Assembly (NCBI GenBank): GCA_017408025.1
Contig: JAFQVJ010000009.1
Span: 1-60,194, forward strand
Direction of reading: 5' to 3'
DNA length: 60,194 nt
Source of the DNA: Lachnospiraceae bacterium
GTDB lineage: Bacteria; Bacillota; Clostridia; Lachnospirales; Lachnospiraceae
Below, piece after piece: positions 1 through 60,194 of this stretch (positions are counted from its first letter, which is position 1; every line of letters starts with the position of its first letter). The notes under the pieces were generated by a model that worked only from the letters and a program-made list of their open reading frames with translations, was not told the DNA's origin and searched no databases. A program made the position numbers and the translations under genes.

Positions 1-345
1 ACAAGCCGTTGCTAATTGTAATGCATCCATAGCTTTAAAATTTTTATATTCAGCTCTTATCTGTGATGCCTTATTAGCAATCTCTTGACTTATTTCTATC
101 ATTTCCATGTTCATTGTAGTCACAAGCCTATTAAACATTTCTATCAATGAATGGTTGTTATTTCTATATGGGAATACAAAGTATTCTTCCATTGTAATTA
201 CAGAAGTTACAAATCCCTTGTTATTCTCATAACCATTCATAAAGAATTTTTTAACCTTATCATAATACTGCGGATTATTAGCATCCTTCTCAATAAAATA
301 TATAAAAGGTGCTGTGTCCACGAATGCCTTTTTATAATCTGTCAT
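1..345 (-). CDS. PIN-domain toxin (VapC-like), truncated by window edge
   Basis: The first 115 residues are visible and the C-terminus lies outside the window. PIN proteins are Mg-dependent ribonucleases that usually act as toxins. The acidic residues expected of a PIN site are present: D10 (FVDTAPFIYF), E53/E54 (VITMEEY) and D107 (KAMDALQLATA). The ATG lies inside the 3' end of the antitoxin-like gene (14-nt overlap), so the two are probably translationally coupled. The fourth acidic residue cannot be seen. Fold assignment is from motif recognition only. Confidence 0.8.
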   Translation of the reverse strand, partial: MTDYKKAFVDTAPFIYFIEKDANNPQYYDKVKKFFMNGYENNKGFVTSVITMEEYFVFPYRNNNHSLIEMFNRLVTTMNMEMIEISQEIANKASQIRAEYKNFKAMDALQLATAC

Positions 346-553
346 TCTCACGCATCTCCCTCATATATTCATCTACATTCTGCCCTCTTTCCGTTGGAAT
401 AACAAAACTATCCCAATCTACAGGTACTTTAGTTTCTTTCTTCTGTGGATAATTTAATAATGTAACTATTACCTCTGTTCCGTCATATGCTCTAACATCT
501 TCATCTAACAATACTGTATTTCCTTGTATAATTCCTTTTACTGCTGCTAACAT
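332..553 (-). CDS. antitoxin-like small protein paired with PIN toxin
   Basis: This 73-residue protein starts MLAAVKGIIQGNTVLLDED. The start is set by AAGGAGG 8 nt upstream; a longer reading frame exists but has no ribosome site. The N-terminal half looks like a short beta-rich DNA-binding domain of the kind seen in Firmicutes PIN-partner antitoxins, and the acidic C-terminus (NVDEYMREMRENDRL) would be the toxin-binding tail. It overlaps the PIN gene by 14 nt. The antitoxin role is inferred from size, order and overlap; no experiment is implied. Confidence 0.7.
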   Translation of the reverse strand: MLAAVKGIIQGNTVLLDEDVRAYDGTEVIVTLLNYPQKKETKVPVDWDSFVIPTERGQNVDEYMREMRENDRL

Positions 554-566
554 AGGCAATCCCTCC

Positions 567-707
567 TTACTCATCACTACAATTATTATCCATTTCTGTT
601 GTTCCAAACAATCCATTGATTCCTTGCATTATTTGTATTATATAAATCAACTTCTCTTCTGGCATTTGCTCTATTAGTTCCCTTGCCTGTTGTCTTAACT
701 CTGACAT
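567..707 (-). CDS. small conserved-looking protein, 46 aa
   Basis: A 46-residue ORF (MSELRQQARELIEQMPEEK...) between the XRE gene and the antitoxin. Its stop codon overlaps the antitoxin's ribosome site, so it fits an operon. The sequence predicts one amphipathic helix followed by a polar tail. Small proteins with the pattern 'ELIEQMPEEKL..II..MQ' often sit beside antitoxins in Firmicutes, which is why I call it, but I know no function. The start has only a weak upstream ribosome site (AGAGGT). Confidence 0.55.
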   Translation of the reverse strand: MSELRQQARELIEQMPEEKLIYIIQIMQGINGLFGTTEMDNNCSDE

Positions 708-716
708 TAGTAACCT

Positions 717-983
717 CTATTCTTCTGCTTTCTTACCTCGCTTCGGTTTTCCTTTTTGCTCCTCTGGATAATCTATAATATACTCTTTCCCATCAGATGT
801 ATTCTTTAGAATTAATTGCATTTCTAAAGCATCTGCAATTTCAACTAATTCCAATGTCGAAAAATTATCTCGGTTCATTTTATTATTAAAGTTCTGCTTT
901 GTAACATTCGTTTTCTCTGCTAACTCAACTTGTGTCACATGTTTATCTTCTAAAATCGCTTTAATAACTTCTTTTGCTGACAT
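717..983 (-). CDS. XRE-family helix-turn-helix regulator
   Basis: An 88-residue protein with an HTH around residues 16-60 (LAEKTNVTKQNFNNKM...LELVEIADAL) and a basic C-terminus (KGKPKRGKKAEE). The start MSAKEVIKA is chosen because GGGAG lies about 8 nt upstream; an upstream in-frame ATG has no better site. It is first in a four-gene minus-strand operon ending in the PIN toxin, with a good sigma-A promoter just ahead, so it probably autoregulates the toxin-antitoxin unit. This is inference from order. Confidence 0.75.
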   Translation of the reverse strand: MSAKEVIKAILEDKHVTQVELAEKTNVTKQNFNNKMNRDNFSTLELVEIADALEMQLILKNTSDGKEYIIDYPEEQKGKPKRGKKAEE

Positions 984-1014
984 ATAAACATCTCCCATAT
1001 CTATTTTCACCTCC

Positions 1015-1043
1015 ATTATATCCTATAACCTCTATTTTTACAA
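1015..1043 (-). promoter_or_regulatory. sigma-A promoter of the XRE/PIN operon
   Basis: On the minus strand TTGTAA (1043-1038), a 17-nt spacer and a perfect TATAAT (1020-1015). The predicted start is about 25 nt before the XRE start codon. Confidence 0.7.
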
Positions 1044-1060
1044 GTAAACTTATTGATGTA

Positions 1061-1094
1061 ATCAGCACCAACATATTTTTATGCCGATGCTGAT
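1061..1094 (-). other. 14-bp hairpin upstream of XRE operon
   Basis: Arms 1061-1074 and 1081-1094 with a 6-nt loop. Read as minus-strand RNA, all 14 positions pair (three as G-U); as plus-strand RNA three positions mismatch. It lies after the 44-residue ORF and before the XRE promoter. It may be a terminator lacking a clear U-tract, or a binding site. Confidence 0.5.
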
Positions 1095-1128
1095 ATATTT
1101 TACAACATTCCCTTTAATAATCTATGTA

Positions 1129-1263
1129 CTATCTTCCATAGTATTCTTGCAGAAAGTAATTCAATGTTTGGTATACTCTATCAGCTAATTTGTCAACCAT
1201 CTTCGTCATCTCTGGCATAAGTGCTTTTTTCAAATCATCCATATTACCTATATGTATTGCCAC
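1129..1263 (-). CDS. small hypothetical protein, 44 aa
   Basis: GTG-initiated ORF with GAGGTG 6 nt upstream: MAIHIGNMDDLKKALMPEMT and onward, ending LQEYYGR. Mostly helical and amphipathic. The good ribosome site and protein-like composition argue that it is or was translated, but I recognise no family. It lies in the accessory patch between the XRE operon and tsf. Confidence 0.4.
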   Translation of the reverse strand: MAIHIGNMDDLKKALMPEMTKMVDKLADRVYQTLNYFLQEYYGR

Positions 1264-1702
1264 TCTATTTCACCTCTTTTCTTTTGCCAATAAAATGCCT
1301 CTTTCAAAGCATGGTATATATACGCTATTAAATCATCGTATATAGCTCAAATTTGCTTCGAAATGTTATTAACGTTAATTTCCTTACCTAGATATATTTA
1401 GGCACTAAAATAAGCCTACAATCAATCATATTCCTACAATTGATTATAGACTTATGTTAATGTCTAAATATTAAATTGATACTTCGTCCTTCTAAACAAA
1501 TATGAATAAAGTCGCAAACTTTTCGTGAATGACTTTGGTAAGATATTTTACCAAAATCCATACCAAATCTTTACCAAAATTGGTGTGATAAGATATGATA
1601 TTTTACGATACTTTATGATACTCTCTTTATATCACTCAATCATCACTAAAATAGCTGATTTTACTATGTTTCTAAGGACTTTTCAACTAATAGTCTAAAC
1701 GC
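1264..1702. other. gene-free stretch after tsf with repeated TACCAAA motifs
   Basis: No convincing ORF. Between 1534 and 1584 the heptamer TACCAAA occurs three times (1549-1555, 1561-1567, 1572-1578). An inverted copy (TTTGGTA, 1534-1540) makes the 8-6-8 palindrome 1534-1555. GATA-rich direct repeats follow to about 1622. Such clusters resemble arm-type integrase sites or iterons. No obvious rho-independent terminator for tsf was found. Confidence 0.45.
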
Positions 1703-2809
1703 TTAGTTTCCAGCCATCTGCTTTGCAACTTCTTCTGCAAAGTTCTCTTCCTTCTTCTCGATACCTTCACCTGTCTCGAAACGAACGAAGTTCTTTAATG
1801 TAAGCTCTGAACCTGTAGCCTTTGCAACCTCAGCGATGTACTGAGCTACTGTCTGCTTACCATCCTCAGCCTTAACGTATGTCTGCTCTAATAAACAGAT
1901 ATCCTTAAGCTGCTTCTTTATACGTCCATCAACAAGACCTAAGAAAATCTTGTTCTCAATAATTTCAGCCTTGTCAGCCATAGCAAGCTCTGCTAATGCT
2001 GCCTTTGCTTCCTTTGAAAGGAAGTTTGGTAAATACTTCAAATCGTTCTTCTTTTCTTCGTATGCAGCAACATCTTCAGCACTCCATACATTTCCGCTAA
2101 TAGCCTTCTCAAGTAAGCCCTTTAAGATTGGAACTGGAAGTGTAAATGTATCATTTAAAGCACTATCAATTGTTATCTCTCTCATCTTATCAAGCTCTTC
2201 TGCTGAGATTTCATCCTTTGTAGCATACTTTGGACTAAGAGCTGCAATCTGCATTGCGATATTCTTAAGAGCATCCTTAACTTCATCGCCTGTATTAGCT
2301 GTATCAGCCTCTACTAAAACACCAATCTTACCACCAGCGTGGATATATGGAACAACTACGCCGTTTGTATTAATCTTCTCAAATCTTCTGATTGTAAGGT
2401 TCTCACCGATAACAGCGATCTTGCTTACTAATTCTTCCTTAACTGTCTTAGACTCATCCTTGATAAACTTTTCTTCTGATAAAGCTTCAACAGTTGTTGC
2501 ATCAGATGCAATAATCTGCTCTGCGATATCAGCTACGAATGTTCTAAATGTATCATTTTTAGCAACGAAGTCTGTTTCTGAGTTTACTTCTACGATTGCT
2601 GCCTTGTTTCCATCAACATAAGCAAGAACTGTACCTTCAGCTGCGATTCTACCAGCCTTCTTAACAGCTGTAGCCTCACCCTTCTTTCTTAATACTTCAA
2701 CTGCCTTATCGAAATCACCCTCTGTCTCAACAAGAGCATTCTTACAAGCCATAACGCCTGCGCCTGTCATTTCTCTAAGTTGTTTAACCATAGATGCTGT
2801 AATTTCCAT
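1703..2809 (-). CDS. tsf: translation elongation factor Ts, extended form
   Basis: EF-Ts recycles EF-Tu by ejecting GDP. The N-terminal UBA-like region contains MTGAGVMACKNAL (14-26), and VNSETDFVAKN (75-85) is the EF-Tu-contacting TDFV region. At 368 residues it is clearly longer than typical bacterial Ts (about 280-310). The extra material lies at about residues 213-280, between a normal 'KMREI' segment and 'VDGRIKKQLKDICLLEQ', where most Ts proteins have a short linker. It is downstream of rpsB as usual, but the normal next gene pyrH is absent. ATG with GGAGG upstream. Confidence 0.96.
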   Translation of the reverse strand: MEITASMVKQLREMTGAGVMACKNALVETEGDFDKAVEVLRKKGEATAVKKAGRIAAEGTVLAYVDGNKAAIVEVNSETDFVAKNDTFRTFVADIAEQIIASDATTVEALSEEKFIKDESKTVKEELVSKIAVIGENLTIRRFEKINTNGVVVPYIHAGGKIGVLVEADTANTGDEVKDALKNIAMQIAALSPKYATKDEISAEELDKMREITIDSALNDTFTLPVPILKGLLEKAISGNVWSAEDVAAYEEKKNDLKYLPNFLSKEAKAALAELAMADKAEIIENKIFLGLVDGRIKKQLKDICLLEQTYVKAEDGKQTVAQYIAEVAKATGSELTLKNFVRFETGEGIEKKEENFAEEVAKQMAGN

Positions 2810-2852
2810 CTCTTAGATACCTCCATAATATAATTATATAAAATGAACATTA

Positions 2853-2897
2853 TCAGTGTCCTTACTCCAAACCTAACTGTTGTTTCAGGAACACTGA
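2853..2897 (-). other. hairpin between rpsB and tsf
   Basis: Minus-strand arms 2897-2887 and 2862-2853 pair over 10 bp with one bulged base around a loop of about 24 nt. There is no U-tract, so it is more likely an RNA-processing or attenuation element than a full terminator. Confidence 0.35.
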
Positions 2898-2933
2898 CAT
2901 TATTCTGAATCTTCTCAAACAATACGACTATTA

Positions 2934-3662
2934 TTAAGCCTCTGTTGTCTCTTCTACTGTTTCCTCAACGTCTACAGCTTCACCCTGATTAGCCTCGATA
3001 ACAGCATCAGCCATCTTAGAAACGATAAGCTTAACTGCTCTGATAGCATCATCATTACCTGGGATGATGTGATCTAACTCTTCTGGATCACAGTTTGTAT
3101 CACCGATACCGATTAACTTAATACCAAGTGAGTGAGCTTCCTGTACACAAATCTTTTCCTTCTTAGGATCTACTACGAAGATAGCATCTGGGAGCTTCTT
3201 CATTTCCTTGATACCACCAAGGTTCTTCTCAAGCTTATCCCACTCCTTCTTTAACTCGATAACTTCCTTCTTAGGAAGAACATCAAATGTACCATCCTGA
3301 GACATAGCCTCGATTTCCTTTAACTTCTGAATTCTAGACTGGATTGTCTTGAAGTTTGTGAGCATACCACCTAACCATCTCTCGTTAACATAGTACATAC
3401 CACATCTCTCAGCCTCTGTCTTAACAGCATCCTGAGCCTGCTTCTTTGTACCAACGAAAAGAATTGTACCACCTTCTGCTACTACGTCAGCGATAGCCTT
3501 GTATGCCTCGTCAACCTTACCTACAGACTTCTGTAAGTCGATGATATGGATTCCGTTTCTCTCTGTGTAGATGTACTCAGCCATCTTAGGATTCCATCTT
3601 CTTGTCTGATGTCCGAAATGAACACCTGCCTCAAGTAACTGCTTCATTGAAATAACGCTCAT
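2934..3662 (-). CDS. rpsB: 30S ribosomal protein S2 (uS2)
   Basis: Structural protein of the small subunit. Full length at 242 residues, with the family signature [12 protein letters not shown] (92-103), the N-terminal [17 protein letters not shown] and an acidic C-terminal tail. It is followed by tsf, the nearly universal pair. ATG preceded by CGGAGG. It has its own leader and probable promoter after the flagellar cluster's terminator, so it need not depend on flagellar transcription. Confidence 0.98.
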
Positions 3663-3707
3663 TTTTAATACCTCCGGTTTTAATATTTTCTTTCACATAT
3701 TTCCTGC

Positions 3708-3769
3708 CATTCCTTATACATCTTCATATAAAGAATGACTCCAAAGACCTCGAGCACGGCACCTTTTGG
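3708..3769 (-). promoter_or_regulatory. structured rpsB leader
   Basis: The 5' leader holds an 11-bp hairpin (arms 3737-3727 and 3718-3708, 8-nt loop). Before it lies a looser hairpin closed by CCAAA/TTTGG (3769-3741). Ribosomal protein leaders are often sites of feedback control, so this may be an S2-responsive element. I do not recognise it as a named class. Confidence 0.4.
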
Positions 3770-3826
3770 ATATCCATATGTGTGTTTATTGCCAACATAT
3801 GCTACTTTCACACAGTCAGCCTTGTT

Positions 3827-3855
3827 AGTTTAACATAAAAAAAGCCTATATGCAA
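3827..3855 (-). promoter_or_regulatory. possible rpsB promoter inside the terminator
   Basis: Minus-strand TTGCAT (3855-3850), 17-nt spacer, TAAACT (3832-3827). The -35 would overlap the terminator stem. A modest match only. Confidence 0.4.
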
Positions 3856-3864
3856 GGCTTTTTT
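3837..3864 (-). terminator. terminator at end of flagellar cluster
   Basis: AAAAGCCT (3840-3847) pairs with AGGCTTTT (3855-3862) around a 7-nt loop, with a T-run on the minus strand. It sits just after the last gene of the cluster and could act in both directions. Confidence 0.7.
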
Positions 3865-3878
3865 CATATCATTCATTA

Positions 3879-4457
3879 TTAATTTTTTCTTGTAGTAATA
3901 ATCTTGGCTATATCCTCAAATGACATATCACTGGTAATAGTATATGTACCATTTTGAATTTTTGTAGCATAGCCATTGTTACAGAGAAAATTATCTAACG
4001 CCTCTGCATCATCAACTATTCCCGCAGCATGTAACGCATATGCAACATCATGTGATGTAGTTCTACTGTTTACTGTCAGCTCGCATTTTGCTACGTTTGC
4101 CAGTGTTGTTGTAGGCGGTTCTGTTGTTGTAGGCTCCGTTGTGGTTTCGTTTGCTGGCTTTTCTGTGGAGGAATCCTGTTCACTGCCTGTCTCCGTTGAT
4201 GGCTGTGTTGCAGACGATTCTTCACTAGAACTTGTTGCTTGTGATGATTCACTGCCAGGTTCAGCCTGTCCGCCAGTTGTTTCATCACCAAAAATCCCTG
4301 TAGATTCCTCTGTTGAACCAGCATATACCATACCTAGCTTTTCCGCTTCCTTTTTTATCTGGCTATCAGACATCTTATACGAATACGATATGAATAAGAC
4401 GATTGTTGCAAACAGTATACCTGTACCTAATCCTCTTAAATAATACTTCAACTTCAT
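3879..4457 (-). CDS. membrane-anchored protein with MltG/YceG-like N-domain
   Basis: This 192-residue protein has an N-terminal membrane anchor (about residues 9-28) and a long Ser/Thr/Glu-rich spacer (about 45-120). Its C-terminal domain of about 65 residues (SHDVAYALHAAGIVDDAEAL...YTITSDMSFEDIAKII) resembles the LysM-like region at the start of MltG/YceG lytic transglycosylases. No catalytic MltG domain follows, so it may only bind peptidoglycan. It is last in the flagellar cluster, which suggests an envelope role linked to flagella, but that is inference. Confidence 0.6.
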   Translation of the reverse strand: MKLKYYLRGLGTGILFATIVLFISYSYKMSDSQIKKEAEKLGMVYAGSTEESTGIFGDETTGGQAEPGSESSQATSSSEESSATQPSTETGSEQDSSTEKPANETTTEPTTTEPPTTTLANVAKCELTVNSRTTSHDVAYALHAAGIVDDAEALDNFLCNNGYATKIQNGTYTITSDMSFEDIAKIITTRKN

Positions 4458-4471
4458 GCTTTTACTCTCTC

Positions 4472-5263
4472 CTATCTAGACCTTCTTGAATTAAATAAAT
4501 CAATTACAAGTCTTACTTCACCAATACCAAGGCCAAGCTCCTTAGCTATCTCGATATTAGACTTTCCTTCTGAGTAAAGCTTTAAAATCATCTGATTGTT
4601 ATTACTTATTTCATGTTTTCTAACTGTCTTTGGCTGCTCTGGTGATTTTTTTGCTACCTCTGCAAGGTTCTTTGCCTGCTGGGCTGGTTGCTCGATAGTT
4701 GCTTTAGCAGTCTCAATATGCTCGGTTTTATCTGCCACTTCCACAGTATTGATTGTGTCAACCATATCCATTGCTTCAGTATTACTTGTCTCTTCTACAG
4801 GTTTTGCTTTTTTGACAACCTTTGCCTTCTTCTCTGTCACATCCTTAGCAACATCATTTACAATGGCCATCTTCTTTACACTTGTTTTAACAGCCTCGAT
4901 ATCACGTATAGTGTTTTTGAGAACTTCTTCTTTGTCGTTAAGCATATTGTAGAGGAACATTACCTCATCATGATTCTGGCCTATTCTCTTCTGAATATCT
5001 TCAGAAAACTCACCCAACGCCATTATTTTTTCCGACGTCAGCTTTTCAGCTTTGATTTCCATCTCATCCAGCTTATCGTCTATTATATTTGTAACCTCCG
5101 CTTCTACCTCTCGCTTTACTATCTCTTCTGTGACACTTGCAACATTTACACCGGCAATAGCATCTTCTTTTGTGTCTCCCGCTGTCAAATGCTCAGAAAA
5201 TAGAAAGCTACACGCCACAAATATAAGTCCTATTATCACTAAACATATTTCTAAACCATTCAT
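4472..5263 (-). CDS. DUF6115 membrane-anchored HTH protein
   Basis: 263 residues: one N-terminal membrane segment (6-24), a long charged coiled-coil-like middle, an Ala/Lys-rich linker and a C-terminal helix-turn-helix (about 225-258: MILKLYSEGKSNIEIAKELG). This matches the DUF6115 family often found near Clostridia flagellar genes. The HTH has the look of a sigma-region-4 or Trp-repressor-like fold, so it may bind DNA at the membrane or serve as a protein-binding domain. Function unknown. Confidence 0.65.
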   Translation of the reverse strand: MNGLEICLVIIGLIFVACSFLFSEHLTAGDTKEDAIAGVNVASVTEEIVKREVEAEVTNIIDDKLDEMEIKAEKLTSEKIMALGEFSEDIQKRIGQNHDEVMFLYNMLNDKEEVLKNTIRDIEAVKTSVKKMAIVNDVAKDVTEKKAKVVKKAKPVEETSNTEAMDMVDTINTVEVADKTEHIETAKATIEQPAQQAKNLAEVAKKSPEQPKTVRKHEISNNNQMILKLYSEGKSNIEIAKELGLGIGEVRLVIDLFNSRRSR

Positions 5264-5287
5264 TTTCTTTTTTGCTTCCTTTACTCT

Positions 5288-5605
5288 CTATATTTTTACA
5301 TCAAACGAGCCTGTACTCTTTATGGCAACGGTACCCTCTTCGCTGTCATTGGCTTTTCTTTTCTTTTTTACCTTCACTGAATAATACTCGTTTTTCCCTT
5401 TTTCCTTTGCATCAAATTTCTCTTTGCCCATATCCACATCATCCTTGCGAATTACATTTACGGACTTAAGCTGAACCTCTTTCTGATTACTCACGGCAAT
5501 ATTTGCCTGATCAACCATAGGCTTTGCGTCTTCACCGTGCTTGACAGCCGTCATATTCTGGCTATTCTGCACAGTTCCTTGTATAACTACAGGTCTTACT
5601 ATCAT
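5288..5605 (-). CDS. hypothetical flagellar-cluster protein, 105 aa
   Basis: Starts MIVRPVVIQGTVQNSQ at an ATG preceded by GGAGG with 6-nt spacing; a start four codons upstream is less likely. Hydrophilic and very lysine-rich in the second half, without signal or membrane segments. It lies 14 nt after fapA. I recognise no domain. Its presence between fapA and the DUF6115 gene suggests a cytoplasmic accessory role. Confidence 0.55.
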   Translation of the reverse strand: MIVRPVVIQGTVQNSQNMTAVKHGEDAKPMVDQANIAVSNQKEVQLKSVNVIRKDDVDMGKEKFDAKEKGKNEYYSVKVKKKRKANDSEEGTVAIKSTGSFDVKI

Positions 5606-5619
5606 AGCTACCTCCATTT

Positions 5620-7218
5620 CTAGAATGGTGTCGGTTTAATCTCACCTTTTTCTTTCTTGAAACGTACATGTGCTAAATCATCATGCACAAGTATAAAGTC
5701 CCCTGCAATAACTATTTTTGTTCCTGCATAGATATCGCTTCTAGCTTGAATCTTGGCATTTTTATTTCCGGCTACCAGTTCTGACAGCTTATCATATTCT
5801 TCCGTAAGTTTCTTCATTTCAGAATCCAACAATATCATATTTTTTGTAGTACTTTGTATAAGTGGAGCCTTGTCAGGTTCAAGCATTCCTGCATCCTGTT
5901 TTTTTCTGAGAAGTGCAACTAACTGTTCCAATTTCTTTCTCTCATCTGTCTTCTCTGTAAGCAGGCTCTTTATCTCATGCATTCTGGCCGAAACAGATGG
6001 ATCGGTTCCAACTTCTACTTCTGTAGTTGTTCCCATAGTTGAGCCGATGCGTGTTGCCTCAATAAGACTTGTCGAACGTACTTTGCCACCAATAATATTT
6101 CCATTCTTTCCTCTGACAAATACATCTCCCTTTGCTGATACATTGCTATGGAGAATTGTATCTGTCTCTATGTAGCCTTCCACACACACTTCAGCACTCT
6201 CAATAAATTTGGAGATAAGATTTCCTTTGCATTCCAATCTGCCTTTTCCCATAGCCTGTATACCTCTGTGAAGAATAATATCTCCATCAGCATATATGTT
6301 TGCACCTTCTACAACACCGAATATCTCCACATTACCTTTAGCACTTATAGAAAAACCAGTTCTAACGTTTCCTCTTACTGTAACAGAACCATTATAATCT
6401 ATATCTCCTGTAGAGTTATCAACATCGGCTGGCACATCAAAGTTGTTCGATACGAATACTCTATCTCCCTCAAGAGTGACATGTCCATCAACCAAAGATA
6501 TAAGTCTAAGACCATCCTCTGTCATCTCAATGTTGTTTCCATGTTTAAGTGTAAGCCTTTCTACCTTTGCAGGTTTAATCTCTGCACCATAAATATCAAT
6601 GCCTGATTTTCCTGGATCCTCCTTTGTGAGAATAGCCAGCACATCCCCCTTTGCCACATGGCTAATATTATCAAGATGATGGAAGTCTACTGTTCCATCT
6701 TCGTTAAGTCGTGGTTTTGCTTTTCTATCTGTCTGGAATTTGTATTCGATAGATGCCCTTGTTCCCTGAACTGGCTTTGTTCCCATAGCTACAATTATAT
6801 TTTTGCAATATTCAGGTTTCTCTATATGTTTCTTTATGGCATCCTCACATATTCCATGAGTAATCTTCATAACAGATAAGTCTCTTAAAAACTCATCTGC
6901 GTCTGCTCTATTTTTCCCTTCACTAGGTGGATAAAATCTGGCAATGGCATACATCTTATCTGGTGTAACTCTGACTTTCATAATTTCATCAACTGGAAAA
7001 GCCGTCTCATTACTGATTGTTATCTTGATTGGTTTTGTTGCCGTAAGAATTGTTTCATTTATCTTCTTAATGTCATAGTCTTTTATACCATGACTGTCTA
7101 AATAATCTACTATCTCGTCCAGGTTCAACGATTCCCCCCCGTCAACAGGTGGGTAATAATTCATTGCAACATTTCTTTCTCCAATAACTAATTGAAAATA
7201 ACTATTTTTGTATTCCAT
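5620..7218 (-). CDS. fapA: FapA family protein (DUF342)
   Basis: 532 residues. The N-terminal half has the FapA pattern (YYPPVDGGE near residue 21, AKGDVLAILTKEDPGKSGIDIYG). A parallel-beta-helix-like stretch with repeated G-D/G-N turns follows (about 265-400), then a coiled coil (about 415-480) and a short beta tail. The family is linked to flagellar assembly or polymer sorting in Firmicutes, with the biochemical role unsettled. It comes after the sigD terminator, so it may be a separate transcript. ATG with AGGAG upstream. Confidence 0.8.
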   Translation of the reverse strand: MEYKNSYFQLVIGERNVAMNYYPPVDGGESLNLDEIVDYLDSHGIKDYDIKKINETILTATKPIKITISNETAFPVDEIMKVRVTPDKMYAIARFYPPSEGKNRADADEFLRDLSVMKITHGICEDAIKKHIEKPEYCKNIIVAMGTKPVQGTRASIEYKFQTDRKAKPRLNEDGTVDFHHLDNISHVAKGDVLAILTKEDPGKSGIDIYGAEIKPAKVERLTLKHGNNIEMTEDGLRLISLVDGHVTLEGDRVFVSNNFDVPADVDNSTGDIDYNGSVTVRGNVRTGFSISAKGNVEIFGVVEGANIYADGDIILHRGIQAMGKGRLECKGNLISKFIESAEVCVEGYIETDTILHSNVSAKGDVFVRGKNGNIIGGKVRSTSLIEATRIGSTMGTTTEVEVGTDPSVSARMHEIKSLLTEKTDERKKLEQLVALLRKKQDAGMLEPDKAPLIQSTTKNMILLDSEMKKLTEEYDKLSELVAGNKNAKIQARSDIYAGTKIVIAGDFILVHDDLAHVRFKKEKGEIKPTPF

Positions 7219-7285
7219 ATATTCTACTCCTATATAAATATTTCACTTATCAAAAATACACCCATATTACAAGTATATACGAGCA

Positions 7286-7321
7286 ACAAAAAAGGTGCAA
7301 GGCATTTTTTTAGCTTGCACC
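7286..7321 (-). terminator. terminator after sigD
   Basis: GGTGCAAG (7294-7301) and CTTGCACC (7314-7321) form an 8-bp stem, followed on the minus strand by six T (7293-7288). It should end most of the che/sigD transcript before fapA. Confidence 0.8.
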
Positions 7322-7332
7322 CAATTTCTCAT

Positions 7333-8100
7333 CTAAATCTTAAAAACAAATCCAGCTGCAGCACCTAACTTAACTCTCATTTTTTGAAGAGCCTTAGTAT
7401 GTAACTGGGAAATTCTGGATTCTGAAACCTCCAGAATATAACTTATCTCCTTTAATGTCATCTCCTCATAATAATATAGAAGTATGACTTTCTTTTCTTT
7501 GTCCGTCAATGTTTCTAGCGATTCCACTAGCAATTTTTTTATTTCTTCCTTCTCTATGACTTCTTCCGGTGTCTCAAATGTATTCACTCCCACTGAACCC
7601 ATCTCTTTTTCACCGCTTGACTCTACAAATTCATCTAATGATATTACATTTGACACGTTTGCCTGTCCTTGCCAGCTGAGAAGTTCTTCCTCACTTATGC
7701 CTATCTCTTTCGATAACTCTTCATCTGTAGCTGGTCTGCCAAATTCAGTTTCAAGCTTACTCATAGCAGCATCTATTTTCTTCTGCTTCTGTCTTAATGA
7801 ACGAGGTATCCAATCCATTTTTCTAATCTGATCAAGAATCGCACCTCTTATACGGAGACTCGCATAGGTTTCAAACTTTATCCCCTTACCATAGTCAAAT
7901 TTATCAATAGCATCTATTAGACCAAATATACCATATCCAACTAAATCATCATACTCTACATTATAACCTAGATACATACTCAATCTTCCTGCTACAATTT
8001 TAACCAATGGGGCATACTCAATTATAATCTTTTCTCTGACTTCAGCTTCGTGATTTTTCGAATAATCCGCCCAAAGTTTATTTCTTTCTCCCTCTGTCAT
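7333..8100 (-). CDS. sigD: flagellar sigma factor SigD/FliA (sigma-28)
   Basis: Directs RNA polymerase to late flagellar, motility and chemotaxis promoters. Normal length (255). Region 2 (LVGYGIFGLIDAIDKFDYGKGIKFETYASLRIRGAILD, about 53-90), region 3 (IPRSLRQKQKKID) and region 4 with HTH (LKEISYILEVSESRISQLHTKAL) are all intact. Last gene before the terminator, as in other Firmicutes fla/che operons. No flgM gene is in the window, so its anti-sigma factor must be encoded elsewhere if present. Confidence 0.96.
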   Translation of the reverse strand: MTEGERNKLWADYSKNHEAEVREKIIIEYAPLVKIVAGRLSMYLGYNVEYDDLVGYGIFGLIDAIDKFDYGKGIKFETYASLRIRGAILDQIRKMDWIPRSLRQKQKKIDAAMSKLETEFGRPATDEELSKEIGISEEELLSWQGQANVSNVISLDEFVESSGEKEMGSVGVNTFETPEEVIEKEEIKKLLVESLETLTDKEKKVILLYYYEEMTLKEISYILEVSESRISQLHTKALQKMRVKLGAAAGFVFKI

Positions 8101-8104
8101 CTAT

Positions 8105-8428
8105 TTACACCTGTTCCTCTGTTGGAGTTTCGTCTGTATCCTCAGTTTCCTCCGATTCTCCAACTTCCCCTTCGTTCTCCTCTGAGTTTACATCTTCCTC
8201 TGATTCCGTTTCCTCTTCTGGCTCCGGTATTATCAGCATTTTATTTACAACATATCGGATAATGGATCCGGCGATATAGAAAACAATCAGTGCTATCAGC
8301 ACAACTACCATCGTCTCTAAACTACTATATTTGTTTACAATTGATGCCAAGCTGGCAATCAAGCCACCCGCCAAAGATATAATTGACGGAATATATTTTG
8401 TTCTCTCTATCACCGTTACCATCTCCAC
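8105..8428 (-). CDS. small membrane protein with acidic tail
   Basis: About 107 residues: two probable membrane segments (about 13-30 and 38-60), then an extremely acidic tail (Glu/Asp/Ser/Thr, about 68-107). Start uncertain: GTG at 8428, the ATG two codons later, or a GTG five codons in; the reading frame follows cheD by only a base or two. It sits between cheD and sigD. I know no function. The tail could bind a basic partner or be disordered. Confidence 0.6.
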   Translation of the reverse strand: MEMVTVIERTKYIPSIISLAGGLIASLASIVNKYSSLETMVVVLIALIVFYIAGSIIRYVVNKMLIIPEPEEETESEEDVNSEENEGEVGESEETEDTDETPTEEQV

Positions 8429-8429
8429 T

Positions 8430-8918
8430 TTAAATTTGTTTTTCTGTTTTTCCGACCGATTTAATCGTAAGCAGACCTGTGTTTGAATCTATTATGACTG
8501 TTCTACCATAGTTTTCTCCAGTATCTTCAGCCAAAATAGGAATTTTTAACTCTCCTAAAATTCTCTTTACTGCCTCAACATTTCTTGCACCAACATTCAA
8601 AGAATCGTTATCCTTCATTGCAAATGCAAACATACATGCACCACCTGCTATTTTTGCTGTGATTTTTGAGCGCTTAGCGCCCTCAATCTCCATGAGCCTG
8701 AGTGTTTCCACTATTCCTGTGTCTGCAAATTTTGCTATGTTAGAATTATTTTTAATATCCTTGCTACTTGGTAACATTATATGCGCCAAACCTGTAATTT
8801 TTGTTGACGAATCGTATAAGGCAATGCCAACACATGATCCTAGTCCAAGAGTTGTCAAACAATCTGGTAGCTTACATACTTTAAGATCGGCCATACCAAC
8901 TTTGATTGTTTCACTCAT
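8430..8918 (-). CDS. cheD: chemoreceptor glutamine deamidase CheD
   Basis: Deamidates receptor glutamines and, with CheC, forms the Bacillus-type adaptation loop. 162 residues, with the catalytic Cys/His region TTLGLGSCVGIALYD (Cys29) and GLAHIMLPS (His47). Directly downstream of cheC, its partner. Confidence 0.95.
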   Translation of the reverse strand: MSETIKVGMADLKVCKLPDCLTTLGLGSCVGIALYDSSTKITGLAHIMLPSSKDIKNNSNIAKFADTGIVETLRLMEIEGAKRSKITAKIAGGACMFAFAMKDNDSLNVGARNVEAVKRILGELKIPILAEDTGENYGRTVIIDSNTGLLTIKSVGKTEKQI

Positions 8919-8932
8919 GCTTTTCTCTTCCT

Positions 8933-9559
8933 CTATAATCCCAACGAACCAAATATCTTATCGTAAGACTCCAATTCCGGCACAAGTACAAAATAACCAT
9001 TAATCTGTGATTCATTGTCAAATTGTGTCTGAATTAATAGAACCTTATCTCCTATTTTAGAAAATTCGATTGCTGGTATGCTTAATATTGCTTCCGCCAA
9101 ATCTATCTGTAAGCTTGGCACACTTGAAACAATTGTCAACTTTGTTAAATCAGAAAGAGCAGAAAGATATGAACCTGTTATAATATTTCCAATCTCTCTC
9201 AAAACGGAGAATTCCATCTCGTTAAAATTGATATCATCCTTTTCATGTTCATCACTGTTCTTGCCTAACAAACCATTGACAAGTGTCCTCGCTGAATCAA
9301 TATCCAAAAGGAACATCATCATTCCATCTATGTCGCCTTCGAGCATAAGCAGTATGCCTGCCATAACAGCTCCTTCAGTTCCGATAACCTCTGCCAGTTC
9401 TGAAAAACCTAATAATTTAACCTTTGGCACACTCATGTCAATTTTTGCATTAATCATTTTGGAAAGGGCTGTTGTTGCATTTCCAGCCCCTATATTTCCT
9501 ATTTCTTTTAACACATCAAACTGAATAGTGTCCAGGTTATCCAAATCTATTCTTGCCAT
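8933..9559 (-). CDS. cheC: CheY-P phosphatase CheC
   Basis: 208 residues with two copies of the CheC/CheX/FliY active-site pattern: EIGNIGAGNATTALS near residue 20 and EIGNIITGSYLSALS near residue 120. Both keep the essential Glu and Asn, so both sites look active. It removes phosphate from CheY-P and is stimulated by CheD in relatives. Paired with FliY, encoded elsewhere in this cluster. Confidence 0.95.
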   Translation of the reverse strand: MARIDLDNLDTIQFDVLKEIGNIGAGNATTALSKMINAKIDMSVPKVKLLGFSELAEVIGTEGAVMAGILLMLEGDIDGMMMFLLDIDSARTLVNGLLGKNSDEHEKDDINFNEMEFSVLREIGNIITGSYLSALSDLTKLTIVSSVPSLQIDLAEAILSIPAIEFSKIGDKVLLIQTQFDNESQINGYFVLVPELESYDKIFGSLGL

Positions 9560-9579
9560 GATTTCCTCATTTCTGTGAT

Positions 9580-10026
9580 TTAGATTTCTATCACTCCATT
9601 GATGTTAAGAATTGAAATCAAATTTCCATTATGTTTTCCAACTGCGTTGATATATTTTGATTTCTCGTCTTTTGGATCACTGTGAACTTTTTCAATATTA
9701 TCACTATCAAGTGATAATACCTCTCTAACCTGATCAACTATAATACCAACTGGCTCCTGTTGCTCTGGTTTAAGGATAATAATTCTTGTCTTATCAGTAA
9801 TTTCATCTTCCTCCAGCTCAAACTTACGTCTGATACTCATGATTGGTACAATCTCACCACGAAGATTTATAACTCCACGATAAAATTTCTGTGCCTTTGG
9901 AACTCTTGTAATTTTCTGCATACGAACAATATTATCCACATATTTTATATCTATCCCGTACTGCTCAATTCCAATGTTTACAACAATGAACTGAGTAGAC
10001 GTAACCTCTATCCTGTTGTCTTCCAT
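9580..10026 (-). CDS. cheW: chemotaxis coupling protein CheW
   Basis: A 148-residue protein made of a single CheW domain (QFIVVNIGIEQYGIDIKYVDNI...PVGIIVDQVREVLSL). It links receptors to CheA. It lies 13 nt after cheA and before cheC, the usual order. Confidence 0.96.
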   Translation of the reverse strand: MEDNRIEVTSTQFIVVNIGIEQYGIDIKYVDNIVRMQKITRVPKAQKFYRGVINLRGEIVPIMSIRRKFELEEDEITDKTRIIILKPEQQEPVGIIVDQVREVLSLDSDNIEKVHSDPKDEKSKYINAVGKHNGNLISILNINGVIEI

Positions 10027-10039
10027 AACTGCACCTCCA

Positions 10040-12121
10040 CTATACTAAAGCATTTGCGTCAAGAATCAAGGCAACCTCACCATCACCTAAGATAGTTGCA
10101 CCGCTGATAATCTTTGAGTTATTGTTTATGTACTTTCCTAAAGACTTGATAACAATTTCCTGCTGACCTATAAGTCTGTCTACTATAAGACCTGCCTGTT
10201 TGTCACCCTTCTTAACAATAACAGCTGTAAGACTCTCTACTTCTTCTTCTGAAGGCTCAATATCAAGAATACTGTCAAGTCTGACAAGTGGAATAACTGT
10301 ACCACGTAAGTTAATAACTTCTTTTGACTGTACAAACTTGATATCAGTAACCGGAACATCCTCTATAGTCTGAATATTTCCTAAAGAAATAGCATATTTC
10401 TCTGTACCGACCTCGACCATAAGAGACTGAATAATAGCAAGCGTAAGCGGAAGTCTAATAATAAATGTACTTCCTTCTCCAAGCTTTGTCTTAACTTCTA
10501 TATCACCGCCAAGTGATTCAATCTTTGTCCTAACAACATCAAGACCTACACCTCTACCCGATACATCCGTAACCTGTTTTGCAGTAGAGAAGCTTGGTTT
10601 AAACAGAAGATCAATAATCTCCTTATCATTCATCACCTCTGCCTGTTCTGGAGTAATTGTACCCTTTTCAATTGCTTTATTTTTAACAGCCTCAACGTCG
10701 ATACCATTACCATCATCCTGAACTTCGATAACAACGTTGTTACCATCCTGATATGCATTTAAGAATATGCTTCCTACAGGGTCTTTACCTCTCTCAGCTC
10801 TCACTTCTGCACTTTCTAGACCATGATCTGCCGAATTTCTGAGAAGATGCATAAGTGGATCACCTATCTCATCAATAACAGTTCTATCAAGTTCTGTATC
10901 TTCACCTGAAATAGTAAGCTTCATCTGCTTATTGAGTTTCTTAGAAAGATCTCTTACCATCTTAGGGAACTTCTGCGTAACTGTTTCAATTGGCATCATT
11001 CGAACCTTCATAACTGATTCATGAAGATTTGTTGTAACTCTTTCAAGGTACTCAATCTGCTCATTGAATGACTGTGTTGCAGTTCCTTCTTCTGAATTAC
11101 TTACAGAAACAAGACCATTCTTTGCAATGATAAGCTCACTTACAAGATTCATAAGTATATCAAGCTTTTCAATGTCTACTCTAACAGATCTGTTAACAAC
11201 TGGTTTACCCACTGTCTTTGCTGGAGTTGTAGTTGTAGCTGCGGCCTTAGGTGCCACTTCTGTTTTAGCTGTAGATGCTACCACTGATGTACTCGGTGCA
11301 TCCTTTTTCTCTGCCTTTGTCTCTTCCTCTGTCTCTGCCACATCAGGAATATTTTTTACCTCTTCTATGATAACCTTTTTGATTTCAGAGACATGCTCAA
11401 CTGCAGCTTTCACAGTATCCTTATCTTTTTCTGTAACTATAACCAATGAAAAATCAAGCTCAAATTTCTCATCCTCAATGTCCTGCACTGAAGGTTCCGA
11501 CTTTATAATCTCACCGATTTCCTCCAATGCTTTAAATACAAGAAATGCTCTTGCTGCTTTAAGAATACAATTCTCATCAACATACACTTCTAATTTGAAT
11601 ACATTCATGTTCTTATGTATAGCCTCTTTGATAGCTCTTGCTTCATACTCAGTAAGCTTTACATCCTTTGTTTTCTCCGCAGGCTCACCGTTACTTTTTT
11701 CTTCATTCTTCGCTGTAGCCTTTGGCTCCGCTGCTGCTTCACCATTAAGAAAAGCATTCAGTCTTGCAATTATAGCCTCATTTTCTTCATCGCCTTCATC
11801 CTGTGTCTGAGTGATAGTATCGAGATATGCCTCTAACGCATCAAGACACTGGAATAATACGTCAACTAAATCTGCATTTACTGTCATCTTTCCATTACGA
11901 ATCTCAGAGAGTACATTTTCCATAATATGTGTAAGATTCTGCATTCTCTTATATCCCATGGTTCCTGCCATTCCCTTTAATGAATGGGCAGCTCGGAAAA
12001 TTTCATTTATTGTATCTGCATTCTCTGGCTCTTCTTCAAGCACCATAAGCTGCTGGCTCAGATTCTGCAAATGTTCTTTTGTCTCATCGATAAATATCTC
12101 CAAGTACTGGCTAACGTCCAT
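10040..12121 (-). CDS. cheA: chemotaxis histidine kinase CheA
   Basis: 693 residues with the full class II kinase order. It has an HPt domain with His46 (FRAAHSLKGMAG), a P2-like CheY/CheB-binding region (about 155-245) and an Ala/Thr/Lys-rich linker. The dimerisation helices (RVDIEKLDILMNLVSELIIAKN), an ATPase domain (LLRNSADHGLE, DDGNGID, GRGVGLDVV) and a C-terminal CheW-like domain follow. Its ATG overlaps the 3' end of cheB by 11 nt, so translation is probably coupled. Confidence 0.97.
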   Translation of the reverse strand: MDVSQYLEIFIDETKEHLQNLSQQLMVLEEEPENADTINEIFRAAHSLKGMAGTMGYKRMQNLTHIMENVLSEIRNGKMTVNADLVDVLFQCLDALEAYLDTITQTQDEGDEENEAIIARLNAFLNGEAAAEPKATAKNEEKSNGEPAEKTKDVKLTEYEARAIKEAIHKNMNVFKLEVYVDENCILKAARAFLVFKALEEIGEIIKSEPSVQDIEDEKFELDFSLVIVTEKDKDTVKAAVEHVSEIKKVIIEEVKNIPDVAETEEETKAEKKDAPSTSVVASTAKTEVAPKAAATTTTPAKTVGKPVVNRSVRVDIEKLDILMNLVSELIIAKNGLVSVSNSEEGTATQSFNEQIEYLERVTTNLHESVMKVRMMPIETVTQKFPKMVRDLSKKLNKQMKLTISGEDTELDRTVIDEIGDPLMHLLRNSADHGLESAEVRAERGKDPVGSIFLNAYQDGNNVVIEVQDDGNGIDVEAVKNKAIEKGTITPEQAEVMNDKEIIDLLFKPSFSTAKQVTDVSGRGVGLDVVRTKIESLGGDIEVKTKLGEGSTFIIRLPLTLAIIQSLMVEVGTEKYAISLGNIQTIEDVPVTDIKFVQSKEVINLRGTVIPLVRLDSILDIEPSEEEVESLTAVIVKKGDKQAGLIVDRLIGQQEIVIKSLGKYINNNSKIISGATILGDGEVALILDANALV

Positions 12122-13313
12122 TGTTTAGCACCCCCACGTTCTTTGCTATTGCATCGGCGATTTTATCTAATGGTAACACTTCATCTGTCTGGTTAGCATC
12201 TGCTATTGCCTTTGGCATTCCATATACAACACTTGACTCTTCATCTTGAGCTATTACATGTATAGCATTTGTTTCACCCAGTGCTCCAATTCCTTGTGTT
12301 CCATCAGCGCCCATGCCTGTCAATACCACGCAAGTTATCTCGTCAAATGTTGAGTACATCAATGATTCATACATAATATTTGCACATGGTCTTAACGCAT
12401 CCCTTGCTGGTTCATCTGTAGTTGCAATTTTATATATTTTTCCGACCTTCATTATCCTCATCTGCTTTCCACCTGGTGCTATATACACCCAGCCTTTCTG
12501 AAGAATATCACCATCAGCAGCTTCTTTTACTTTGACCTTGCTCATTTCGTCAAGTCTCATAGCAAGAGAATTGGTAAATCCTTTAGGCATATGCTGTACA
12601 AGTACAACAGGTGCATCAAGATTTTCAGGAAGTCTCGGTATAACTGACTGTAAAGACTTTGGTCCACCTGTTGAACACGCAAGTGCAACAAGCTTGTTCT
12701 TTCCATCCTTTGTTCCTGAGAATTTCTTATGAGGTTTGAAGATTTTATTTCTTGAAGATGAAGTTGCCACAACTTTACTAACAGGCTGGGAAGCTCCTGT
12801 TTGTGATGTTTCTGCCTTTGTCCTTAAGTCCGTTGAAAACTTCTCGGTCAATAAACCTTTCCTTTGCGTATCAACAGAGCTAACAGCAGTCAGACCTGAG
12901 GTAGTCACACTTGTTGCAACACCCAACACTTCTAATAAACGATTTTTAAAATGCTCGTCTTTTGCATCGAGGTAGTTCTCTGGTTTTGTAACAAAATCAA
13001 ACGCTCCACGCTCTAATGCTATAATTGTCTCTTTAGCTCCTTCCTTGGCAAGTGTGCTGACCATAATAACCTTCATCTTTATCTTGTTCTTCTGCAATTG
13101 TTCAAGAAGCTCTAAGCCATTCATTTTTGGCATATTAATATCAAGAACAACTGCATCGTACAAAAGACGATTCTTGATAATAAGGTCTAACGCTTCAAGC
13201 CCGTTAGTAGCTAAATCCTTCACACAAAATCGATTATCTGAATTGATTATATCAGATATAAGCCTTCTCATAAGTGCAGAGTCGTCAACAATCAAAATTT
13301 TTTTCTGTTCCAT
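12111..13313 (-). CDS. cheB: protein-glutamate methylesterase CheB
   Basis: 400 residues: an N-terminal receiver domain (Asp10/Asp11 acidic pair, phosphoacceptor Asp58 in VVLDINMPKMNG), a long variable linker (about 140-205) and a methylesterase domain with catalytic ACSTGGPKSLQ (Ser), LVQHMPKGFT (His) and LTGMGADGTQG (Asp). It demethylates chemoreceptors. No cheR methyltransferase is in this cluster; it must lie elsewhere. ATG preceded by a weak site. Confidence 0.96.
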   Translation of the reverse strand: MEQKKILIVDDSALMRRLISDIINSDNRFCVKDLATNGLEALDLIIKNRLLYDAVVLDINMPKMNGLELLEQLQKNKIKMKVIMVSTLAKEGAKETIIALERGAFDFVTKPENYLDAKDEHFKNRLLEVLGVATSVTTSGLTAVSSVDTQRKGLLTEKFSTDLRTKAETSQTGASQPVSKVVATSSSRNKIFKPHKKFSGTKDGKNKLVALACSTGGPKSLQSVIPRLPENLDAPVVLVQHMPKGFTNSLAMRLDEMSKVKVKEAADGDILQKGWVYIAPGGKQMRIMKVGKIYKIATTDEPARDALRPCANIMYESLMYSTFDEITCVVLTGMGADGTQGIGALGETNAIHVIAQDEESSVVYGMPKAIADANQTDEVLPLDKIADAIAKNVGVLNNGR

Positions 13314-13353
13314 ACTCTCTACCTCACAAATAATTTAATTTCTATTCTTTTAT

Positions 13354-14100
13354 TTATTTCGTATTAAAATCTGTTTTTCTCTGTTTTCTCTCTTCAAAGA
13401 ATATGTATTTTATTATTTCCTCTCTAACCTTTCTAGAGACATCTAAAAACTCTACACGACTTTCATATTTCTTTCTTCCGTTTTTTGCTTCAGATGTTGC
13501 AATAACTTTTCCTACCAACACGTATACTTTATGAGTTGATTCATAGCTAATTACCAGTCTTACAAGCAATAAATCATCTTTATTGTATTTTTCATCAGCA
13601 ACAAATCTAACTCCGCCACCGCTAAAATCTAAAGCCACACCATCATGTAGTAGTTTCAATTCTCTTTCATCTGGTAATTTTTTATTCTTATAGAAATTTT
13701 CTATTTCCTCATCTTCCATAATTCTAAACTGAAGATCCATTGTGCAGCTTAATCTATAGTATTGTCTTCTCTGAAACTTCTCCAGCTCGTACTGCAGCTC
13801 CACAACCATCATGTAGATATTATCTTCCTTCATTCGTTCAACTACAAGGACGCGTCCATGATACAGCCCTTTGGCTGTATAAAAGCACGCGTCTAACTTT
13901 GTGTTTAGAGAAACTGCCACAATATGACCGCCCTCAATAGGCATGGCAACCTTTATCCTTGTATCATCGATAATGTCGCATACCTTACTTACATATACTT
14001 TCTTTTTTAAAATATTTTTTTCATCAGCCTTGCCACCTCGTGTTCCTTCAACCTTGGTGAACTCAACCCTGTTTCCAATACCAATAATCTTAGATACCAT
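13354..14100 (-). CDS. PilZ-domain flagellar brake protein (YcgR/YpfA-like)
   Basis: 248 residues: an N-terminal YcgR-like beta domain and a C-terminal PilZ domain. Both c-di-GMP contacts are present: RQYYR (112-116) as the RxxxR and DFSGGG (158-163) as the DxSxxG. Proteins of this type slow the motor by touching MotA or FliG when c-di-GMP is high. Its place between flhG and cheB matches the ylxF-like position of other Clostridia. Confidence 0.88.
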   Translation of the reverse strand: MVSKIIGIGNRVEFTKVEGTRGGKADEKNILKKKVYVSKVCDIIDDTRIKVAMPIEGGHIVAVSLNTKLDACFYTAKGLYHGRVLVVERMKEDNIYMMVVELQYELEKFQRRQYYRLSCTMDLQFRIMEDEEIENFYKNKKLPDERELKLLHDGVALDFSGGGVRFVADEKYNKDDLLLVRLVISYESTHKVYVLVGKVIATSEAKNGRKKYESRVEFLDVSRKVREEIIKYIFFEERKQRKTDFNTK

Positions 14101-14133
14101 ACTGATACCTCCACCATAAAAGTCTAATTATAC

Positions 14134-15018
14134 CTACTTTTTAAATCTGTTTTCAAATATATTCATGACAGCCTTTGCCAATCCATTTCTCTTCGACTCT
14201 TCCACTTCTGTATTATTGAGAAGAGCTACTGCCAGTTTCTCAATAGCTTCTGCCGCTGCTGAATTTGGATATGCGCTGGAAATCGGTTTCTGTTGCATAA
14301 CTGCCTTTGACATATTCGCATCCATAGGAATTATTCCAAGATACTTAAGATTTATATTCAAAAATTTGCATACAACAACTTCAAGCTTATTATAAAGATT
14401 TCTACCTTCCTCATAACTTGACACTCTGTTGGTTATAACCTTAATCTCAGTATAATCCTTGTCGAAAGTTGATCTTGCACTTAATGTTTTAAGCAATGCA
14501 TAAGCATCGGTTATAGATGTCGGCTCTGGTGTGGTTACAAGTAGAACCTCACTACTTGATACAACAAATTCCAGTACACTGTCTGAAATACCTGCCCCTG
14601 TATCAATTATTATTATATCTGCAAGCTTTTCTAGCTCTTTTAACTTGAACACAAGATACTGAACCTGGTCTTTATTCATATTACCAAGACCATTTATTCC
14701 AGACCCTCCGGATATAAATCCTATTCCTTCTGGACCTTCAACTATTATATCCTTAAACTCTTTTCCCCTAAATATCATATCAGCAAGATTGTATTTAGGA
14801 ATAGCACCAAACATGACCTCTATGTTCGCAAGTCCAAAATCTGCATCAAATATAATAACTGACTTTCCCTGCTTTCTAAACTGTAATGCAAGATTGATTG
14901 ATACGCTTGACTTACCTACACCACCCTTACCACTTGTAACAGTTATAACTCTTGCCTGTCTCTCCTGAGTATCATTTTGAGCCTTGATAATATTTCGTAA
15001 CTTTTCCGCCTGATCCAT
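14134..15018 (-). CDS. flhG: flagellar number regulator FlhG (MinD-like ATPase)
   Basis: 294 residues. A deviant Walker A motif, SGKGGVGKSS (29-38), a MinD-like switch (IIIDTGAGISDSVLEFV) and a C-terminal amphipathic membrane-targeting helix (LAKAVMNIFENRFKK). It opposes FlhF and sets flagellar number and position. It lies 9 nt after flhF. Confidence 0.94.
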   Translation of the reverse strand: MDQAEKLRNIIKAQNDTQERQARVITVTSGKGGVGKSSVSINLALQFRKQGKSVIIFDADFGLANIEVMFGAIPKYNLADMIFRGKEFKDIIVEGPEGIGFISGGSGINGLGNMNKDQVQYLVFKLKELEKLADIIIIDTGAGISDSVLEFVVSSSEVLLVTTPEPTSITDAYALLKTLSARSTFDKDYTEIKVITNRVSSYEEGRNLYNKLEVVVCKFLNINLKYLGIIPMDANMSKAVMQQKPISSAYPNSAAAEAIEKLAVALLNNTEVEESKRNGLAKAVMNIFENRFKK

Positions 15019-15027
15019 AATACCCTC

Positions 15028-16212
15028 CTATTCTGCACTTCCAAGAAGGTTTCTAGATATTTTCTGTGCATCTAATATGCTGATATCATCTGGAACAGCC
15101 TGACCACTTGTTACATATGAAAGTGGTACACCTGTATGCAATTTCATGTTTAAAATATTGCCAAGACATCCTGTCTCATCAAGTTTTGTAAATATGATAC
15201 TATAATTATCTATCTGCCCAAAAACTTCAGTTATGTTTATTAAATCCTTATATTTTGTAGCTGCACTTAATACAAGGAATACTTCCTTCTCCATATTTTC
15301 AGTAGTTCTGCAATCATTAATAAAATGCATAACCTCATCACACTGTTCAGTATTCTTGTGTGAACGCCCTGCCGTATCTACAAATACAAGATCATATCCA
15401 TCATAGCCTTTAATGGCTGTGTTAAATTCTTCAATTGTGTATACTACCTGCATATGAACATCAAGAATATTAGCATACGTGCGAAGCTGTTCTACTGCCG
15501 CAATTCTGTATGTATCACATGTGATAAAAGCAACTTTTAATTTCTTCTCAATCTTAAAATACGATGCAAGCTTTGCAATTGTAGTTGTCTTACCTACACC
15601 TGTAGGTCCTACAAAGAATACAAGCTTTGTCTTTTTATCTTCTGCCTCCAGCACCTTAGGCTGTCCCAACTTAAGAATAACCTTCTGATATATGCCAGCC
15701 AAAATGCTATCTATATTTGTCTCTTTCTTAAGACTACCCTCTATCTCGCCAATAATTTGGTTAGCATATTTTTCATCAACTTCATTGTCAAGCAGCTGAC
15801 GATATACAAGCTGCATAAATTTAATACAGATATTATCTTCCTTCTCCTCCTCAGTCACCTCTTCAGTTTTATCTTGCTCCTGAGTCATATTCTGAGATAT
15901 CTTTTTCTCCAACATATCCTGCAAATTGTTAAGTTTTTCTTCAATGGCTGTAGTATGATTTTCAAGCTCCATCACTGGCTTTGTGTTATCATCTACGATC
16001 GCATTGATTGTCTTAACAGGTATCTTATCTGTTGTATGCACTCGCTCTTCTAGAGCTGCTGTAACTTCCACATAATCCTTTTTCCATAATTTTGCAAGAC
16101 CTCTATGCTTTATTGTTTTTATATTCATGATTACGGCTGCATTACCCATCTCTTCTTTTGCCATAAGTATGCCTTCTGTTTCTGTAGCCGCCTGAAACTT
16201 CTTGATTATCAT
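15028..16212 (-). CDS. flhF: flagellar SRP-like GTPase FlhF
   Basis: 394 residues: a basic N-terminal region, a variable acidic linker (about 85-128), an SRP-type N domain and a GTPase domain with P-loop GPTGVGKTT (202-210), DTYRIAAVEQL and DTAGRSHKN. It helps place the flagellar export apparatus at the membrane. Its ATG shares bases with the stop of flhA. Confidence 0.95.
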   Translation of the reverse strand: MIIKKFQAATETEGILMAKEEMGNAAVIMNIKTIKHRGLAKLWKKDYVEVTAALEERVHTTDKIPVKTINAIVDDNTKPVMELENHTTAIEEKLNNLQDMLEKKISQNMTQEQDKTEEVTEEEKEDNICIKFMQLVYRQLLDNEVDEKYANQIIGEIEGSLKKETNIDSILAGIYQKVILKLGQPKVLEAEDKKTKLVFFVGPTGVGKTTTIAKLASYFKIEKKLKVAFITCDTYRIAAVEQLRTYANILDVHMQVVYTIEEFNTAIKGYDGYDLVFVDTAGRSHKNTEQCDEVMHFINDCRTTENMEKEVFLVLSAATKYKDLINITEVFGQIDNYSIIFTKLDETGCLGNILNMKLHTGVPLSYVTSGQAVPDDISILDAQKISRNLLGSAE

Positions 16213-18242
16213 TATGCGCTCACCATCCCAACTGATTGTAATTCAATATTTGATTCTATCTCATTGTATGAGATAACAATTAAATCCCTGATATAATCCT
16301 GTGTCATCTTCTTAAAATACATTCTGACAATAGGAGAAGTAACGACAATTGGTACTTTACCCATACCCTCCATCTTTTTAACTTCCTGTTCCAATGCATT
16401 TATAATTTTTCGCTGTCTATCAGGGTCTAATGAGATATATGAGCCCTGCTCTGTCTGCTTAACACTTCCCATTATCTCCTGCTCATTCTTTGGATCCAAA
16501 GTCACAACACTTGTTGTCTCATTTGGTGTAAAGAATTTCGCACTAATAGCTCTCTTGAGACTCTGTCTGACATATTCTGTCAATACATCCGTATCTCTAG
16601 TTACTGCCGCATGGTCTGCAAGTGTTTCAAATATGGTCAGCAAGTCTCTTATGGAGATACCTTCTCTTAAAAGATTCTGCAACACCTTTTGTATCTCACC
16701 AATACCGAGAAGCTTAGGTATAAGTTCCTCAACAAGTACTGGGTTATTTTCCTTAACGTTGTTAACAAGATTCTGTACATCCTGTCTTGTAAGAAGCTCA
16801 TCAATATGACTTCTGACTACTTCTGTAAGGTGTGTAGCTATAATTGAAGGTGGATCAACTACAGTATAACCAAGTGATTCCGCCCTCTCTCTCTGACTTT
16901 CAGTAATCCACAGTGCTGGGAGATGGAACGATGGTTCAAATGTAGGAATACCCGTAATTTCTTCCTCAACCATACCTGGATTCATAGCCATATAGTGGTC
17001 AAACAGAATTTCTCCCTCACTTACCTGTACACCCTTAATATTTATAATATACTGATTTGGATTCAACTGTATATTATCTCTTAGACGAATAATTGGCACA
17101 ACAACACCAAGTTCCAGTGCAATCTGTCTTCTGATCATTACAACTCTGTCAAGAAGATCACCACCCTGATTTACATCAGCAAGTGGTATAATTCCATAAC
17201 CAAAGTCTAATTCAATAGGATCAACCTGTAGAAGAGATGTAACATTCTCTGGTCTTCTGATTTCCTCTGCCTCAGCCTGACCATCATTGACTTCCGTTTC
17301 GATATCTCCAACAGCCTGACGATCTCGCATTTTGTTTCCTAAAATAATACATGCAATACCCATTGGTACAAATATCAGTATTGGTAATTCTGTTGCAACA
17401 CCAAGCAAACATAATGCCGCACCAACAGCCCACATAACCTTTGGCATCTCAAAGAGCTGTGATACAACCATATCTCCCATATCCATATCCTTTGAAGCCT
17501 TTGTTACAAGGATACCTGTGGCGAGAGATATAAGAAGGGATGGAATAGAACTTACAAGACCATCACCTATTGTAAGTATTGTATATTCACCTAATGCATC
17601 TGATATCTCCATTCCGCCCATTACACCCATTACAAGGCCACCGACGAAGTTGATAACAGTAATCATCAGACCTGCTGTTGCATCTCCCTTTACGTACTTT
17701 ACAGCACCGTCCATAGAACCAAAGAATGAAGACTCAGCCTGAAGCTTTTCTCTCCTCTCTCTAGCCTGTTGGTCTGTTATTGCACCTGTGTTCAAATCTG
17801 CATCAATAGCCATCTGTTTACCTGGCATAGCATCCAGTGTAAATCTTGCTGTAACCTCAGCAACTCGCTCAGAACCTTTATTGATAACCATAAACTGAAC
17901 AATCAGCAGGATTACGAAAACTATTACACCGATAATAAGATTACCGCCACCTACAAATTCACCAAATGTTCGTACAACCTCACCTGGGTCACCACCATTT
18001 AAGATGAGCTTTGTAGATGATACGTTAAGAGATATTCTGAATAACGTTGTTAAAAGCAGCAATGTTGGGAACGATGACATATTCATCGCTTCCTTTGAGA
18101 ATACTGAATTAAACAGTATTACAAGTGCTACTGCCATATTAAAAGCAAGCAAAATGTCAAGAAGAGTATTTGGCAAAGGAATAATTAAGAATACAATTGC
18201 ACAAAGTATATATAATCCCAAGCCTATATCTGTCTTTTTCAT
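16212..18242 (-). CDS. flhA: flagellar export gate protein FlhA
   Basis: 676 residues: eight probable membrane helices in the first half, the conserved FHIPEP-type loop region (TARFTLDAMPGKQMAIDADLNTG) and a large cytosolic C-domain that forms the nonameric export ring. The DUF1778-free, standard C-domain contains the LxxxLLxExVxIRDL pattern (LQNLLREGISIRDLLTIFETL). It works with FlhB, FliP, FliQ and FliR. Confidence 0.97.
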   Translation of the reverse strand: MKKTDIGLGLYILCAIVFLIIPLPNTLLDILLAFNMAVALVILFNSVFSKEAMNMSSFPTLLLLTTLFRISLNVSSTKLILNGGDPGEVVRTFGEFVGGGNLIIGVIVFVILLIVQFMVINKGSERVAEVTARFTLDAMPGKQMAIDADLNTGAITDQQARERREKLQAESSFFGSMDGAVKYVKGDATAGLMITVINFVGGLVMGVMGGMEISDALGEYTILTIGDGLVSSIPSLLISLATGILVTKASKDMDMGDMVVSQLFEMPKVMWAVGAALCLLGVATELPILIFVPMGIACIILGNKMRDRQAVGDIETEVNDGQAEAEEIRRPENVTSLLQVDPIELDFGYGIIPLADVNQGGDLLDRVVMIRRQIALELGVVVPIIRLRDNIQLNPNQYIINIKGVQVSEGEILFDHYMAMNPGMVEEEITGIPTFEPSFHLPALWITESQRERAESLGYTVVDPPSIIATHLTEVVRSHIDELLTRQDVQNLVNNVKENNPVLVEELIPKLLGIGEIQKVLQNLLREGISIRDLLTIFETLADHAAVTRDTDVLTEYVRQSLKRAISAKFFTPNETTSVVTLDPKNEQEIMGSVKQTEQGSYISLDPDRQRKIINALEQEVKKMEGMGKVPIVVTSPIVRMYFKKMTQDYIRDLIVISYNEIESNIELQSVGMVSA

Positions 18243-18275
18243 CTTCTGCTCACTTCCTTTCCTCTCAAATATATA

Positions 18276-19415
18276 TTAATTTCCACGAGGTATTGGCTTT
18301 TTCTTTGTATTATAAACAACTGCGAGAACTTCTGCAACTGCTTGATACAATTCCTGTGGAATTTCTTCGTCAATATCAACACTATGATACAATGCCCTTG
18401 CCAATGGCTTATTTTCTACAATTTCAATGTTGTGCTCTCTGGCTGCCTCCTTAATTTTTTGTGCCAGAAAATCTTCACCCTTTGCTATAACAACTGGTGC
18501 CTTAGCTATAGATAAATCATACTTGATAGCTACTGCAAAATGGGTTGGGTTTGTGATAACAACATCTGCCTCTGGCAGTTTCTGCATCATTCTTCTTTGA
18601 GAAACTTCTCTCATCTTTCTTTTAATCTGCTGACGAACTGTAGGATCTCCTTCGGACTGCTTGTATTCGTCCTTTACCTCCTGCTTCGTCATCATCATGT
18701 CCTGTTTAAATTTCCTTTTTTGGAATATCAAATCAGCGACACCAACAAACATATAAACTATACTTATATCTAAAGCAATTGAAAGTGCCATATCGCCACA
18801 ATAAGCAATAGCCTGTGTCAATGACACATCATACAAATTGTATAACGCAAATACATTTTCCACTATCTCTGTATAAACTATATATATACAGATTGCCACA
18901 ATTGCTGTTGATTTTAACAAATTAATAAGAGACTGCTTTGAAAACATTCTCTTAAATCCGTTTAGTGGACTAAGATTACTGAATTTTGGTTTTAGAGCCT
19001 CTCCAGATATTTTCCACTTAACTTGTACCAAATCACCTATAAAATATATGATAAATGCCAGTGCTAAAAACGGAGCTATCAATATAAGAATATCTGACAA
19101 AACCTCTCCTAACACCGATAATGCTACCTGCATATTCATATCCGAGACTTCTCTGGCATACTTTGGTATAATATTATAGAATTTATTAAACGATTCTATA
19201 AAGCCTTCACCCATAGTTCCAATATAAAAGTCCAAAAATGCAAATACTATAACGAGGAAGGCACTGTTTACTATCTCTTTACTCTTTGCAACCTGACCTT
19301 TTTTTCTTGCATCATCAAGCTTTTTCTGAGATGCAGGCTCTGTTTTTTCACCACCAGGACCCTCTTTTGCAAACAGCTGAAGATTAAGTTTTATTAATCC
19401 ATATCTCTCTTTCAC
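18276..19415 (-). CDS. flhB: flagellar export switch protein FlhB
   Basis: 379 residues: a short cytosolic start (LNLQLFAKEGPGGEKTEPAS), four membrane helices and a C-domain with the self-cleavage motif NPTH (in DVVITNPTHFAVAIKYD). Cleavage there changes substrate choice from rod/hook to filament proteins. The length is normal for a stand-alone FlhB, so it is not fused to FliR. Confidence 0.97.
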   Translation of the reverse strand: MKERYGLIKLNLQLFAKEGPGGEKTEPASQKKLDDARKKGQVAKSKEIVNSAFLVIVFAFLDFYIGTMGEGFIESFNKFYNIIPKYAREVSDMNMQVALSVLGEVLSDILILIAPFLALAFIIYFIGDLVQVKWKISGEALKPKFSNLSPLNGFKRMFSKQSLINLLKSTAIVAICIYIVYTEIVENVFALYNLYDVSLTQAIAYCGDMALSIALDISIVYMFVGVADLIFQKRKFKQDMMMTKQEVKDEYKQSEGDPTVRQQIKRKMREVSQRRMMQKLPEADVVITNPTHFAVAIKYDLSIAKAPVVIAKGEDFLAQKIKEAAREHNIEIVENKPLARALYHSVDIDEEIPQELYQAVAEVLAVVYNTKKKPIPRGN

Positions 19416-19416
19416 A

Positions 19417-20196
19417 TCAGAGCATTCCTTTCATCACGGAGATAACCATCTCCTGCATTACCGTAAAAATATAATTTGCTATGGTCGGTAACAATGAAAT
19501 TGTCAAAAACAATATAAGCAAACCACCTAGCACCTTTAGCTGTATACCTACCGCAAACATATGAATCTGCGGTGCTATCTTCGTCATAATTCCAAGCGCG
19601 CAGTTCAAAATTAGAATTGCCACAAACACTGGCAATACAATTCTAAAGCCGATGACAAAATAATTTGTCAAGAAACCGATAAACGTTTCGTACATAGTAC
19701 TATTTACAGACAAATCTCCTATAGGTATAAGAGTAAATGAATCCTTCATGGCACTAATTAGAAATGTATGCATGTCCGATAATAGCATCAATAACAGAAT
19801 AAAGTAGTTGTACAATGAACCTGTAACTGTAGATTGCTGTTTTGTAGTTGCATCAAACATATTTGCCATTGATAAACCTATATCCATGTCTATCATTCTT
19901 CCGGAAAACAGAATGATTGTACTACATATATAAGCAGAAAAACCTATCAATAATCCCGCTACAGCTTCCTTCACTACTATAGTTGTATACTCCATCAATG
20001 TACTATATTCTACAGTTTTATCTGGCAATATATTAAAAAATATAAGTGATAAAAATATAGAAAGCCCCAATTTGGTTCTCTGAGGTGTGTTGCTCATTCC
20101 AAAAAAAGGGGCGATGAATACAAATGATGTAATTCTTACCAATATTAAAACAAAATACTCTATATCCTGCTGTGAAATAACAACGTCAATATTCAT
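19417..20196 (-). CDS. fliR: flagellar export protein FliR
   Basis: 259 residues, six probable membrane segments. A longer frame is open, but the ATG that overlaps the fliQ stop (TAATG) with GGAG upstream is the likelier start. Part of the FliPQR export channel. The stop lies two bases before flhB. Confidence 0.94.
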   Translation of the reverse strand: MNIDVVISQQDIEYFVLILVRITSFVFIAPFFGMSNTPQRTKLGLSIFLSLIFFNILPDKTVEYSTLMEYTTIVVKEAVAGLLIGFSAYICSTIILFSGRMIDMDIGLSMANMFDATTKQQSTVTGSLYNYFILLLMLLSDMHTFLISAMKDSFTLIPIGDLSVNSTMYETFIGFLTNYFVIGFRIVLPVFVAILILNCALGIMTKIAPQIHMFAVGIQLKVLGGLLILFLTISLLPTIANYIFTVMQEMVISVMKGML

Positions 20197-20462
20197 TACA
20201 TATATTCTCCAAAGCTGTTCCAAAGTTCATTCATGAAATCTATTATTTTATTAAGTATAAATGAACCAAATACAAGCATACCAATAAATATTGCCAATAT
20301 CTTTGGAACAAAAGTAAGTGTCTGCTCCTGAATAGAAGTGACAGCCTGAAAAATACTTATTACCAAACCCACTACAAGCGATATTATAAGGAGTGGGGCT
20401 GAAGTAATTATAATAGTATATATGGTATTTGCAGCCACATCTAATACTCTTTCTACAGTCAT
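20196..20462 (-). CDS. fliQ: flagellar export protein FliQ
   Basis: 88 residues, two membrane helices with the family pattern LLIISLVVGLVISIFQAVTS and TSIQEQTLTFVPK. Channel component between FliP and FliR. Its stop overlaps the fliR start by one base, which implies coupled translation. Confidence 0.97.
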   Translation of the reverse strand: MTVERVLDVAANTIYTIIITSAPLLIISLVVGLVISIFQAVTSIQEQTLTFVPKILAIFIGMLVFGSFILNKIIDFMNELWNSFGEYM

Positions 20463-20485
20463 TTTTCTACCTCCACATCCTTACG

Positions 20486-21307
20486 TTACGTAAACGTCTT
20501 CATAAGATTAACTATTATCAGATTCCAACCATCAGCCAGAACAAACAATAATATCTTAAACGGCATTGAAATTGTAGTTGGTGGAAGCATCATCATACCC
20601 ATGGACATAAGTGTTGATGATACAACCATATCAATGACAAGGAATGGCACATATATAAGGAAACCTATCCAAAATGCAATCTTGAGTTCGCTGATAATAA
20701 ACGCTGGAATAAGAGTTGTTGTAGGTATGTCATCTCTTGTATCTACATCAGTGATTCCTGATATCTCACACATTGAATTGAGATCCTTCTCGTTAACCTG
20801 ATCAAACATAAATTCCCTAAGTGGATCAATGGCTCTATCAAAAAACTCATCCTGATCTATCTCTTCATTACTAAACGGTACATATGCTTCCTCATAAATA
20901 GTTGTCAATGTTGGCGACATAATAAATATCGTCAAAAATAACGCTATACCTATAAGCACCTGATTAGGTGGTGCTGACTGTGTATTCAATGCACTTCTGG
21001 TAAAATGAAGTACAACTAATATTCTTGTAAATGATGTCAGCATAATCAATATCGACGGACATAACGCTATAACCGTCAATACAATTACTATCTGCAATGC
21101 ACTGCTTACACTCTCTGAATCTGTTCCTATAGTTATACCGAGAACATTCGAATCCGACGGATCGTTCTCTATTATTGTTTGGGTATCTTCACCTGCATCC
21201 TCGTCACCTTCAATAACGCCTGTTGCGTATACTGTGGTGCTAGGAACAACCGTGAAACAACACACAAAAAGCATAAGACACAGTATTCTTAAAAAAATCT
21301 TTTTCAT
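20486..21307 (-). CDS. fliP: flagellar export protein FliP
   Basis: 273 residues with a signal peptide (MKKIFLRILCLMLFVCCFTV, cleavage near residue 29). The family signature TSFTRILVVLHFTRSALNTQ follows, then APPNQVLIGIALFLTIFIMSP and the C-terminal PFKILLFVLADGWNLI. Forms the pentameric core of the export gate. Confidence 0.97.
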   Translation of the reverse strand: MKKIFLRILCLMLFVCCFTVVPSTTVYATGVIEGDEDAGEDTQTIIENDPSDSNVLGITIGTDSESVSSALQIVIVLTVIALCPSILIMLTSFTRILVVLHFTRSALNTQSAPPNQVLIGIALFLTIFIMSPTLTTIYEEAYVPFSNEEIDQDEFFDRAIDPLREFMFDQVNEKDLNSMCEISGITDVDTRDDIPTTTLIPAFIISELKIAFWIGFLIYVPFLVIDMVVSSTLMSMGMMMLPPTTISMPFKILLFVLADGWNLIIVNLMKTFT

Positions 21308-21321
21308 AAGTCTGCCATACC

Positions 21322-21684
21322 TTACTTTTTATCTTGCTTTTTAATTCTAAGCTTTTCCAAAATGCGTTCAAAGCTTTCAGAACCATTTGAATGATTCCCA
21401 TTGGTCTCCGGATTCTCCTCGGGCAAAACCAGCCCGGAAGAATCCAATTTACCAATAACATTTACTGTATCTTTTCCTGTAGCCAGAGCGTAATATTCCT
21501 GGCCAAATTTTACAATGTATAAGTCTTTATACGCTGATAATTTTTGTGATTCGATTACTGTTATATTTCCATTCGCCATCTTTGTCTTTTGCAGTTTAGA
21601 TACATATCTAGTAGTAAAATATGTTAAAAATAAAACGAATACAAATATTAAAATCGACACTATCAACTTTCCAAAGCTATCCAT
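21322..21684 (-). CDS. fliO: flagellar export accessory protein FliO (FliZ)
   Basis: 120 residues: one N-terminal membrane helix (about 6-25) and a small cytosolic beta domain (ITVIESQKLSAYKDLYIVKFGQEYYAL) typical of FliO/FliZ, then a basic tail. It stabilises FliP during gate assembly in relatives. It lies between cheY and fliP, the normal place. Confidence 0.88.
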   Translation of the reverse strand: MDSFGKLIVSILIFVFVLFLTYFTTRYVSKLQKTKMANGNITVIESQKLSAYKDLYIVKFGQEYYALATGKDTVNVIGKLDSSGLVLPEENPETNGNHSNGSESFERILEKLRIKKQDKK

Positions 21685-21690
21685 TTTCGA

Positions 21691-22053
21691 TTATCCTAAA
21701 ACCTTTTTAACAGCTTCTAAAACTCTGTCTGCCTGGAAAGGCTTTACGATAAAGTCCTTTGCTCCAGACTGGATTGACTCAATAACCATTGCCTGCTGAC
21801 CCATAGCTGAACACATGATAACTGTTGCGCCTGGATCTGTTTCCTTAATCTTCTTGAGCGCCTGGATACCATCCATCTCAGGCATTGTAATATCCATCAT
21901 AACTAAGTCAGGCTTTGTCTCGGCATACTTATCAACAGCAATTTTGCCGTTCTCTGCTTCACCTGCAATGTTGTAACCATTCTTTGTCAAAATGTCTTTT
22001 ATCATCATTCGCATGAATGCCGCATCATCACAAATTAAAATGTTCTTTGCCAT
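21691..22053 (-). CDS. cheY: chemotaxis response regulator CheY
   Basis: 120 residues, a single receiver domain: Asp9/Asp10, phosphoacceptor Asp54 (VMMDITMPEMDG), Ser/Thr in IMCSAMG and Lys in FIVKPF. The start MAKNILICDD follows GGAGAG; an in-frame ATG seven codons earlier is less likely. Phosphorylated by CheA, it binds FliM and FliY at the switch; CheC and FliY dephosphorylate it. Confidence 0.96.
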   Translation of the reverse strand: MAKNILICDDAAFMRMMIKDILTKNGYNIAGEAENGKIAVDKYAETKPDLVMMDITMPEMDGIQALKKIKETDPGATVIMCSAMGQQAMVIESIQSGAKDFIVKPFQADRVLEAVKKVLG

Positions 22054-22076
22054 AACTTTTATCTCTCCTATCAAAA

Positions 22077-23300
22077 TTATTTAATAATTTCCGTAACTCT
22101 TACACCGAAACTTTCCTCGATAACTACAACCTCACCTCTCGCAACATACTTGCCATTGACAAGCACATCGATTGGCTCACCTGCAATCTTATCCAGTTCG
22201 ATAATTGTTCCTGGTGAAAATTCAAGAATATCTTGAATTGATTTTGTGGTTCTGCCAAGTTCTACGGTAACTTCCAATGGAACATCCATAATTAAATTGA
22301 TGTTTTCCCTCTGGTTAGCTGCCACAATATCCGGTGAAAACGCCTGGAATTGTGCATTCTGTACGTTGACTTCCTGCATAGGTGGCATATATCCCATCTG
22401 TTGCATTGGCATTCCCATCATTCCTGGCTGCATCGGCATTCCCATCTGCTGCATTGGCATTCCCATCATTCCTGGTTGCATTGGCATTCCCATCTGCTGC
22501 ATTGGCTGCTGTTCCATTGCTGCTGGTGCTGGTGCAACTGGCGCTGGCGTTGGTGCCGGTGCTGGTGCTGGTGCTTCCTGTTTTGTGCTTTCCTGTGATG
22601 TATCTCCTGCTGCTGTTTCAGAAGATGACATAAATTTAGCACAAAGATTCTTACAAAAATCTACAGGATACAACTGCATGATTTCACTATCAACTAAATC
22701 GCCAATAGTCATTTTAAATGATATTTTAACAAATCCTCCTTTAAGGAAGTCTGTAATATCCCCTTCGTCTACAGTGTCATTTAAATCAATAAGACTCGCT
22801 GTAGGTGGACTAATATCAATCTTCATGTTTAACATTGAAGATAAGGATGTTGACGCTGAACCCATCATCTGGTTCATAGCCTCTGATATAGCACTTAAGT
22901 GCAATTCCCCAAGTGGATCCGATATATTTGTTCCATCTCCACCCATCATAAGGTCTGCAATAATTTTAACATCATTCTCTTTAAGAATTAATACATTGTT
23001 ACCACTTAAACCTTCTCTATATGATATCTGCAAAAAAACACATGGTCTATCGTATTGTCCGACAAGATCATCCCAATATGCAATACTTACATTTGGAGTT
23101 GTAATATCAACCTTCTGATTTACCAGGGAAGACATTGTCGTAGCAGCTGTTCCCATGCTGATGTTTGAGATTTCTCCCATCATATCCTTTTCCATCTCAT
23201 CCAAGTTTTCTATCGCATCAGCTGCGGCACTATCTGCTGTTGTATCGTCTACTCCGCTCAATAGAGCGTTAATTTCTTCCTGTGACAGCATTCCGTCCAT
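22077..23300 (-). CDS. fliY: flagellar switch/phosphatase protein FliY (FliN type)
   Basis: 407 residues: an N-terminal CheY-binding peptide (LSQEEINALLSG), a CheC-like phosphatase domain (EISNISMGTAATTMS; a second site at AISEAMNQMMGSASTSLS), a Pro/Ala/Met/Gln linker and a C-terminal FliN/SpoA domain (LEVTVELGRTTKSIQDILEF). The linker contains a 16-residue unit, MPMQQMGMPMQPGMMG, repeated about 2.5 times. It builds the C-ring and dephosphorylates CheY-P. Confidence 0.95.
   Translation of the reverse strand: MDGMLSQEEINALLSGVDDTTADSAAADAIENLDEMEKDMMGEISNISMGTAATTMSSLVNQKVDITTPNVSIAYWDDLVGQYDRPCVFLQISYREGLSGNNVLILKENDVKIIADLMMGGDGTNISDPLGELHLSAISEAMNQMMGSASTSLSSMLNMKIDISPPTASLIDLNDTVDEGDITDFLKGGFVKISFKMTIGDLVDSEIMQLYPVDFCKNLCAKFMSSSETAAGDTSQESTKQEAPAPAPAPTPAPVAPAPAAMEQQPMQQMGMPMQPGMMGMPMQQMGMPMQPGMMGMPMQQMGYMPPMQEVNVQNAQFQAFSPDIVAANQRENINLIMDVPLEVTVELGRTTKSIQDILEFSPGTIIELDKIAGEPIDVLVNGKYVARGEVVVIEESFGVRVTEIIK
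22385..22508 (-). repeat. 48-bp in-frame tandem repeat in fliY linker
   Basis: About 2.5 copies of a 48-bp unit encoding a Met/Gln/Pro/Gly 16-mer. Unit copies differ at only a few bases, as expected for recent slippage. It lies wholly in the disordered linker, so copy number can change without breaking the reading frame. Confidence 0.8.
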
Positions 23301-23305
23301 TTTCT

Positions 23306-24283
23306 CTACTCCTCCCTAATAATTGATGTTACTCTAACCGCAAACTTGTCGTTTGACGAGCCCGGTAAAGCTTTAAATTTATTAATATTACCTACATATA
23401 CATTTAGCTCATCACCAATTTTGGAATCCAGCTTGATTATATCCCCTCTTTGTAAATTAACAAAGTCGGTAACTGATATACTGCTTTTTCCAAGGATTGC
23501 TCTAATCGGAATCTCAGCTCTGCTGATGAGAGCTTCAATTGCTTCCTCGTATGTATTCTCATCTTTTTCTTTCATAGTTGAGAACCAATACTTTGTATTC
23601 AACTTATCCATAACCTCTTCCAATGTGGAGAATGGAAGACATATGTTTATAAGTCCTTCTATTTCCCCGATTTTAACCGACAATGTAACAATCGATATCA
23701 TTTCAGTCGGAGGTATGAGCTGCGCAAATTGTGGATTCGTTTCGATTCTTTCCAGCCTTGGATCTATGCTCACAACATTTTGCCAAGGTTCACGTAACAA
23801 ATCAACGCACACAGACATCAATCTTTCTATAATAATAATCTCTATCTCTGTAAACTCTCGTTTCTTATCAATAGAAACTCCCGCACCACCAAGCATTCTA
23901 TCAATTATGGCATATCCAAGATTTGTTCCAAGTTCCATAATTATTTTTCCATTTAGTGGTGATACATCTACTATTCCCAAAAGTACTGGATTTGACAGCG
24001 CATTTGAAAACTCCGAATATATAACAGCTTCTGAGCTAAGAACTTCGACCGAAACCGTTTTTCGTAAGTATGCTGGAAGGTTTGTATATAACAATCTTCC
24101 ATAATGCTCGAAAATAATTTCCAAAGTACGAAGATGTTCTTTCGAGAATTTTGATGGTCTTTTAAAATCATATACCTTTACTTGTTTCTCAGGAGCATTT
24201 TTGTACTCCTCCGCATCAACCTCACCTGTACTTAACGCTTTCAACAGATCGTCTATCTCATTTTGAGACAATACCTCGCCCAC
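23306..24283 (-). CDS. fliM: flagellar switch protein FliM
   Basis: 325 residues: an N-terminal CheY-P-binding segment (LSQNEIDDLLKAL), a CheC-like middle domain and a C-terminal SpoA domain (RAEIPIRAILGKSSISVTDFVNLQRGDII). It forms the C-ring with FliG and FliY and receives the CheY-P signal. It lies 5 nt from fliY. Confidence 0.97.
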   Translation of the reverse strand: MGEVLSQNEIDDLLKALSTGEVDAEEYKNAPEKQVKVYDFKRPSKFSKEHLRTLEIIFEHYGRLLYTNLPAYLRKTVSVEVLSSEAVIYSEFSNALSNPVLLGIVDVSPLNGKIIMELGTNLGYAIIDRMLGGAGVSIDKKREFTEIEIIIIERLMSVCVDLLREPWQNVVSIDPRLERIETNPQFAQLIPPTEMISIVTLSVKIGEIEGLINICLPFSTLEEVMDKLNTKYWFSTMKEKDENTYEEAIEALISRAEIPIRAILGKSSISVTDFVNLQRGDIIKLDSKIGDELNVYVGNINKFKALPGSSNDKFAVRVTSIIREE

Positions 24284-24321
24284 ATCTTCACCTCCTTATT
24301 TCCTGTCATATCCTAGACATT

Positions 24322-24840
24322 TTACTGTGGTACAATAACAAAATCACTAAATCCTACACTGTGTATAAACTCTGTCTCATTAAAAAGTTTTCTAAGTGCA
24401 TCTCTAATTTCTATAAGTGCTTGTGTTTTACTAACAGATAACTCCTCCGCTGTATAACCGGCTAAAACGTTATTAACCTCTGTTCTCATGTAGCTTTCAT
24501 ATGTTGTAAGCTGAGATTCATACTTGCTAAAATTCTCATCTTCCTTGTCCAATACAAGTACAACCTGGAACTGAGCATAATTCTGACTTCCATCTGCTGA
24601 TGGTTTCAAAAGAATACTCATCTTATCTGTAAATGTAAATAACTTCGTCTGATCAATGCTAAGTGTATCACTTTGCTGTTCCTTAAGTTCTTTCTCCAAA
24701 TCAATCGCCTCTGCCACCTTACCGACAAGATCAGATGTGGCGTTCATAGCTGGAACAACTGCAAATACAAGAATTGCTGTCAAAGCTACATTTGTTATGA
24801 CAAGCACAAGTATTATTAGATTTAGTAGCCCTTTCTTCAT
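24322..24840 (-). CDS. fliL: flagellar basal body-associated protein FliL
   Basis: 172 residues: one membrane helix (about 7-30) and a C-terminal SPFH-like domain (YAQFQVVLVLDKEDENFSKY...RDALRKLFNETEF). FliL rings support the stators. Between motB and fliM as usual. Confidence 0.9.
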   Translation of the reverse strand: MKKGLLNLIILVLVITNVALTAILVFAVVPAMNATSDLVGKVAEAIDLEKELKEQQSDTLSIDQTKLFTFTDKMSILLKPSADGSQNYAQFQVVLVLDKEDENFSKYESQLTTYESYMRTEVNNVLAGYTAEELSVSKTQALIEIRDALRKLFNETEFIHSVGFSDFVIVPQ

Positions 24841-24864
24841 TTTTCTGCCTCCTTGAAAACTTTA

Positions 24865-25698
24865 TCATTCGCCACCAACAATACTGTAAATACGTATTTC
24901 AACTCTTCTGTTCATGGCTCTACCTTCGTCCGTGTTATTAGAAGCTACAGGATCCTGTTCGCCTCGACCTGCACACTCTAGCTTTTCTTCACTCATCTTC
25001 TTTTCTTTTACAAGAAATTTATATACTGAATACGCTCTCGCCTGCGAAAGTTCCATATTATCAGCATACTTTGACCTAGCGCTAACTGGCACCGTGTCTG
25101 TGTATCCCATTACTTCAATATGGTTATCACCATATCTCGTAAGTACGTTACCCAGCTTATCCAAAAAAGCAATTGCATCATTCTTTATTTCAGCTTTACC
25201 CGAATCAAAAAGAATCGCACCACTTAAGGAAAGTGTAACATACTGTGAGGTAATCTCCATATCTATGTATCCTTCGTATTCATTTGTAAGTAATCCTTCA
25301 TTCTTCAGATCTTCCTCAACCTTATCTCCTAATTCTTCAGTTGCGTCTGATTGAATCTGATCGTACTTATCCTTTACCTCTTCCTCTGTCAGAGTATCTT
25401 TATCATTCTCATCACGGTTAGTTCCCATAGATTGATGATAACTGCTGAGCTGATTAAGCTGGCTTATACCACTTGAAACAAGGCTTCCTTCTGTAATCGC
25501 CGGTGCTCCAGAATCAAATATACTAAAACTGGCGCTGAGAGATTGTGCAACCTCTTCAAACTTAGCAGCATCTATCGATGACATCGAGAATAACAAAATG
25601 AAGAAACAAAGCAAAAGATTCATAAGGTCACTGAACGTGGTTTGCCACGCTGGTGCACCACCTCCACCTGATTGCTCAGGTTTTTTCCTCTTTGCCAT
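24865..25698 (-). CDS. motB: flagellar stator protein MotB
   Basis: 277 residues: an N-terminal helix with the proton/ion-binding Asp24 (WQTTFSDLMNLLLCFFILLF), a linker and a C-terminal OmpA-like peptidoglycan-binding domain (VMGYTDTVPVSARSKYADNMEL...GRGEQDPVASNNTDEGRAMNRRVEI). With MotA it forms the stator. It lies two bases from motA. Confidence 0.97.
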   Translation of the reverse strand: MAKRKKPEQSGGGGAPAWQTTFSDLMNLLLCFFILLFSMSSIDAAKFEEVAQSLSASFSIFDSGAPAITEGSLVSSGISQLNQLSSYHQSMGTNRDENDKDTLTEEEVKDKYDQIQSDATEELGDKVEEDLKNEGLLTNEYEGYIDMEITSQYVTLSLSGAILFDSGKAEIKNDAIAFLDKLGNVLTRYGDNHIEVMGYTDTVPVSARSKYADNMELSQARAYSVYKFLVKEKKMSEEKLECAGRGEQDPVASNNTDEGRAMNRRVEIRIYSIVGGE

Positions 25699-25700
25699 AC

Positions 25701-26495
25701 TTATTCACCGCCTTCGCCTGCTTCATTAAATTCTTCTCTTTGGCTTGGTGATAAGAATGACTTGAGTTTTTCCTCAATAACTCTTGGATTCTCACCTGCC
25801 TGTATCGACAAAAGACCTTCTATCATAACTTCTTTCATCATAACCTCGTTGGCATCATTTTGAGCCATCTTCTTCTGAACTGGTATTGCAATCCAGTTGG
25901 CAATGAGCGAACCGTACAAGGTGGTAAGAAGAGCTACCGCCATGTTAGCACCAATAGAACTCGGATCATCCAATGTAACAAGCATGTTGACAAGTCCAAT
26001 AAGTGTACCAATCATACCCCACGCAGGAGCCATAGCACCAACATCACCCCAGAAGTCCATAATTTTCTTATGTCTTCCTTCTATACATGTAAGTTCCGTC
26101 TCCAAAATAGCCCTTACAAGATCAGGTTCTGTACCATCGACAATAAGAAGAATACCTTTCTTCATAAATTCATCTTCCAATTCATTGGCTGCTTCCTCCA
26201 ACTGGAGAAGACCTTCCTTTCTTGCTATATTGGACAAGTCAATTATCTTTTTGATAATCTCACCTTCATTAATCTGGTGTACCTTCATAACAAGAGTAAT
26301 GCTCTTAAATCCACCTATGTAATCCGACAACGTGTTTGACGTCAACATACAAGTCAATGTACCACCGATTGTGATAATGATTGAAGGTAAGTCATAGAAG
26401 TTTCCAAGTGCTGGAAATCCCTGATCACCACTGACAATACCGAAAACAACAACGACTGCACCCGCAACCAATCCTATAATACTTGCTAAATCCAT
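25701..26495 (-). CDS. motA: flagellar stator protein MotA
   Basis: 264 residues, four membrane helices, with the cytosolic loop containing charged residues for FliG contact (about 90-150) and PAWGMIGTLIGLVNML in helix 3. First gene after the flgE hairpin and has its own strong promoter. Confidence 0.97.
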   Translation of the reverse strand: MDLASIIGLVAGAVVVVFGIVSGDQGFPALGNFYDLPSIIITIGGTLTCMLTSNTLSDYIGGFKSITLVMKVHQINEGEIIKKIIDLSNIARKEGLLQLEEAANELEDEFMKKGILLIVDGTEPDLVRAILETELTCIEGRHKKIMDFWGDVGAMAPAWGMIGTLIGLVNMLVTLDDPSSIGANMAVALLTTLYGSLIANWIAIPVQKKMAQNDANEVMMKEVMIEGLLSIQAGENPRVIEEKLKSFLSPSQREEFNEAGEGGE

Positions 26496-26548
26496 TTATT
26501 TTCTCACCTACCCCACTTCTTTCTACGTATACTTTTTTAATCTATATT

Positions 26549-26577
26549 ATAATACCACATTTCGTTCATTTTACCAA
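26549..26577 (-). promoter_or_regulatory. sigma-A promoter ahead of motA
   Basis: Minus strand: TTGGTA (26577-26572), a 17-nt spacer and TATTAT (26554-26549). About 50 nt upstream of the motA ATG. Gives the motA-sigD half its own start. Confidence 0.7.
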
Positions 26578-26663
26578 CAAAATTTGATAAATTTTTCAAT
26601 AATTTTTTGATTTCTTTGTCAATTTTAAATTTAATTTACTTCTATATCCCTACAAAAGCTTAA

Positions 26664-26697
26664 GGATGACCCGAACCATCAGTGTTTCGGATCATCC
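26664..26697 (-). terminator. terminator-like hairpin after flgE
   Basis: Arms 26664-26675 and 26686-26697 pair over 12 bp with a 10-nt loop. The following minus-strand tract is only partly T-rich (TTAAGCTTTTG), so termination may be incomplete. Confidence 0.65.
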
Positions 26698-26719
26698 CAT
26701 GCTATAATTACTTATGTTT

Positions 26720-28060
26720 TTATCTCTTAAGGCTCAAAAGTTCCTCAATCATAGTATCTGATGTTGTTATTACTCTGGAATTTGCCTGATAACCTCTCTG
26801 AGTTACAATCATGTTCGTAAACTCTGTTGCCAGGTCTACATTAGACATTTCAAGTACACCACTTGACATGTCATCGCCAAACGCTGTTACTTCATTAACA
26901 TTTGCCGAACCAGAGTTAAGTGTGGAAGCAAAAAGATTATCTCCTACTTTTTCAAGACCTGCAGCATTTGCAAACTGTGCAACTGCAATCTGACCAATAA
27001 TAAGTGTATCACCGTTATCATATGAAGACACTACCTTACCATCTGTCTGGATAGCAACACTTATCATCTTACCTACGCCTTTACCAGCACCAGCATTCTC
27101 TATTGTACCGTCACCTCTGTTTGCAACTACTGAATAATCACTTCCGTAATTTGTCATATCACCAAGATTTGTTGCAATTTCTGTAGGAAATGTTGGAACC
27201 GGGGTAGTTGTACCAGCCTCTACAATTGACAATGTGAAATCCGCCTCACTTATTACTGTACCCTTTGTTGGGTCAAACTGTATTGGAATCGAAGCATCTC
27301 CTCCATTGAATACAGCGCCCATAGTTGTAACTTCTTCTGTTCCGCTAAAAATCTTATTAATTGACAATACGTAATCTGTCGTACTATCTGGAACCTGCTC
27401 AATCTTAAACTGAACATTGTATGTATTACCAAGCGAATCATACACGTACATATCACATGTCTTATATCCAAGACCCTCTGATGTGAAATCTTCATCAGAA
27501 GAATTGATATTACCTGTAAGCTTTGCTGTTGTTGTCTGAGCTGGTGCTGTGAGCATATACTCTTCACCATAGAGAGAGATTGGTCTAAGTTCATCTGTCT
27601 GAAGAATAAAATCACCTGTTACCTCATCTCTTGCAGCAGCATAACCCATTACATATCCACCTGATCCTGTAACAAGGTTACCAAATCCGTCAGTTGTAAA
27701 GTTACCAGCCTTTGTATAGTACTGTGTTCCACTCTGCTGAATAACAAAGAACTCCTGACCATTGATCTTTAAGTCAGTATCATTACCAGTAGACTGCGAA
27801 CCACCCTCATTTGTAATGTTAATAGAAATCTGTGCAACACTAGAACCAAGACCGATCTGCTTAGCATTCTGACCACCTGTCTGTGTGGCAGCATTTGGTC
27901 CTGAAGCTGACTGTGTTGTCTGATAGAATAACTCAGAGAAAGTTGTTCTCTGTGATTTAAAACCTACTGTATTAACGTTAGCAATATTATTACCTATAAC
28001 GTCCATACCTGTCTGATGTACTTTAAGTCCAGATACACCAGAATACAATGATCTCATCAT
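26720..28060 (-). CDS. flgE: flagellar hook protein FlgE
   Basis: 446 residues: the N-terminal rod/hook signature (SLYSGVSGLKVHQTGMDVIG), central D1/D2 domains rich in Thr/Asn, and the C-terminal helix (VDLATEFTNMIVTQRGYQAN...MIEELLSLKR). It forms the hook. Start MMRSL; AAGGAGG lies 10 nt upstream. Usually followed by flbD in Clostridia, which is absent here. Confidence 0.96.
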   Translation of the reverse strand: MMRSLYSGVSGLKVHQTGMDVIGNNIANVNTVGFKSQRTTFSELFYQTTQSASGPNAATQTGGQNAKQIGLGSSVAQISINITNEGGSQSTGNDTDLKINGQEFFVIQQSGTQYYTKAGNFTTDGFGNLVTGSGGYVMGYAAARDEVTGDFILQTDELRPISLYGEEYMLTAPAQTTTAKLTGNINSSDEDFTSEGLGYKTCDMYVYDSLGNTYNVQFKIEQVPDSTTDYVLSINKIFSGTEEVTTMGAVFNGGDASIPIQFDPTKGTVISEADFTLSIVEAGTTTPVPTFPTEIATNLGDMTNYGSDYSVVANRGDGTIENAGAGKGVGKMISVAIQTDGKVVSSYDNGDTLIIGQIAVAQFANAAGLEKVGDNLFASTLNSGSANVNEVTAFGDDMSSGVLEMSNVDLATEFTNMIVTQRGYQANSRVITTSDTMIEELLSLKR

Positions 28061-28143
28061 AATTAATTGACCTCCTTAAATATGCCGTTTATTCATCTCT
28101 TCCGTCATTCTGAGATGTAGCTTTCCTGCTATAGGTCCAAGCA

Positions 28144-28551
28144 TTATACAATAACGGCTCCATCAATGTTTGTAAATACATTATCTTCGCTCGCTGTACT
28201 GTCGATAGCTGTAACGACCGTATTATTTTTCACATTAACAATAAATGCTAAATCATCCATAATCATAAGTGATTCGTCAATACCTTTTGCTCCTGCTTTT
28301 TTAGCCCCATTGTTAAGTCTTTGCAGCTGTTCATCAGATAAGCTAATGTTTCTTTCACTTAATCTAGCATCCGCATGCTTAGAAAACTTTAGTTCTGTCT
28401 TTTTGGAATGCAACACTTCCTCAAACGACAAACCATCGCTTGTCTTATCCACTGATCTGCTATTCTGCGTCTTCAGATATTGACCAGTAACCTGCTCTAT
28501 GGAAGTGTAATTCGAAGTGAAATTGTTTGAAGAGAAATTATTAATATCCAT
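28144..28551 (-). CDS. TIGR02530 family flagellar operon protein
   Basis: 135 residues. The second half (SKHADARLSERNISLSDEQL...DDLAFIVNVKNNTVVTAID) matches the short family found between flgD and flgE in many Firmicutes. Proposed to help rod or hook capping, but the role is unknown to me. No membrane segment. Confidence 0.8.
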   Translation of the reverse strand: MDINNFSSNNFTSNYTSIEQVTGQYLKTQNSRSVDKTSDGLSFEEVLHSKKTELKFSKHADARLSERNISLSDEQLQRLNNGAKKAGAKGIDESLMIMDDLAFIVNVKNNTVVTAIDSTASEDNVFTNIDGAVIV

Positions 28552-28591
28552 ATCTTATCCCTTCTGATGTTCCCTCAGAACACCTCTCTGT

Positions 28592-29095
28592 TTAATTATT
28601 TTCAGTAGTTGCATCCTCTTGTGATGTTTCACTATCTGGTGTTGTTGTCGAACCGCCCATAATCTGCGCAATATAGTAATCATCCGCAACAGAATCAAGG
28701 TCATCATACTTGTAAAGATTATCATTTATTGATAGCATTGCTTTTCCATCAACCATCTGTACATAATCAACATATCCAGTAACAGTTGTTGTTTCCGAAA
28801 GTCCTTGTGATTTGCCTACTTCAACGATAACATACTTTCCAACAAGACCAAGTGCCTGTGAGTTGTTCATAGAAGATGTAATGTTTTGAAGTTCTTCCAA
28901 AGAAGAGAACTGTGCCAACTGAGCAACAAACTCTGAATTATCCTGTGGAGCTAACGGATCCTGATTCTGAAGCTGTGCTACAAGTAGCTGTAAAAAAGCA
29001 TCCTTACCCAGTGCACTTGTACCTTTGGTATCTTCCTTCTGATAAGTTTCAGTATAGTTTGTTTCTACTTTTCCATTTTCTACTGTAAGTGCCAT
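28592..29095 (-). CDS. flgD: flagellar hook cap protein FlgD
   Basis: 167 residues. The N-terminal FlgD signature ALGKDAFLQLLVAQLQNQDP, then DNSEFVAQLAQFSSLEELQN. The C-terminal half is short: it keeps a small beta region but not the full FnIII/TUDOR pair of the enterobacterial protein, as is common in Firmicutes. It scaffolds hook assembly. Confidence 0.93.
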   Translation of the reverse strand: MALTVENGKVETNYTETYQKEDTKGTSALGKDAFLQLLVAQLQNQDPLAPQDNSEFVAQLAQFSSLEELQNITSSMNNSQALGLVGKYVIVEVGKSQGLSETTTVTGYVDYVQMVDGKAMLSINDNLYKYDDLDSVADDYYIAQIMGGSTTTPDSETSQEDATTENN

Positions 29096-29130
29096 ACTAC
29101 TGTTTCCTTCCTTTTAGATTCAATAATTAG

Positions 29131-30459
29131 TTATGCCGAATAACTTACTGTGCTTCCCTTCATTTCCATGATTTCCTGATCGATTACTTCAATCTGTTCA
29201 TCACTTATGTCATCGAAAAACATATCCGTGTTTCTTCTGTTTTTCTTACTATGAGAAGAATTTTGTTCACCATTACCGTTGCTCTCGCCCTGCATGTTCT
29301 GTTCAAAAGCATGACTAGCAATAGTTACTTCAACATTTTCCACCTTGACTCCTTGGTTATTCAAATTGTCCTTAAGTAATGTCAACTGACTTTCCAAAGC
29401 ATTTTTTGCAGCTTCACTTTCAGCCGTAATCTGTGCTGTAATACTTCCATCCCGTGACACTACCTGAACAAGAACTTTACCAAGATGTTCTGGATAGAGT
29501 TGCATTTCTAAAGATGTTGTACCCTGTTTTACATGTAACTGTGTCTGTTCTACTACCTGTCTTACTATATCGTTAGCTTTTGTCTCTCCAACCTTTGCTG
29601 ACAGATCCTCTGTCAATTTTTTTGCAAAATCCTGTGGCTGCACTGCTACATTTTCATTGGTACTATTTTCATCTGTAGTCATTTTCTTGTCATCTTCATT
29701 CTTATGCAGGTCATTTAAACTGTCATCATCATTTGTCGTGTAGCTTTCTTCCACTGTCTGTTCTGCTACATTTACCTCATCAGTAGCATTATCCAAATCA
29801 GTTTTCACCGCTTCATCTTCCGATGATTTTCCGACCATCTCAGCATCAACTGCATCATCTACAATCGATACTGTCTCACTATTTACGTCGACTTCTGTTT
29901 CCTCATCGACCGTCGCCTGGATATTAAAATCCTCAGGTTTGACACTTTCTTTGATAGCTTCAGTTTTTGAAATAATATCCTTTAAATTCTTTGCAAAATC
30001 TGGATTAGTAAGTAAATCAGCCTGGTTTTCTACATTTTCAAGTTTCATTACTATCTTTGTAAGATCAGCCACGTTAAGCAGATTATCATCAGTCATTTCA
30101 AGGCTATCCATTGTCACATTAAGTTCTTCTTCGCTTATATCATATTGCTCCATAAGGATTTCTTTAATCTGACATACAACCTCATCAGACATAGCTGCAA
30201 TCTGTTCTTCTGTAACCTCTTCCTCAGATTTTATCTGATTCTTGCGTCCAACATTTCCAAATCTGGAAGTTCTGTCATCATCAGCCTTTTTTGTCTGGGA
30301 TACATTAAAATCTTTATCCTCATCCGACTTTTCACTTCTCATACCGTTGAGTGTTTCATCAAAGCTTTCTGTACGATTGGATGACTGTTGCACATTAGAT
30401 TTTGCTGATACCGAAGCATCAAAAAGTGTATTTACGCCTTTCACGTTAACACTTGCCAT
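29131..30459 (-). CDS. fliK: flagellar hook-length control protein FliK
   Basis: 442 residues: a long, low-complexity, acidic and Asn/Thr/Glu-rich N-terminal region (molecular ruler part) and a C-terminal Flg_hook domain (TSLEMQLYPEHLGKVLVQV...ALESQLTLLKDNLNNQGV). It measures the hook and triggers the FlhB switch. Confidence 0.9.
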   Translation of the reverse strand: MASVNVKGVNTLFDASVSAKSNVQQSSNRTESFDETLNGMRSEKSDEDKDFNVSQTKKADDDRTSRFGNVGRKNQIKSEEEVTEEQIAAMSDEVVCQIKEILMEQYDISEEELNVTMDSLEMTDDNLLNVADLTKIVMKLENVENQADLLTNPDFAKNLKDIISKTEAIKESVKPEDFNIQATVDEETEVDVNSETVSIVDDAVDAEMVGKSSEDEAVKTDLDNATDEVNVAEQTVEESYTTNDDDSLNDLHKNEDDKKMTTDENSTNENVAVQPQDFAKKLTEDLSAKVGETKANDIVRQVVEQTQLHVKQGTTSLEMQLYPEHLGKVLVQVVSRDGSITAQITAESEAAKNALESQLTLLKDNLNNQGVKVENVEVTIASHAFEQNMQGESNGNGEQNSSHSKKNRRNTDMFFDDISDEQIEVIDQEIMEMKGSTVSYSA

Positions 30460-30553
30460 TTCTTCACCTCCTTCTCTTTATTTTTCCAACTTATTTATCG
30501 ACATTTTTAGACATTTTACTTAGTTACTTTTGTACTTCAAAATAACAATAATT

Positions 30554-31303
30554 TTATTCTGGTGATAACATAACTGTAATCTTTGCACAGAATACTGCAT
30601 CAATGTCACTTAAAGCACCAAGAATTTCTGCTCTAGGCTCAACTTCCATGTTCTGTAATATAGAAACAACAACCTCCAGATTTCCTGTCATCTCATACAA
30701 AGCTGCTGCTGCTTTCTTTGGTTTCATAGCCGTATACGCATCAGCAAGATCTTTATATCTTTCGTCGTACATATACTTTTCAAGTACCTGCTTATACAAA
30801 ACCTCTGCATAATCTGGATTTATCTCTTCATAGTACTGTTTGTAATATTCATAGTCTAACGCTGCATCTCCAAATACTACTTCATCATAGAACTTTTCTT
30901 TCAGCTTTTCAAATTCAAGCTGACTTTCTTCAAAAGCTTTAAGTCTCTGTATTTCTGCCTGAAGATCAGCTATTGTCTCTGCATCTGCATCAGCCTCGTC
31001 CTTTAACACTTTTATCTCTTTCTCTAATTCTTTTATGTAGTTAATCGCCTCTGCTAAGCTCTTGTATGGATATTCCTCATCCTCCTCAGCCTCTTCATCC
31101 GGGAGAATCTCTTTTATAATCGGAACATCCTTAAATATAGGACGCATAACGCTACTTCCAAACCCACCTACATCAAGTTTTATAAATAACGCGAAAAGAC
31201 CAAGCCACAATACAATAATCAATACAGCGATAAGAATTGTAACAACCTTATTACCTTTCTTTTCTTCTATATCTATTAAATTATCCTTATTTTTCTTAGC
31301 CAT
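30554..31303 (-). CDS. MotE/MgtE-N domain membrane protein
   Basis: 249 residues: one membrane helix (about 23-42), a coiled coil (about 85-130) and a C-terminal MgtE_N-like helical domain (YTAMKPKKAAAALYEM...VSILQNMEVEPRAEILGALS). Such proteins are annotated MotE or YlxF in Firmicutes fla operons and are thought to chaperone MotA or assist FliG. The ATG is chosen at AGGTG; an upstream GTG overlapping the fliJ stop is possible. Confidence 0.75.
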   Translation of the reverse strand: MAKKNKDNLIDIEEKKGNKVVTILIAVLIIVLWLGLFALFIKLDVGGFGSSVMRPIFKDVPIIKEILPDEEAEEDEEYPYKSLAEAINYIKELEKEIKVLKDEADADAETIADLQAEIQRLKAFEESQLEFEKLKEKFYDEVVFGDAALDYEYYKQYYEEINPDYAEVLYKQVLEKYMYDERYKDLADAYTAMKPKKAAAALYEMTGNLEVVVSILQNMEVEPRAEILGALSDIDAVFCAKITVMLSPE

Positions 31304-31308
31304 GTCTG

Positions 31309-31758
31309 TCACCTGCCTTCTGAATCATTGTAGGTAAAGCTTACAAGCTCATCTACTTCTTTCTTTTCACTTTCGTTTATTTCATGAACAAACTCTTGAA
31401 ACGCTTTTTCTTTTAGTACTTCCTGAGTTTTCCGTTCAACCATAACCTTATTCAGTCTTCCTCTGGCTATATCAACATTTTTTTGAGCCAGTTTTATCTG
31501 CTGAATCTGATTTTTTCTTTCCTCTTTCTTGTACTCAAGAGCCTCGTTACATCTTTTCCATTCCCGTATATTTATGGAACCATCGCTTTGCTGCCTTATA
31601 AGCTCCTCATATCCCAGAATTTCATTATCAATTCTCTCAAGTCTCTCCTCTTCCGTTCTGAGCTTTTGCAATGCTATGGCAAACGCTGTCTTTTCCTGTG
31701 TTTCCAGCTTATTCTTTATATCCAAAATATTTTGCATTTTATAAATAAACTTTGCCAT
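31309..31758 (-). CDS. fliJ: flagellar export chaperone FliJ
   Basis: 149 residues, almost entirely a two-helix coiled coil (IYKMQNILDIKNKLETQEKT through the C-terminus). FliJ acts inside the FliI ring. Located right after fliI. Confidence 0.9.
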   Translation of the reverse strand: MAKFIYKMQNILDIKNKLETQEKTAFAIALQKLRTEEERLERIDNEILGYEELIRQQSDGSINIREWKRCNEALEYKKEERKNQIQQIKLAQKNVDIARGRLNKVMVERKTQEVLKEKAFQEFVHEINESEKKEVDELVSFTYNDSEGR

Positions 31759-31784
31759 AATCCGGTCTCCCGTCCGCCACTATG

Positions 31785-33098
31785 CTATTCTTCAAATATT
31801 GCATTTAACATAGAAAGCTCCTCTTCAAAAGAAAACTTTTCGTCAACTCCCTGTAACAGAAATTGATTAACTTGGTCTATCTTTTCAATTGCATAATCAA
31901 TGTTCTTATTCGAACCACTCTTGTACGCACCTATATTAATCAAATCTTCTGCCTCATTGTAAGTTGCCATAACATTTTTTAACTTTCCAGCAACAGCCTT
32001 ATGCTCTCTGGTAGCTATCTGTCCCATTACTCTGGAGATACTCTGCAATACATCTATAGCCGGATAATGATTCTTATGTCCAAGCTTTCTGGATAACATG
32101 ATATGTCCATCCAAAATACTTCTTGCAGTATCTGTAATCGGTTCATTGAAATCATCACCATCTACGAGAACTGTATATAAGCCCGTTATAGAACCAGCCG
32201 ATGACATTCCAGCTCTCTCAAGCAGCTTAGGCATCTCACTGTATACACTTGGTGGATATCCTCTTGTTACAGGTGGCTCTCCAGAAGCCAATCCTATCTC
32301 TCTTTGGGCCATAGAAAATCGAGTCAGCGAGTCCATCATCAATAAAACATCCTTACCTCGGTCTCTAAAGTACTCCGCTATAGCAGTTGCCGTCTTTGCC
32401 GCCTTATTTCTAATAAGTGCCGGCTTATCAGATGTGGCTACAACTACCACGCTTCGCTTCATACCTTCTTCACCCAGATCTCTCTCTATGAACTCTCTAA
32501 CTTCTCTGCCTCGCTCTCCTATAAGAGCTATAACGTTTATATCTGCCTTGGTATTTCTCGCAAACATACCAAGAAGTGTACTCTTTCCAACACCGCTACC
32601 AGCAAAAATTCCGATACGTTGACCCTTTCCAACTGTAATTAAACCATCTACAGCCTTAACTCCAAGTGGAAGAACTTCGCTGATAATCTCTCTCTCCATG
32701 GGATCTGGAGGTGCAGCCTCAACTGAATAATGTTTCGCCCCTACAAGTTCATCTCCATTGATAGGTCGTCCCAAACCATCTACCGTTTTTCCAAGTATAT
32801 CATCACTGACAGCCACTCTTAATACACCGCCAGTATTTTCAACAATACTTCCCGGACCAATACCATCAACGTTTTCAAATGGCATCAAGAGAATTCTGTT
32901 ATCCTTAAATCCTACAACCTCTGCCATAACCTCTACATCAGGATTGTCTTTTGCTATAATTCTACACACATCGTTCAGGTTAGCATCAGGACCAATAGAC
33001 TCTATTGTAAGTCCTACAATCTTTGATACCTTACCCAGCTTTTTTGCATAGCACTTTTCATATATTACATTGTACTTATCAAGATTTAAAACCGTCAT
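31785..33098 (-). CDS. fliI: flagellar export ATPase FliI
   Basis: 437 residues: an F1-beta-like ATPase with Walker A (GIFAGSGVGKSTLLG), Walker B (VLLMMDSLTRFSMAQREIGL) and the type III export signature (SGEPPVTRGYPPSVYSEMPKLLERAG). It releases substrates from chaperones. It lies 6 nt after fliH. Confidence 0.97.
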   Translation of the reverse strand: MTVLNLDKYNVIYEKCYAKKLGKVSKIVGLTIESIGPDANLNDVCRIIAKDNPDVEVMAEVVGFKDNRILLMPFENVDGIGPGSIVENTGGVLRVAVSDDILGKTVDGLGRPINGDELVGAKHYSVEAAPPDPMEREIISEVLPLGVKAVDGLITVGKGQRIGIFAGSGVGKSTLLGMFARNTKADINVIALIGERGREVREFIERDLGEEGMKRSVVVVATSDKPALIRNKAAKTATAIAEYFRDRGKDVLLMMDSLTRFSMAQREIGLASGEPPVTRGYPPSVYSEMPKLLERAGMSSAGSITGLYTVLVDGDDFNEPITDTARSILDGHIMLSRKLGHKNHYPAIDVLQSISRVMGQIATREHKAVAGKLKNVMATYNEAEDLINIGAYKSGSNKNIDYAIEKIDQVNQFLLQGVDEKFSFEEELSMLNAIFEE

Positions 33099-33104
33099 GT
33101 ATAT

Positions 33105-33974
33105 TTATTCTCCTGCGCAAGACAATATCTTAATGTCATTAATTAGATTTTCTAATTGGATATCAAGACTGCAATCATATACACCAGTATCTGTATCTAT
33201 GAGACACTCATTCCTTTTCATCGAAGGGTCCGTTACAATCTCTATATGTATATCTTTTCTAACTGCGCCAATAATCTTTTCCTTATTTTCTTTAAGGAAT
33301 ATTGCATCTTCGTTGCACACTCTGATTACAAAATTTCTGCTTGCTTCACCGCCAACCATAACATTATTAACAAGAGTAAGTATCATATCTCTCTTATCCA
33401 TCGCTATGGCATGTGTTATTTCTGAAAAAATCTTTAAAATTGTTTCCACAAGGGCAGGTTCAAGCTCCTGCTCTTTTTTCATATATTCCGAAATAAGCGA
33501 TTGCTTTAACTCTTCCAGTTCCTGTTGTTTAACAGAAAGTGTCGCTTCTGCCTCTTTCGCTGCTTTTTCTTCACCTTCAGCCAAACCTTGTTCTCTCGCC
33601 TGATTTCTTATATTTTCAGCATCTGCCTGTGCCTGACTAATAATAGTTCTGGCATCTTCATTAGCCTTTTCTACTATGTTATTTGCCTCAGCATGAGCTT
33701 CAGCTATAATAATTTCTATTTTTTTCTCTGCACCTGATTCCGTATCTTCCACATCTGTTGATTGTTCAGAACCGATTATATGCTCATCATTACCAAGAAC
33801 CTGACTGACACCAAGTGGATCAAGCCCAGGATTAAAACCATTCCCGTTAAAACCACCGTCTTCAGCTGTAGTTTTCAACTTAGCAAGCGCTTCTGAAACC
33901 ATCTCATTACAATCAATAACTCGCTTATTATCACCGTTTCTAGATACAGCAAAGCCCTTTAATAAATTAGACAA
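33105..33974 (-). CDS. fliH: flagellar export stator FliH
   Basis: 289 residues: a variable N-terminal part, a long coiled coil (about 95-185, NNIVEKANEDARTIISQAQA...) and a C-terminal FliH domain contacting FliI. The start is a TTG that overlaps the 3' end of fliG by 8 nt, with GGAGGTG upstream; no better ATG exists. Confidence 0.88.
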   Translation of the reverse strand: MSNLLKGFAVSRNGDNKRVIDCNEMVSEALAKLKTTAEDGGFNGNGFNPGLDPLGVSQVLGNDEHIIGSEQSTDVEDTESGAEKKIEIIIAEAHAEANNIVEKANEDARTIISQAQADAENIRNQAREQGLAEGEEKAAKEAEATLSVKQQELEELKQSLISEYMKKEQELEPALVETILKIFSEITHAIAMDKRDMILTLVNNVMVGGEASRNFVIRVCNEDAIFLKENKEKIIGAVRKDIHIEIVTDPSMKRNECLIDTDTGVYDCSLDIQLENLINDIKILSCAGE

Positions 33975-34986
33975 CTATCTCGTCACCTCCACCACGGGAA
34001 ATGATAATCTCGCCAGTATCTTCAAGCTTTCGAATGATATTAACAATCTTCTGCTGTGCCTCTTCAACGTCTTTCATACGAATTGGACCCATGAAATCCA
34101 TATCCTCTTTAATCATAGCCGCAAGACGCTTTGAAAGGTTGCTAAAGATTGCATTCTGAACTTCCTCGCCAGAACCCTTGAGTGCGATAGCAAGATCGTT
34201 ATTATCAACATCACGCAGCACTCTCTGTATTGTCTTTGAATCCAGAGCAAGAATATCCTCGAATACGAACATTTTCTTTCTGATTTCGTCTGCCAATTCT
34301 GGTTCTTCGATTTCCAGATTTTCCATAATATGTTTTTCTGTTCCTCTGTCTACTGTATTCAGGATATCTACGATGGCATCCACACCACCGACAATTGTGT
34401 AATCCTGATTTACCAGTGATGAAAGTTTCTTCTCAAGTACTCTCTCCACCTCTTTAATAACATCCGGAGATGTTCTATCCATCTTAGCTATACGTTTAGC
34501 AACATCAGCCTGCTTCTCCAACGGTAACGAAGAAACAATCATAGATGCCTGATACGCTGGCAAGTACGATAGTATAAGAGCAATAGTCTGTGGGTGCTCG
34601 TCCTGAATGAAGTTTAACAACTGACCAGGATCGGCCTTTCTGATAAACTCGAACGGGCGCACCTGAAGAGACGCTGTAAGCTTGCTAATAACATCTTGTG
34701 CCTTCTCTGCACCAAGAGCCTGTTCAAGAAGTTCTTTAGCATATCCAATACCGCCTTCAGCAATATACTGCTGTGCAAGACATACCTGATAAAACTCCGC
34801 CATTACATCCTCTTTTGTCTTCGGCGAAACACTTCTTGTATTGGCAATTTCCAACGTAAGCTGTTCTATTTCATCTTCTTTAAGATGCTTAAATAATTTA
34901 GATGACTTTTCAGGACCAAGAGCGATAAGCAATACCGCCGCCTTGGTTACCCCTGACACATCTGACATCTGTGAACTTTTAGACAT
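33967..34986 (-). CDS. fliG: flagellar motor switch protein FliG
   Basis: 339 residues with the three FliG domains. Middle-domain EHPQTIALILSYL (about 126-138) and C-terminal torque helix with charged residues (VFEDILALDSKTIQRVLRDVD). The ATG 7 nt after GGAGG is preferred over a GTG one codon earlier. Sits on the MS ring and meets MotA. Confidence 0.97.
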   Translation of the reverse strand: MSKSSQMSDVSGVTKAAVLLIALGPEKSSKLFKHLKEDEIEQLTLEIANTRSVSPKTKEDVMAEFYQVCLAQQYIAEGGIGYAKELLEQALGAEKAQDVISKLTASLQVRPFEFIRKADPGQLLNFIQDEHPQTIALILSYLPAYQASMIVSSLPLEKQADVAKRIAKMDRTSPDVIKEVERVLEKKLSSLVNQDYTIVGGVDAIVDILNTVDRGTEKHIMENLEIEEPELADEIRKKMFVFEDILALDSKTIQRVLRDVDNNDLAIALKGSGEEVQNAIFSNLSKRLAAMIKEDMDFMGPIRMKDVEEAQQKIVNIIRKLEDTGEIIISRGGGDEIVV

Positions 34987-35009
34987 CACTATACCTCCAA
35001 TAACTTATC

Positions 35010-36611
35010 CTACTCCCAATCATCATTGAGCCAGTTTCTAAGGAGCAATGCTGCCGCCTCAGGATTTTCATCAACAAACTTCTCGATAGCTTTTCTAGTT
35101 TCAGATTTCTCTTCAAGGTCAATATCTTCAACTGGAGCTTGCTTATCTCTTGTAGCTGAAAGTAATTCTTCAACCGAAAGCTCTGGTTCAACCTCATTAA
35201 CCTCAATAGGTCTAAGACTTCTCCATACCATAAATCCTAATAATAAGAGAATCACAACCGCTATAATTATAGGAAGAATATTAGTAACAAACGAGCCATC
35301 ATCTGCCGATTCTTCAAACACAGGTATAATAGTTCCATAAATTGTAATATTCTCTTCCGGTATACCTGTTGCCTTTGACACGATTGTGTACATTATAGGA
35401 TCAATCTCCATGGAAACAATAGTAGAATTAGCCTCTTTGTATTCCTCCCATGTCATATCATCAAGAGCACCTTTTTCCTCAAGTTGATCATAATTATGGT
35501 AAATATAATCGTTAACCGTAACTGCGATTGTAGATTTTTCTCTGTCACATGTACCCTGTTCACCCTGTGTAGATGTAATTTTCTGACTTACAGCGTAGTC
35601 AGTCTTACGAATTTCTACGGATGTATTAGTACCATCGCCTGTCTGAATATAATAGGTTGTATCATCATCATTAGAATCTGTACCTGGTACACCGCCTGAT
35701 GTAGAAGCCCCCTCAGATGTATATGTATATTCATTGTCTATAACTTCATCCGGGTTATAATATTCGGTGTCAACCACATCTGTTTTATCAAATGTTATAT
35801 TCAGATTTGGCGATACTGAAATATTTGAAAAAAGACCTGTATCAGAAAGCGCCTTATATACATTACTTACAGTTTCATTATAAAATCTATTTCTTATAGC
35901 ATCCTGAGCAGATACTGACAATGTACTTCCGTCTGTATAGTTCGAAGAACCCTGAAACAAAGTATTTCCTGTACTATCTATAATAGTTACATTGTTTGTT
36001 GTTGGATTACCGACAGCAGTTGCTATAAATTGAGCCATAGACGATGCTGCTCCATTGGGCATGCTATTCTTAAGTTGAAGTTTAACACTTACATACGTTT
36101 CCTCATCATCCTCAAGAACAGAAAGCGTATCCTTTGGAATAGTAAACATTACATCTGCAGATTTAACATAATCAAAAGATTCAATCGTAAGTCGCATATT
36201 ATCTTCAAGATACTTTTGCCACATTCTATCCTTGTCTTCTTTTGTAGTAGAAAAACCTACATTTTCCATATAAGCTTCCAAAGTAAAAGCTCTGGCAACT
36301 ATGCCATCCTGAGCTATAAGATATGTAGCATTGGTATAATTTTCCTCTTCTACATAAATATTCAATCCTTCATTTTCAGTTGTATATTCAATACCTTCCT
36401 CTGTCAATGCGTCTGTTACATCAGCAGCCTCAACCGCATCCGCACATTCTATCAGCAGCTTATATGTAGGTCTTGTCAGCACAATTGCCATTATTATCAG
36501 TGTTATCAATACAGCAGCTGTTATACTTATCATCAACGTCTTCTGTTTTTTATCATATTTTTTCCAGAATTCAACAGCTTTCTTCTGTATATCCTTTAAT
36601 TTTTCATCCAT
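35010..36611 (-). CDS. fliF: flagellar MS-ring protein FliF
   Basis: 533 residues: two membrane segments (about 26-46 and 447-466), periplasmic ring-building motifs including LLIECADAVEAADVTDALTE, and a C-terminal FliG-binding tail (FVDENPEAAALLLRNWLNDD). The MS ring is the base on which the flagellum is built. Confidence 0.97.
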   Translation of the reverse strand: MDEKLKDIQKKAVEFWKKYDKKQKTLMISITAAVLITLIIMAIVLTRPTYKLLIECADAVEAADVTDALTEEGIEYTTENEGLNIYVEEENYTNATYLIAQDGIVARAFTLEAYMENVGFSTTKEDKDRMWQKYLEDNMRLTIESFDYVKSADVMFTIPKDTLSVLEDDEETYVSVKLQLKNSMPNGAASSMAQFIATAVGNPTTNNVTIIDSTGNTLFQGSSNYTDGSTLSVSAQDAIRNRFYNETVSNVYKALSDTGLFSNISVSPNLNITFDKTDVVDTEYYNPDEVIDNEYTYTSEGASTSGGVPGTDSNDDDTTYYIQTGDGTNTSVEIRKTDYAVSQKITSTQGEQGTCDREKSTIAVTVNDYIYHNYDQLEEKGALDDMTWEEYKEANSTIVSMEIDPIMYTIVSKATGIPEENITIYGTIIPVFEESADDGSFVTNILPIIIAVVILLLLGFMVWRSLRPIEVNEVEPELSVEELLSATRDKQAPVEDIDLEEKSETRKAIEKFVDENPEAAALLLRNWLNDDWE

Positions 36612-36660
36612 GATGTTTCTCCATATCTAAGTTATTATTCCATATCCATCTATACCATTA

Positions 36661-36990
36661 CTATATCTGAATATTCATTATCTCCTGATATGCATCCATA
36701 AGTGCATTCTTAATAGCTACTGTGTACTGTAAAGACACCAGCGCCTTCTGCTGTGCCACCGTTACCTCTGTTGTACTCTCAGCATTACCTAACGAAAAAT
36801 CAATCTCTGCAGCCTCCGCTTCCGCAGCAAGACTGTCAGTTTCTCCTACAAGATTCACCATCTGATCAAATATTGCTGAAAATGTATTGTTCGTTTCATT
36901 GACCTGCGTTGTGCCCGTGCTGATCATATTATTCTTTTTAGTCTGAATATCCTGAATAACTGTAGATATTCCTGTTGTTACATCTATCAT
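36661..36990 (-). CDS. fliE: flagellar rod/MS-ring adapter FliE
   Basis: 109 residues. The C-terminal helix VTVAQQKALVSLQYTVAIKN...DAYQEIMNIQI is the FliE signature. It links the MS ring to the rod. Confidence 0.93.
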   Translation of the reverse strand: MIDVTTGISTVIQDIQTKKNNMISTGTTQVNETNNTFSAIFDQMVNLVGETDSLAAEAEAAEIDFSLGNAESTTEVTVAQQKALVSLQYTVAIKNALMDAYQEIMNIQI

Positions 36991-37022
36991 AGTTAATTAA
37001 CCTTCCTACCTTTTATCTTTTG

Positions 37023-37460
37023 CTATTTACCGATTTCAAGCCCCTTTAGCGCCATCGTCTTAGAAGCATTAAAAGCTGTCACGTTTGCTTCATAGGATCT
37101 GGAAGCATCTATTAGGTTTGTCATCTCAGTAACAACATTTACATTTGGATATGTAACATAACCATTTTCATCTGCATCTGGATGAGCTGGGTCATAAACC
37201 ATATTCATAGCCGTCTCATAATCTTCTATAACTTTTGTAACCTTCACGCCCGTTCCAACAGTTCCCGCTGTCGACAGCAAAATGTCACTAAACGCTGTAG
37301 CGTTCTTTTCTGCAAAAACAACCGTCTTTCTGCGATATGCGCCACCACCCTGTGAGCTGGTAGAATTGACATTGGCAAGATTTTGCGAAATAACGTCCGA
37401 GCGTAGTCTCTGAGCACTCATACCTGATGCGTTTATATCAAATGCTGTAAATATAGCCAT
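37023..37460 (-). CDS. flgC: flagellar proximal rod protein FlgC
   Basis: 145 residues: an N-terminal rod signature (FDINASGMSAQRLRSDVISQ, NLANVNSTSSQGGGAYRRK) and a C-terminal helix (VTEMTNLIDASRSYEANVTA). Downstream of flgB. Confidence 0.96.
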   Translation of the reverse strand: MAIFTAFDINASGMSAQRLRSDVISQNLANVNSTSSQGGGAYRRKTVVFAEKNATAFSDILLSTAGTVGTGVKVTKVIEDYETAMNMVYDPAHPDADENGYVTYPNVNVVTEMTNLIDASRSYEANVTAFNASKTMALKGLEIGK

Positions 37461-37474
37461 AATTATCCTCCTTA

Positions 37475-37867
37475 TTATCTCTGCATAGCAGCTGTAAGCA
37501 TATCAAACTGATAATTGATAGTATCAATAATAGTTTGATAATAAATCTGGTTTGATGCAAATTCAACATTTTCTGTATCAATATCAACATTATTACCATC
37601 CAAGCGATATGACAACTCAGAATAATCAGTATATACTGTTGAATTTAAATTTGATAAATCCACATCATTTATTCTCTGTCTGAGCGATGTACTATCTCCA
37701 CTAGTAAGTTCCTGCATAAGATAGCTTTCGAAAGTCACATCTTTACGCTTATATCCTGGTGTATCTACATTTGCAAGATTATTTGAGATAATTTCGTTTC
37801 TCTTCCATGAATAATCTGCTGCTTTCGAAAGAACGTCTATATAATTGTAGGCATTCGAATTAATCAT
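37475..37867 (-). CDS. flgB: flagellar proximal rod protein FlgB
   Basis: 130 residues with the rod signature NEIISNNLANVDTPGYKRKD. First gene of the flagellar cluster; ATG preceded by AAGGAGA. It lies about 40 nt after a strong promoter. Confidence 0.96.
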   Translation of the reverse strand: MINSNAYNYIDVLSKAADYSWKRNEIISNNLANVDTPGYKRKDVTFESYLMQELTSGDSTSLRQRINDVDLSNLNSTVYTDYSELSYRLDGNNVDIDTENVEFASNQIYYQTIIDTINYQFDMLTAAMQR

Positions 37868-37916
37868 TTAAACATCTCCTTTACCTAGTACACTATGCCT
37901 AATTTACCTGAGTAAC

Positions 37917-37945
37917 ATTATAGGTTACATGTACAAAAATAGCAA
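37917..37945 (-). promoter_or_regulatory. sigma-A promoter of the flagellar cluster
   Basis: Minus strand TTGCTA (37945-37940), a 17-nt spacer and a perfect TATAAT (37922-37917). A TTGACA further upstream (37969-37964) has no -10 at good spacing. The leader to flgB is about 43 nt, too short for a riboswitch. Confidence 0.75.
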
Positions 37946-38045
37946 GATTATTTTAAGTTTTTTTGTCAAAAAAACACCATATTGCGGGTTTTTAAGGCTT
38001 TCAAACGATAGTAAATTAGTACTAGTTTTTATCTTGTGTATTTCA

Positions 38046-38083
38046 GCACAGAAAGTTTCGAGAACTTTCCTATACAACAAAAA
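38046..38083 (-). repeat. post-terminator motif, copy 1 (after codY)
   Basis: Right after the terminator T-run comes GTTGTATAGGAAAGTTCT, followed by a second small hairpin (GAAAGTT/AACTTTC, with outer G-U pairs to about 38046). A 23-nt core (38061-38083) is identical to 57178-57200, also directly after a terminator. Confidence 0.7.
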
Positions 38084-38122
38084 AGCCACCCTACTGCGTA
38101 TCCATACGCATAAGAGTGGCTT
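38079..38122 (-). terminator. codY terminator
   Basis: AAGCCACTC-like arm (38122-38114) pairs with GGGTGGCTT (38090-38083), with an inner GCGTA/TACGC stem, then a run of T on the minus strand. The shared post-terminator motif follows. Confidence 0.85.
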
Positions 38123-38158
38123 AATTCCTTTTAAACCTCAATACATTTTATATATCAT

Positions 38159-38932
38159 TTAGTTTTTTTTAATCTTTTTAAGTTCTTCAAACACAACATC
38201 ATTGATAACCTTGATATATGTTCCCTTCATGCCAGAGGAACGCGATTCAATCACTCCAGCAGATTCAAATTTTCTGAGAGCATTGACAATTACAGAACGT
38301 GTTATTCCCACTCTATCTGCAATTTTACTAGCTATAAGTATCCCCTCTGTTCCATCAAGTTCTTCAAATATATGCACTATAGCCTCAAGTTCAGAGAAAG
38401 ACAATGTACTTATAGCCGAACGAACAATCTGTATTTTTCTCTCTTCCTCTGCGTTCTCCTCGTTAACCGAGCGCATCATCTCAAGTCCTACAACAGTGGT
38501 ACCATACTCACTCAAGATTATGTCATCAATCTCGTACTGCTCATCACATTTGTATATAAACAACGTTCCTAGTCTCTCTCCTGCTATATCAATCGGAGCA
38601 ATAATTACTTTAAATTTCTTTGTATTTTCAGAATTGAATCCCAACGTAGACAGATTAACATTCTCTTTTGTTGACAATATGGACAAAAGTCTCTCATTCA
38701 ACATCTTGTCAATCATAGAGCCAACTTCGCTTTTTATAAGTTCCTTAATCTCATCTACTTCGTTTCTTTTTCCGCATCCAAGAACCTTACCTTTCTTGCT
38801 GATAACAAGAATGTTCGACTCAAGAATATCACTTAACACACGACAAATATCATTAAACACAACCTTAGTAGAATTATTATTATGCAGAAGTTTATTGATT
38901 TTTCTCGTCTTGTCCAATAATTCAACGCTCAT
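38159..38932 (-). CDS. codY: GTP/branched-chain amino acid sensing repressor CodY
   Basis: 257 residues: an N-terminal GAF ligand domain (INKLLHNNNSTKVVFNDICR...LESNILVISKKGKVLGC) and a C-terminal winged HTH (ASKIADRVGITRSVIVNALR...SGMKGTYIKV). CodY represses starvation and motility genes when branched-chain amino acids and GTP are high. Upstream of flgB, as in Bacillus. It has its own promoter and terminator. Confidence 0.97.
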   Translation of the reverse strand: MSVELLDKTRKINKLLHNNNSTKVVFNDICRVLSDILESNILVISKKGKVLGCGKRNEVDEIKELIKSEVGSMIDKMLNERLLSILSTKENVNLSTLGFNSENTKKFKVIIAPIDIAGERLGTLFIYKCDEQYEIDDIILSEYGTTVVGLEMMRSVNEENAEEERKIQIVRSAISTLSFSELEAIVHIFEELDGTEGILIASKIADRVGITRSVIVNALRKFESAGVIESRSSGMKGTYIKVINDVVFEELKKIKKN

Positions 38933-38993
38933 CTATCACGCCTCCTACCGATTAAACAAAAAGTCTTGTTACTACAAATACGATTATATTTAC

Positions 38994-39022
38994 AATATAA
39001 CACATTTTTTTGTAAGCAACAA
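38994..39022 (-). promoter_or_regulatory. sigma-A promoter of codY
   Basis: Minus strand TTGTTG (39022-39017), a 17-nt spacer and TATATT (38999-38994), about 60 nt from the start codon. Confidence 0.6.
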
Positions 39023-39127
39023 GGCTTTTTTTGTATAATTGTTAAATTATATATTTTTTTTAAGTTTAATAAATAATTTTTACAATATTGTCACATTATT
39101 TCAAAAAGAGTCATAAAACAAGAAACG

Positions 39128-41185
39128 TTATTCAATGTAGCCACACTGTTCATCGCTACATACCAGCTTATTTCCTTTCTGTACCATGTATTTGCCACAG
39201 TTCGGACATTTCTTTTCAACTGGTTTCTGCCATGACATAAACTCACATTCCGGATTGTTAATACACCCAAAATATTTTCTTCCTTTTTTAGTTTTTCTTA
39301 TAACAATATCTTCACCGCATTGTGGACAAGCAACACCTATCTTTTCATAATATGGCTTGGTATTTCTACAATCTGGGAATCCCGGACATGCCAAAAATTT
39401 ACCATGGGGACCATATTTTATAACCATATTCCTTCCACATTCTTCACATACTACATCCGTCTCTTCATCACGAATTTCAACCTTTTCAAGCTCTTCTTCT
39501 GCGTTTTTGACAGCTTCCGCAAGATCAGGATAAAAGTTTCTTATAACTGTCTTCCACTGAACCTTTCCATCTTCAACCATATCCAGAAGAGATTCCAGAT
39601 TAGCAGTAAAACTTGAATCAACAATAACTGCAAAAGCTTCTTTCATTATCTGATTAACCGCTTCTCCCAATTCTGTCACATAAAGATTCTTATCTTCCTT
39701 TGCAACATATCTTCTTGCGATAATAGTTGTGATAGTTGGCGCATAAGTACTTGGTCTACCTATTCCCTGCTCCTCAAGAGCCTTTACAAGAGCTGCCTCT
39801 GTAAAATGAGCTGGTGGTTGTGTAAAATGTTGCTTTGTCTCAAACTTATCGAGGGAGAGCTTTGAATCCTTTGTAATCTTATTCAAAAGTACGTTTGCCG
39901 CCTCTTTCTCCTCGTCAGCTTCAGCATAGACAGACATAAAACCATCAAATGCAATTTTCGATGTTGCAACTGTAAATGTATAACCTGCTGCACCAATTTT
40001 TACAGATGTGGTTTCATATTTCGCATTCTCCATGCGACTTGCAGTAAATCTCTTCCATATAAGTTGATAAAGTCTAAACAAATCCCTTGTTAACTGTTCC
40101 TTCACCACGGCTGGTGTGAGCTCTATGACAGTCGGTCTGATAGCTTCATGGGCGTCCTGAATTTTATTGGAATTTTTCTTAGTATTCTCTGATACAGCCA
40201 CATATTTCTCGCCGTAATTTTCCGCAATAAACTCTCTCGCCATATGATCTGCTTCTTCTGATATACGCGTAGAATCTGTACGAAGGTATGTTATAAGACC
40301 TATACTTCCATATCCTTTTATCTCCACACCTTCATATAGCTGTTGCGCAAGGCGCATAGTTTTTTGCGTTGAGAAGTTAAGTGCCTTAGAGGCTTCCTGC
40401 TGCAATGTACTAGTTGTAAATGGTAACGGCGACTTTTTCATTCTCTCACCATTCTTTATCTCTTCAACCTTAAAATCCGCTTTCTCAAGCTTACCAAGAA
40501 TATCCTTTAACTTATCTTCACTCTCTATATTCATCTTTCCATTCTTATCACCATGGAATTTAGCCACAAGAGGTTTCTTTTCTCCCTGAACATTCAATTC
40601 TGCATCAAGAGTCCAGTATTCTTCTGGAATAAATGAATTAATCTCATCTTCTCTGTCACATATCATACGGAGGGCCACTGACTGAACACGTCCAGCACTC
40701 AAGCCTCTCTTAACTTTCGCCCACAGTACCGGACTTATACTGTAACCAACCATTCTATCAACAGTTCTTCTCGCCTGTTGAGCATCTACAAGGTCCATAT
40801 CAATATCTCTTGCATTTTTCAGCGATTCCTTGACAGCATTCTTTGTAATTTCGTTAAATGTAATACGTGCCATTTTTTTATCATCAAGTTTTAGAGCTGT
40901 TTTAAGGTGCCATGCTATAGCCTCACCTTCCCTATCAGGGTCAGTTGCAAGAAATACTTTATCAGCTTTCTTTACATATCTCTTTATCTCAGCCAGCTTA
41001 TCTCCCTTTCCTCTGATAGTAATATACTTCGGCTCATAGTCATTTTCTATGTCAATTCCCATAGTACTCTTAGGGAAATCTCTTACATGTCCATTAGAAG
41101 CTATAACTTCATAATTTGAACCTAATATTTTCTTTACAGTTTTAACCTTTGCAGGCGACTCTAAAATCACTAAATACTTAGCCAT
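39128..41185 (-). CDS. topA: DNA topoisomerase I
   Basis: 685 residues. TOPRIM domain (YLVILESPAKVKTVKKILGS, DPDREGEAIAWHL), the active-site tyrosine in LITYLRTDSTRI and three C-terminal four-Cys zinc ribbons. It relaxes negative supercoils. The start MAKYL follows GGAGG; a longer frame begins inside the spacer. Confidence 0.97.
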   Translation of the reverse strand: MAKYLVILESPAKVKTVKKILGSNYEVIASNGHVRDFPKSTMGIDIENDYEPKYITIRGKGDKLAEIKRYVKKADKVFLATDPDREGEAIAWHLKTALKLDDKKMARITFNEITKNAVKESLKNARDIDMDLVDAQQARRTVDRMVGYSISPVLWAKVKRGLSAGRVQSVALRMICDREDEINSFIPEEYWTLDAELNVQGEKKPLVAKFHGDKNGKMNIESEDKLKDILGKLEKADFKVEEIKNGERMKKSPLPFTTSTLQQEASKALNFSTQKTMRLAQQLYEGVEIKGYGSIGLITYLRTDSTRISEEADHMAREFIAENYGEKYVAVSENTKKNSNKIQDAHEAIRPTVIELTPAVVKEQLTRDLFRLYQLIWKRFTASRMENAKYETTSVKIGAAGYTFTVATSKIAFDGFMSVYAEADEEKEAANVLLNKITKDSKLSLDKFETKQHFTQPPAHFTEAALVKALEEQGIGRPSTYAPTITTIIARRYVAKEDKNLYVTELGEAVNQIMKEAFAVIVDSSFTANLESLLDMVEDGKVQWKTVIRNFYPDLAEAVKNAEEELEKVEIRDEETDVVCEECGRNMVIKYGPHGKFLACPGFPDCRNTKPYYEKIGVACPQCGEDIVIRKTKKGRKYFGCINNPECEFMSWQKPVEKKCPNCGKYMVQKGNKLVCSDEQCGYIE

Positions 41186-41209
41186 ATTCAATTTAACCTC
41201 CAAGCACTC

Positions 41210-42304
41210 TTATTTTCTTCTTGCATAATGATTTTTTACAGGTTCAACAACAAAACCCTTCATCATCAATTGCGTCAGAATGCCGAACACTTCCGAAGAA
41301 GTTTTGCCCGTCTTCTTGATTATATCGTCTATGTTCTTAGGCAACAAATCGAGACAACTATACACTACTTCATTTTCTTTTTCAAGTATAATCTTACAAT
41401 TATTTTTTTCGTTATTCTCTTCTAGATTATCAAATATCCCCATTGCATACAGCATATCAGCTCCTTCCGTCAACAATGATGCTCCTGATTTTATAAGTTC
41501 ATTACATCCACAGCTCAATTCATCTCCAACCCTGCCCGGCAATGCATAAATTTCTTTTCCATATTGAAGAGCATAATCAGTTGTAATAAGCGAGCCTGAA
41601 TTTTTCTTTGCTTCCACAACAGCCACCACATCAGAAAGCATACTGATAATACGATTTCTTTCAGGAAACTGCCAGCTAAGAGGTTCTGTCCCCGGAACAT
41701 ATTCCGACATCACACTTCCATGAGCCACTATTTCCATGTACAGTTCGATATTTTCTCTAGGATAACAAATATCAACTCCACACCCCAACACAGCATACGT
41801 TTTAGCCCCAGCCTGTAACGCTCCTCTGTGTGCCGCAGCATCTATTCCTCGCGCCATTCCGCTTATGACTCCCACGCCATACCCACCTAACTGCCTACTT
41901 ATTTTCTCTGCCATTGCCACTCCATATCGACTACAGTTCCTTGCCCCAACCATTCCAGCTAGCTTTTCTTCATTTCCAGGTAAAGTACCTTTATAAAACA
42001 GCCACAAAGGTTTATCTCCATATAAGAGCAGCTTTTCAGGGTATCCACTATGTCCAACGTGGGTAAATCTTATATTTTTCTTTGATAGATTATGCCACAC
42101 ATTTTCCATATCCATCTGTTTTGCCGCCATAATATTATAAATGTCTGCGTCCGTAAATATTCCTGTTTTTTCTAGCTCCTGCTGTTTAGCCATGTATAAC
42201 TCTTCCGGAGAATCGAAACTATTTAAGACCTTTCTTGCCTTACCAGTCCACATTTCCTTTACATGAGTCATCCATAGCCAGTACTTGTCTTTCTCAAAAT
42301 CCAT
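41210..42304 (-). CDS. dprA: DNA-processing protein DprA
   Basis: 364 residues: an N-terminal helical region and the Rossmann-like DprA core (VGARNCSRYGVAMAEKISRQL, SGMARGIDAAAHRGAL, SEYVPGTEPLSWQFPERNRI) and a C-terminal winged-helix-like domain (IDDIIKKTGKTSSEVFGILTQL). It loads RecA on incoming single strands during transformation. Lies between comM and topA, which suggests competence potential. Confidence 0.96.
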   Translation of the reverse strand: MDFEKDKYWLWMTHVKEMWTGKARKVLNSFDSPEELYMAKQQELEKTGIFTDADIYNIMAAKQMDMENVWHNLSKKNIRFTHVGHSGYPEKLLLYGDKPLWLFYKGTLPGNEEKLAGMVGARNCSRYGVAMAEKISRQLGGYGVGVISGMARGIDAAAHRGALQAGAKTYAVLGCGVDICYPRENIELYMEIVAHGSVMSEYVPGTEPLSWQFPERNRIISMLSDVVAVVEAKKNSGSLITTDYALQYGKEIYALPGRVGDELSCGCNELIKSGASLLTEGADMLYAMGIFDNLEENNEKNNCKIILEKENEVVYSCLDLLPKNIDDIIKKTGKTSSEVFGILTQLMMKGFVVEPVKNHYARRK

Positions 42305-42321
42305 ATTCCTATCATCCTCCT

Positions 42322-43845
42322 CTATATCAATTCTGTGCGGTAGCCAATAGCTTCTGCTATGTGACTTTCCTTTATATACTCCTCATCTTCCAGATCTGCT
42401 ATAGTTCTTGCCACACGTAGTATTTTGTAATACGCCCTCACACTTAATCCAAAAGTATTGTATGCCATATCCATCAATTTCTTTTCTTCAACACCCAAGT
42501 AGCAATATTTTTCCATATGAGAAGATGGTATTTCGCTATTAAATTTATATTTTTCATTCTTATATCTTTCTATCTGACATTTTCTTGCATGCTCAACTCT
42601 TTCTCTTATATCTTTTGATGACTCACCACCTTTTCTGCCTAACTCTTCCATTGCAACTGATGGTGTATTTACACAGATATCTATTCTATCCAATATAGGA
42701 CCACTGATTTTACCTATATAATTCTTCACCTGAATTTCACTGCAATTGCATCTATTTCTGTCCGGATAATAACCGCATTTGCACGGATTGGTAGCTGCCA
42801 CAAGCATTACATTTGCCGGAAATACATATGCCCCTCCTACCCTGCTTATAGATACATATCCATCCTCTAAAGGTTGCCTAAGGGCATCAATTACATCTCT
42901 CTTGAATTCAGCAAGCTCATCAAGAAAAAGCACACCCTTATGAGCCAGTGTTATTTCCCCTGGTTTCGGATTATTCCCACCTCCGATGAGCGCCCTGTCT
43001 GTAGTAGTATGATGTGGTGCACGAAATGGTCTGGTCATCTTCACTGCTTTACCATCCAGTTTACCTGCTATACTATGTATCTTAGTTATCTCCATACATT
43101 CTTCCATATCAGGCTTTGGCAATATTCCTGCTATGCGCTTTGCTATCATAGATTTTCCTGACCCTGGACTTCCTACAAGAAGTAGATGATGCATGCCTGC
43201 CACAGCCACTTCCGCAGCCCTTTTAACAACTTCCTGGCCATTTATCTCAGAAAAATCACCATCTCTATCTTCTCCATCAAAATATTCCTCATACATTTTC
43301 TCAAAATCCACGTATTCTACAGCTTTAATCTGACCTCCATTAAGAAAATCTACTACCTCCCTCAGATTATTAACACCATATATTTCAATATCATCTACAA
43401 TTGCTCCCTCATGCGCATTTTTCTTAGGAATAATAAATCTTCGTATTCCTTTTTCCCTGGCTGCTAAAATCATAGGCAGAACACCATTCATACTAAGCAC
43501 CTCACCGCTAAGACTTAACTCTCCTGCTATTAGGATATCCTCTTCATAATACTTAAGATTAATAAGTCCAAGAGAACCCAATATTCCTACTGCTATCGGC
43601 AGATCAAAGTAGCTGCCCTCCTTTCTTATATCAGCAGGTGACAGACTTACAGTAATTCTCTTAGGTGGCAACAAATATCCCGTATTTTTAATAGCCGAAC
43701 GCACCCTCTCTTTCGCTTCTCTCACTTCAGAGTTCAGCAATCCCACCATTTCAAAACTTGGTAAACCGTCACTTACGTCTGTTTCTACACTCACTATCTC
43801 CATAGACACACCACGAAGCGCAGTACTATATACTTTACTATACAT
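42322..43845 (-). CDS. comM: Mg-chelatase-like AAA ATPase ComM/YifB
   Basis: 507 residues: an N-terminal Lon-like ChlI fold (SKVYSTALRGVSMEIVSVET), an AAA core with Walker A (LLVGSPGSGKSMIAKRI) and a zinc-type cluster (PCKCGYYPDRNRCNC), then a C-terminal lid. ComM drives branch migration during transformation in relatives. First of the comM-dprA-topA group. Confidence 0.95.
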   Translation of the reverse strand: MYSKVYSTALRGVSMEIVSVETDVSDGLPSFEMVGLLNSEVREAKERVRSAIKNTGYLLPPKRITVSLSPADIRKEGSYFDLPIAVGILGSLGLINLKYYEEDILIAGELSLSGEVLSMNGVLPMILAAREKGIRRFIIPKKNAHEGAIVDDIEIYGVNNLREVVDFLNGGQIKAVEYVDFEKMYEEYFDGEDRDGDFSEINGQEVVKRAAEVAVAGMHHLLLVGSPGSGKSMIAKRIAGILPKPDMEECMEITKIHSIAGKLDGKAVKMTRPFRAPHHTTTDRALIGGGNNPKPGEITLAHKGVLFLDELAEFKRDVIDALRQPLEDGYVSISRVGGAYVFPANVMLVAATNPCKCGYYPDRNRCNCSEIQVKNYIGKISGPILDRIDICVNTPSVAMEELGRKGGESSKDIRERVEHARKCQIERYKNEKYKFNSEIPSSHMEKYCYLGVEEKKLMDMAYNTFGLSVRAYYKILRVARTIADLEDEEYIKESHIAEAIGYRTELI

Positions 43846-44007
43846 TTTTCCTCCTTAACTCAACGCAGAATATGACCATATTTAGTTGTCAAGGTTCATT
43901 ACATAAATAGGGATTTCCAAAGCAGATTTGCTTTCACCCGAAAATAAAGAATAAATCGCTTAATGTTTTATTATATATGGAAGTTCAAATAACTTTCCTA
44001 TATAGTA
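43846..44007. other. intergenic stretch with 6-4-6 palindrome
   Basis: No ORF. AAAGCA/TGCTTT (43919-43934) forms a perfect 6-bp palindrome about 75 nt before comM, and a TTGACA (minus, 43892-43887) lacks a clear -10. It may be an operator for comM. Near the asnA end (43991-44002) lies copy 2 of the post-terminator motif. Confidence 0.35.
43981..44002 (-). repeat. post-terminator motif, copy 2 (after asnA)
   Basis: Minus-strand TATAGGAAAGTT (44002-43991), five bases past the asnA hairpin, followed by a small stem to AACTTCC. Shares 12 bases with the copies at 38061 and 57178. Confidence 0.5.
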
Positions 44008-44042
44008 AATAGGGTTGTGTGAGCATCTCACACAACCCTATT
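44008..44042 (-). terminator. 16-bp terminator hairpin after asnA
   Basis: Perfect 16-bp stem (44008-44023 with 44027-44042) and a 3-nt loop, AT-rich outside. There is no long U-run, but the stem's stability and place favour termination in both directions. Confidence 0.75.
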
Positions 44043-44073
44043 ATATCTAACTCTTATATTTTTGTCAAAGACA

Positions 44074-45084
44074 TTATAAGAAGAGAATACCATTATCTGC
44101 AGCTTTTTCTTGTATCTCTTTTGGCCATATAGAAGACTGAACCTCACCGATATGAGCCTTTCTAAGGAAGAACATGCATATTCTTGACTGACCGATACCA
44201 CCACCTATTGTGTATGGAAGCTCCTTATTTAAGATAGCTTTCTGGAATGCTAATTCCCTTCTGTCTGTACATCCAGCTTTCTCAAGTTGCTCTTCAAGTG
44301 CCTTTTCATCTACTCTGACACCCATAGATGACAACTCAAGAGCTATATCAAGAACAGGATAATAAACAACTATATCCGCATTCAGTGACCAATCATCATA
44401 GTCAGGGGCTCTCTTACTATGCACCTCACCATTTTCCATAACATCGCCAATCTTCATAATACACACAGCACCTTTTGCCTTGGCTATGTAATACTCTCTC
44501 TCCTCCGGAGTCTGGTCTGGGAACATCTCTACAAGCTCATCTGTTGTCACAAAGAATATTTCCTCAGGAAGAATTTCCTTTATGTAATCATATCTGATAG
44601 ACATATATTTCTCAGTCTTACGCAGAGCATCATATACCTTTCTGGCAACCTCTTTCAGAGTTTCTTCTGTTCTATCTTCCTTGCTTATAATTTTCTCCCA
44701 ATCCCATTGATCAACAAATATTGAATGAATATTGTCTGTCTCCTCGTCACGTCTTATGGCATTCATATCTGTATAGAGGCCTTCACCTTCTTTGAAACCA
44801 TACTTCTTTAGTGCATATCTCTTCCACTTAGCCAATGACTGTACGATTTCAACTTCATACTCATTCTGTTCTTTAATACCAAAAGACACAGGGCGCTCGA
44901 TGCCATTTAAATTATCATTAAGGCCTGATTCTGGTGTAACAAAAAGAGGTGCTGATACTCTTAATAAATTAAGATTCTCCGCCAATATATTCTGAAAGAA
45001 ATCCTTAACTGTTTTGATTCCTATCTGAGTATCATGCAAATTTAATGCTGACTTATAGTCTTTTGGAATAGTTATCTTGCTCAT
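44074..45084 (-). CDS. asnA: aspartate-ammonia ligase AsnA
   Basis: Makes asparagine from aspartate, ammonia and ATP. 336 residues, class II tRNA-synthetase-like: RVSAPLFVTPESGLND, NAIRRDE, DQWDWEKII, the SKRAPDYDDWSLNADIV stretch and the C-terminal GGGIGQSRICMFFL. The second of two close ATGs is chosen for its 6-nt gap from GGAGG. Confidence 0.96.
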   Translation of the reverse strand: MSKITIPKDYKSALNLHDTQIGIKTVKDFFQNILAENLNLLRVSAPLFVTPESGLNDNLNGIERPVSFGIKEQNEYEVEIVQSLAKWKRYALKKYGFKEGEGLYTDMNAIRRDEETDNIHSIFVDQWDWEKIISKEDRTEETLKEVARKVYDALRKTEKYMSIRYDYIKEILPEEIFFVTTDELVEMFPDQTPEEREYYIAKAKGAVCIMKIGDVMENGEVHSKRAPDYDDWSLNADIVVYYPVLDIALELSSMGVRVDEKALEEQLEKAGCTDRRELAFQKAILNKELPYTIGGGIGQSRICMFFLRKAHIGEVQSSIWPKEIQEKAADNGILFL

Positions 45085-45096
45085 TGTCATCCTCCA

Positions 45097-45594
45097 TCAA
45101 TTGATTCCAAATTGTTTTTTTATTACTTCATATTCCTTGTTTATAGCAAGAAGGGTCGCTGAATCACCATTGCCATTATCCGGATGGTATATTTTCAGCA
45201 AATCTCTGTACCTTTTTCGCAGTCCCGCCGATCCAACGACACCTGCAAAAAAAGTTCCAGATTTCACAACAACATTCGAAGCTTGCATTTTTTGCTGTTG
45301 TTGCATCCTTTTAAGATTAGCCTTTTCCCTCTCTATATACGCTTTATCCCTCGCAATATTATCTCTGTCATTACCGATTTTACGAAGTTCTCTTTCAACT
45401 ATTTTCCATTGTTTTTCAAAAAGGTCCTTCTCTCTAATAAGCCTCTTTTTCTCCTGTTCAAACCTTCTCTTTTCATCAGCCAGCTCTTGCTTTTCCTGAC
45501 TGATGCGAACACTCTCAAGAAATAGAAAATGTTTCAATTCATCTGGATTCTCTTCGTCACCTAAATCGTAGACAAAATTAACATGACCACCCAT
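45097..45594 (-). CDS. coiled-coil J-domain protein
   Basis: 165 residues: an N-terminal charged coiled coil (about 25-105) and a C-terminal J-domain with HPD (LLKIYHPDNGNGD) and helix IV-like YEVIKKQF. The J-domain is at the C-terminus rather than the N-terminus, as in some eukaryotic and Clostridia accessory J-proteins. It should stimulate a DnaK, substrate unknown. Lies 12 nt before asnA. Confidence 0.75.
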   Translation of the reverse strand: MGGHVNFVYDLGDEENPDELKHFLFLESVRISQEKQELADEKRRFEQEKKRLIREKDLFEKQWKIVERELRKIGNDRDNIARDKAYIEREKANLKRMQQQQKMQASNVVVKSGTFFAGVVGSAGLRKRYRDLLKIYHPDNGNGDSATLLAINKEYEVIKKQFGIN

Positions 45595-45648
45595 ACGTCA
45601 CCTCATAATATTTATACAATATAAGCCTGCAATTTTCAATTATTTTAG

Positions 45649-46419
45649 TTATTTATAGCTACACACTTTTTCAAAGCTCATAGACCCACCAAATATATCA
45701 AGGGCACTTCCAACAGTGAAATCCATCTTATTCTGTCCCAAATCCTTTAATTTATCAAGGTCAGAAAAGCTTCCTATTCCTCCTGCATATGTCACCTTCA
45801 TGCCTTCAAGATTACCCAGCATCTGTACTACTTCTTCGTCAATTCCTTGTGCTTTTCCTTCAACATCTACCGCATGAATCAAAAACTCGTCACAATAATT
45901 TTCCAAGTCGTAGAAAAGCTTTTCATTAACTTCTACCTCTGTGAGCTTCTGCCATCTGTCAGTAGCTACATAATACTTATCGCCCTGCTTTTTACAGCTC
46001 AAATCCAGAACTATATGCTCACTTCCTATTTTGTTATTCAAAAATCTCAGATTATCCATATTAATAATTCCATCATGAAAAACATATGATGTAACTATTA
46101 CATGTGTTGCTCCTTCATTAAGATATCCTATTGCATTCTTAGGATTAATGCCTCCTCCTACCTGCATTCCCCCACGAAATGCTTCAAGAGCAAAAAGTGC
46201 TTGTTCCTTTGTCACATCATAGTATGGAGATGAGACATCATTAAGAAGAATTATATGACCTCCTGACAAGCCCAGTTTCTTGTACATGCTTGCGTAATAC
46301 GCTGCATCCTGTTCTGCGACAAAATTTTCTTTTGCCTTATCACCTGTATCACGTAAGCTTCCCCCAACAATTTGCTTAACACATCCATTATGAATGTCAA
46401 TACATGGTCTAAACCTCAT
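45649..46419 (-). CDS. hisA: HisA-like isomerase, eukaryotic type
   Basis: 256 residues. Starts MRFRPCIDIHNGCVKQIVGG, with Asp8 as the general acid and GGGINPKNAIGYLNEGATHV and YAGGIGSFSDL as phosphate-binding loops. The pattern, including VTSYVFHDGIINMDNL, is that of the fungal/plant HIS6-type isomerase, not the common bacterial HisA. It converts ProFAR to PRFAR in histidine synthesis. No other his gene is nearby. Confidence 0.85.
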   Translation of the reverse strand: MRFRPCIDIHNGCVKQIVGGSLRDTGDKAKENFVAEQDAAYYASMYKKLGLSGGHIILLNDVSSPYYDVTKEQALFALEAFRGGMQVGGGINPKNAIGYLNEGATHVIVTSYVFHDGIINMDNLRFLNNKIGSEHIVLDLSCKKQGDKYYVATDRWQKLTEVEVNEKLFYDLENYCDEFLIHAVDVEGKAQGIDEEVVQMLGNLEGMKVTYAGGIGSFSDLDKLKDLGQNKMDFTVGSALDIFGGSMSFEKVCSYK

Positions 46420-46445
46420 TTCATCCTCCTTGTAATAAAAATCAT

Positions 46446-47726
46446 CTATGCATTAAGTGCCTGTTCGATATCTGCAATGATATCTTCAACATCCTCAATA
46501 CCTACGCTCAATCTGATAAGTTCTGGTTTAACACCAGCTTCCACAAGCTGCTCATCTGTTAACTGTCTATGTGTATGGCTGGCAGGATGAAGTACTGATG
46601 TACGTGAATCTGCCACATGAGTAACTATTGCAGCTAGTTTAAGATTATCCATAAACCTCTTGCAAGCATCTCTACCCGCTTTCAGTCCAAACGAAATCAC
46701 ACCACAGCTTCCATTTGGAAGATACTTCTGGGCAACCTCATAGTAATCATCACCTGGTAAACCAGAGTATCTAACCCATGAAACCTTATCATTTGCCTTC
46801 AAATATTCAGCAACCTTTTGTGCATTCTCGCAATGTCTCTTTACTCTCAAATGAAGAGTTTCAAGACCAACATTTGTAAGAAATGCATTCTGTGGAGACT
46901 GTATAGATCCCAAATCTCTCATCAACTGAACTGTAGCCTTTGTAATGTACGCTGCTTTACCAAATTTCTGTGTATATACAATGCCATGATAAGACTCATC
47001 AGGAGTTGTAAGTCCTGGGAACTTATCAGCATGTGCGTCCCAATCAAAATTACCGCTGTCAACGACACAGCCACCCACTGCCATAGCATGACCATCCATG
47101 TACTTTGTTGTAGAATGAGTAACTATATCTGCTCCCCACTCAAATGGTCTACAGTTAATAGGTGTTGCAAACGTATTGTCTATGACAAGAGGCACACCAT
47201 GGGAATGTGCAAGTCTTGCAAACTTCTCTATATCCAGAACTACAAGTGCCGGATTTGAAATTGTCTCAGCAAATACCGCCTTTGTATTTGGTTTAAATGC
47301 CTTTGCAATCTCTTCCTCTGGTGCATCTGGATCAACAAATGTAAAATCAAGACCAAGCTTTCTCAGTGTCACATTAAACAAATTAAATGTTCCACCATAG
47401 ATTGGCGCAGAAGCCACAACGTGACCACCCTGCTCGCATATATTGAAAATTGCATAAAAATTTGCTGCCTGACCTGATGATGTTAGCATTGCTCCAACAC
47501 CACCTTCAAGTTCTGCAATTTTTGCAGCCACAGCATCATTTGTTGGATTCTGAAGTCTTGTATAAAAATATCCCGATTCTTCAAGATCAAACAATCTTCC
47601 CATCTGATCGCTTGTTTCATATTTAAAGGTAGTACTCTGATAAATCGGCAGCACTCTTGCTTCACCATTTTTCGGAGAATACCCTCCTTGTATACATACA
47701 GTTCCTAACATTCTCTTATCCGACAT
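46446..47726 (-). CDS. metY: O-acetylhomoserine sulfhydrylase MetY
   Basis: 426 residues. A PLP enzyme of the Cys/Met family making homocysteine from O-acetylhomoserine and sulfide. Lys208 in THSTTKYMDGH is the PLP Schiff-base lysine; SSGQAANFYAI and DNTFATP are conserved. The start MSDKRM follows AAGGAGG; a longer frame starts earlier without a site. No SAM riboswitch seen in the 70-nt gap upstream. Confidence 0.94.
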   Translation of the reverse strand: MSDKRMLGTVCIQGGYSPKNGEARVLPIYQSTTFKYETSDQMGRLFDLEESGYFYTRLQNPTNDAVAAKIAELEGGVGAMLTSSGQAANFYAIFNICEQGGHVVASAPIYGGTFNLFNVTLRKLGLDFTFVDPDAPEEEIAKAFKPNTKAVFAETISNPALVVLDIEKFARLAHSHGVPLVIDNTFATPINCRPFEWGADIVTHSTTKYMDGHAMAVGGCVVDSGNFDWDAHADKFPGLTTPDESYHGIVYTQKFGKAAYITKATVQLMRDLGSIQSPQNAFLTNVGLETLHLRVKRHCENAQKVAEYLKANDKVSWVRYSGLPGDDYYEVAQKYLPNGSCGVISFGLKAGRDACKRFMDNLKLAAIVTHVADSRTSVLHPASHTHRQLTDEQLVEAGVKPELIRLSVGIEDVEDIIADIEQALNA

Positions 47727-47795
47727 ATGTCTGTACCTCCTTAAATGCCTAAACTTCATTTTAACATATTATGCCATTGACTTCAACCTTGGATT

Positions 47796-49061
47796 TCATT
47801 TTATTGATCCTATAAATCCCATGCTCATATTATCAATTGATAAATACATGTCAATAAGCTCATTTACATCCTTACGTTTTACATTATTTATCATTCCAAC
47901 CCTATCTTCAAATGGATTCATTGGAATGCCATACATGACATTCTTAGCATTGGCACTCATAAGTGATGTTGTGCTGTCTCTATTCAAAGTCATCTCGACT
48001 ATGGTCTGTTTCTTCGCATTTTCCAGTTCGTTGGAAGTTATGCCCTTCTGTCTGAGATTCAGTATAATATCCTCAATCAATTCATATACCTTTCCATACT
48101 GTTGCGGATTCATAGCTGAATATATATGCATTAAACCAACATCTGAAAAAATGCTGCCATAGGAATACACTGAGTATGTCAATCCATATTTTTCCCTAAT
48201 GCCCTGAAATAAACGTGAGTTTACATCTCCGCCAAGTATGGCATTAAGTATGGCTGCTGTGTATCTTTCATCCTCCATAAATGATGGGGATTCAAATGCA
48301 AAATTAATATGTAGCTGTTCTATGTCTTTCTCTTTTGAAAATGATGTCTTAGTGTATACTGGCGAGCCTATTCTTGCAATATAATCTTTTTCCATATTAC
48401 CACTTGATGGTATATCTATGAATGCATTCTTTATCCACTGAAGTGTTTCTCTTTTATTAAAATTGCCTGCTACAGAAACCACCATATTGTCAGCAACATA
48501 ATATTTATTCTTAAATTCTTTTAAGTGCTGTGATGTCAATGCTCTGACATTTTTCTTCTTTCCAGATATAAGATATCCCAAAGGATGTTTCTTCCACACT
48601 TTCTTCTGAAGTATTTCGTGAACACTATCCTCTGGAGAATCCTTATACATATCTATCTCTTCGCACACAACACCCTTTTCCTTCTCCAATTCTTCTTCAT
48701 TAAGAAGCGAATGGCATACCATATCTCCCAATATATCAATAGCTTCCCTGAGACACGATGGCAATGTCCTACAATAAACCTCTGTATTTTCCTTGCTTGT
48801 GTACGCATTAAGTTCGCCACCTATTATTGCCGTTCTAACAGCCAGCTGCTCAGAGGTCATATTTTTCGTTCCTTTAAACAGCATATGTTCTATCATATGT
48901 GCTATACCATTGTTTATTTCATTTTCATCTCTGGAACCAACCTTAATCCACACCCCAGCAGTTACGGAGTTGAGATGCCTATTCTGTTCAAACACAACTC
49001 TAAGCCCATTGTCAAGGGTATATACATCTATTCCTAATTTTTCACTAATATTCTTATTCAT
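47796..49061 (-). CDS. M16-family zinc peptidase
   Basis: 421 residues: N-terminal active domain with the inverted motif HMIEH (55-59) and downstream Glu135 (CEEIDMYKD), and a C-terminal M16_C-like domain (VVSVAGNF, SVYSYGSIFSDVGLMHIY). Mitochondrial-processing-peptidase/PqqL-like cytosolic type, single-chain with both halves present. Substrate unknown. It begins a likely operon with metY. Confidence 0.92.
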   Translation of the reverse strand: MNKNISEKLGIDVYTLDNGLRVVFEQNRHLNSVTAGVWIKVGSRDENEINNGIAHMIEHMLFKGTKNMTSEQLAVRTAIIGGELNAYTSKENTEVYCRTLPSCLREAIDILGDMVCHSLLNEEELEKEKGVVCEEIDMYKDSPEDSVHEILQKKVWKKHPLGYLISGKKKNVRALTSQHLKEFKNKYYVADNMVVSVAGNFNKRETLQWIKNAFIDIPSSGNMEKDYIARIGSPVYTKTSFSKEKDIEQLHINFAFESPSFMEDERYTAAILNAILGGDVNSRLFQGIREKYGLTYSVYSYGSIFSDVGLMHIYSAMNPQQYGKVYELIEDIILNLRQKGITSNELENAKKQTIVEMTLNRDSTTSLMSANAKNVMYGIPMNPFEDRVGMINNVKRKDVNELIDMYLSIDNMSMGFIGSIK

Positions 49062-49101
49062 TATTCGCCTTTCTATCTAAACCATAAAAATATATACTGT
49101 A

Positions 49102-49130
49102 ATATTAACATATTTTACCTTCCGTTTCAA
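49102..49130 (-). promoter_or_regulatory. sigma-A promoter of the M16 gene
   Basis: Minus strand TTGAAA (49130-49125), a 17-nt spacer and TAATAT (49107-49102), about 40 nt before the ATG. Confidence 0.65.
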
Positions 49131-49148
49131 TGAGAAGAGAGACAAAGA

Positions 49149-49195
49149 AAACGGATACATTTAAAATCAATCGTAATTAAAAACTGTATCCGTTT
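49149..49195 (-). terminator. terminator overlapping 3' end of PAS-GGDEF gene
   Basis: AAACGGATACA and TGTATCCGTTT (49195-49185 and 49159-49149) form an 11-bp stem with a 25-nt loop, followed by TCTTTGTCTC. The first arm lies inside the last codons of the gene. Confidence 0.65.
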
Positions 49196-50433
49196 CTTCC
49201 TTTATTTATCTGTCTTTGCAACGCCTTATCGGCCTTTTTATATAATTTTTTAAACGTATCACACTTGCTATCGCTAAGTGCTATGCCTATACTCACCGTA
49301 ATCTTCAATGAATCGTCAGATGGTGAGCACTCCCTTTGTAGTCTTTCGCACATTTCCTTGCACTGACTTTCGATATAGAATACATCCGAAGTATTTCTTA
49401 CAAACGCTACAAAAACATCTCCATCAACTCGACCTAATACATCAAAATCTTGTCTATACATATTTGACAAAAGCGTACCTATTTTCTCAAGTATCATATC
49501 TCCTTCACTATATCCCAGTGTATCATTGACATATTTAAAATGATCTATATCTATAAGAAGCATTGTGTGATTATTACGCTTTTCTTCAGCTGATAATATA
49601 TCATTGATTCTTTTCTCTGTTGCTGTTCTATTGTATATACCTGTAAGCTGATCAGTATCTACATCCTTTTTCAACAAAAGACTCTCCAGCTTTTCATCGT
49701 TAATATCTCTAACTCTTCCGATAATATGGCTCTTACCAGTTTTGGGATTAATATATTTAGTATAAACCATACGATACCAATTGTAGGTTCCTAAAAAAAG
49801 TTTACTTCTAAAATCTACAATTTGCTTCTGTTTTTTGTCCTTGACCACCAAAAACGCTTCACACACTTTCAAAAAATCATCATCATGAATAGTAATTTCT
49901 GGCGCGTTAAAATAGTTGTCTTTTGAATAGAATATTTCATATTCTCCATTTATAAAACGAGATATTTCGAAATAATCCCTCTGAATATCATAATCAACAA
50001 ATATTTCCTGTGCATTTTCAGTTAAGAATTTTATTTTCTCCATCTGCTTAGCAAGCTGTTCCTCTTTTTCACTTAACTCATTGACAGCTTTTTCTTGTTC
50101 CGTAACATCTACAATAAGTATCTTTGTATAATTATGTCCCGTATTCTCATCCTTATAAACCTCACCAAAGCAATTTACAGCAATGATCGTTCCATTCTTG
50201 CATAAAATCTCATGGTTAAGATATGCTTCCCCATCACTTTGAGCCTTATATAAAACCGCCATATACTCTGCCCTACTCTGTTCAGGGATGAGGCTTAGTA
50301 TAGTCATATTATTCTCTACCACGTCTTCCCATGTATACCCTGTAATGGACGTAAAACCATCATCGATTTTTACTATTTTTCCATCTAACTCCACATCCAT
50401 ATAATATTTTGCATACTTAATGTTTTTTATCAT
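49177..50433 (-). CDS. PAS-GGDEF protein with degenerate GGDEF motif
   Basis: 418 residues: a PAS/PAC sensor (about 10-115), a coiled coil (about 115-135), a second PAS-like region and a GGDEF domain (about 260-418). LLIDIDHFKYVNDTLGYSEGD is intact, but the motif reads VDGDVF (336-341) where GGDEF is expected, with Val for the catalytic Glu. It may be an inactive or weak cyclase and act as a c-di-GMP or GTP sensor. Start: ATG 9 nt after GAGGTG. Confidence 0.8.
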   Translation of the reverse strand: MIKNIKYAKYYMDVELDGKIVKIDDGFTSITGYTWEDVVENNMTILSLIPEQSRAEYMAVLYKAQSDGEAYLNHEILCKNGTIIAVNCFGEVYKDENTGHNYTKILIVDVTEQEKAVNELSEKEEQLAKQMEKIKFLTENAQEIFVDYDIQRDYFEISRFINGEYEIFYSKDNYFNAPEITIHDDDFLKVCEAFLVVKDKKQKQIVDFRSKLFLGTYNWYRMVYTKYINPKTGKSHIIGRVRDINDEKLESLLLKKDVDTDQLTGIYNRTATEKRINDILSAEEKRNNHTMLLIDIDHFKYVNDTLGYSEGDMILEKIGTLLSNMYRQDFDVLGRVDGDVFVAFVRNTSDVFYIESQCKEMCERLQRECSPSDDSLKITVSIGIALSDSKCDTFKKLYKKADKALQRQINKGRNGYSF

Positions 50434-50463
50434 ATACATGCACCTCGTACAAAGTCAAAAGAA

Positions 50464-50580
50464 GCTGTCTATCCACCACAGATAAACAGCCACTTTATCT
50501 CATCCTTTTCCTTTTCCCCTGCAAGCTATCACACTTTCAACAAATCAACAATATGTATCCTTATCAAATGTCTTGCAGAG
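50464..50580 (-). promoter_or_regulatory. structured 5' leader of PAS-GGDEF gene
   Basis: On the minus strand CTCTGCAAG (50580-50572) can pair with CTTGCAGGG (50525-50517), enclosing 46 nt. A 10-bp hairpin (50490-50481 with 50473-50464) with a T-rich tail lies before the start codon. The order resembles an aptamer plus terminator, but I recognise no known riboswitch class. The transcript start may fall inside the first arm. Confidence 0.45.
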
Positions 50581-50583
50581 GTT

Positions 50584-50611
50584 ATTATAACATAATATCT
50601 TTCCAAAACAA
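50584..50611 (-). promoter_or_regulatory. promoter of PAS-GGDEF gene
   Basis: Minus strand TTGTTT (50611-50606), a 16-nt spacer and TATAAT (50589-50584). Confidence 0.6.
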
Positions 50612-50614
50612 GGG

Positions 50615-50671
50615 ATTATTATACACTTTTATTCTTTACTTTAACTATTTAGTGTATTATTATACACTTTT
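50615..50671. promoter_or_regulatory. repeated operator between divergent genes
   Basis: ATTATTATACACTTTT occurs twice (50615-50630, 50656-50671). The second copy is part of a perfect palindrome AGTGTAT-4-ATACACT (50651-50668). It lies between the -35 boxes of the two divergent promoters, the right place for a repressor such as the adjacent XRE/S24-like protein. Confidence 0.6.
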
Positions 50672-50674
50672 GTG

Positions 50675-50703
50675 TTGATTTTTATTTTTTCTTGGATTAT
50701 AAT
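50675..50703 (+). promoter_or_regulatory. promoter of XRE/S24-like gene
   Basis: TTGATT (50675-50680), a 17-nt spacer and TATAAT (50698-50703). Confidence 0.7.
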
Positions 50704-50776
50704 TAGTATGGCTCAATGTGATAAGACTGTGAAAAAAACATGACAATTTTATGTTATTATACGAGGAGAATATTAT

Positions 50777-51487
50777 ATGAATAATCAATATAACCTTGCG
50801 GAGAGACTAAAATTTTTAATGAAGCTTCGAGGCTTTACCATAAGTGAACTTGCTGCCGATGCCAATATTTCTGAAGATACAATCAAAGCTATACGAAGTG
50901 GTCGTACCTTAAACCCTGGAATAAACATTCTGGTTTCCATAGCTGATGTTCTGGAATGTACCATAGACAATCTTATCGACAGAACTCACAGTGACGACAG
51001 CGAAACAGAGCTTCTCAGAAAATGGCGAAGCTTAGATTCTCACGGGCGTAATCTTGCAATGCTTCTTATCGATAATGAACTTTCAAAGCAACCTGCATTT
51101 ACTAACAGCACACGTGTTATACGCTGTATTGTCCCTTCTGCATATATAGGGAACGGAGCTCTTTATGACAGCAAACGAGATGAATATATATCCATACCAG
51201 CAAACTATATGAAAAATGCCAGCCTGGCTGTAAAAATATTGGGCGATAGTCTTATACCATCATATTTTCAAGATGATATTCTTGCAATAGAAGAGCGGTC
51301 CCCTCGTCCTGAAGAAACCGCTCTATACCTAAAGGATAACATTACCTATATAAGGAAATATATGGTCATGAATGGAAGACCACGTCTTATACCTCCATTT
51401 GCTGCAAACAACGAAGTCGAACTAAAAAACATCTCTGAATATTCATGCTTAGGAACGATCATAGGTGTTATCCGACATTCTGTTTAA
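50777..51487 (+). CDS. XRE HTH plus S24-like (LexA/CI-type) regulator
   Basis: 236 residues: an N-terminal XRE HTH (8-62, FTISELAADANISEDTIKAI) and a C-terminal S24 peptidase-like fold (ILGDSLIPSYFQDDILAIEE, Ser158). A lysine in YIRKY (Lys194) could be the partner, but I see no clean Ala-Gly/Cys-Gly cleavage site, so self-cleavage is uncertain. Likely controls itself and the divergent PAS-GGDEF gene. ATG after AGGAGA. Confidence 0.85.
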   Translation: MNNQYNLAERLKFLMKLRGFTISELAADANISEDTIKAIRSGRTLNPGINILVSIADVLECTIDNLIDRTHSDDSETELLRKWRSLDSHGRNLAMLLIDNELSKQPAFTNSTRVIRCIVPSAYIGNGALYDSKRDEYISIPANYMKNASLAVKILGDSLIPSYFQDDILAIEERSPRPEETALYLKDNITYIRKYMVMNGRPRLIPPFAANNEVELKNISEYSCLGTIIGVIRHSV

Positions 51488-51497
51488 TATAAGAATA

Positions 51498-52196
51498 TTA
51501 ACCTACGAATTCTGCCACACATCTTCTATATGCTGCCACAGGATCTTCTGCCGCTGTTATAGGTCTGCCCACAACTATATAGTCAGAACCGATTTCCTTA
51601 GCCTTTGCTGGTGTTGTAACTCTCACCTGATCACCGATATCACCGTCTGCAAATCTTACACCTGGTGTTACAGTTATAAAGCTTGCTCCACAAAGCTCAT
51701 GTACCTTACCAGCTTCAAGTGGTGAACATACAATACCATCAAGTCCTGAATCCTTTGCATTCTTGGCATAGTGCATAACAACTTGGTCGATTGGTTTGTC
51801 AATTAAGAGATCCTCTCTCATTCTCTCCTCACTTGTAGATGTAAGCTGAGTAACTGCTATAAGAAGCGGTCTTGTTCCATCTGGCCTTGTAAGACCCTCA
51901 AGTGCTGCTTCCATCATCGCCTTTGTACCAGCTGCATGAAGGTTGCACATATCCACATCAAGGTTTGAAAGTACATTCATTGACTTCTTAACAGTATTTG
52001 GAATGTCATGAAGCTTAAGATCAAGGAAAATCTTATGTCCCATCTTCTTAATCTCTCTAACAATATCCGGACCTTCAGCATAGAAAAGCTCCATGCCTAT
52101 TTTTACATATGGCTTTTCGTCTTTAAATTTAGAAAGAAAATCTATAACTTCTTTCTTGCTACTAAAATCGCATGCCACGATAACATCTTTACCCAT
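51498..52196 (-). CDS. pyrF: orotidine 5'-phosphate decarboxylase
   Basis: 232 residues. Makes UMP. VIVACDF near the N-terminus, the catalytic [10 protein letters not shown] (about 59-68) and the C-terminal VTPGVRF and VVGRPIT phosphate loops are present. Full length for the type 1 family. Downstream of trkH, not in a pyr operon. Converges with the XRE/S24-like gene, 10 bp apart, without a clear terminator between. Confidence 0.95.
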
Positions 52197-52227
52197 CTTT
52201 ATATCATCCTTTCTTGAATTTATATAT

Positions 52228-53679
52228 TTACTTGTTTTTCCATGTAGATGGCATAAACAAAAGTAATATCGGGAATATCTCTAATCTTCCTATAAGCATA
52301 TCAAATGAAAAAACAAGCTTTGAAACTATAGAAAAATCAGCAAAACTCTCTGTTGGACCTGCTGCGCCCAATCCTGGACCTATATTATTCAGTGTGGCCG
52401 CTACTGCTGTGAAGTTAGTCTCAAAACCGAACTTGTCAAGAGATACTATAAGCATAGATACCACATATATAGCTATATATACAAGAAAATAGTTGTTTAC
52501 ATTCTTTATTGTCTCATCCGAAAGAGGTTTGTCATCCAACTTTGTTATTTTCACTCGCTGTGGATGAATCAGCTGTTTTATATTTTTAGCCATTCCCTTT
52601 GCAGCTATAATAAAACGACTTATCTTTATACCACCAGCCGTGCTACCAGCACATGAGCCTGTAAACATTACCAATATAAGCAAGCCCTTTGAAAATTCTG
52701 GCCACATCTCATAATCCAATGTACTATATCCAGTGGTTGTCATAATGGATGACACCTGAAAAGCTGCATGCCGCACAGTATCAGAGGTACCTCCCATTGT
52801 ATTGCCTATAGTACTTATTACATTTATGGCAATAAGCGCCACAACACCAAGATATACTATAAGATACCATTTAACTTCTTCCAGCTTAAACGCTTGACTA
52901 AACTTCTTAAAAATAATCAAATAGTAAAAGCTAAAGTTTACACCAAACAAAAACATAAATATAGTTATAATCCACTGTTGTGCTGGTGTGAAGCTTGCGG
53001 CACTATCCGATACGACTCCAAAACCACCTGTTCCTGCTGTACCAAAGGTAGTACATATATTTTCAAATAACGGCATACCTGATAAAGCAAGAGCTATGAG
53101 CATAATCAACGTCATACCCATGTATATGACATATAAAATAGCTGCTGTCGCCTTCATTTTAGGCACAAGCTTGCCAACATTAGTGCCTGAGCTTTCAGCC
53201 CTCAGAAGATGCATATTGCCAGCTCCTGCCATTGGAAGGATAGCTAAAATGAAAACAATTACTCCCATACCTCCTATCCAGTGAGAAAAGCTTCTCCAAA
53301 AAAGAATGCATTTTGACAAATTTTCCACCACAGGAACTATACTGGCACCTGTAGTTGTAAAACCTGACACCATCTCAAAAAGCGCATCTACCGGATTTGA
53401 TATCTCACCACTTGCGCAAAACGGTATTGCACCAAGGATACTCATCACTATCCAGCTAAGGGCAACCACTACAAAGCCCTCCCTAGCAAAAAAGTTTTTG
53501 TTTCCAGGTTTCTTTCGCGACATTATAAATCCTATCAAAAAACTTACCACAGCTGTAACAGCAAAATATATTCCTGCCTCCTCATGATATATAACCGCCA
53601 CTATACATGGCAGTAATAAAAATAATGCAAGGAACATCATAACCTTGCCTAATATGTAAAATACAATCTTATAATTCAT
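52228..53679 (-). CDS. trkH: potassium uptake channel TrkH/KtrB-like
   Basis: 483 residues, about ten membrane helices. The four selectivity loops are visible: [20 protein letters not shown] and NNIGPGL. Works with TrkA, encoded immediately upstream, in K+ uptake. Longer than typical KtrB, so TrkH is the better name. Confidence 0.93.
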
Positions 53680-53702
53680 GTCATTTCCATGCTCCCATTA
53701 TC

Positions 53703-55058
53703 TTATGCTAGAATATCGTCTATATCATCAAGACCCAAATTTGTTGTTACTACGATAACACCATCGCCCGGTTTTAACTCATCACGACCTGATGGAGTAA
53801 TGATTTTTCCCTCTCTCGATATACAACATATGAGCAGATTTTTCTTTAGTTGCAGATCAAACAAGGTCTTTCCCACTACCTTTGCTTTATCTGTAATTCT
53901 AAATTCCAAAGCTTCTACCTTTCCCTCACTTAAACGATGCAAAGTTTGAACATTACTTCCATAGGAATTCTGCATTGCTCTGACATATCTTATAATATAA
54001 GCCGTCGTAATAGCCTTAACCGATACAACAGTGTCGAGATTAAGATCGTCTGTGACCTCATCAAAGTTAAGCTTGTCCATCTTAGTCATTGTCTTACAAT
54101 CTGCAATTCTCTTCGCATATAAGGTCAACATTATATTTTCTTCATCTATAGGTGTCAATGCTGCCAATGCGTCTATATTCTGGATTCCTTCTGATAATAG
54201 AAGATCCTTATCTATGCATGAGCCATTTATAACCATGGCATTAGGTAATGCCTCACTAAGTTGCTCACACAATGCTCTGTCTTCTTCTATTATCTTTACC
54301 TGCACACCTGTTTTGCTAAGCTGTTTTGCCAGATAATATGAAGTAGTTCCGCCGCCAGCTATCATTACTGATTTTATAGGAGATGTCTTAATTCCCATTT
54401 TCTTGAAAAAGGCTGTAGATTCCTCAACAGGCAATGTTAGAGAAACCCCATCTCCAGCCATAAGCTTGAAATTACCATCTGGTATAACTATATCATTTCC
54501 TCGCTTGACGATACATACCAGCACTCTGTTGCTGATGACCTTACTAATATCTCTCAGGACAAGTCCATCAAGTGGTGAATTCTCCGTAACTGCAACCTTA
54601 ATAAGTGTAACTCTTCCCTTTACAAAGGTTTCCACTTCTAATGCTGATGGATATTGTATAAGTCTGGACATTTCCGCCGCAGCTGTCATCTCTGGATTGA
54701 TAGTCATAGAAAGGCCAAGCTCTTCCTTCAAAAAACTAACTTCTTCATAATACTCTGGTTTTCTTATTCTGGCTATTGTCTGGCAATTACCTGTTTTTTT
54801 TGCAATAAGACAACAGAGCATGTTTATCTCATCACTATCTGTTACAGATATTAAAAGATCCGCTTCCTTTATACCAGCTTCCATCTGTACGTTATGACTT
54901 GTACCATTTCCACTGATGCCATACACATCCATACTAGACGATATTCTTTGAATTTTCTCCTCGTCCTTGTCTATTACTGTTACATCATGTCCTTCCTTGT
55001 TAAGCTGTTCTGTAAGTACATATCCAACTCTACCACAGCCTACTACAATTATTTTCAT
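53703..55058 (-). CDS. trkA: Trk potassium regulator TrkA
   Basis: 451 residues: two repeats of RCK_N (KIIVVGCGRVGYVL at the start and SVMIAGGGTTSYYLAKQL near 233) and RCK_C domains, binding NAD(H)/ATP and gating TrkH. The start MKIIVV follows GGGAGG; a start seven codons earlier is unlikely. Followed by trkH at 23 nt. Confidence 0.94.
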   Translation of the reverse strand: MKIIVVGCGRVGYVLTEQLNKEGHDVTVIDKDEEKIQRISSSMDVYGISGNGTSHNVQMEAGIKEADLLISVTDSDEINMLCCLIAKKTGNCQTIARIRKPEYYEEVSFLKEELGLSMTINPEMTAAAEMSRLIQYPSALEVETFVKGRVTLIKVAVTENSPLDGLVLRDISKVISNRVLVCIVKRGNDIVIPDGNFKLMAGDGVSLTLPVEESTAFFKKMGIKTSPIKSVMIAGGGTTSYYLAKQLSKTGVQVKIIEEDRALCEQLSEALPNAMVINGSCIDKDLLLSEGIQNIDALAALTPIDEENIMLTLYAKRIADCKTMTKMDKLNFDEVTDDLNLDTVVSVKAITTAYIIRYVRAMQNSYGSNVQTLHRLSEGKVEALEFRITDKAKVVGKTLFDLQLKKNLLICCISREGKIITPSGRDELKPGDGVIVVTTNLGLDDIDDILA

Positions 55059-55107
55059 TGCAGCCTCCCGGTTCATCATTTAAAAATCTATTTTAACACT
55101 GTTTCTA

Positions 55108-55136
55108 ATTATAGTTTAATTAACCTACTTCGTCAA
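55108..55136 (-). promoter_or_regulatory. sigma-A promoter of trkA-trkH-pyrF
   Basis: Minus strand TTGACG (55136-55131), a 17-nt spacer and TATAAT (55113-55108). Near consensus. Confidence 0.75.
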
Positions 55137-55183
55137 GAAATAACAATGCGTGTACAAATTTCTTAGTTATCCCGATTTTACCC

Positions 55184-55212
55184 TTGTATGCCCTATAAAT
55201 ATACTCTATAAT
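55184..55212 (+). promoter_or_regulatory. promoter of esterase gene
   Basis: TTGTAT (55184-55189), a 17-nt spacer and TATAAT (55207-55212), 55 nt before the start. Confidence 0.65.
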
Positions 55213-55266
55213 CTATATATACTATTTTTTACATTATTTCTGAATACCATAAGAGGAGGTAATTAC

Positions 55267-56022
55267 ATGATTCATACATTCAGCATCACTATACCACAGC
55301 TTACTGACAATTTGGAGCGCAAAGGGTACATTTACCTTCCTGACACATATAACAATGACATTGATAAGCACTATCCTGTCATGTATATGTTTGATGGTCA
55401 CAATGTTTTCTTCGATGAGGACGCAACCTATGGAACATCATGGGGTATGGCCGATTATTTGCAGCATAACCCTGCGGACATTATTATCATAGCCTTAGAA
55501 TGTAACCACAATGGTCATTCCAGATTATCTGAATATACACCTTTTGACTTTTCATATGAACCTATAGGCAATATCCACTCATCAGGTAAAATTTACATGG
55601 ACTGGCTCACTGGTACTTTTAAGCCTATGGTAGATAAAAAACTAAGAACACAGAAGGACAGAAAAAATACTTTTATCTGTGGCTCATCTATGGGAGGTCT
55701 CATGTCACTCTACGGTGTCACAGCATATAATAAATTTTTTAACCACGCTATATGCTTATCTCCAAGCCTTTGGATAGCGCCTGAAAAACTCTACGACATG
55801 ATAAACAAATCAAAAATGAATCAAGAAACATGCATATATCTGGACTATGGCAGCAAGGAACTTAACAATCATGCTGGTGTGAAAGATGTTTTGCTTGAAA
55901 CCACTAAGCTCCTTCTACACAAAAACACTAATGCCACCCTGCGCATAATACAGGGTGGCACACACAGTGAAGCTTCATGGTCAAAACAAGTTCCCATATT
56001 CATGAAGCTCCTTGGTTTCTAG
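55267..56022 (+). CDS. alpha/beta hydrolase, esterase family
   Basis: 251 residues. Nucleophile elbow GSSMGG (139-144, Ser141), the YLPDTYNN...YPVMYMFDGHNVF start typical of the Esterase_D/Fes-like family, and a C-terminal His in GGTHSEASW. No signal peptide, so cytosolic. The start follows GAGGAGGT; the open frame upstream is untranslated leader. Substrate unknown; acyl-ester or ferric-siderophore cleavage are family options. Confidence 0.88.
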   Translation: MIHTFSITIPQLTDNLERKGYIYLPDTYNNDIDKHYPVMYMFDGHNVFFDEDATYGTSWGMADYLQHNPADIIIIALECNHNGHSRLSEYTPFDFSYEPIGNIHSSGKIYMDWLTGTFKPMVDKKLRTQKDRKNTFICGSSMGGLMSLYGVTAYNKFFNHAICLSPSLWIAPEKLYDMINKSKMNQETCIYLDYGSKELNNHAGVKDVLLETTKLLLHKNTNATLRIIQGGTHSEASWSKQVPIFMKLLGF

Positions 56023-56050
56023 TATTAACATGTTTATCGCTTTACGAATT

Positions 56051-56740
56051 TTATAGTAAAACTGGCACAAAATCACCTGCCACTACTTCTTCCTCAGTAA
56101 CATAGCAGTCTATAGCTATAATGTTGACACCTGCTTTTTTTGCCTCTCGGAGAGCCTCTCCGAAGGCAGCATGTGTTTTGTCATTTGGTTCAAAATATTT
56201 TATTCCTTTCATCTGTATGACAAAAAGAATATTAACCTCATATCCATCCTTCTTGGCCTTTATCAATTCATAAATATGCTTTACTCCTCGCTCTGTGGGT
56301 GCATCTGGAAATCTAGCCACATTATCTTCTTCCAATGTAACTCCCTTTACCTCTATAAATCCCTTTCCCCCTTCACCTCGTTCGTAGTATATATCAAATC
56401 GTGATTTACCATAAGTCTTTTCTCTTTTTACTAGGGATATATCTTTGTACAATCCACCACCGCACAGCCAATCCGTTGCTATTTGATTTGGTGCCTGCGA
56501 ATCCATGTTTATGATTCTTCCGTTCTTCACTACCTTTACCAATGAATACCTTGTTTTTCTTGAAGCCATATCTCCGTGATCCTCCAGATATACTTCTGTT
56601 TTCTCCGGTATAAGCAGTTCCTTACAACGTCCTGTATTTTTCACATGACACTTAACAATCTCTCCGTCAAGCTTAGCATATGCTATAAAACGATTGGGAC
56701 GCTCTATAAATATTGCCTTTCTGATATTATTATATCTCAT
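56051..56740 (-). CDS. sfsA: DNA/RNA nuclease SfsA
   Basis: 229 residues: an N-terminal OB-like domain (FIERPNRFIAYAKLDGEIVK, CHVKNTGRCKELL) and the PD-(D/E)XK nuclease core (SRFDIYY, GFIEVKGVTL). Originally described as a sugar fermentation stimulation protein; relatives are nucleases. Faces away from the small gene at 56865. Confidence 0.94.
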   Translation of the reverse strand: MRYNNIRKAIFIERPNRFIAYAKLDGEIVKCHVKNTGRCKELLIPEKTEVYLEDHGDMASRKTRYSLVKVVKNGRIINMDSQAPNQIATDWLCGGGLYKDISLVKREKTYGKSRFDIYYERGEGGKGFIEVKGVTLEEDNVARFPDAPTERGVKHIYELIKAKKDGYEVNILFVIQMKGIKYFEPNDKTHAAFGEALREAKKAGVNIIAIDCYVTEEEVVAGDFVPVLL

Positions 56741-56864
56741 ATATACCTCTTTCTTCTCTTATAAGCTATTTTCGCAAATATTTGTAATTTTTATTTAATT
56801 TTCAAAATTTTATTTCATTATATCAAAATATATGTTATATTTAAAGTACGAGGAGGTGTTTTCT

Positions 56865-57155
56865 ATGAAATGTAGAAGAGTCAGCTTAGAATCGAACGTG
56901 GAAAAATATGAACCTGGTCAAGGTATGGAAGACGGATTTGAAAAATGGTCAAAGGTTGTTACTCAAGGCTGGATTGTAACCGATTTCCTTATAAAGACTA
57001 CACAACCTGATGGAACCATTGTGTGTCCTTATATCAAAAACAGGCGTGGTTATACCTTTATAGGTGAAGGTGATTATATCGTTACTGATTCTGATGGTTC
57101 AAAACACGTTTGTGGTTCTGACAAAATTTGGAACCGCTATGAAGAGATAAAATAA
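56865..57155 (+). CDS. conserved small hypothetical protein, 96 aa
   Basis: 96 residues starting MKCRRVSLESNVEKYEPGQG; ATG after GAGGAGG. The ending EGDYIVTDSDGSKHVCGSDKIWNRYEEI is like small phage- or mobile-associated proteins with 'PGDWIV...G...C.PD.F...Y'. No membrane segment, mainly beta. The role is unknown. Followed by a strong terminator. Confidence 0.65.
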   Translation: MKCRRVSLESNVEKYEPGQGMEDGFEKWSKVVTQGWIVTDFLIKTTQPDGTIVCPYIKNRRGYTFIGEGDYIVTDSDGSKHVCGSDKIWNRYEEIK

Positions 57156-57184
57156 GAAGGGGGAGATTCCCCTTCTATTTTTGT
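57155..57184 (+). terminator. terminator after the 96-aa gene
   Basis: AGAAGGGG (57155-57162) pairs with CCCCTTCT (57169-57176), followed by ATTTTTGTT. Confidence 0.85.
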
Positions 57185-57200
57185 TGTATAGGAAAGTTCT
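57178..57200 (+). repeat. post-terminator motif, copy 3
   Basis: A 23-nt sequence identical to the minus strand of 38061-38083 (after codY), in the same position relative to a terminator. No second small hairpin follows here. Confidence 0.7.
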
Positions 57201-57422
57201 TCAGCATAGAAATCGATTACTCTGCTAATATTGCCTCTGTATATATCCAGTGCCTCCATAATAGCCTCAGCTGCCCTTTGATTTCTCAAAGCTCTTGTTT
57301 AATCCCTCCATAGCAGCCCTAGAATTGTCCAAAGCAGCCTTACTATTAGCAAACTTGTCAGTTGTCATCTCTACTCTCTTCAATAACCTGCTAACAACCT
57401 CCGATACCTGTTCAGAGAACAT
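57180..57422 (-). pseudogene. frameshifted small helical ORF remnant
   Basis: On the minus strand a 51-codon ORF (57422-57267, MFSEQVSEVVSRLLKRVEMT...) runs into a stop. The next frame continues with protein-like helical sequence (RNQRAAEAIMEALDIYRGNI) as if one base had been lost near 57285. There is no ribosome site, and the end overlaps the opposite gene's terminator. Likely decayed; no family recognised. Confidence 0.35.
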
Positions 57423-57506
57423 ATCACTATCGTAACACTATATAAGATTGTAAGTAAAATGACAGTTAATTTCAATAGAAAATACGAAATCATAAATTTT
57501 TACTAA

Positions 57507-57535
57507 TTTACTTTCAGGTAAAATTTTGATACAAT
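57507..57535 (+). promoter_or_regulatory. possible promoter of TIR gene
   Basis: TTTACT (57507-57512), a 17-nt spacer and TACAAT (57530-57535), about 54 nt before the start. Confidence 0.45.
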
Positions 57536-57588
57536 TACTTATTATTCTAAGCAACATGCGAACAAATGATGAAAGGCAGGGTACTTTA

Positions 57589-59055
57589 ATGTATATATTT
57601 ATATCCCATTCTTCGAAGAATGCTGATATCGCACAGGAATTGTGCAACGTTATGGAATCAAATGGTTCACAGTGTTTTATTGCTCCTAGAAATATCCGTT
57701 CTGGCTATGAATACGCTGCTGAGATATTAGATGGAATAGACCGTTCTGATGCAATGCTTCTTGTATTATCTAAGGAGATTAACAATTCACCTCATGTCTT
57801 AAGAGAAATAGAGCGAGCTGTAAGCAAATCAATACCTATCATTGTGTACAAGCTTGAAGAGGTTACACTCTCTAAATCTATGGAATATTTCCTTATGACA
57901 CATCAATGGCTCAATGCAGAAAAAGGCAATCATGAACATTTGCTTAAATGCATTGAAGATTTAAAAAATAACACTTCAACTGCTATATTTGCAGCCGCTC
58001 CACTGGACGTAAAAAAACGCAAATCAAAAAAACTTCCTTTAGTTATAGGTGTTGCTGCTACAGGTGCTATAGCATTGATAGCGTCGCTTTTTATAATATT
58101 ATCAAGCTCTGATAAAGAAAATGACACCACCAACACTACAGAAAAAGGTAGTCAGGTTGTAAATAACACAACAACGGATGATAATAAAACAGATTCCAAG
58201 GAAGATTCTACAAAAGAAAATACTACCGAGAATAATAACGCTTCAAACTATGACATCAAATTAGGAGATACTGTTGTTTTCGGAAACTATAATGATGCTG
58301 ATATATATTGGAAGGTTATCAAGATATCAGAGGATGGCACTGAGGCGGTTCTTATATCTAGAAACCTTTTAAGCTTCAAGGCATTTTCTGCTGCTGAAAG
58401 CGGAAATTGTCACTCTGATGGTAAGACAAACTATATTGGTTCAGACTCAGAAGTACTTGCAACTGACTTTGAATTGCAATCATATGTTTGGGGAAATAGT
58501 TCATGGTCATCCTCTACTATTAGAGCATGGCTTAACTCAGACCGTGATTACGTAGAGTATGAAGGACAACGTCCTATAGCCAATGCAATGTCCGACAATA
58601 AAAATGGTTACAACTCAGAGCCTGGATTTTTATATAACTTTAGCGACGAAGAATTAGCTGCCATCAAAGAAACCACTATTGAAACAAAGGGAAACGCCCT
58701 TTCTGATGAAGACATAATTACAACAACAGATCGCGTATTCCTCTTATCAATAGATGAACTTCAATGGCTTAAAGACGCAAAAGTTCCTCTCTATGTAACC
58801 CCTACCGGCGAAGCTATCGACAAAAACGAATCACCTTGGTACCGTGAATATTGCCTTGAATATTATCATACTGATACATGTTTGTGGTGGTTACGAGACC
58901 CTGTAGATGGTAAATCATCAGAATGTTACGCTGTCAGCTACGGCGAAAACACTCCTGATCTTTACTACCCATATATTGTTTCTGTTGAGGATTTTGGCAT
59001 CCGCCCAGCAATAACAGTTGATTTAACATCAGATTGCATCAAAGTAGAAAAATAA
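57589..59055 (+). CDS. TIR-transmembrane-DUF6273 protein
   Basis: 488 residues: a TIR domain (1-128; YIFISHSSKNADIAQEL, then SPHVLREIERAV with Glu73 as the likely NADase glutamate), a basic stretch, one membrane helix (about 149-172), a Thr/Asn/Asp/Lys linker (174-220) and a C-terminal DUF6273-like domain (222-486) ending in CLWWLRDP and FGIRPAITVDL. The TIR should be cytosolic and the C-domain outside. Start chosen at MYIFIS, after AAAGGCAGGG; upstream Mets are possible. Role unknown; NAD-cleaving defence or signalling are options. Confidence 0.85.
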   Translation: MYIFISHSSKNADIAQELCNVMESNGSQCFIAPRNIRSGYEYAAEILDGIDRSDAMLLVLSKEINNSPHVLREIERAVSKSIPIIVYKLEEVTLSKSMEYFLMTHQWLNAEKGNHEHLLKCIEDLKNNTSTAIFAAAPLDVKKRKSKKLPLVIGVAATGAIALIASLFIILSSSDKENDTTNTTEKGSQVVNNTTTDDNKTDSKEDSTKENTTENNNASNYDIKLGDTVVFGNYNDADIYWKVIKISEDGTEAVLISRNLLSFKAFSAAESGNCHSDGKTNYIGSDSEVLATDFELQSYVWGNSSWSSSTIRAWLNSDRDYVEYEGQRPIANAMSDNKNGYNSEPGFLYNFSDEELAAIKETTIETKGNALSDEDIITTTDRVFLLSIDELQWLKDAKVPLYVTPTGEAIDKNESPWYREYCLEYYHTDTCLWWLRDPVDGKSSECYAVSYGENTPDLYYPYIVSVEDFGIRPAITVDLTSDCIKVEK

Positions 59056-59065
59056 CATATATAGT

Positions 59066-59112
59066 AAAAAAGCCCCGTTCCATTTATTAAAAGATAAGGA
59101 ACTGGGCTTTTT
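59066..59112 (+). terminator. terminator after TIR gene
   Basis: AAAAAGCCC..GTTCC pairs with GGAAC..GGGCTTTTT (59066-59080 and 59097-59112) with a loop of about 16 nt; ends in TTTTT. Confidence 0.8.
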
Positions 59113-59250
59113 CTCGCCACAATAAAACGGCTAAGCTGCTTTTCATTATCATCCGTTAATCTACCATATATCTATTCACAACTGTATATATTCAGTTACT
59201 ATTTTATTACTTTCAGAATATTTAATACCATATCTGCTCATAATTACAAC

Positions 59251-59670
59251 ATGAGAAAAAAATTTTTAATTTGCGGTCTTACCGGTTGGTGTATGGAAAT
59301 TATATTTACCGCATTTAACGCTTTCCGCCACCGGGAATTTAAGTTGATGGGACAAACATCCATATGGATGTTCCCTATTTACAGTATGGCAGCCCTAATT
59401 TACCCTTTTTATAACTTCATCAAGTGGTTGCCAACATTTGCACGAGGTGTAATCTACTCCATAGGCTTTTTCATCTTTGAATTTTTAAGTGGCACCTTCC
59501 TCAAAAAACACAATATCTGCCCATGGGATTACAGCGACGCCAAAAGCAATATAAAAGGAGTCATACGCTTGGATTTCGCACCAGTATGGATAGTCGCCGG
59601 ACTAATCTTCGAGCGCATACTAATTCCTGACAAAAAACATGCTCCCCACAAGAGACTGTCGCACTTTTAA
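59251..59670 (+). CDS. CmpB-like putative ABC transporter permease
   Basis: 139 residues, three to four membrane segments. TGWCMEIIFTAFNAF, GQTSIWMFPIYSMAALIYP, and CPWDYSDAKSNIKGVIRLDFAPVWIVAGLIFE are hallmarks of the Firmicutes family named putative ABC transporter permease (CmpB). No ATPase partner lies nearby. Function unproven in the family. Weak ribosome site. Confidence 0.8.
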   Translation: MRKKFLICGLTGWCMEIIFTAFNAFRHREFKLMGQTSIWMFPIYSMAALIYPFYNFIKWLPTFARGVIYSIGFFIFEFLSGTFLKKHNICPWDYSDAKSNIKGVIRLDFAPVWIVAGLIFERILIPDKKHAPHKRLSHF

Positions 59671-59689
59671 CACCACAATTCATATTATA

Positions 59690-59737
59690 GGAAGATTGTG
59701 TATCCTCGTTATCGCGGAGACTGCAATCTTCCTTTTT
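59690..59737 (+). terminator. terminator after CmpB-like gene
   Basis: GGAAGATTG (59690-59698) pairs with CAATCTTCC (59724-59732), followed by TTTTT. Confidence 0.85.
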
Positions 59738-59811
59738 ATGCCCTCAAAGCTTTAATTATCCTCTACACCGATTATCTGTGCATATTAAAAAACACTTGCT
59801 TCGAGAACTCG
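59738..59811. other. spacer before giant hairpin
   Basis: AT-rich, no ORF. CGAG-AA-CTCG (59802-59811) forms a tiny palindrome at the hairpin edge. I see no convincing promoter. Confidence 0.3.
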
Positions 59812-60175
59812 GAACTTTCTAAACGCCCTTTTTCGAAGAGTTTATACAGTTCGTCTTTTATATGTCAGACAATATTGCTACAGGCGGTGTGCCATAGTAA
59901 GAACATACCATTGAAAAAATTGCGTGATTTTCTTAGCAGGTTCAGGCGAGAATAACCTAGCCCCGCATAATCACTGTCTGAATGAGCTCGCCCCCGAATT
60001 TCAATGGGGCGAGCGAGTGAGTTTGATTAGCGGGGCTATAATAAAGTTTTCTTGGCGAACCTGCAAGAAAATAGCAATTTTTTCAGGTATGTCTTACTAT
60101 GGCACACAGCTGTAGCTATTGTCTGCCTTCATAAAAGACGAACTACTTATTCGAAAAAGGGCGTTAAGAAAGTTC
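59812..60175. repeat. giant imperfect hairpin (about 364 nt)
   Basis: The arms 59812-59994 and 60006-60175 are inverted copies of each other, with an 11-nt loop (59995-60005). I count 13 helices, 127 Watson-Crick pairs: 59812-59820/60167-60175, 59822-59837/60150-60165, 59848-59861/60131-60144, 59866-59873/60118-60125, 59877-59883/60110-60116, 59887-59901/60093-60107, 59903-59909/60086-60092, 59912-59922/60075-60085, 59927-59934/60065-60072, 59936-59943/60057-60064, 59958-59966/60030-60038, 59968-59973/60024-60029 and 59986-59994/60006-60014. Small internal loops separate them. No protein gene. It could be a non-coding RNA or a foldback mobile element; no direct target-site repeat was identified, and pairing may extend slightly past 60175. 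Confidence 0.85.
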
Positions 60176-60194
60176 ACGAAACCTCTCAATGCGT

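What the first reader, a model, noticed from the sequence alone, without database searches (positions are those of the whole stretch)
59812..60175. Giant irregular hairpin of about 364 nt without a gene
Two arms of roughly 180 nt pair along their whole length in 13 helices (127 hand-counted pairs, up to 16 in a row), split by small and mostly near-symmetric internal loops, with an 11-nt apex. Fresh foldback insertions would be near-perfect; here the loops look tolerated while long helices stay exact, as in a structured RNA. The ends (GAACTTTCT/AGAAAGTTC) echo the post-terminator motif elsewhere in the window. I know no named RNA class or element with this shape. Options: a long double-stranded non-coding RNA, a MITE-like foldback element, or a recombination/replication site.
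Basis: partly seen in the sequence, partly recalled or inferred. Interest (0 to 1): 0.85.

Follow-up and report, generated by a model that had tools for sequence, protein, structure and literature searches.

The report
Giant foldback DNA repeat with conserved tip
The hairpin is one copy of a non-coding, palindromic repeat scattered through this bacterium's genome; relatives with the same hairpin tip occur in other Clostridia, and their two arms change together, apparently as DNA rather than as an RNA.

Summary
The hairpin is real (-200.7 kcal/mol, z -23), but the given ends are too short: both arms continue outwards and the right one is cut by the contig end. It is one of at least 14 dispersed copies in its genome (14 distinct right-hand flanks), mostly downstream of genes (21 of 25 flanks). 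Four other species of the genus carry relatives. Three (about 600 nt) align end to end with it (46-59% identity) and keep pairing by two-sided changes. The fourth (about 290 nt) shares the tip and shows 8-bp target duplications. A tip model hits seven other genera, with the tip inside the main local palindrome at 7 of 11 places. A minimal tip pattern occurs in 60 of 391 genomes of the class, up to 56 copies each; 27 of 30 loci tested are foldbacks. G-U pairs are rare and no commoner than A-C mismatches at strand-neutral pairs, which points to pairing kept as DNA, not RNA. No Rfam family matches. Best reading: a widespread non-autonomous foldback mobile DNA element with a conserved tip; its enzyme is unknown.

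The parts
59652..59674 (.). Outer stem of the element, left side (GAGACTGTCGCACTTTTAACACC); its mirror image would lie beyond the contig end. The stop codon of the upstream ORF (59251-59670) lies inside it.
   Evidence: Same sequence type at the C67 copy (L009). 17 of 25 flanks in this genome carry another outer stem, GTTGCACAATTATA with up to 3 mismatches.
59675..59692 (.). AT-rich inverted end of the element (ACAATTCATATTATAGG); conserved in G004, G006 and G007
   Evidence: matched with up to 4 errors in 23 of 25 flanks
59689..59738 (+). Hairpin with T-run facing into the element (AGGAAGATTG...CAATCTTCCTTTTTATG); looks like a terminator with a long loop
   Evidence: Inverted repeat I5; T-run motif in 25 of 25 flanks with up to 3 errors.
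59755..59811 (.).
59812..60175 (.).
59949..60047 (-). Conserved hairpin tip (motif AACTC - stem - CTCAAACAG on the minus strand; this copy has TCAGACAG)
   Evidence: Covariance model R1, 85.9 bits; near-identical copies of the same genome were in the training set
60176..60194 (.). Right arm continuation, cut off by the end of the contig
   Evidence: contig C30 is 60194 bases long

Best explanation
It is one copy of a non-coding, whole-length palindromic mobile DNA element (foldback or MITE-like) that spreads in trans and whose folded single-stranded DNA form matters. Shown: many dispersed copies in unlike gene contexts, inverted ends, 8-bp target duplications in one congener, centre-deleted derivatives, arms that change together, and a hairpin tip with conserved unpaired bases in many Clostridia. 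Inferred: the element is moved by an enzyme encoded elsewhere that recognises the tip and its unpaired bases when the strand is folded (logic like integron attC sites or REP hairpins). It settles downstream of genes, where its own inward-facing terminator-like hairpins keep insertion harmless. The arms stay complementary because one arm is recopied from the other (template switching, or each mobilisation cycle), while selection keeps the unpaired recognition bases.
For: Copies. Congeners G004, G006, G007 (600-606 nt between ends; own genome 642) and G002 (about 290 nt). Target duplications in G002, 9 copies, k=8, permutation p 0.002; an 8/8 direct repeat flanks a 38-nt hairpin remnant in G006. 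Derivatives. Pairing kept: structure of one copy tested on another, 71-92% standard pairs against at most 52% slid, 8 tests; 59 of 109 and 66 of 205 pairs with two-sided changes, 0 of 500 shuffles. DNA level: G-U 146 of 3746 pairs against 494 of 3865 in folded shuffles; G-T 12, 16, 16 against A-C 12, 14, 25 cells at strand-neutral pairs in three alignments. Tip. Gene context: 21 of 25 flanks have a gene pointing at the element.
Against: No enzyme and no autonomous relative was identified. No target duplication in the own genome (5 copies), and in G002 only k=8 of the four lengths tested is significant (k=7, 9, 10: p 0.44, 0.29, 0.26). The one empty-site comparison (purA-deoC) is not clean because deoC is inverted in the own genome. 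Overall, unpaired positions are not more conserved than paired ones; only particular loops are. In forward-strand structures G-T exceeds A-C in two of three alignments (32 to 20, 61 to 16, 20 to 26), although those structures favour G-U by construction. Homology of the G002 element to the 600-nt ones outside the tip is not above shuffles in most comparisons.
Confidence: 0.6

Rival explanations
1. A long structured non-coding RNA, dispersed as a multicopy gene, whose rod is selected as RNA.
For: Strong covariation and conserved unpaired motifs; the RNA fold is far below shuffles.
Against: G-U pairs are few and match A-C in number at strand-neutral pairs; the opposite strand folds about as well (-195.7 against -200.7); T-run hairpins face in from both sides; promoter-like sites are no more than expected (4 against 3.4); no Rfam family.
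Confidence: 0.15
2. An ordinary MITE with a passive hairpin: arms are kept alike only by template-switch mutation, and nothing in the rod is selected.
For: Two-sided changes exceed one-sided ones (602 to 107 and 547 to 149 row-pair differences), as expected from arm-to-arm copying; template switching is known to make and repair stems (PMC8794818, abstract and opening text seen).
Against: The tip motif and certain asymmetric loops persist across species and genera, and the length between ends stays at 600-606 nt in six full copies of three species. Passive copying should erase asymmetric loops.
Confidence: 0.17
3. A host-maintained bidirectional terminator or REP-like extragenic palindrome, not a mobile element.
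For: Position downstream of genes (21 of 25 flanks), T-run hairpins at the ends, high copy numbers in some genomes.
Against: No copy seen in three of eight genus genomes (only some of their single stem matches were folded), target duplications in G002, far longer than a terminator needs.
Confidence: 0.08

Closest known systems
Bacterial MITEs and small mobile repeats (Correia/NEMIS, RUP, ERIC, YPAL; PMC2229807, abstract and section list seen)
   Same: Non-coding, dispersed, intergenic, inverted ends, able to fold; target duplications here in one congener
   Different: About 290-700 nt and palindromic over nearly the whole length; arms covary; a tip motif is shared across genera; no parent transposon found
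REP/BIME palindromes and RAYT transposases (PMC3733652, abstract and section list seen)
   Same: High-copy palindromes lying mainly downstream of genes; proposed mobilisation in trans by an enzyme that sees a hairpin
   Different: REPs are 20-40 bp with GTAG or CGTC tags (abstract); this rod is about ten times longer and its conserved bases are at the tip. The tags were not searched for here.
Integron attC sites (PMC2727003, abstract and section list seen)
   Same: Structure kept rather than sequence; unpaired bases in a folded DNA strand could choose the strand
   Different: No cassettes seen; attC box motifs and an integrase were not shown; much longer
CTXphi-type Xer integration at dif (recalled; PMC3089051 seen only in a search listing)
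   Same: The AT-rich ends resemble a recalled Firmicutes dif consensus and pair with each other in the folded strand
   Different: At up to 3 mismatches that consensus found no chromosomal dif in 8 genus genomes, only one element end, so the likeness is unsupported

Membership tests
MITE | Non-coding, multicopy, dispersed | tested here: met
MITE | Terminal inverted repeats | tested here: met
MITE | Target-site duplication | tested here: inconclusive
   G002: k=8 p 0.002 over 9 copies, other lengths not significant; own genome: none in 5 copies
MITE | Ends shared with an autonomous transposon | tested here: inconclusive
   End and stem patterns in 8 genus genomes showed only foldbacks, remnants and single matches; no transposase was searched for
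Structured non-coding RNA | Covariation beyond controls | tested here: met
Structured non-coding RNA | Pairing kept at RNA level (G-U tolerated, A-C not) | tested here: not met
   Strand-neutral pairs: G-T 12, 16, 16 and A-C 12, 14, 25 (one row of the third alignment was misplaced)
Structured non-coding RNA | Stable transcript | not testable with these tools
   No RNA-seq available
Known Rfam family | Match at gathering score | tested here: not met
   Window 0 matches; 20 related loci only a tRNA; element best E 7.3
REP | Palindrome of 20-40 bp | tested here: not met
   About 290-700 nt
REP | GTAG or CGTC tag at the foot | not tested
   -
Integron attC | R/L boxes and an associated integrase | not tested
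   -
Xer-integrated element | Ends equal to the host dif site | tested here: inconclusive
   No chromosomal dif recognised in 8 genomes with a recalled consensus

The most novel reading that the evidence does not exclude
A previously unnamed superfamily of single-stranded-DNA-hairpin mobile elements, widespread in Clostridia: giant rods with a conserved tip (AACTC - stem - CTCAAACA) and a second asymmetric loop (CTA(A) / CTTAACG), moved in trans by an undiscovered enzyme that reads unpaired bases in folded DNA, with each cycle recopying one arm from the other.
Probability: 0.35. Interest if true: 0.88.

Novelty: new variant of a known kind. Interest (0 to 1): 0.75.

Why it matters
It shows how strong covariation, usually read as proof of a functional RNA, can mark a structure that is kept as DNA; the G-U against A-C comparison is a simple test that others could apply. 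If the tip is an enzyme's recognition site, a large set of unannotated intergenic palindromes in gut Clostridia becomes one explainable family, and the enzyme could be sought by matching gene presence to the 60 positive and 331 negative genomes.

Tried and rejected
Xer/dif: the element ends resemble a recalled Firmicutes dif consensus, but a search of 8 genus genomes at up to 3 mismatches found no chromosomal dif, only one element end in G006. Kept as a weak idea.

Phage or plasmid origin: no match by blastn in plasmids or phages; two core patterns gave 0 viral contigs; the stem CTTCAATTCGCAAAGTR gave 13 viral contigs that I did not examine. The short tip AACTCGCTWCGCTCAAACA gave 73 viral contigs; only 16 of 72 scored are foldbacks.

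Family-wide blastn with a G006 copy found nothing in 397 genomes; blastn is too weak for this. The covariance model was better.

The Roseburia MAG foldback L027 looked alike by eye, but the model did not find it (E up to 10), so I do not count it. L034 and L038 hold other large palindromes, not counted.

Of the 11 places that the model found in other genera, the best local palindrome spans the tip in 7 (L335, L336, L338, L339, L343, L346, L348). In L337 and L344 the best one lies beside it; L340 and L341 score low (its output was cut in the middle).

Skipping-rope RNA (recalled name): no Rfam match; one paper mentioning it was seen in a listing only.

Rows and errors: in alignment A5 the row G002_C4 has wrong coordinates; A5 is used only for one of the three G-U/A-C counts. 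The single genome-contig scan went to a window protein, so that collection was not searched for the element.

Full report
OBSERVATION. The window is contig C30 of a 2.35-Mb draft genome in 71 contigs. The kin are probably Lachnospiraceae: the best protein relative of one window gene lies in a Lachnospiraceae MAG; the genome itself is unnamed. The stretch 59812-60175 folds as one irregular rod, -200.7 kcal/mol, z -23. It is longer than given. The flanks of other copies are conserved and themselves inverted repeats: the arm goes on, then comes a hairpin with a T-run facing the element, an AT-rich end, and an outer stem. The whole C53 region of 765 nt folds at -366 kcal/mol. The terminator scan does not list the T-run hairpin, because its loop is longer than that scan allows.

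COPIES. blastn finds 48 matches in 24 loci of the own genome, many at contig ends. Counted by distinct right-hand flanks there are at least 14 copies: 13 listed as right flanks, plus C41, whose copy is inverted. Centre-deleted forms exist: core 211 nt (C9), 165 nt (C68) and no core (C7:4815-5107). The outer stem alone occurs as a small hairpin at C43, C28 and C46. By a simple ORF rule 21 of 25 flanks have the nearest long ORF pointing at the element and 4 do not; neighbours include purA, deoC, pdxT and rho family genes. At purA-deoC, G004 and G002 lack the element, but deoC has the other orientation there, so this is not a clean empty site.

RELATIVES IN THE GENUS. G004 has a full copy (69% identity over the core) and a deleted one. 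G006 and G007 carry full foldbacks with the same AT-rich ends; five of them measure 600-606 nt between the ends, G004's 602, the own C53 copy 642, and one G006 copy with another apex 484. G006 has two more full copies with the stem CTTCAATTCRCAAAG. G002 has a shorter type of about 290 nt in that stem: nine copies were studied, one of them centre-deleted. In G001, G003 and G005 I saw none (of their single stem matches I folded only one in G001 and one in G005). G000/G004 and G006/G007 copies align end to end when the former are reverse-complemented: local alignment scores 293-384 in that orientation, 232-272 in the other, shuffles at most 234. The G002 type is not above shuffles in most comparisons, but the tip model, trained without it, finds it in 7 of 9 loci, E 8e-7 to 1e-3.

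TARGET DUPLICATIONS. In G002, direct repeats adjoin the ends: 8/8 (C22a), 9/9 (C42), 7/7 (C4), 9/10 (C25), 7/8 (C23c). Over all 9 copies, k=8 gives p 0.002 by permutation; k=7, 9 and 10 give 0.44, 0.29 and 0.26. A 38-nt remnant in G006 has 8/8. The own genome shows none in 5 copies.

PAIRING. Structure taken from one copy and tested on another gave 71-92% standard pairs, against at most 52% with partners slid, in 8 tests; 15-44 pairs changed on both sides. A structure from G006/G007 tested on G000/G004 gave 256 of 406 cells (63%), against 40-52% slid. RNAalifold over five copies of four species: 188 pairs, 92 with a two-sided change. Eight copies inside one genome of another genus (G762): 109 pairs, 91.6% of cells paired, 59 with two-sided changes, slid 37-45%, 0 of 500 shuffles. 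Seven G006/G007 copies: 205 pairs, 95.0%, 66 with two-sided changes, slid 40-43%, 0 of 500. These structures were derived from the same rows, so the slid control flatters them; one search is the independent test. Unpaired positions are not better conserved overall, but certain loops are: the tip RTAACTC / CTCAAACAG, a 7-nt bulge AATAAAC, and a loop TA / CTTAACG.

DNA OR RNA. Over 21 folded elements 146 of 3746 pairs are G-U (3.9%), against 494 of 3865 (12.8%) in folded shuffles. Two-sided differences outnumber one-sided ones, 602 to 107 and 547 to 149. At pairs predicted on both strands, G-T against A-C cells are 12 to 12, 16 to 14 and 16 to 25. With structures predicted on one strand they are 32 to 20, 61 to 16 and 20 to 26, but there G-U is favoured by construction. 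23 tRNAs in the same loci show 41 G-U of 510 pairs; ARAGORN's drawing cannot show A-C. An RNA under selection should keep G-U over A-C on one strand; this does not. Arm-to-arm template switching gives such two-sided changes (PMC8794818, abstract and opening text seen).

DISTRIBUTION. The tip model R1 (12 sequences) gave 0 hits in 80 loci of 1.37 Mb and hit 8 of 397 genomes of the family at E up to 0.1, the own one included; one of the others has four copies. In 7 of the 11 places outside the own genome the best local palindrome spans the tip. The pattern AACTCGCN{2,32}GCTCAAACA occurs in 60 of 391 genomes of the class; by my sum of the table there are 371 matches, against 9 for the pattern read backwards; the largest counts are 56, 50 and 30 per genome. 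Of the 30 genomes for which a locus was returned, 27 loci are foldbacks above the 99% point of 931 random positions, 21 above the maximum. The own genome has 0 exact matches to this pattern, so the class-wide set is linked to it through the model and by likeness of the tip, not by this pattern.

READING. Mobile, non-autonomous, palindromic DNA whose fold matters as DNA. Shown: copies, ends, derivatives, concerted arms, conserved tip. Supported in one species: target duplications. Inferred: an enzyme in trans that reads the folded strand, and arm recopying. No description was found in the papers searched: listings only; the long tip strings had no occurrence in the 20 papers listed of 161, so this is weak evidence of absence. 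Abstracts and section lists were seen of PMC8794818, PMC2727003, PMC3733652 and PMC2229807; attC box features and CTXphi are otherwise recalled.

Noticed in passing
window 57526-59055 +: Protein with an N-terminal TIR domain (PF13676) and a C-terminal DUF6273, possibly a defence or signalling protein
   Followed up: no
window 59251-59670 +: 139-aa ABC_trans_CmpB-like membrane protein whose stop codon lies inside the element's outer stem
   Followed up: no
window 38054-38080 and 57170-57199: Motif GAACTTTCCTATACAACAAAAA next to terminator-like sequence; TTGTTGTATAGG also stands beside the element or its outer stem at C68 and C46
   Followed up: no
L017, last 13 bases (G000 contig C12 end): The contig ends with AGATCGGAAGAGC, which looks like an Illumina adapter remnant (recalled) right inside the element
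   Followed up: no
L454 (G609), L464 (G600), L466 (G645): Tip motifs in tandem at spacings of about 200-350 nt
   Followed up: no
L034 around 16280-17080; L038 1-772; L027 5168-5968: Other very long intergenic foldbacks, not matched by the tip model
   Followed up: partly
L383, L386, L388 and other viral contigs: AACTCGCTTCGCTCAAACA recurs in viral contigs in a fixed non-foldback context
   Followed up: no
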